The notes under the pieces were generated by a model that was given only the letters and a program-made list of their open reading frames with translations, had not been told where the DNA came from and did no database searches. From the NCBI GenBank assembly GCA_030740335.1, contig JASLXL010000037.1, positions 1 to 12,472 of the forward strand: a stretch of 12,472 nucleotides of DNA. Reading direction: 5' to 3'. Shown in pieces: positions 1-12,472 of the stretch (positions are counted from its first letter, which is position 1; each line of letters starts with the position of its first letter). The translations under genes and the position numbers were made by a program. This DNA comes from SAR202 cluster bacterium (lineage in GTDB: Bacteria; Chloroflexota; Dehalococcoidia; SAR202; CAJWER01).

Positions 1-1
1 T

Positions 2-1021
2 CCCAAGGCTTACGACTTCACGCTGATGGTCGCCACCGCGTCGGCCTACTTTGGGATTAGCTACGGGCTTCTCTGGAATGACTTCCGAGATTGGATGGGA
101 GGTTTCACACTGCTCCTGTCGCTGTTCTACGGCGGGATCGCCTACCTGGCCCTGCTGAGGATCAGGGAGCACGTGAACCTAGCGTTCATGTCCCTGGCCA
201 TCGCCCTGGTCTTCCTGACTATTGCAGTTCCGGTCGAGCTGGATCGCTCCTGGATAGCCGTGGCATGGTCGACCCAGGGGACGGTCCTCGTATGGCTCTC
301 TTTCCGCCTGCGAATGTGGAATCTCAGGGCGTCCGGCCTGTGTGTGTTTGCGGTTCTGGCAGTCCGTGTACTGGCGTTCGACACGACGATCGACGATCTG
401 GGAGACTTCCAGGTGATTCTGAACAGCCGGATGCTGGCGTTCGCCTCCGCCATCACGGCCCTCTATTTGGCCGCGTACTTGGTGAGGAGGGGAAGCCACC
501 TCATGCAGGAGCAACAGAGTAGCGGGGACGATAAGAGCAGAGCCGTTGGTGCCGACATACTCAGCCTGCCCAGCAACTTAATGGACAGCCTGAGGGATGT
601 GATGAATTCACGCCTCCTCTTCCCGGGGCTGCTAGTGACTGCCAACTTCCTGACCGTGTGGATCTTGAGCGCCGAGGTGATAGCCACCGTCGATAGCGAT
701 ATCGTAGACATGAGTAGGGAGGCTGAACCGCACGTCAAGAGTCTGTCGCTAAGCCTGCTCTGGGGACTCTACGCCAGCGTTATGCTGATTATCGGGATCG
801 TTCGGCGATGGCAGCCGGTGCGGCTGGGCGGGCTTGCCCTCCTGACGATCCCTGTAGCAAAGCTGTTCGTCTGGGACACCTTCAAGTTGGATCAGGGCTA
901 CAATATAGTGGCATACTTTTCGCTGGGCTTCATTCTGCTGGCCGGCGGCCTCCTCTATCAGCGCTACAGCGAGGCCATAAAGGGGTTCCTCTTCGAGGAG
1001 CAGGCCGGTGGTCCCGTCTAG
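2..1021 (+). CDS. DUF2339 family multi-pass membrane protein (C-terminal part; 5' end outside window)
   Basis: The frame is open from base 2, before the first ATG at 26, so the gene begins upstream of the window and only its C-terminal 339 codons are visible. The protein is a run of hydrophobic helices (roughly ten membrane segments) joined by short charged loops. The pattern matches the C-terminal half of DUF2339 proteins: a segment with WIAVAWSTQGTVLVWLSFRL near residue 85, a longer polar linker near residues 150-190, then SLLWGLYASVMLIIGIVRR and a final GLALLTIPVAKLFVWD segment ending in LLYQRYSE. The function of the family is unknown; it sits in the cytoplasmic membrane. Family assignment rests on recognised pattern, not a search. 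No obvious terminator follows the stop. Confidence 0.82.
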   Translation, partial: PKAYDFTLMVATASAYFGISYGLLWNDFRDWMGGFTLLLSLFYGGIAYLALLRIREHVNLAFMSLAIALVFLTIAVPVELDRSWIAVAWSTQGTVLVWLSFRLRMWNLRASGLCVFAVLAVRVLAFDTTIDDLGDFQVILNSRMLAFASAITALYLAAYLVRRGSHLMQEQQSSGDDKSRAVGADILSLPSNLMDSLRDVMNSRLLFPGLLVTANFLTVWILSAEVIATVDSDIVDMSREAEPHVKSLSLSLLWGLYASVMLIIGIVRRWQPVRLGGLALLTIPVAKLFVWDTFKLDQGYNIVAYFSLGFILLAGGLLYQRYSEAIKGFLFEEQAGGPV

Positions 1022-1180
1022 ATAACCGAAGATGTGTGGAAATCTCCAATCGGCTAGGTCCAAGGCGGGTGATGACTGTGCAGTGCCGATCGAGCCATGG
1101 ACAACAAACGTACTCCAGTGGAAGATGCCTGCAGTGGTAGATAGCTGATATCCCTCAAGTTACAAAAGGAGTGAACGGTC

Positions 1181-1525
1181 ATGGCAACACTTTACATTCG
1201 CACGTTCAGTTTCAAGGGCTCGTTGTCAGACGAAGTCGTCCATAGCGAACTAAAGTTCTTCATGGACGAAGTGATTCCGGCGATCCGGAATAGCCCCGGT
1301 GTCCGGTCAGCAAAGGTCTATTCAGGCGCAGGTGCTCTTCGATCTCAGCTGGAGCTTCTTGTCGAGATGGATGACGCCGCGGGATATGAGAAGATGTTGC
1401 TCGATCCGACCATTCGCAAGATTCTTGGAAGACTCTACAGTGCCTGGGATCTCAGCCGGTCCACCCAGACCTTTCTGCGCGAAGTAACCCCGGACTTGGT
1501 CGCGGCCCTGAGCAGCTCCGATTGA
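1181..1525 (+). CDS. small hypothetical protein, probable dimeric alpha/beta-barrel fold
   Basis: This 114-residue protein has a well-placed Shine-Dalgarno (AAAAGGAG at 1164-1171, 9 bases before the ATG), which supports the start. The order of predicted elements is beta (LYIRTFSF, residues 4-11), alpha (about 17-37), beta (about 41-63, with YSGAG), alpha (about 65-86), then a tail. This is the ferredoxin-like arrangement of dimeric alpha/beta-barrel proteins (EthD, NIPSNAP and ABM-like folds). No catalytic motif is recognisable and no function is assigned. It lies 159 bases after the membrane protein and converges on the propeller gene, so it is probably transcribed from its own promoter or by read-through. 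It is cytosolic: no signal peptide or membrane segment is seen. Confidence 0.7.
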   Translation: MATLYIRTFSFKGSLSDEVVHSELKFFMDEVIPAIRNSPGVRSAKVYSGAGALRSQLELLVEMDDAAGYEKMLLDPTIRKILGRLYSAWDLSRSTQTFLREVTPDLVAALSSSD

Positions 1526-1540
1526 TCGGGGCGAGGCCGG

Positions 1541-1562
1541 CCTTGTGTATGGGTACACAGGG
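1541..1562. terminator. hairpin between convergent genes, possible terminator without U-tract
   Basis: Nine bases (1541-1549, CCTTGTGTA) pair with 1554-1562 (TACACAGGG) around a TGGG loop, allowing one G-T pair. The hairpin starts 15 bases after the stop codon of the 1181-1525 gene and lies downstream of the minus-strand gene ending at 1658. No T-run follows on either strand, so intrinsic termination is uncertain. Confidence 0.35.
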
Positions 1563-1657
1563 CGGCAGTGTGTTTCAAGGTTGTGCCAGCCGTTTGGTGT
1601 CCAGCGTGCGTTTGGCATCGGAGTATCAGCCGAAGGGCAGGAAGACGGCAGGCGGCA

Positions 1658-3133
1658 CTACCGGTTGCGGAAGCGGAAGGCGTACAGGTCGGCGTCTTCA
1701 AGGACGAAGCGTAGTCGGATGGGCTGTCCGGCGAGGTCGCCGACGCCTGATCCAGCGTTCCAGTTCATGACGCCTGCTATCTCATCGCCGAACTTTTCGG
1801 GGCAATCTGCGAGCCCGTAACCTGGAATAGAGTGGCCTTCGGCGTCCTCGATCTCCACACGTACCGAACCGACGGCTGAGGTGGAGTAGTTCAACTCCAG
1901 CTCATCGCCTGTGAAGGTAAAAGGCCGGGTGGTGAATTCGCCTCCGCTGTAGCCGGCGTTGACCGACACGAACCCGTCCATGCGCAGCGAATAGCGTCTT
2001 ATGCGCTGGGACGGCAAATGAGAGTTCTCCATCCCGTACAAAGATAGTTCAGTGGGCGAGGTCTGGAGAATGCCTGTCTCGATGTAGACGCCACGGTCGT
2101 GCCAGTTACGCTGGTCTAGACCAGGTCTGATGAATGCCTCCTTGAAGCTACGGTCAAAGTGAAGCCCGTCTCGGCTTGACATGAAGACGATGTCGCTTAC
2201 CCCGGGGCTGCGTGTCCACTCGGGGTCCGGCGTGCGCTCCACCACGAATCGGGACGGAAACATCAGGTAGGTCCCCGGGGCTCGCTCGTACTGGACGCAC
2301 GCATTGGTGTAGAAGTGCTCGTCCGGCGTCCCGCCGGTATCGATAGGCTCCAGCTCACTCCAACTTCTGAAGTCTTTCGACGTAGCGCGGCGTATCCAGC
2401 GAACCCCTCCCCCAAACTCGTGCCCCTTGGTCTTCTCTATCACGGCTCCGGTGACAGTCGGCTCGAACCGGTCTTTCTCCCTGTCGTAGTAGACCGAGCC
2501 GTCAGGGTTGCCAACGGCTCGGGCGTACACAACGTATTGGCCGAGCGAGTAGTCCCAGAACGATACATTGATGGAGTCGAAAGGCCCATCTGTCAATATT
2601 GGCTCGTATTGGAGAAGGTGCCAGTTGATACCGTCGGGCGATCCAACGGCCAACAGATCGTAAGTCCGGACGACCGCCTTGTATCTCTCGTCATCACGTG
2701 CGTCCGGATTTGGGTCCTTGAACGGAACCATGTTCGCGCCCGGCCCAATCCAGACTGCGTTGTTCTCTGATGAGCCGTCGATCTCGTACAGACCAAGACT
2801 CGGTTTCTCCCAAGTGATCCCATCAACGCTCTCGACGTACGCTGTTGTCGCGTCGGGATAGCCACGGGGATCCATGGCCGTCGCATGGCCGCCGCGCCTC
2901 ACGATCGTGTTCGGATCGTGGTCGGTCCGGTACCACCCCCTGAAACGTCCGCCGTCCCTGATGAACGCACCTGCGCAGGGGCTCATGTCCCATGGCCGGT
3001 CGGCCATTATCGCCGGAGCCTCGCGCACAGGTTCATGCAGAACACGTGTCGTCCCTTTCGCCCCGTCAATCCAAAACTCGTCCACGAATAGTTGGCGGTC
3101 GGTGCCTATGTTCAAGTGCGTGTCAAGGTTCAT
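1658..3133 (-). CDS. five-bladed beta-propeller protein, GH32/GH43-like glycosidase family
   Basis: This 491-residue protein starts with RQLFVDEFWID (residues 13-23) followed by a stretch with WDMSPCAGAFIRDGGRFRGW. That is the usual opening of uncharacterised propeller proteins related to glycoside hydrolase families 32 and 43, common in planctomycetes and marine Chloroflexota. Repeated blade motifs are visible (SVDGITWEKPSLGLYE; GSPDGINWH; SRDGLHFDRSF), each a beta strand with a D-G turn and aromatic residues. The last 100 residues form a separate beta-rich domain ending in LYAFRFRNR. The role is probably binding or hydrolysis of a sugar or glycan; the catalytic acids cannot be assigned with confidence. 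No signal peptide is visible. No clear Shine-Dalgarno precedes the ATG at 3133 and the frame is open upstream, so the start is moderately secure. Confidence 0.75.
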   Translation of the reverse strand: MNLDTHLNIGTDRQLFVDEFWIDGAKGTTRVLHEPVREAPAIMADRPWDMSPCAGAFIRDGGRFRGWYRTDHDPNTIVRRGGHATAMDPRGYPDATTAYVESVDGITWEKPSLGLYEIDGSSENNAVWIGPGANMVPFKDPNPDARDDERYKAVVRTYDLLAVGSPDGINWHLLQYEPILTDGPFDSINVSFWDYSLGQYVVYARAVGNPDGSVYYDREKDRFEPTVTGAVIEKTKGHEFGGGVRWIRRATSKDFRSWSELEPIDTGGTPDEHFYTNACVQYERAPGTYLMFPSRFVVERTPDPEWTRSPGVSDIVFMSSRDGLHFDRSFKEAFIRPGLDQRNWHDRGVYIETGILQTSPTELSLYGMENSHLPSQRIRRYSLRMDGFVSVNAGYSGGEFTTRPFTFTGDELELNYSTSAVGSVRVEIEDAEGHSIPGYGLADCPEKFGDEIAGVMNWNAGSGVGDLAGQPIRLRFVLEDADLYAFRFRNR

Positions 3134-3206
3134 GGTCCATTCTAGTATCAGTGTCGGGTCATCATACGTCCCAGAAAGGGTCTGTGCGGCGGTAGTGGAT
3201 GTGACT

Positions 3207-3434
3207 ATGTTAAGGCTTAACGGATACCCTAGTAGCAGGGTTGGTCTCGGTGGCGAGGATCCTATTAAGGCTTATGCAGCTATACCACGACGCATTCTTA
3301 TCAATGACGACGGTTGGATCATGAGTGAAGCCGAGCCTCCTCTGGCTGTCAGCGATCTGAAGGAGCGAATGGTAGACACCTACTTGTGTTCCCTCGATTG
3401 TTGCCTGTTGAGCCCCAGATTCACCAGACGATAA
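3207..3434 (+). pseudogene. possible 5' relic of an unidentified gene
   Basis: A frame from an ATG at 3207 to TAA at 3434 changes character at about 3276, where it reads PRRILINDDGWIMSEAEPP and then SDLKERMVDTYL before turning to cysteine-rich sequence and a stop. The middle section has the composition of a true protein N-terminus and is divergent from the propeller gene, but it is too short for a full protein and has no Shine-Dalgarno. I read it as the start of a decayed gene broken near 3395. The family is not identified; it could also be chance. Confidence 0.3.
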
Positions 3435-3450
3435 CTGGACAGGTTCTGGA

Positions 3451-3534
3451 GAGGCCGTAGCTACGTAAATACAGCGCTTAAGTTCAGATGATTCTTAATC
3501 AGTAGGCTCTCGGTTCAAGTCCGAGGCTGAGGTG
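3451..3534 (+). pseudogene. tRNA-like relic (tRNA-Lys(CTT)-like anticodon loop plus intact T-arm)
   Basis: Bases 3509-3525 form a perfect T-arm: CTCGG and CCGAG flank a TTCAAGT loop. Upstream, TTCTTAA at 3492-3498 resembles the anticodon loop of tRNA-Lys(CTT), and TAGCT..AGC at 3458-3475 resembles a D-arm. However, the D-to-anticodon distance is about nine bases too long, the anticodon stem has a mismatch, and the bases before TAGCT do not pair with the bases after the T-arm. It is therefore a relic or a chance partial match, not a working tRNA. It lies in the gene-poor stretch beside the gene relic at 3207-3434. Confidence 0.3.
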
Positions 3535-3620
3535 GAGAAGTTGAGGGCTACGGTGCGACCGGTAGTCGTGCACCATGGATAACGTAGATTAGGTGTCCAA
3601 TTAACGTGCCTATGAGCGGT

Positions 3621-3656
3621 GCAGTCAACCCCTCTCGGAGGGGGAGTTGGCTCTGC
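3621..3656. terminator. GC-rich hairpin downstream of the cupredoxin gene
   Basis: A stem of CCCTC (3630-3634) with GAGGG (3638-3642) around TCG is extended by CAAC/GTTG (3626-3629 with 3646-3649) and GCAG/CTGC (3621-3624 with 3653-3656), with small bulges. It lies 50-90 bases beyond the stop of the minus-strand cupredoxin. There is no clear T-run. A role in ending or stabilising that transcript is possible but not shown. Confidence 0.35.
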
Positions 3657-3688
3657 ACGCCTGTACAATGCGGTGTAGGGGGTATAGA

Positions 3689-3700
3689 GTTTCTAGAAAC
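3689..3700. repeat. 12-bp perfect palindrome
   Basis: GTTTCTAGAAAC is fully self-complementary and lies 9 bases beyond the cupredoxin stop codon (3709-3711). It may be a short hairpin in the 3' untranslated region or a protein site; nothing further can be said from the sequence. Confidence 0.4.
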
Positions 3701-3708
3701 TAGGCAAT

Positions 3709-4149
3709 CTACTCGACGGTTATCTTACCCTTCATCCCTAGCGCCTCGTGCGGGATGCAGATTAGCTCGTACTCACCCGCTTTGTCGAATGTGAATGTGA
3801 GGGTCTCCGTGTCCCCGGCATCAATTGCCACGTCGATTCCCAAGTCGTCGACCGTAAAGGTGTGGAATTCGCTCTCGGCCAAGATCTTGAAATCTACCTT
3901 TTCGCCGACGCTGAAGGTAAACTCATTCGGGTCGAACTTGTAGTCTCCGCTGCCACCTGGATCCTGATTGGTGACAGTGATCCTGGTGGCGTCTCCCGCC
4001 GCGGACCCGGAGTCGGAGGCTGGCTGGGCGGAGCCTGAATCTGACGATACCACGGGTGCATCGTCCGCTGAATCGTCGCTTCCGCACGCAACGAAGGCGA
4101 ATATAGCCACAATAGTAACGATAATTGACAGGGTCGTAAACTTGCGCAA
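3709..4149 (-). CDS. cupredoxin-domain lipoprotein (type 1 copper protein)
   Basis: The start is best placed at TTG 4149: AAGGAG at 4155-4160 is 5 bases upstream, whereas the ATG at 4197 has no such site and lies upstream of the likely transcription start. This gives 146 residues: a hydrophobic signal (about 5-21) ending in FVAC, so Cys22 is the probable lipidation site; a Ser/Asp-rich low-complexity linker (23-53); then a single cupredoxin domain (55-146). The copper ligands are visible as His96 (FHTF) and Cys131, His134 and Met139 (CIPHEALGM), the plastocyanin/amicyanin type 1 order. It probably acts as an outer-face, membrane-tethered electron carrier; the partner is unknown. The -3 lipobox residue is Phe rather than Leu, slightly atypical. 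It has its own promoter and diverges from ssrA. Confidence 0.87.
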   Translation of the reverse strand: MRKFTTLSIIVTIVAIFAFVACGSDDSADDAPVVSSDSGSAQPASDSGSAAGDATRITVTNQDPGGSGDYKFDPNEFTFSVGEKVDFKILAESEFHTFTVDDLGIDVAIDAGDTETLTFTFDKAGEYELICIPHEALGMKGKITVE

Positions 4150-4197
4150 CGTGTCTCCTTCATTTGATAGTGCCGAGGGTTTGGTGAAACCTTTCAC

Positions 4198-4227
4198 ATT
4201 TTATCAGGACGGTCGGAGGACCGTCAA
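4198..4227 (-). promoter_or_regulatory. sigma70-type promoter of the cupredoxin gene
   Basis: On the minus strand TTGACG (4222-4227) and TAAAAT (4198-4203) are separated by 18 bases, and the -10 is preceded by TGA, making an extended -10. The predicted transcription start near 4190 leaves a leader of about 40 bases before the TTG codon at 4149. Confidence 0.6.
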
Positions 4228-4232
4228 CGGTC
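4209..4232. promoter_or_regulatory. three ACGGTC half-sites overlapping the cupredoxin promoter
   Basis: ACGGTC occurs at 4209-4214 and 4227-4232, and in inverted form (GACCGT) at 4219-4224. They form two overlapping inverted repeats: GACGGTC-N4-GACCGTC (4208-4225) and GGACCG-TCAA-CGGTCC (4218-4233). They cover the -35 and spacer of the cupredoxin promoter, the place expected for a repressor operator. The regulator is unknown. Confidence 0.4.
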
Positions 4233-4284
4233 CGTGGAGTCCGAGCTGGCTTAAGACAGAGTTGGCTTTGGGACGTTGGGCCTA

Positions 4285-4293
4285 TGGTAGAAT
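4285..4293 (+). promoter_or_regulatory. probable extended -10 of the tmRNA promoter
   Basis: TGGTAGAAT matches an extended -10 (TGN then TAGAAT, 5 of 6 to consensus). It ends 19 bases before the mature tmRNA 5' end, so transcription would start near 4300 and leave a short leader for RNase P. The best -35 candidates (TTGGCT at 4262, TTGGGA at 4268) are poorly spaced. Confidence 0.4.
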
Positions 4294-4312
4294 GGTAGGC
4301 GACCCGCCACCT

Positions 4313-4666
4313 GGGGACGCGTGGGTTCGACAGGGGGCTTCTCTGCGGGATTGCAAGCCGAGGCGCCATCACACCTCGTAAAAAGATGGCACAAAAGTAA
4401 CCGGCAACACACAACCGGCTCTAGCCGCCTAAGGGCGGTTACGTCCACCGCTTCCTTACCCTGAGGGTGGCGACTGGGCGACGCAATTCGGGGCGCTGCC
4501 GCGATGATGCCGATGATCGCGGCCTAAGAACATCGGCTGGCCCCGTGGACTCCGGATCCGGTTAGGACCCACATTGGGGCGAGAATCAAATACCGGATAA
4601 GCTTGTAGTAGATTCTAGACGGAGCGCTTTCTGGACGGGGAGTTCGACCCTCCCCCGTCTCCACCA
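4313..4666 (+). ncRNA. ssrA: transfer-messenger RNA (tmRNA)
   Basis: This 354-base gene rescues stalled ribosomes by trans-translation, acting with SmpB and alanyl-tRNA synthetase. The 5' end GGGGACG (4313-4319) pairs with CGTCTCC (4656-4662, one G-T pair), followed by A and an encoded CCA (4664-4666). Conserved tmRNA elements are present: GGGTTCGACAGGGGG near the 5' end, CTCGTAAAAAGATGGCACAA before the tag, a stop codon inside a CCGCC/GGCGG hairpin, pseudoknot-rich sequence, GATAAGCTTGTAGTAG near the 3' end, and a T-arm with loop TTCGACC. The T-stem reads as 6 bp (4637-4642 with 4650-4655) rather than 5. The 3' end is the insertion point of the island and is overlapped in antisense by the recombinase relic. 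Confidence 0.96.
4403..4432 (+). other. tmRNA tag reading frame (GNTQPALAA)
   Basis: The resume codon is GGC at 4403, after AAAAGTAACC, and the frame ends at TAA 4430-4432. It encodes GNTQPALAA, so the degradation tag added after the tmRNA-borne alanine would be A-GNTQPALAA. The C-terminal ALAA is the usual ClpXP-type proteolysis signal. The stop lies in the loop of a CCGCC/GGCGG hairpin (4425-4438), as usual in tmRNA. Confidence 0.88.
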
Positions 4667-4747
4667 CGAACACGAAACGCCGTCAGCCTCTTGCCCACCG
4701 GGCGGAGGCTGATTGGCTGTTTGGGGCTCGGCATCAGGGTCGTGGAC
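4639..4747. repeat. left attachment repeat (attL-like) in the ssrA 3' end
   Basis: This 109-bp segment recurs in direct orientation at 12364-12472, with mismatches at 4700, 4721, 4726, 4729, 4733 and 4745. Bases 4639-4699 (61 bp) are identical. The first 28 bases are tmRNA T-arm, acceptor strand and CCA; the rest codes (minus strand) for the recombinase C-terminus. Homology stops sharply at 4638, inside the T-stem, which marks the edge of the crossover region. Confidence 0.9.
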
Positions 4748-5204
4748 CAGGGCAACAGCAGAGCCCTCGCGAGTGGTCGCAACTTGAAAAACAGGCTTGA
4801 ACGGGGCCTTGGGCTTGATAGCGACGATCCTCTTCTCGTCCTTCGCGTCCACGTAGACCGCGTCCAACATGGTCAGCAACAGTTTTCGGCGCTCCCTTTC
4901 ATTGGCCCCCGACCATAGCTCCGGTAGTCGCTCGATCAGCCGACCAGCCTCGCTGGCGGCATCGGCCTCAGGAGCAACAAGAGACTCTAGTTCCATCTCC
5001 AACTTGCGTTTCTGTCTGCGATACTCCTCGTCGTCATAGACCCCGTCCACCGAGCGAGACTCATGGGTGGACGACGCTCTCAGGACGAGTCGGATGATGG
5101 AACGTAGCTTGGCTTCGTAGTACGACGCATGCGCCGGTTTCACACGATAGGGGTTATCGTGCCCGATCTGAAAAGGTGCAATGCGTTCGTAGCAAAAGCG
5201 GGAG

Positions 5205-5210
5205 TATAAT
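5205..5210 (+). promoter_or_regulatory. -10 element of the SDR gene promoter
   Basis: A perfect TATAAT lies 53 bases before the GTG start, predicting a leader of about 45 bases. The matching -35 position (about 5182-5187, TGCGTT) is poor, so this would be weak or activator-dependent. Confidence 0.45.
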
Positions 5211-5262
5211 CGACCGCACCAAAAGGACTTATTGTATGGAACCCAGCAGTGGAGGTGCTTGA

Positions 5263-6063
5263 GTGGATCAAAAGCTTGATGGGAAAATAGCCCTCGTGAC
5301 GGGTGCAAGCAAGGGGATCGGTCAAGGGCTAGCGATTGGAATGGCTGCCGCGGGTGCGGTGGTGGCGATTAACTACAAGACAGATCTGGCTGGTGCCCAC
5401 GATACTTGCAAGAGAATCCATTCCGCCGGTGGGGAAGCCGAACCATTTCAGACCGATATCGGCTCCAAGGAGGGATTTGAAAACCTGATAGAGGAAGTCT
5501 ATCAACATTACGGACGCCTAGACGTGCTGGTAAACAATGCTGCCAGGACCAGATTCGGACCACTATGGAAAGTGACCGAGTCGGACTTCAACGATGTAAT
5601 AAACACCATCCTTCGCGGCCCATTTTTCGGGTCGGTGGCCGCTGCCCGAAAGATGCAGGAGCAAGGCGGATCGATCATCAACATAAGCTCTATCGCAGTG
5701 AGACAGGTCATGGCCAATCACTCAGCCTATACCATGGCAAAAGGTGGCCTTGAGTCCCTCACCCGTCAACTGGCGCTGGAGTTGTCGCCAAACATTCGCG
5801 TCAACGCGATTGCGCCCACCGCTACGCGCAACCAGCGCAACCTGGCATACGACCCCGACTACGAGAGGAAGTGGGCCAGGGTCACTCCAGTTGGCCGAAT
5901 CGCAGATGTCACAGACTACGTCGGACCTTGCGTGTTCCTGGCAGGCCAAGACTCCGCCCTGGTCACGGGCCAGATTCTGTACGTAGACGGCGGTTGGACG
6001 CTACAGGGCAACGCGCCTGACGTTTCAGACTTCGACTTTTCGGCCGATCGACAGAGAGATTGA
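5263..6063 (+). CDS. short-chain dehydrogenase/reductase (SDR family, NAD(P)-dependent)
   Basis: This 266-residue protein is a full-length classical SDR. The GTG start at 5263 is supported by GGAGG at 5251-5255, 7 bases upstream. The cofactor-binding TGASKGIG lies at residues 13-20, NNAA at 91-94, and the catalytic set is Asn114, Ser143, Tyr156 and Lys160 (YTMAK). The C-terminal FLAGQDSALVTGQILYVDGGW (about 228-248) is the usual end of the FabG-like fold. It interconverts an alcohol and a ketone in the cytosol. Beside iolD, iolE and an iolH-like gene, a cyclitol or sugar alcohol is a reasonable substrate, but nothing in the sequence fixes it. It is the first cargo gene of the island and diverges from the recombinase relic. 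Confidence 0.92.
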   Translation: MDQKLDGKIALVTGASKGIGQGLAIGMAAAGAVVAINYKTDLAGAHDTCKRIHSAGGEAEPFQTDIGSKEGFENLIEEVYQHYGRLDVLVNNAARTRFGPLWKVTESDFNDVINTILRGPFFGSVAAARKMQEQGGSIINISSIAVRQVMANHSAYTMAKGGLESLTRQLALELSPNIRVNAIAPTATRNQRNLAYDPDYERKWARVTPVGRIADVTDYVGPCVFLAGQDSALVTGQILYVDGGWTLQGNAPDVSDFDFSADRQRD

Positions 6064-6093
6064 TTAGAGGAAAGGTTGACCCGATGTGATGCC

Positions 6094-6423
6094 CTACTCA
6101 CAATCTTGCCTTCCTGGGAAATTACTCCTGTCCACCTCCTCGCCAACCATCCAGATCCGGGCGCTCTGAATGAGGTGGTCGACTTCCTGCCTGTGTTTGG
6201 CGAGCCGGTCGGAGAACCGGTGAACATCCAGCGCAGCCTCGTCAGCGTATTGTTCATATAGGGCGTACCTATTTGGATCCTCCGTGTGCACATAGACATC
6301 GAAAGCGAGACAACCTTTCTCGCCTGCCAGTGTGGCTTTCGAATGCTGACGCATCGACTCGTCAAAAGACTCACGCTGCATAGGGTCAATGTCCAACTCC
6401 ACAAGAAATCCTATTTTGCTCAT
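6094..6423 (-). CDS. ABM-domain (YgiN-like) putative quinol/antibiotic-biosynthesis-type monooxygenase
   Basis: The start is placed at ATG 6423 (MSKIGFLVEL), because GGAGGAG at 6430-6436 lies 6 bases upstream; the ATG at 6438 overlaps that site. The 109-residue product shows the ABM dimeric alpha/beta-barrel pattern: strand FLVELDI (6-12), helix with MRQHSKATLAGEKGCLAFDV (24-43), then RYALYEQYADEAALDVHRFS (about 52-71), the typical EVY-x-DEAAL-x-xH signature of the family. Members are cofactor-free monooxygenases acting on quinones or polyketides, or proteins of unknown role. It is cytosolic. It converges with the SDR gene, the two stops being 30 bases apart. The substrate is unknown. Confidence 0.83.
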   Translation of the reverse strand: MSKIGFLVELDIDPMQRESFDESMRQHSKATLAGEKGCLAFDVYVHTEDPNRYALYEQYADEAALDVHRFSDRLAKHRQEVDHLIQSARIWMVGEEVDRSNFPGRQDCE

Positions 6424-6439
6424 AGCCTTCTCCTCCATT

Positions 6440-7223
6440 AGTGTCTGTTCACGATTCCATGAGACTACCCACGGTTTTTGGAAAAATGTGACCCTTAAGT
6501 AGCTCTCGAGCCATCAATTGGGGTTCATTGGAAGCAAGGGTTGGTTCAAAGCATTGACCGTTTCCCTTAAGCAAGGAAGGATGTGGACTAGGAACGTGGT
6601 TTTTGATCAAGTCAGGGTGGAATTATAGGAATACGTCTATACTATTTCACAAGACCAGTTATCCTGTGAATCGGCACTCCGAATGGCTGACCGCCAAAAG
6701 GGGATCATTGAAGATCCAGACCTGTTGTCGACTGAGTGCAGAGGCTTGATGTACTTGCCATGCCTCTACAATTTCGTCGGCCCTTTTGCGGATGGGCTAC
6801 TTCTTCCACTTATCAAAAACCCCAATGTGCGTAATCTAGTGCACTGGAAATTGAGCGATAGGTACAACTCGTCAGGGTGAACGTTGTCTGGCACCAACCG
6901 GGAGCATCTGCCTACGATCTCTATGCCGACGTTCCGTTATGGGTGGTTCTCCGACCAAAGTGTCCAAGTCACCAAGAATATCAAGTGCAGCATTCGGTTA
7001 AACTGGATGCTCTCTAATTCCACATACGAAAACGAAACCAGACTCCAATTACCGAACAGTCACCACATGAGAATCCCTAACGTGTGGTTAGACGTTGGCG
7101 CCAACACCACCGTTGATGAACAGCAAGTCGGGGTGCTCATTCCCTATTTCGCCAGATTTGCGGAGCCTCGATACTGCATAAACTTGCATGTGAGTCTGTA
7201 GAGTCGCACCTAAATTGACCAGG
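6440..7223. other. gene-poor, AT-richer stretch, probably decayed DNA
   Basis: No convincing gene is found between the ABM gene and the small frame before iolD. Plus-strand frames of 65 codons (6683-6880) and 105 codons (6884-7201, TTG start) lack Shine-Dalgarno sites and recognisable motifs. Minus-strand frames are broken by stops, although short runs such as HPDLLFINGGVGANV (near 7090-7140) read like coding sequence. The base composition is noticeably more AT-rich than the flanking genes. Eroded gene remnants are the likeliest content. Confidence 0.45.
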
Positions 7224-7364
7224 ATGCCAGACGACGTCAAAGAGATGTGTCTCCACATCGCGGAAGACTACCAAAGCACGGACGTTCAATTTAAAATCCG
7301 CGTGACTCCGACCGCAACTGGCGAAAGTCGGATCACAATCAATCCACTGGGAGTGATGCACTGA
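7224..7364 (+). CDS. 46-codon hypothetical small frame just upstream of iolD
   Basis: An ATG frame at 7224 encodes 46 residues (MPDDVKEMCLHIAEDY..GVMH) and ends with TGA 7362-7364, where the last A is the first base of the iolD Shine-Dalgarno. Such placement would allow translational coupling. No proper ribosome-binding site precedes the ATG (AGG directly abuts it) and no family is recognised. It may be the tail of a lost gene, a leader peptide, or chance. Confidence 0.3.
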   Translation: MPDDVKEMCLHIAEDYQSTDVQFKIRVTPTATGESRITINPLGVMH

Positions 7365-7377
7365 AGGAGGAACTGAA

Positions 7378-9267
7378 ATGACCGCAGGCAGCAACGATAC
7401 GGTCCGACTGACTGTCGGACAGGCAATAGTTAAGTACCTACAGGTCCAATTTAGTGAGCGCGATGGAGATAGGCGTCGCTTGATTCACGCGGCATTCGGT
7501 ATTTTCGGTCACGGCAACGTACACGGCTTGGGGCAAGCATTTTACGAGTACGGTACCGACATCCCGTTCTATCAGCCACGCAACGAACAGTCCATGGTTC
7601 ACACTGCCATTGGATTCGCCAAAGCGAATCAGCGGCTGGCGACTATAGCTTGCACCTCTTCTATCGGCCCAGGGGCCACCAACATGCTCACAGGAGCCGC
7701 AACAGCCACTATCAACCGGGTGCCGGTTCTGCTATTCCCCTCAGATTACTATATCACTCGTCACCAGGGCCCAGTGCTTCAACAACTGGAGCATCCCACT
7801 TCTGCGGACATCAGCGTCAACGACGCCTTCCGTCCACTTAGCCGATTCTACGACCGTATCTCCCGTCCTGAGCATGTCCTGACTGCTCTGCCCGAGGCCA
7901 TGCGCGTGCTAACCGATCCCGCCGAGACCGGCGCCGTCACCGTCTCGCTACCCCAGGATATTCAAGCTCACTCCTATGCCTACCCTGTACGTCTCTTTGA
8001 AGAGCGGGTTTGGAGAGTGGAGCGACGCCTCGCTGATCCGCAGCGAATTGGCGAGGCTGCGGCGCTGCTGAGGAACGCTCGCAGCCCGATCATCATAGCT
8101 GGCGGTGGTGTCCACTATTCCCAAGCCTGGGATGAGCTTGAAACCTTCTCCGAGAGATTGGGTATCCCGGTGGTGGAGACCTTCAGCGGCAAGGGGGCAT
8201 TTCGCAACAAGTCGCCACTTCTGGTGGGGGCTCATACCATCACAGGTCCCACGTCAGCGGCGAAGCTGATGAATGACACGGACCTGGTGATCGCCGTAGG
8301 CACGCGACTTACCGACGTAGTCACTGGGGCTCAGTCGGCGTTCAGGAATCCGGACGTCAAATTCGTGGGCATTAACGTGACTAGCCATGACGCATTCAAG
8401 CAGGGAGCACTTCCCATCCTCGCGGACGCCCGAGAGGCACTCAAGGCACTTATCGAAGCGTCTGGTATAGCGGGTATCAAACCCAATCCAGAATACCTCG
8501 GTAATATCGCAGCAGCGAAGAAAGATTGGGAGGGCCAGCTCAGAAACGAAGTCTACAACCACATACCCGGAGAGCCCATGGGTCAGGGAGAGCTGATCAA
8601 GATACTCAACGACGGCGCACAGGAGGGTGACACGATTCTCGCTGCCGCTGGTACGCCCCCTGGAAACCTCGTAAACCTCTGGGATGCAACGGGCGGACGC
8701 AACTGCCATATAGAGTTCGGGAACTCTTGCATGGGTTACGAGATTCCGGGTGGCATTGGAGTACGCATGGCCCAGCCTGAAGGTGAGGTCTACGTGCTAA
8801 TAGGTGACGGGACGTACCTACTTAGCCCATCGGAGATCATGACGGCCGTTCAGGAAGGCCTGAAGTTGACGGTTGTGATCTCCGAAAATCACGGATTCCA
8901 GTCTATACGGCAACTCCAGATGGCCCGGACCGGCAGAGCCTTCGCTACGGAGTTCCGTAATCGCGACAAACCCACGGGACGACTGGAAGGGGGCTATGTG
9001 GAGGTGGACCTCGCCAAGATCTCGGAGGGTCTGGGCGCTCACGTGTGGAAGGTGACAACTCCCGAGGAGGTTCGTATCGCTATGGGCGAGGCTCGGGAGG
9101 AGCCAGGCACTTGCGTCATAATCGCGGAGACAAATCCAGACCGCTATGTCCCTCCTTCGAACGTTTGGATGGACGTGGAGACCGCAGAGGTGAGCAACGA
9201 TCCTGTGACGCAAGCACTCAGAGTAATTTACGAAGAAGAGCGTAAGCAACAGCGCTTCCACTACTAG
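7378..9267 (+). CDS. iolD: 3D-(3,5/4)-trihydroxycyclohexane-1,2-dione acylhydrolase (IolD), ThDP-dependent
   Basis: IolD hydrolyses trihydroxycyclohexane-1,2-dione (from inosose) to 5-deoxy-glucuronate in myo-inositol catabolism, with thiamine diphosphate as cofactor, in the cytosol. The 629-residue length fits the family. AAGGAGG at 7364-7370 lies 7 bases before the ATG. Visible features are the N-terminal ThDP-enzyme PYR domain with IFGHGNVHGLG (42-52) and the activating Glu70 in PRNEQ; ACTSSIGPGATNM (91-103); QLEHPTSADISVNDAFRPLS (136-155), which replaces the usual IolD VSVNDCFRPVS; a central domain (about 220-360); and the PP domain with GDG (476-478) and ENHGFQSI (503-510) as the metal/ThDP motif. 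It is followed 48 bases later by iolE, so an operon is likely. Other ThDP lyases are less likely given these IolD-specific stretches. Confidence 0.9.
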   Translation: MTAGSNDTVRLTVGQAIVKYLQVQFSERDGDRRRLIHAAFGIFGHGNVHGLGQAFYEYGTDIPFYQPRNEQSMVHTAIGFAKANQRLATIACTSSIGPGATNMLTGAATATINRVPVLLFPSDYYITRHQGPVLQQLEHPTSADISVNDAFRPLSRFYDRISRPEHVLTALPEAMRVLTDPAETGAVTVSLPQDIQAHSYAYPVRLFEERVWRVERRLADPQRIGEAAALLRNARSPIIIAGGGVHYSQAWDELETFSERLGIPVVETFSGKGAFRNKSPLLVGAHTITGPTSAAKLMNDTDLVIAVGTRLTDVVTGAQSAFRNPDVKFVGINVTSHDAFKQGALPILADAREALKALIEASGIAGIKPNPEYLGNIAAAKKDWEGQLRNEVYNHIPGEPMGQGELIKILNDGAQEGDTILAAAGTPPGNLVNLWDATGGRNCHIEFGNSCMGYEIPGGIGVRMAQPEGEVYVLIGDGTYLLSPSEIMTAVQEGLKLTVVISENHGFQSIRQLQMARTGRAFATEFRNRDKPTGRLEGGYVEVDLAKISEGLGAHVWKVTTPEEVRIAMGEAREEPGTCVIIAETNPDRYVPPSNVWMDVETAEVSNDPVTQALRVIYEEERKQQRFHY

Positions 9268-9315
9268 CCGACGTAGGCTCATTACCCACATACTTCCACA
9301 GGAGGGCTTCAGAAA

Positions 9316-10203
9316 ATGCAAATAAGAATCGGGGTGGCACCGGACTCATGGGGTGTCTGGTTTCCTAGCGATCCCAGGCAAATCCCGTGGCAGAGGTTCC
9401 TTGACGAAGTCGTCCAGGCTGGCTATGACACCATCGAGTTGGGCCCATACGGGTATTTGCCGACCGATTTACCGACTCTGAGCTCAGAGTTGGAGGCTCG
9501 TGGACTTACAGTGTCTGGCACCTTTGCCATGGCGGACCTCGCCGATCCGGCCCAGTGGTCTGAGCTCGAAAGGCAGATCGTTAGCGCTTCGACAACCCTG
9601 CAGGCCCTAGGAGCGGGTTTTCTCGTGCTGATAGATGACACCTACACTGACCTGTTCACAGGTGAGTCCAGAGGACCAGTTCAACTGGACGCCGCCGCCT
9701 GGAAACGCCTAATAGATACCACTCACAGAGTGGCCGACATCGTACGAGATCAGTTTGGCCTAAAGCTTGTATTTCATCCACATGCGGAGACACACGTTGA
9801 ATACGACGACCAGATCGAATTGTTCTTAGACCAGACCGATCCAGACCGTGTGTTCATCTGTCTGGACATCGGCCATCATGCATACCGTGGTGGCGACCCT
9901 GTCGATTTCATGAGACGACATCACCAAAGGATCCCGTATTTACACCTCAAGAGTGTGGACGCGGATATCCAGAGAAGTGTAGAAGCGGACGGCATACCGT
10001 TCGCCACCGCCGTCACTATGGGGATGTTCTGCGAGCCGTCAGAGGGCAAAATCGACTTCGTGTCATTTCGCGACGTGCTCAATGAGGTTGATTTCGATGG
10101 GTGGGCAATAGTCGAGCAGGATCTTTACCCAACTTCGTTCGACAAGCCGTTGCCCATAGCCGCCCGTACCCGAAAGTACCTGAGTGACATCGGTATCGGA
10201 TAA
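9316..10203 (+). CDS. iolE: inosose dehydratase / IolE-type sugar isomerase-epimerase
   Basis: IolE dehydrates scyllo-inosose (2-keto-myo-inositol) to the trihydroxycyclohexanedione used by IolD, so it supplies the substrate of the upstream gene product. The 295-residue TIM barrel has AGGAGG at 9300-9305, 10 bases before the ATG. Typical IolE motifs are APDSWGVWF (8-16), YDTIELGPYGYLP (37-49), HPHAETHVE (154-162), CLDIGHHAYRGGDP (182-195), YLHLKSVD (208-215) and IVEQD (265-269). The metal-binding residues are expected among Glu158, Asp184, His210 and Glu267, by family analogy. It is cytosolic. It sits in an iolD-iolE order with a 48-base gap. A related isomerase/epimerase acting on another keto-cyclitol or sugar cannot be ruled out. 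Confidence 0.83.
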   Translation: MQIRIGVAPDSWGVWFPSDPRQIPWQRFLDEVVQAGYDTIELGPYGYLPTDLPTLSSELEARGLTVSGTFAMADLADPAQWSELERQIVSASTTLQALGAGFLVLIDDTYTDLFTGESRGPVQLDAAAWKRLIDTTHRVADIVRDQFGLKLVFHPHAETHVEYDDQIELFLDQTDPDRVFICLDIGHHAYRGGDPVDFMRRHHQRIPYLHLKSVDADIQRSVEADGIPFATAVTMGMFCEPSEGKIDFVSFRDVLNEVDFDGWAIVEQDLYPTSFDKPLPIAARTRKYLSDIGIG

Positions 10204-10407
10204 GCAAGTCTAGGACGTCAGCGATAATGGGACACGTACAGGGGTGAAGAACCGTGATGGATTAGAAGGTGACATGAGTTCCAAGGCTGGGATTAGAGTG
10301 CCTCAGAAACGAAGTCTCAGTGCCCCCGGCTATATATAAATCAGTGTTCGCACAAGACCGCAGCCAGGAGACCTGGTCGTTCGTGCAGCGGGTGGAGATC
10401 GGCGATT
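10204..10407. other. intergenic region before the IS relic; nothing clear
   Basis: No gene or terminator with a T-run is seen after iolE. A short hairpin CCAGG-AGA-CCTGG lies at 10364-10376. A plus-strand frame at 10320-10616 overlaps the IS relic in another frame and has no support. Confidence 0.4.
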
Positions 10408-10824
10408 CGACGTCAGTACACTCCCGAAGAGAAGGTTCGCATTGTGTTGCAGGGGTTCCGCCAAGAAGGTATCAAGCCATACACCAACCAAACATGGATC
10501 AAGACGTTCACGGAGGCAGGCAAGGAGAAGTTGGACCGCTAAAGTGTGCAGGATGCCACAAAGTAGGAGATCGGGGAGCTCAGGCAGGAAAACGGAGAGT
10601 TGACGCAGTTTGTTGAGTATCTCTCATTCCAGTTGTCCCTTCTCAAAACAACGGCCATCGAAGCCGTCGTGGCCTACCACAACTACCCGAGGTATCATTA
10701 GGCACTGGGTAACATCACTCGTGCAGATGTGTTCCATGGGAAACTGGAACAGGTACTGCAGAGCATAAAGGAGTCACAAATCCAGACAATCGAACGGCGA
10801 AGTCTCTACAACAAGGCCGTCTGA
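10408..10824 (+). pseudogene. decayed IS3-family transposase (OrfA joined to OrfB C-terminus)
   Basis: One frame from 10408 to TGA 10822-10824 reads RRQYTPEEKVRIVLQGFRQE, the start of an IS3/IS911-type OrfA. It continues with IKPYTNQTWIKTFTEAGKEK, then EIGELRQENGELTQFVEYLS, the OrfA leucine-zipper region. It passes directly into AYHNYPRYHXALGNITRADV, the end of the OrfB integrase-core protein (X is a stop). Three in-frame stops (TAA near 10540, TAG near 10564 and 10699) break it. Part of the OrfA helix-turn-helix is missing, and the whole DDE catalytic core of OrfB has been deleted between about 10645 and 10660. It is inactive. Terminal inverted repeats were not found. It lies between iolE and the iolH-like gene. 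Confidence 0.78.
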
Positions 10825-11039
10825 AAGTTCACGCCCACTCCTCGCACCGTTAATCGCTCGAGGATCAATATGACCCATTTTCGCTGGTTGTCAACACGAA
10901 ATATCGCTTCTCACATCCCCATCGGTGGTCCCAAATTCACTGACCTTCCATAGGCCGGCGAATGGACATCAAGTCTCACTCCTATCATGCTTTAACCAAG
11001 TGATCTAGGCATGATCGCTCAAAGTATGTGTGTTGGTAT
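10825..11039. other. intergenic region between the IS relic and the iolH-like gene
   Basis: No gene is supported here. A short plus-strand run at 10881-10907 (SLVVNTKYR) resembles the start of IS200/IS605-type transposases, but it is too short to call. No T-rich terminator for the minus-strand gene ending at 11040 was identified. Confidence 0.4.
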
Positions 11040-11954
11040 TCAGGACTCGATTGACACAGGCTGAGTAGTCCAATATTTGTCAACATAATACCGGATTTGC
11101 TCGAGCATTGACCGCGAGCACTCGTCAGCTTGGTCGACTCCATATGAGAACACCTGAGCCGTCATAATCCCATCGAAACCCACTTCGCTGAGCGTCTTGA
11201 ACACCAGGTCCCAGTCGATCTCGCCGTCTCCGATCTTCAGATGTTGATGAACTCTAGCAGTCGTTCCTGGCGGGTTTACAACGTAGCGCCAGCCGATCTT
11301 GTGGTTGAATGTATCAGCAACATGGACCTGAGCCAGAACAGGCGCTGCATAACGAATCATCTCAGCCGTATCATCACCGAGATGGTATGTATGTGGCGTG
11401 CAGTACAGGTACTTGACATAGGAAGATCCGATTGCGCGCACCAGATTAACCCCCGTAAAGTTGTCCTCAACGAAATCATCAGGATGGGGTTCTAGGTGAA
11501 GAGGTAAGCTCTCCCGTTCGAACACCGGAAGCAACTCTTCCATCGAGTTCCAGAACGCAGTTTCGCACTCCTCAGCCATCTCGGGCCCAACTCTATAGTT
11601 GGACGATTGAGGAGACGGCCCCCTATCAAAAGTGGAGTTGACCGTTTCGCACCCAAGTTCGACGCAGATTTCGATGGCTCTCCTCCAATTCCGCACTGCG
11701 GCACGACGCTCGTCCTCGTTCGGACTCGCCCATCGATATGCCGCAAGTAGCGAAACCAATTTCACGCCTGTCTCTCGCAGCGCTTCCTTTAATTCTCGGA
11801 TGGTGTCCGCATTTGCCCTCGGGTAGAGGTGTTCCGGGAAAAATTCGTCGCGAGAGCACATCTCCAGATTCTCGTATCCTAATTCCGCCGCCATATAGAC
11901 AGTCTCTCGAATAGAGAGGTCAGAGTGCATGAAAGGATCCAAGGCAATCTTCAT
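11040..11954 (-). CDS. iolH: IolH-like sugar phosphate isomerase/epimerase (TIM barrel)
   Basis: The start is set at ATG 11954 (MKIALDPFMH), which has AGGAG at 11963-11967, 8 bases upstream; an in-frame ATG at 11990 overlaps the -10 element and is unlikely. The product is 304 residues of the xylose-isomerase-like TIM-barrel superfamily. Motifs fit IolH proteins found in inositol clusters: KIALDP (2-7), ELGYENLEM (24-32), YRWASPNEDERRAAVRNWRR (73-92), HLEPHPDDFVED (153-164), YCTPHTYHLGDD (184-195), QVHVADTF (209-216), NPPGTTARVHQHLKIGDGEI (227-246). Metal binding is expected from Glu155, Asp/His in the 184-213 region and the C-terminal HQH. The precise reaction of IolH is not settled. It is cytosolic and is transcribed toward iolE, with the IS relic between them. 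Confidence 0.78.
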   Translation of the reverse strand: MKIALDPFMHSDLSIRETVYMAAELGYENLEMCSRDEFFPEHLYPRANADTIRELKEALRETGVKLVSLLAAYRWASPNEDERRAAVRNWRRAIEICVELGCETVNSTFDRGPSPQSSNYRVGPEMAEECETAFWNSMEELLPVFERESLPLHLEPHPDDFVEDNFTGVNLVRAIGSSYVKYLYCTPHTYHLGDDTAEMIRYAAPVLAQVHVADTFNHKIGWRYVVNPPGTTARVHQHLKIGDGEIDWDLVFKTLSEVGFDGIMTAQVFSYGVDQADECSRSMLEQIRYYVDKYWTTQPVSIES

Positions 11955-11972
11955 CGTGCTTGCTCCTGTGTA

Positions 11973-12023
11973 ATTGACATTCGGCACCAATTATCTAAAA
12001 CCGGTTGTCAATCGGCAATGACA
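11973..12023. promoter_or_regulatory. repeated TGTCA/TGACA half-sites around the iolH-like promoter
   Basis: TGTCA-N8-TGACA (12006-12023) is an inverted repeat covering the -35 element, and a further ATTGACA at 11973-11979 is the exact inverse of TGTCAAT at 12006-12012, on the other side of the -10. Two similar arms also share a following CGG (TTGACATTCGG at 11975 and TTGTCAATCGG at 12005). The layout suggests a dimeric repressor binding at two places, possibly for inducer-controlled sugar use. The regulator is not in the window. Confidence 0.4.
11990..12018 (-). promoter_or_regulatory. promoter of the iolH-like gene
   Basis: On the minus strand TTGCCG (12013-12018) and GATAAT (11990-11995) are 17 bases apart. 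The predicted start near 11983 gives a leader of about 30 bases with the AGGAG site at 11963-11967. A perfect TTGACA also lies here (12006-12011) but has no -10 at proper distance. Confidence 0.5.
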
Positions 12024-12313
12024 GACAGTTATGGAACCGAGAAGACTATTGTTTTGGAGAACGGACAGCGAAACTACCTGAGGATCCTATTGTAGTGTAT
12101 GCGTCTTCCGATTGTATGTAGCTACAGCTTCTTTTGCCCTCCCCAAAACACTGGTCCAAGTGTTCGGTGGCACTCGAAGGCTGATAAGGCAAATCGAAAC
12201 GTCAGCCTATATGGTCGAGATGCTGGTGCGGACGAGATGACAAAGCCTCTCGACTGGGAAGTCCTTCCGTCAGGTTGGTGGAACAACTCCAGGGAGAGAC
12301 ATCGGATTGAGTC
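12024..12313. other. right-end spacer of the island; no gene recognised
   Basis: No supported gene lies between the iolH-like promoter and the end of the right-hand recombinase. A plus-strand frame from 12099 runs antisense into the attachment repeat and has no Shine-Dalgarno or recognisable motif. Confidence 0.5.
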
Positions 12314-12472
12314 TCAGTTCAAAGACAAAGCACAGGTTCGTCTGTCCCTTGCGTGTTCCAGGAGGAGTTCGACCCTCCCCCGTCTCCACCACGAACACGA
12401 AACGCCGTCAGCCTCTTGCCCACCAGGCGGAGGCTGATTGGCTGTCTGGGTCTTGGCGTCAGGGTCGTGAAC
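12314..12472 (-). CDS. second serine recombinase, C-terminal end (partial; gene continues past the window)
   Basis: The minus-strand frame open at the window edge reads VHDPDAKTQTANQPPPGG, then WWRRGRVELLLEHARD, and stops at TGA 12314-12316. It is in register with, and nearly identical to, the C-terminus of the recombinase relic at 4586-5308 (VHDPDAEPQTANQ..WWRRGRVELPVQ) until the repeat ends. Four of the six differences fall in third codon positions, consistent with a coding sequence under constraint. The last 16 or so residues (from LLLEHARD) are unrelated to the left copy, because they come from DNA beyond the att core. Whether the upstream part is intact cannot be seen. It probably acts at the ssrA attachment site. 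Confidence 0.7.
   Translation of the reverse strand, partial: VHDPDAKTQTANQPPPGGQEADGVSCSWWRRGRVELLLEHARDRRTCALSLN
12364..12472. repeat. right attachment repeat (attR-like), displaced ssrA 3' fragment
   Basis: This is the direct-repeat partner of 4639-4747: 103 of 109 bases match and the first 61 are identical. Bases 12364-12391 duplicate the last 28 bases of the tmRNA (T-arm, acceptor strand and CCA) without the rest of the gene, as expected for a site displaced by insertion. The repeat may continue beyond the window edge. Confidence 0.88.

Follow-up and report, generated by a model that had tools for sequence, protein, structure and literature searches.

The window, that is, the whole stretch of 12,472 nucleotides analysed here, contains a tmRNA gene (ssrA) at 4313-4666 on the forward strand, identified by both ARAGORN and Rfam, with the tag GNTQPALAA. 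This tmRNA is closest to those from genomes in the order to which SAR202 belongs, and its gene appears to be the target of integration. A repeat search of the window gave a single long direct repeat (4639-4747 versus 12364-12472, 7725 bp start to start), other repeat families being far shorter (23 and 22 nt, with 78 and 77% identity). Script comparison of the two copies found 103 identities in 109 positions and no mismatch in the first 61, which confirms the repeat in the preliminary description in all its figures. Because the repeat reaches the last base of the window, its right edge is simply the window end.

Anatomy of the repeat

The last 25 bases of ssrA (GTTCGACCCTCCCCCGTCTCCACCA, 4642-4666) reappear at 12367-12391 within the repeat, and the putative att core common to other genomes is this 25-bp stretch. 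The three additional repeat bases to the left of it probably match by chance; the 81 bp to the right belong to homologous recombinase genes. As had been described, each copy encodes on its antisense strand one and the same large serine recombinase C-terminus, which ends in QTANQPPPGGQEADGVSCSWWRRGRVEL. Judged by their flanks, the copies are junctions of two different kinds. The left one joins an ssrA arm to an element arm (B.P', a putative attL), with ssrA to the left of the core, the recombinase to the right, and the P' arm motif CGAACAC at 4667-4673 (+); among P' flanks, 32 of 47 start with GAAACA. The right one appears as an internal P.P' junction (12353-12398), where the right end of one element abuts the recombinase of the next. 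Here the core is preceded by the P arm GTGTTCCAGGAGGA (12353-12366, +), at which the island ends on the right; GTGTTCCAGG (12353-12362), to the left of the repeat, fits the element-end motif. The core is followed by the P' arm and the last recombinase codons of the next element (12392-12472, minus strand), cut by the window end. The att anatomy is now precise: P, core and P', with the centre near the GTTCGACTC/TCC boundary.

At one fixed distance from the core, GTTTCAG was found at 14 of 16 P-type sites and at none of 109 B-type sites; the window is among the two P-type sites that lack it and has GTTCCAG in its place. In G011, G033 and G299, core base 8 had seemed to track the left arm. Across the full set of sites, each class contains both C and T, so this base only hints at the crossover side.

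Recombinase and cargo

The left copy of the repeat opens into a remnant of a large serine recombinase of about 136 residues (4642-5050, minus strand), whose reading frame continues through att into ssrA and stops at 4586-4588. The resolvase, recombinase and zinc-ribbon domains, all found in the three full-length relatives scanned, are missing, since the fragment begins downstream of them; it has no Pfam match. The 3' end of a DsiB-type recombinase overlaps attL, and the window contains nothing of its catalytic part. The second recombinase is visible only as its last codons, the window ending inside the gene. The fragment shares 54% identity over 105 amino acids with the recombinase at ssrA of G098, which in turn shares 54% over 511 amino acids with the full-length recombinase of the SAR202 locus L224; the G219 recombinase is also homologous to that of the window (54%). 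In relatives, tmRNA lies beside the recombinase at 11 of 18 loci, and several loci carry shortened recombinases. Among P-type protein tails, 27 of 40 finish with EHGxxVLLAA and a stop, a tail seen in none of the P.P' rows, while the L013 fragment ends similarly (KLPVLVAA). One idea is that this conserved tail and stop might be the natural C-terminus of the recombinase on the circular element. Searches with the recombinase as query revealed no viral relative of it: in viral contigs the fragment and alignment A2 gave 8 and 270 pattern-matching stretches, respectively, with no confirmed relative, and the fragment had no match in phage records.

Between the junctions lie genes for an SDR-family oxidoreductase (5263-6063, +), an ABM-domain protein of the antibiotic biosynthesis monooxygenase family (6094-6438, -), IolD, trihydroxycyclohexane-1,2-dione acylhydrolase (7378-9267, +; TIGR04377, 773 bits, cut-off 715), an IolE-like protein (9316-10203, +; TIGR04379, 175 bits, below the cut-off of 290) and an AP_endonuc_2 TIM barrel resembling sugar isomerases/epimerases (11040-11990, -; all NCBIfam matches below cut-off). 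This cargo looks like inositol or sugar catabolism. Apart from the C-terminal remnant, the window ORFs scanned include no genes of the optional integration module, namely dsiA, recF-like, parB, mom and the gene for a 700-residue protein. In published islands mom, absent here, is the gene that hosts an optional tRNA-Gly-like locus. The module is present in G098. In L224, ParB_N and Mom genes come after the recombinase, as they do in the PMC3146451 module. No tRNA was called by ARAGORN in L224; the published tRNA-Gly-like locus is a pseudo-tRNA, which the program may miss.

Junctions in other Dehalococcoidia

The core pattern is present in 103 of 294 genomes of the class, the reversed control giving 0 in every row, and by our count 14 of the 294 carry at least two copies; an earlier, stricter pattern had matched none of 18 loci. 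We typed 131 distinct core sites: 69 have an ssrA arm with the native right flank, 38 are B.P', nine are P.P' (the window being one), seven combine P with the native right flank, six are unclassified and two are too short. P.P' junctions share a contig with ssrA in relatives, for example in G209 and G011. Behind P-type junctions, hairpins that resemble the terminators of native ssrA occur in G005, where the junction is 25.6 kb from ssrA on the same contig, and in G299, where it is on another contig. The exact upstream motif, in the form given in PMC3146451, was absent from the searched stretches of G029, G198, G113, G064, G098 and G209; in our reading, two internal G029 sites fit this motif at 14 of 15 positions.

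A hairpin in the P' arm

Just past the CCA of the window tmRNA, on the ssrA strand and inside the recombinase gene, the P' arm contains a terminator-like hairpin (TCAGCCTC...GAGGCTGA, 4683-4712, +), here without a strong T run; the next element has its copy at 12408-12437. Such hairpins are common in the family: z is below -2 in 36 of 47 B.P' and 8 of 10 P.P' flanks, versus 3 of 46 and 1 of 9 control stretches, respectively. This threshold is missed by 13 of the 57 P' flanks and likewise by 3 of 9 P-type sites with a native right flank. A stem of at least eight pairs occurs in 49 of the 57, with a median of 4 T per 10 nt among those 49. In 15 rows picked for equal geometry, two-sided changes were found at 8 of 12 pairs, a level reached in none of 500 shuffles. 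Both window copies, L253, L116 and L040 had aligned wrongly or been poorly cut and were left out of these rows, so the pair counts are evidence for the family and not for the copy in the window; that copy went uncalled in the consensus terminator scan. The covariation is seen directly in family sequences; from it and the position we infer that the hairpin is plausibly a replacement terminator for ssrA.

An alternative is that the hairpin functions in DNA recognition by the recombinase, or in the mRNA of that enzyme, rather than at the end of ssrA. Its location in the att region and within the recombinase gene would suit this role, as would its occurrence at internal P.P' sites without an adjoining ssrA and the lack of a strong T run in the window. 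We nevertheless consider it less likely, because G.U cells on the ssrA strand exceed C.A cells, which would be wobble pairs on the opposite strand, by 17 to 2, although codon constraint could bias this count, and because the hairpin mirrors in position those past unoccupied ssrA, where 51 of 87 native flanks have z below -2.

A probable tandem array of ssrA-specific islands

Taken together, these observations are best read as tandemly arrayed, ssrA-specific genomic islands of the kind known from Dehalococcoidia, a reading to which we assign a probability of roughly 0.86. The B.P' and P.P' junctions support the earlier proposal that two related elements with serine recombinases are stacked at ssrA and that the repeats enclose a discrete unit.

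Two other origins of the right repeat have to be weighed against the array. The repeat stops exactly at the window end, as it would if the assembly had continued the contig end with a copy of the left repeat and there were no second element, and in relatives contigs sometimes end shortly after entering the recombinase gene. Among loci from the genome search, a contig end lies within 700 bp of the core at 8 of 36 B.P' sites versus 2 of 38 native sites, but at none of 4 P.P' sites. Such breaks also fit a multi-copy gene, and the artefact, which the preliminary description had itself raised, is hard to reconcile with the six differences between the copies and with the element-end motif beside the right one, a P arm independently present in other genomes; elsewhere P.P' junctions lie on the ssrA contig itself. 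We regard it as highly improbable. Scarcely less improbable is an array produced with no site-specific event, by duplication or by homologous recombination between recombinase genes. The copies do have 81 bp of recombinase sequence in common, and truncated recombinases are known in several loci, but the P arm, which the right copy retains at its expected spacing from the core and which recurs at internal sites of relatives, would not result from recombination within the recombinase gene.

For the tandem array, we envisage that a large serine recombinase would join the element site P-core-P', with arms inverted as GTGTTTC and GAAACAC, to the T-arm/acceptor end of ssrA, whose 3' end the incoming element would restore. 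Insertion would push the native ssrA terminator far downstream, and the P' hairpin would probably substitute for it. Since the recombinase gene runs antisense across the site, the sequence on the far side provides its last codons. A more tentative proposal, which we hold at somewhat less than even odds, is that the islands are built to keep ssrA working: they may supply its 3' end and also, from the strand opposite their own recombinase gene, a hairpin that stands in for the ssrA terminator or forms the RNA 3' end, while the last residues of the recombinase, supplied from across the site by ssrA or a neighbouring element, would make its C-terminus report the integration state and might set the direction of recombination. 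The part on the C-terminus extends a suggestion made in PMC3146451, where completion of the DsiB C-terminus by a neighbour or the circle is considered.

The left recombinase being a remnant without its catalytic domain, the 7.7-kb island is probably non-autonomous and mobilisable in trans. It lacks most of its recombinase and keeps both ends, so it would be mobile only via a neighbour's enzyme, a candidate being the recombinase entering from the right. Junction classes, recombinase homology and truncation can be read from the sequence, whereas mobility and an enzyme in trans are what we infer. Since the right repeat is P.P' and not attR, removal of the unit would be attL x attP-like rather than the usual attL x attR. 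Counting against the model, a P.P' junction would imply recombination of attP with attL or attR, a reaction said to lie outside what ordinary serine integrases do (PMC3783163). Two questions arise from the array: by what route a serine recombinase assembles P.P' arrays, given that enzymes strict for attP x attB should not, and whether an invading mobile element gives its target gene a new terminator.

Comparison with known systems

The preliminary description considered a serine recombinase at ssrA less usual, but this arrangement is established in the class (PMC3146451; PMC13390414). The window belongs to the ssrA island system known from Dehalococcoides (DsiB) and Dehalogenimonas, traced here into the SAR202-holding order: it has a boundary with a direct repeat at the ssrA 3' end and tandem islands sharing the site. 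In Dehalococcoides (McMurdie et al. 2011, PMC3146451), as far as the sections used here describe them, islands also insert in the T-loop region of ssrA and stand in tandem between direct repeats, and the 3' end of the serine recombinase overlaps attL with a stop only past the island. ParB and Mom genes lie near the recombinase there, as in relatives of the window enzyme. The integration module is found in 16 of 31 published islands, so that islands without it, like that of the window, also occur. The differences are a truncated recombinase in the window island and the cargo, which is reductive dehalogenases in Dehalococcoides. The same paper reports a dsiB relative with an ssrA repeat on the deep-ocean fosmid EU016565. 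Its abstract and sections 5, 10 and 11 make no mention of inverted att arms or the hairpin, and its main text does not contain the terms terminator, hairpin or stem-loop; limited literature searches found no mention of a covarying P' arm hairpin on the ssrA strand.

Dehalogenimonas islands likewise begin directly past ssrA and, unlike the window, carry dcpA (PMC13390414). The relevant part of that paper gives 25-bp and 16-bp repeat pairs without internal junction anatomy and places the start of the D. formicexedens NSZ-14 island at 1,384,297; the G219 core ends at 1384296, directly before it, so G219 is most likely this strain. For SAR202, PMC10444878 predicts islands in a genome, and its available portions yielded no recombinase, integrase or ssrA.

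In SCCmec, CcrA/CcrB are likewise large serine recombinases acting at one single-copy essential gene. SCCmec cassettes occur in tandem, and their target gene is rlmH, which differs from the ssrA target of the window island. Recombination of attP x attP has been reported for CcrA/CcrB (PMC3783163); their requirement for two enzymes, as told in PMC3146451, is a difference from the window system. Stacked ssrA islands were already known in dechlorinating relatives, and what is new here is the different cargo and, probably, a replacement end signal for ssrA. The results indicate that the machinery by which ssrA islands spread dehalogenase genes in Dehalococcoides has a wider use in the class, including the SAR202-holding order, where the cargo is catabolic in the present case.

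Organization of the repeat and of the recombinase remnant

The preliminary description had claimed a 109-bp direct repeat at the 3' end of ssrA, with a recombinase C-terminus reading into both copies, and this was borne out. The sole long direct repeat in the window (4639-4747 and 12364-12472) has 103/109 identities, and minus-strand frames at both copies encode the same recombinase C-terminus. We refined the repeat to a 25-bp att core, the last bases of the tmRNA gene (4313-4666), at 4642-4666 and 12367-12391; identity outside this core is mostly homologous recombinase sequence. The left copy is an attL-like junction of ssrA arm and element arm (B.P'), the right copy a junction between elements (P.P').

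On its own, the window recombinase fragment has no match in Pfam or NCBIfam. A search of public proteins with it yielded 1229 candidates, of which 483 passed E 0.001. Among the best 120 of these, many but not all of the longer homologues carry Recombinase and/or zinc-ribbon domains, and organism names, given for few (P0077, P0086, P0115), are Dehalococcoidia; all three full-length relatives scanned combine Resolvase, Recombinase and zinc ribbon. The window frame can be aligned to full enzymes only from VDGVYDD on (between about 5050 and the att core) and differs upstream; the left recombinase is thus a remnant, about a quarter of the enzyme. P0001, a homologue on a 2032-bp contig, has the same upstream junction (KPAHASYYEAK...SRS/VDG; 96% identical at a query coverage of 71%) but ends in RVELHLEHG, whereas the window reads RVELPVQ. 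The latter is an antisense reading of ssrA, and the P arm gives LKH or LEH at the same place; therefore, this is probably one truncated element in two settings, adjoining ssrA in the window but following another element in P0001.

At the truncation point, the remnant starts ...GGTGGACGGGGTC (5041-5049, minus strand) and the ssrA site arm reads ...TCTGGACGGGGAG (4632-4640, plus strand). The two have TGGACGGGG in common exactly there, which may be coincidental or a relic of recombination at a site of similar sequence. A recombinase beside ssrA in another locus (L008, 255-980) has an apparent internal in-frame deletion, with about 110 N-terminal residues fused to the C-terminal part.

Distribution of sites and relatives

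A genome scan with the recombinase gave 18 loci, all Chloroflexota by title, with a tmRNA in the fetched stretch of 11. Matches at E 0.001 occurred in 70/393 class and 66/247 order genomes, the weak end of both lists likely including generic serine recombinases. The exact core pattern is present in 103 of 294 class genomes, an even draw from a larger group (reversed control, 0 in every row), with at least two copies, by our count, in 14.

Distinct core sites numbered 131, a non-random set of loci picked partly by recombinase match and partly by core pattern: 69 join ssrA to its native flank, 38 ssrA to P', nine P to P' and seven P to native flank, with six unclassified and two too short; classes were set by regular expressions, and a few assignments (e.g. 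L190, L197) are doubtful. At a single fixed offset, GTTTCAG is present in 14/16 P-left sites vs 0/109 B-left sites. GAAACA opens 32/47 P' sites and none of 69 native flanks, a contrast partly due to the class rule. On our reading, the two arms form an inverted repeat, with 32 bp between P and P' and its centre at GTTCGACTC/TCC.

The tails of the best 120 homologues read into ssrA (46), into a P arm (40) or otherwise (21); ten lack the motif and three are too short. The 40 P-arm tails suggest frequent stacking among close relatives. Of these P-type tails (P0004, P0005, P0010, P0035 and others), 27 share an EHGxxVLLAA-like ending and a common length, as would be the case if the genuine C-terminus lay beyond the site, in element DNA. 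Contig ends fall a short way into the ssrA-adjacent recombinase gene at 8/36 B.P', 2/38 native and 0/4 P.P' sites; since assemblies sometimes break there, ssrA arrays may be under-reported in metagenomes.

The tmRNAs nearest to that of the window (77-80% identity) are from G463, G453, G385, G435 and G407, which share an order with G003 (records titled SAR202); these matches suggest the same order for the window itself. P'-type flanks occur in G463, G453 and G435 and are absent from G407 and G385. The gene upstream of ssrA (1658-3133, minus strand), whose 491-residue product matched no Pfam or NCBIfam family within the limits applied, is common to the window and G407 (62% over 297 residues). 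G407 and G385 offer related unoccupied sites, not a same-species empty site.

A hairpin in the P' arm and a proposed route of integration

P' flanks fold more stably than expected by chance: z-scores below -2 within 55 nt of CCA were found in 36/47 B.P' and 8/10 P.P' flanks, compared with 3/46 and 1/9 in a control stretch (nt 76-130) of the same flanks; native ssrA flanks gave 51/87. In 49/57 P' flanks the stem has 8 pairs or more, and in these it starts at a median of 9 nt past CCA. Across 15 rows with matching geometry, pairing holds in 97.2% of cells and 8/12 pairs show two-sided changes; shuffles matched the latter in 0/500 and the pair-type count in 1/500, controls of a kind that relatedness inflates. 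Wobble cells (G.U 17 vs C.A 2) favour RNA of the ssrA strand. The window hairpin (z -5.3) lacks a strong T run. From these sequence patterns, we infer that the P' hairpin may act as an ssrA terminator, a role for which term searches of open-access literature showed no paper. G005 has a P-type site 25.6 kb past ssrA on the same contig, followed by a hairpin resembling those of unoccupied ssrA, and in G299 a hairpin of this kind follows a P site on a different contig from ssrA; both fit integration that displaces the native terminator.

In the mechanism we propose, an excised element, P-core-P', would recombine at ssrA, restoring its end and supplying a new hairpin. Each later arrival would insert at that position too and move older elements away from ssrA, which would create P.P' junctions. 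Such array formation would imply relaxed site pairing or a helper factor, because serine integrases are said not to recombine site pairs other than attP x attB, although attP x attP is reported for A118 and Ccr (excerpts of PMC3783163).

Comparison with known ssrA islands

Island cargo in the window includes an IolD match above the curated cut-off, an IolE-like match below it, and SDR, ABM and TIM-barrel proteins, which suggests inositol or sugar catabolism. Near a full recombinase, locus L223 encodes proteins in which MopE-type metal-binding motifs recur and has an ORF of 2073 residues (7296-11925 and 981-7202). In L224, the P-arm flank of a P.P' junction (1047-3967) encodes a CDC48-like AAA ATPase that adjoins a protein with both HTH and Hsp20 domains.

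Dehalococcoides carries tandem ssrA islands, 31 in all, according to the excerpted text of PMC3146451. Sixteen have a module of DsiB (the serine recombinase, always overlapping attL), DsiA, a RecF-like protein, ParB, Mom and a 700-residue protein; for the 15 without it, movement with neighbours was proposed. Genome G098 has ORFs of 550, 206, 148, 210, 230 and 721 residues in the same order, with Resolvase in the first two, no match in the third, then ParB_N and Mom; the 721-residue ORF has DUF3631 and weak primase-type matches. The SAR202 locus L224 likewise has a recombinase (54% identity to that of G098 over 511 residues), a 111-residue ORF, ParB_N and Mom, with no DsiA-like gene between recombinase and ParB_N/Mom. 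In Dehalogenimonas strain NSZ-14, the reported island start (1,384,297; PMC13390414, in the portion available) is one base past the core end in G219. The report of a DsiB relative on a deep-ocean fosmid (PMC3146451, same excerpts) had already pointed to a range wider than Dehalococcoides.
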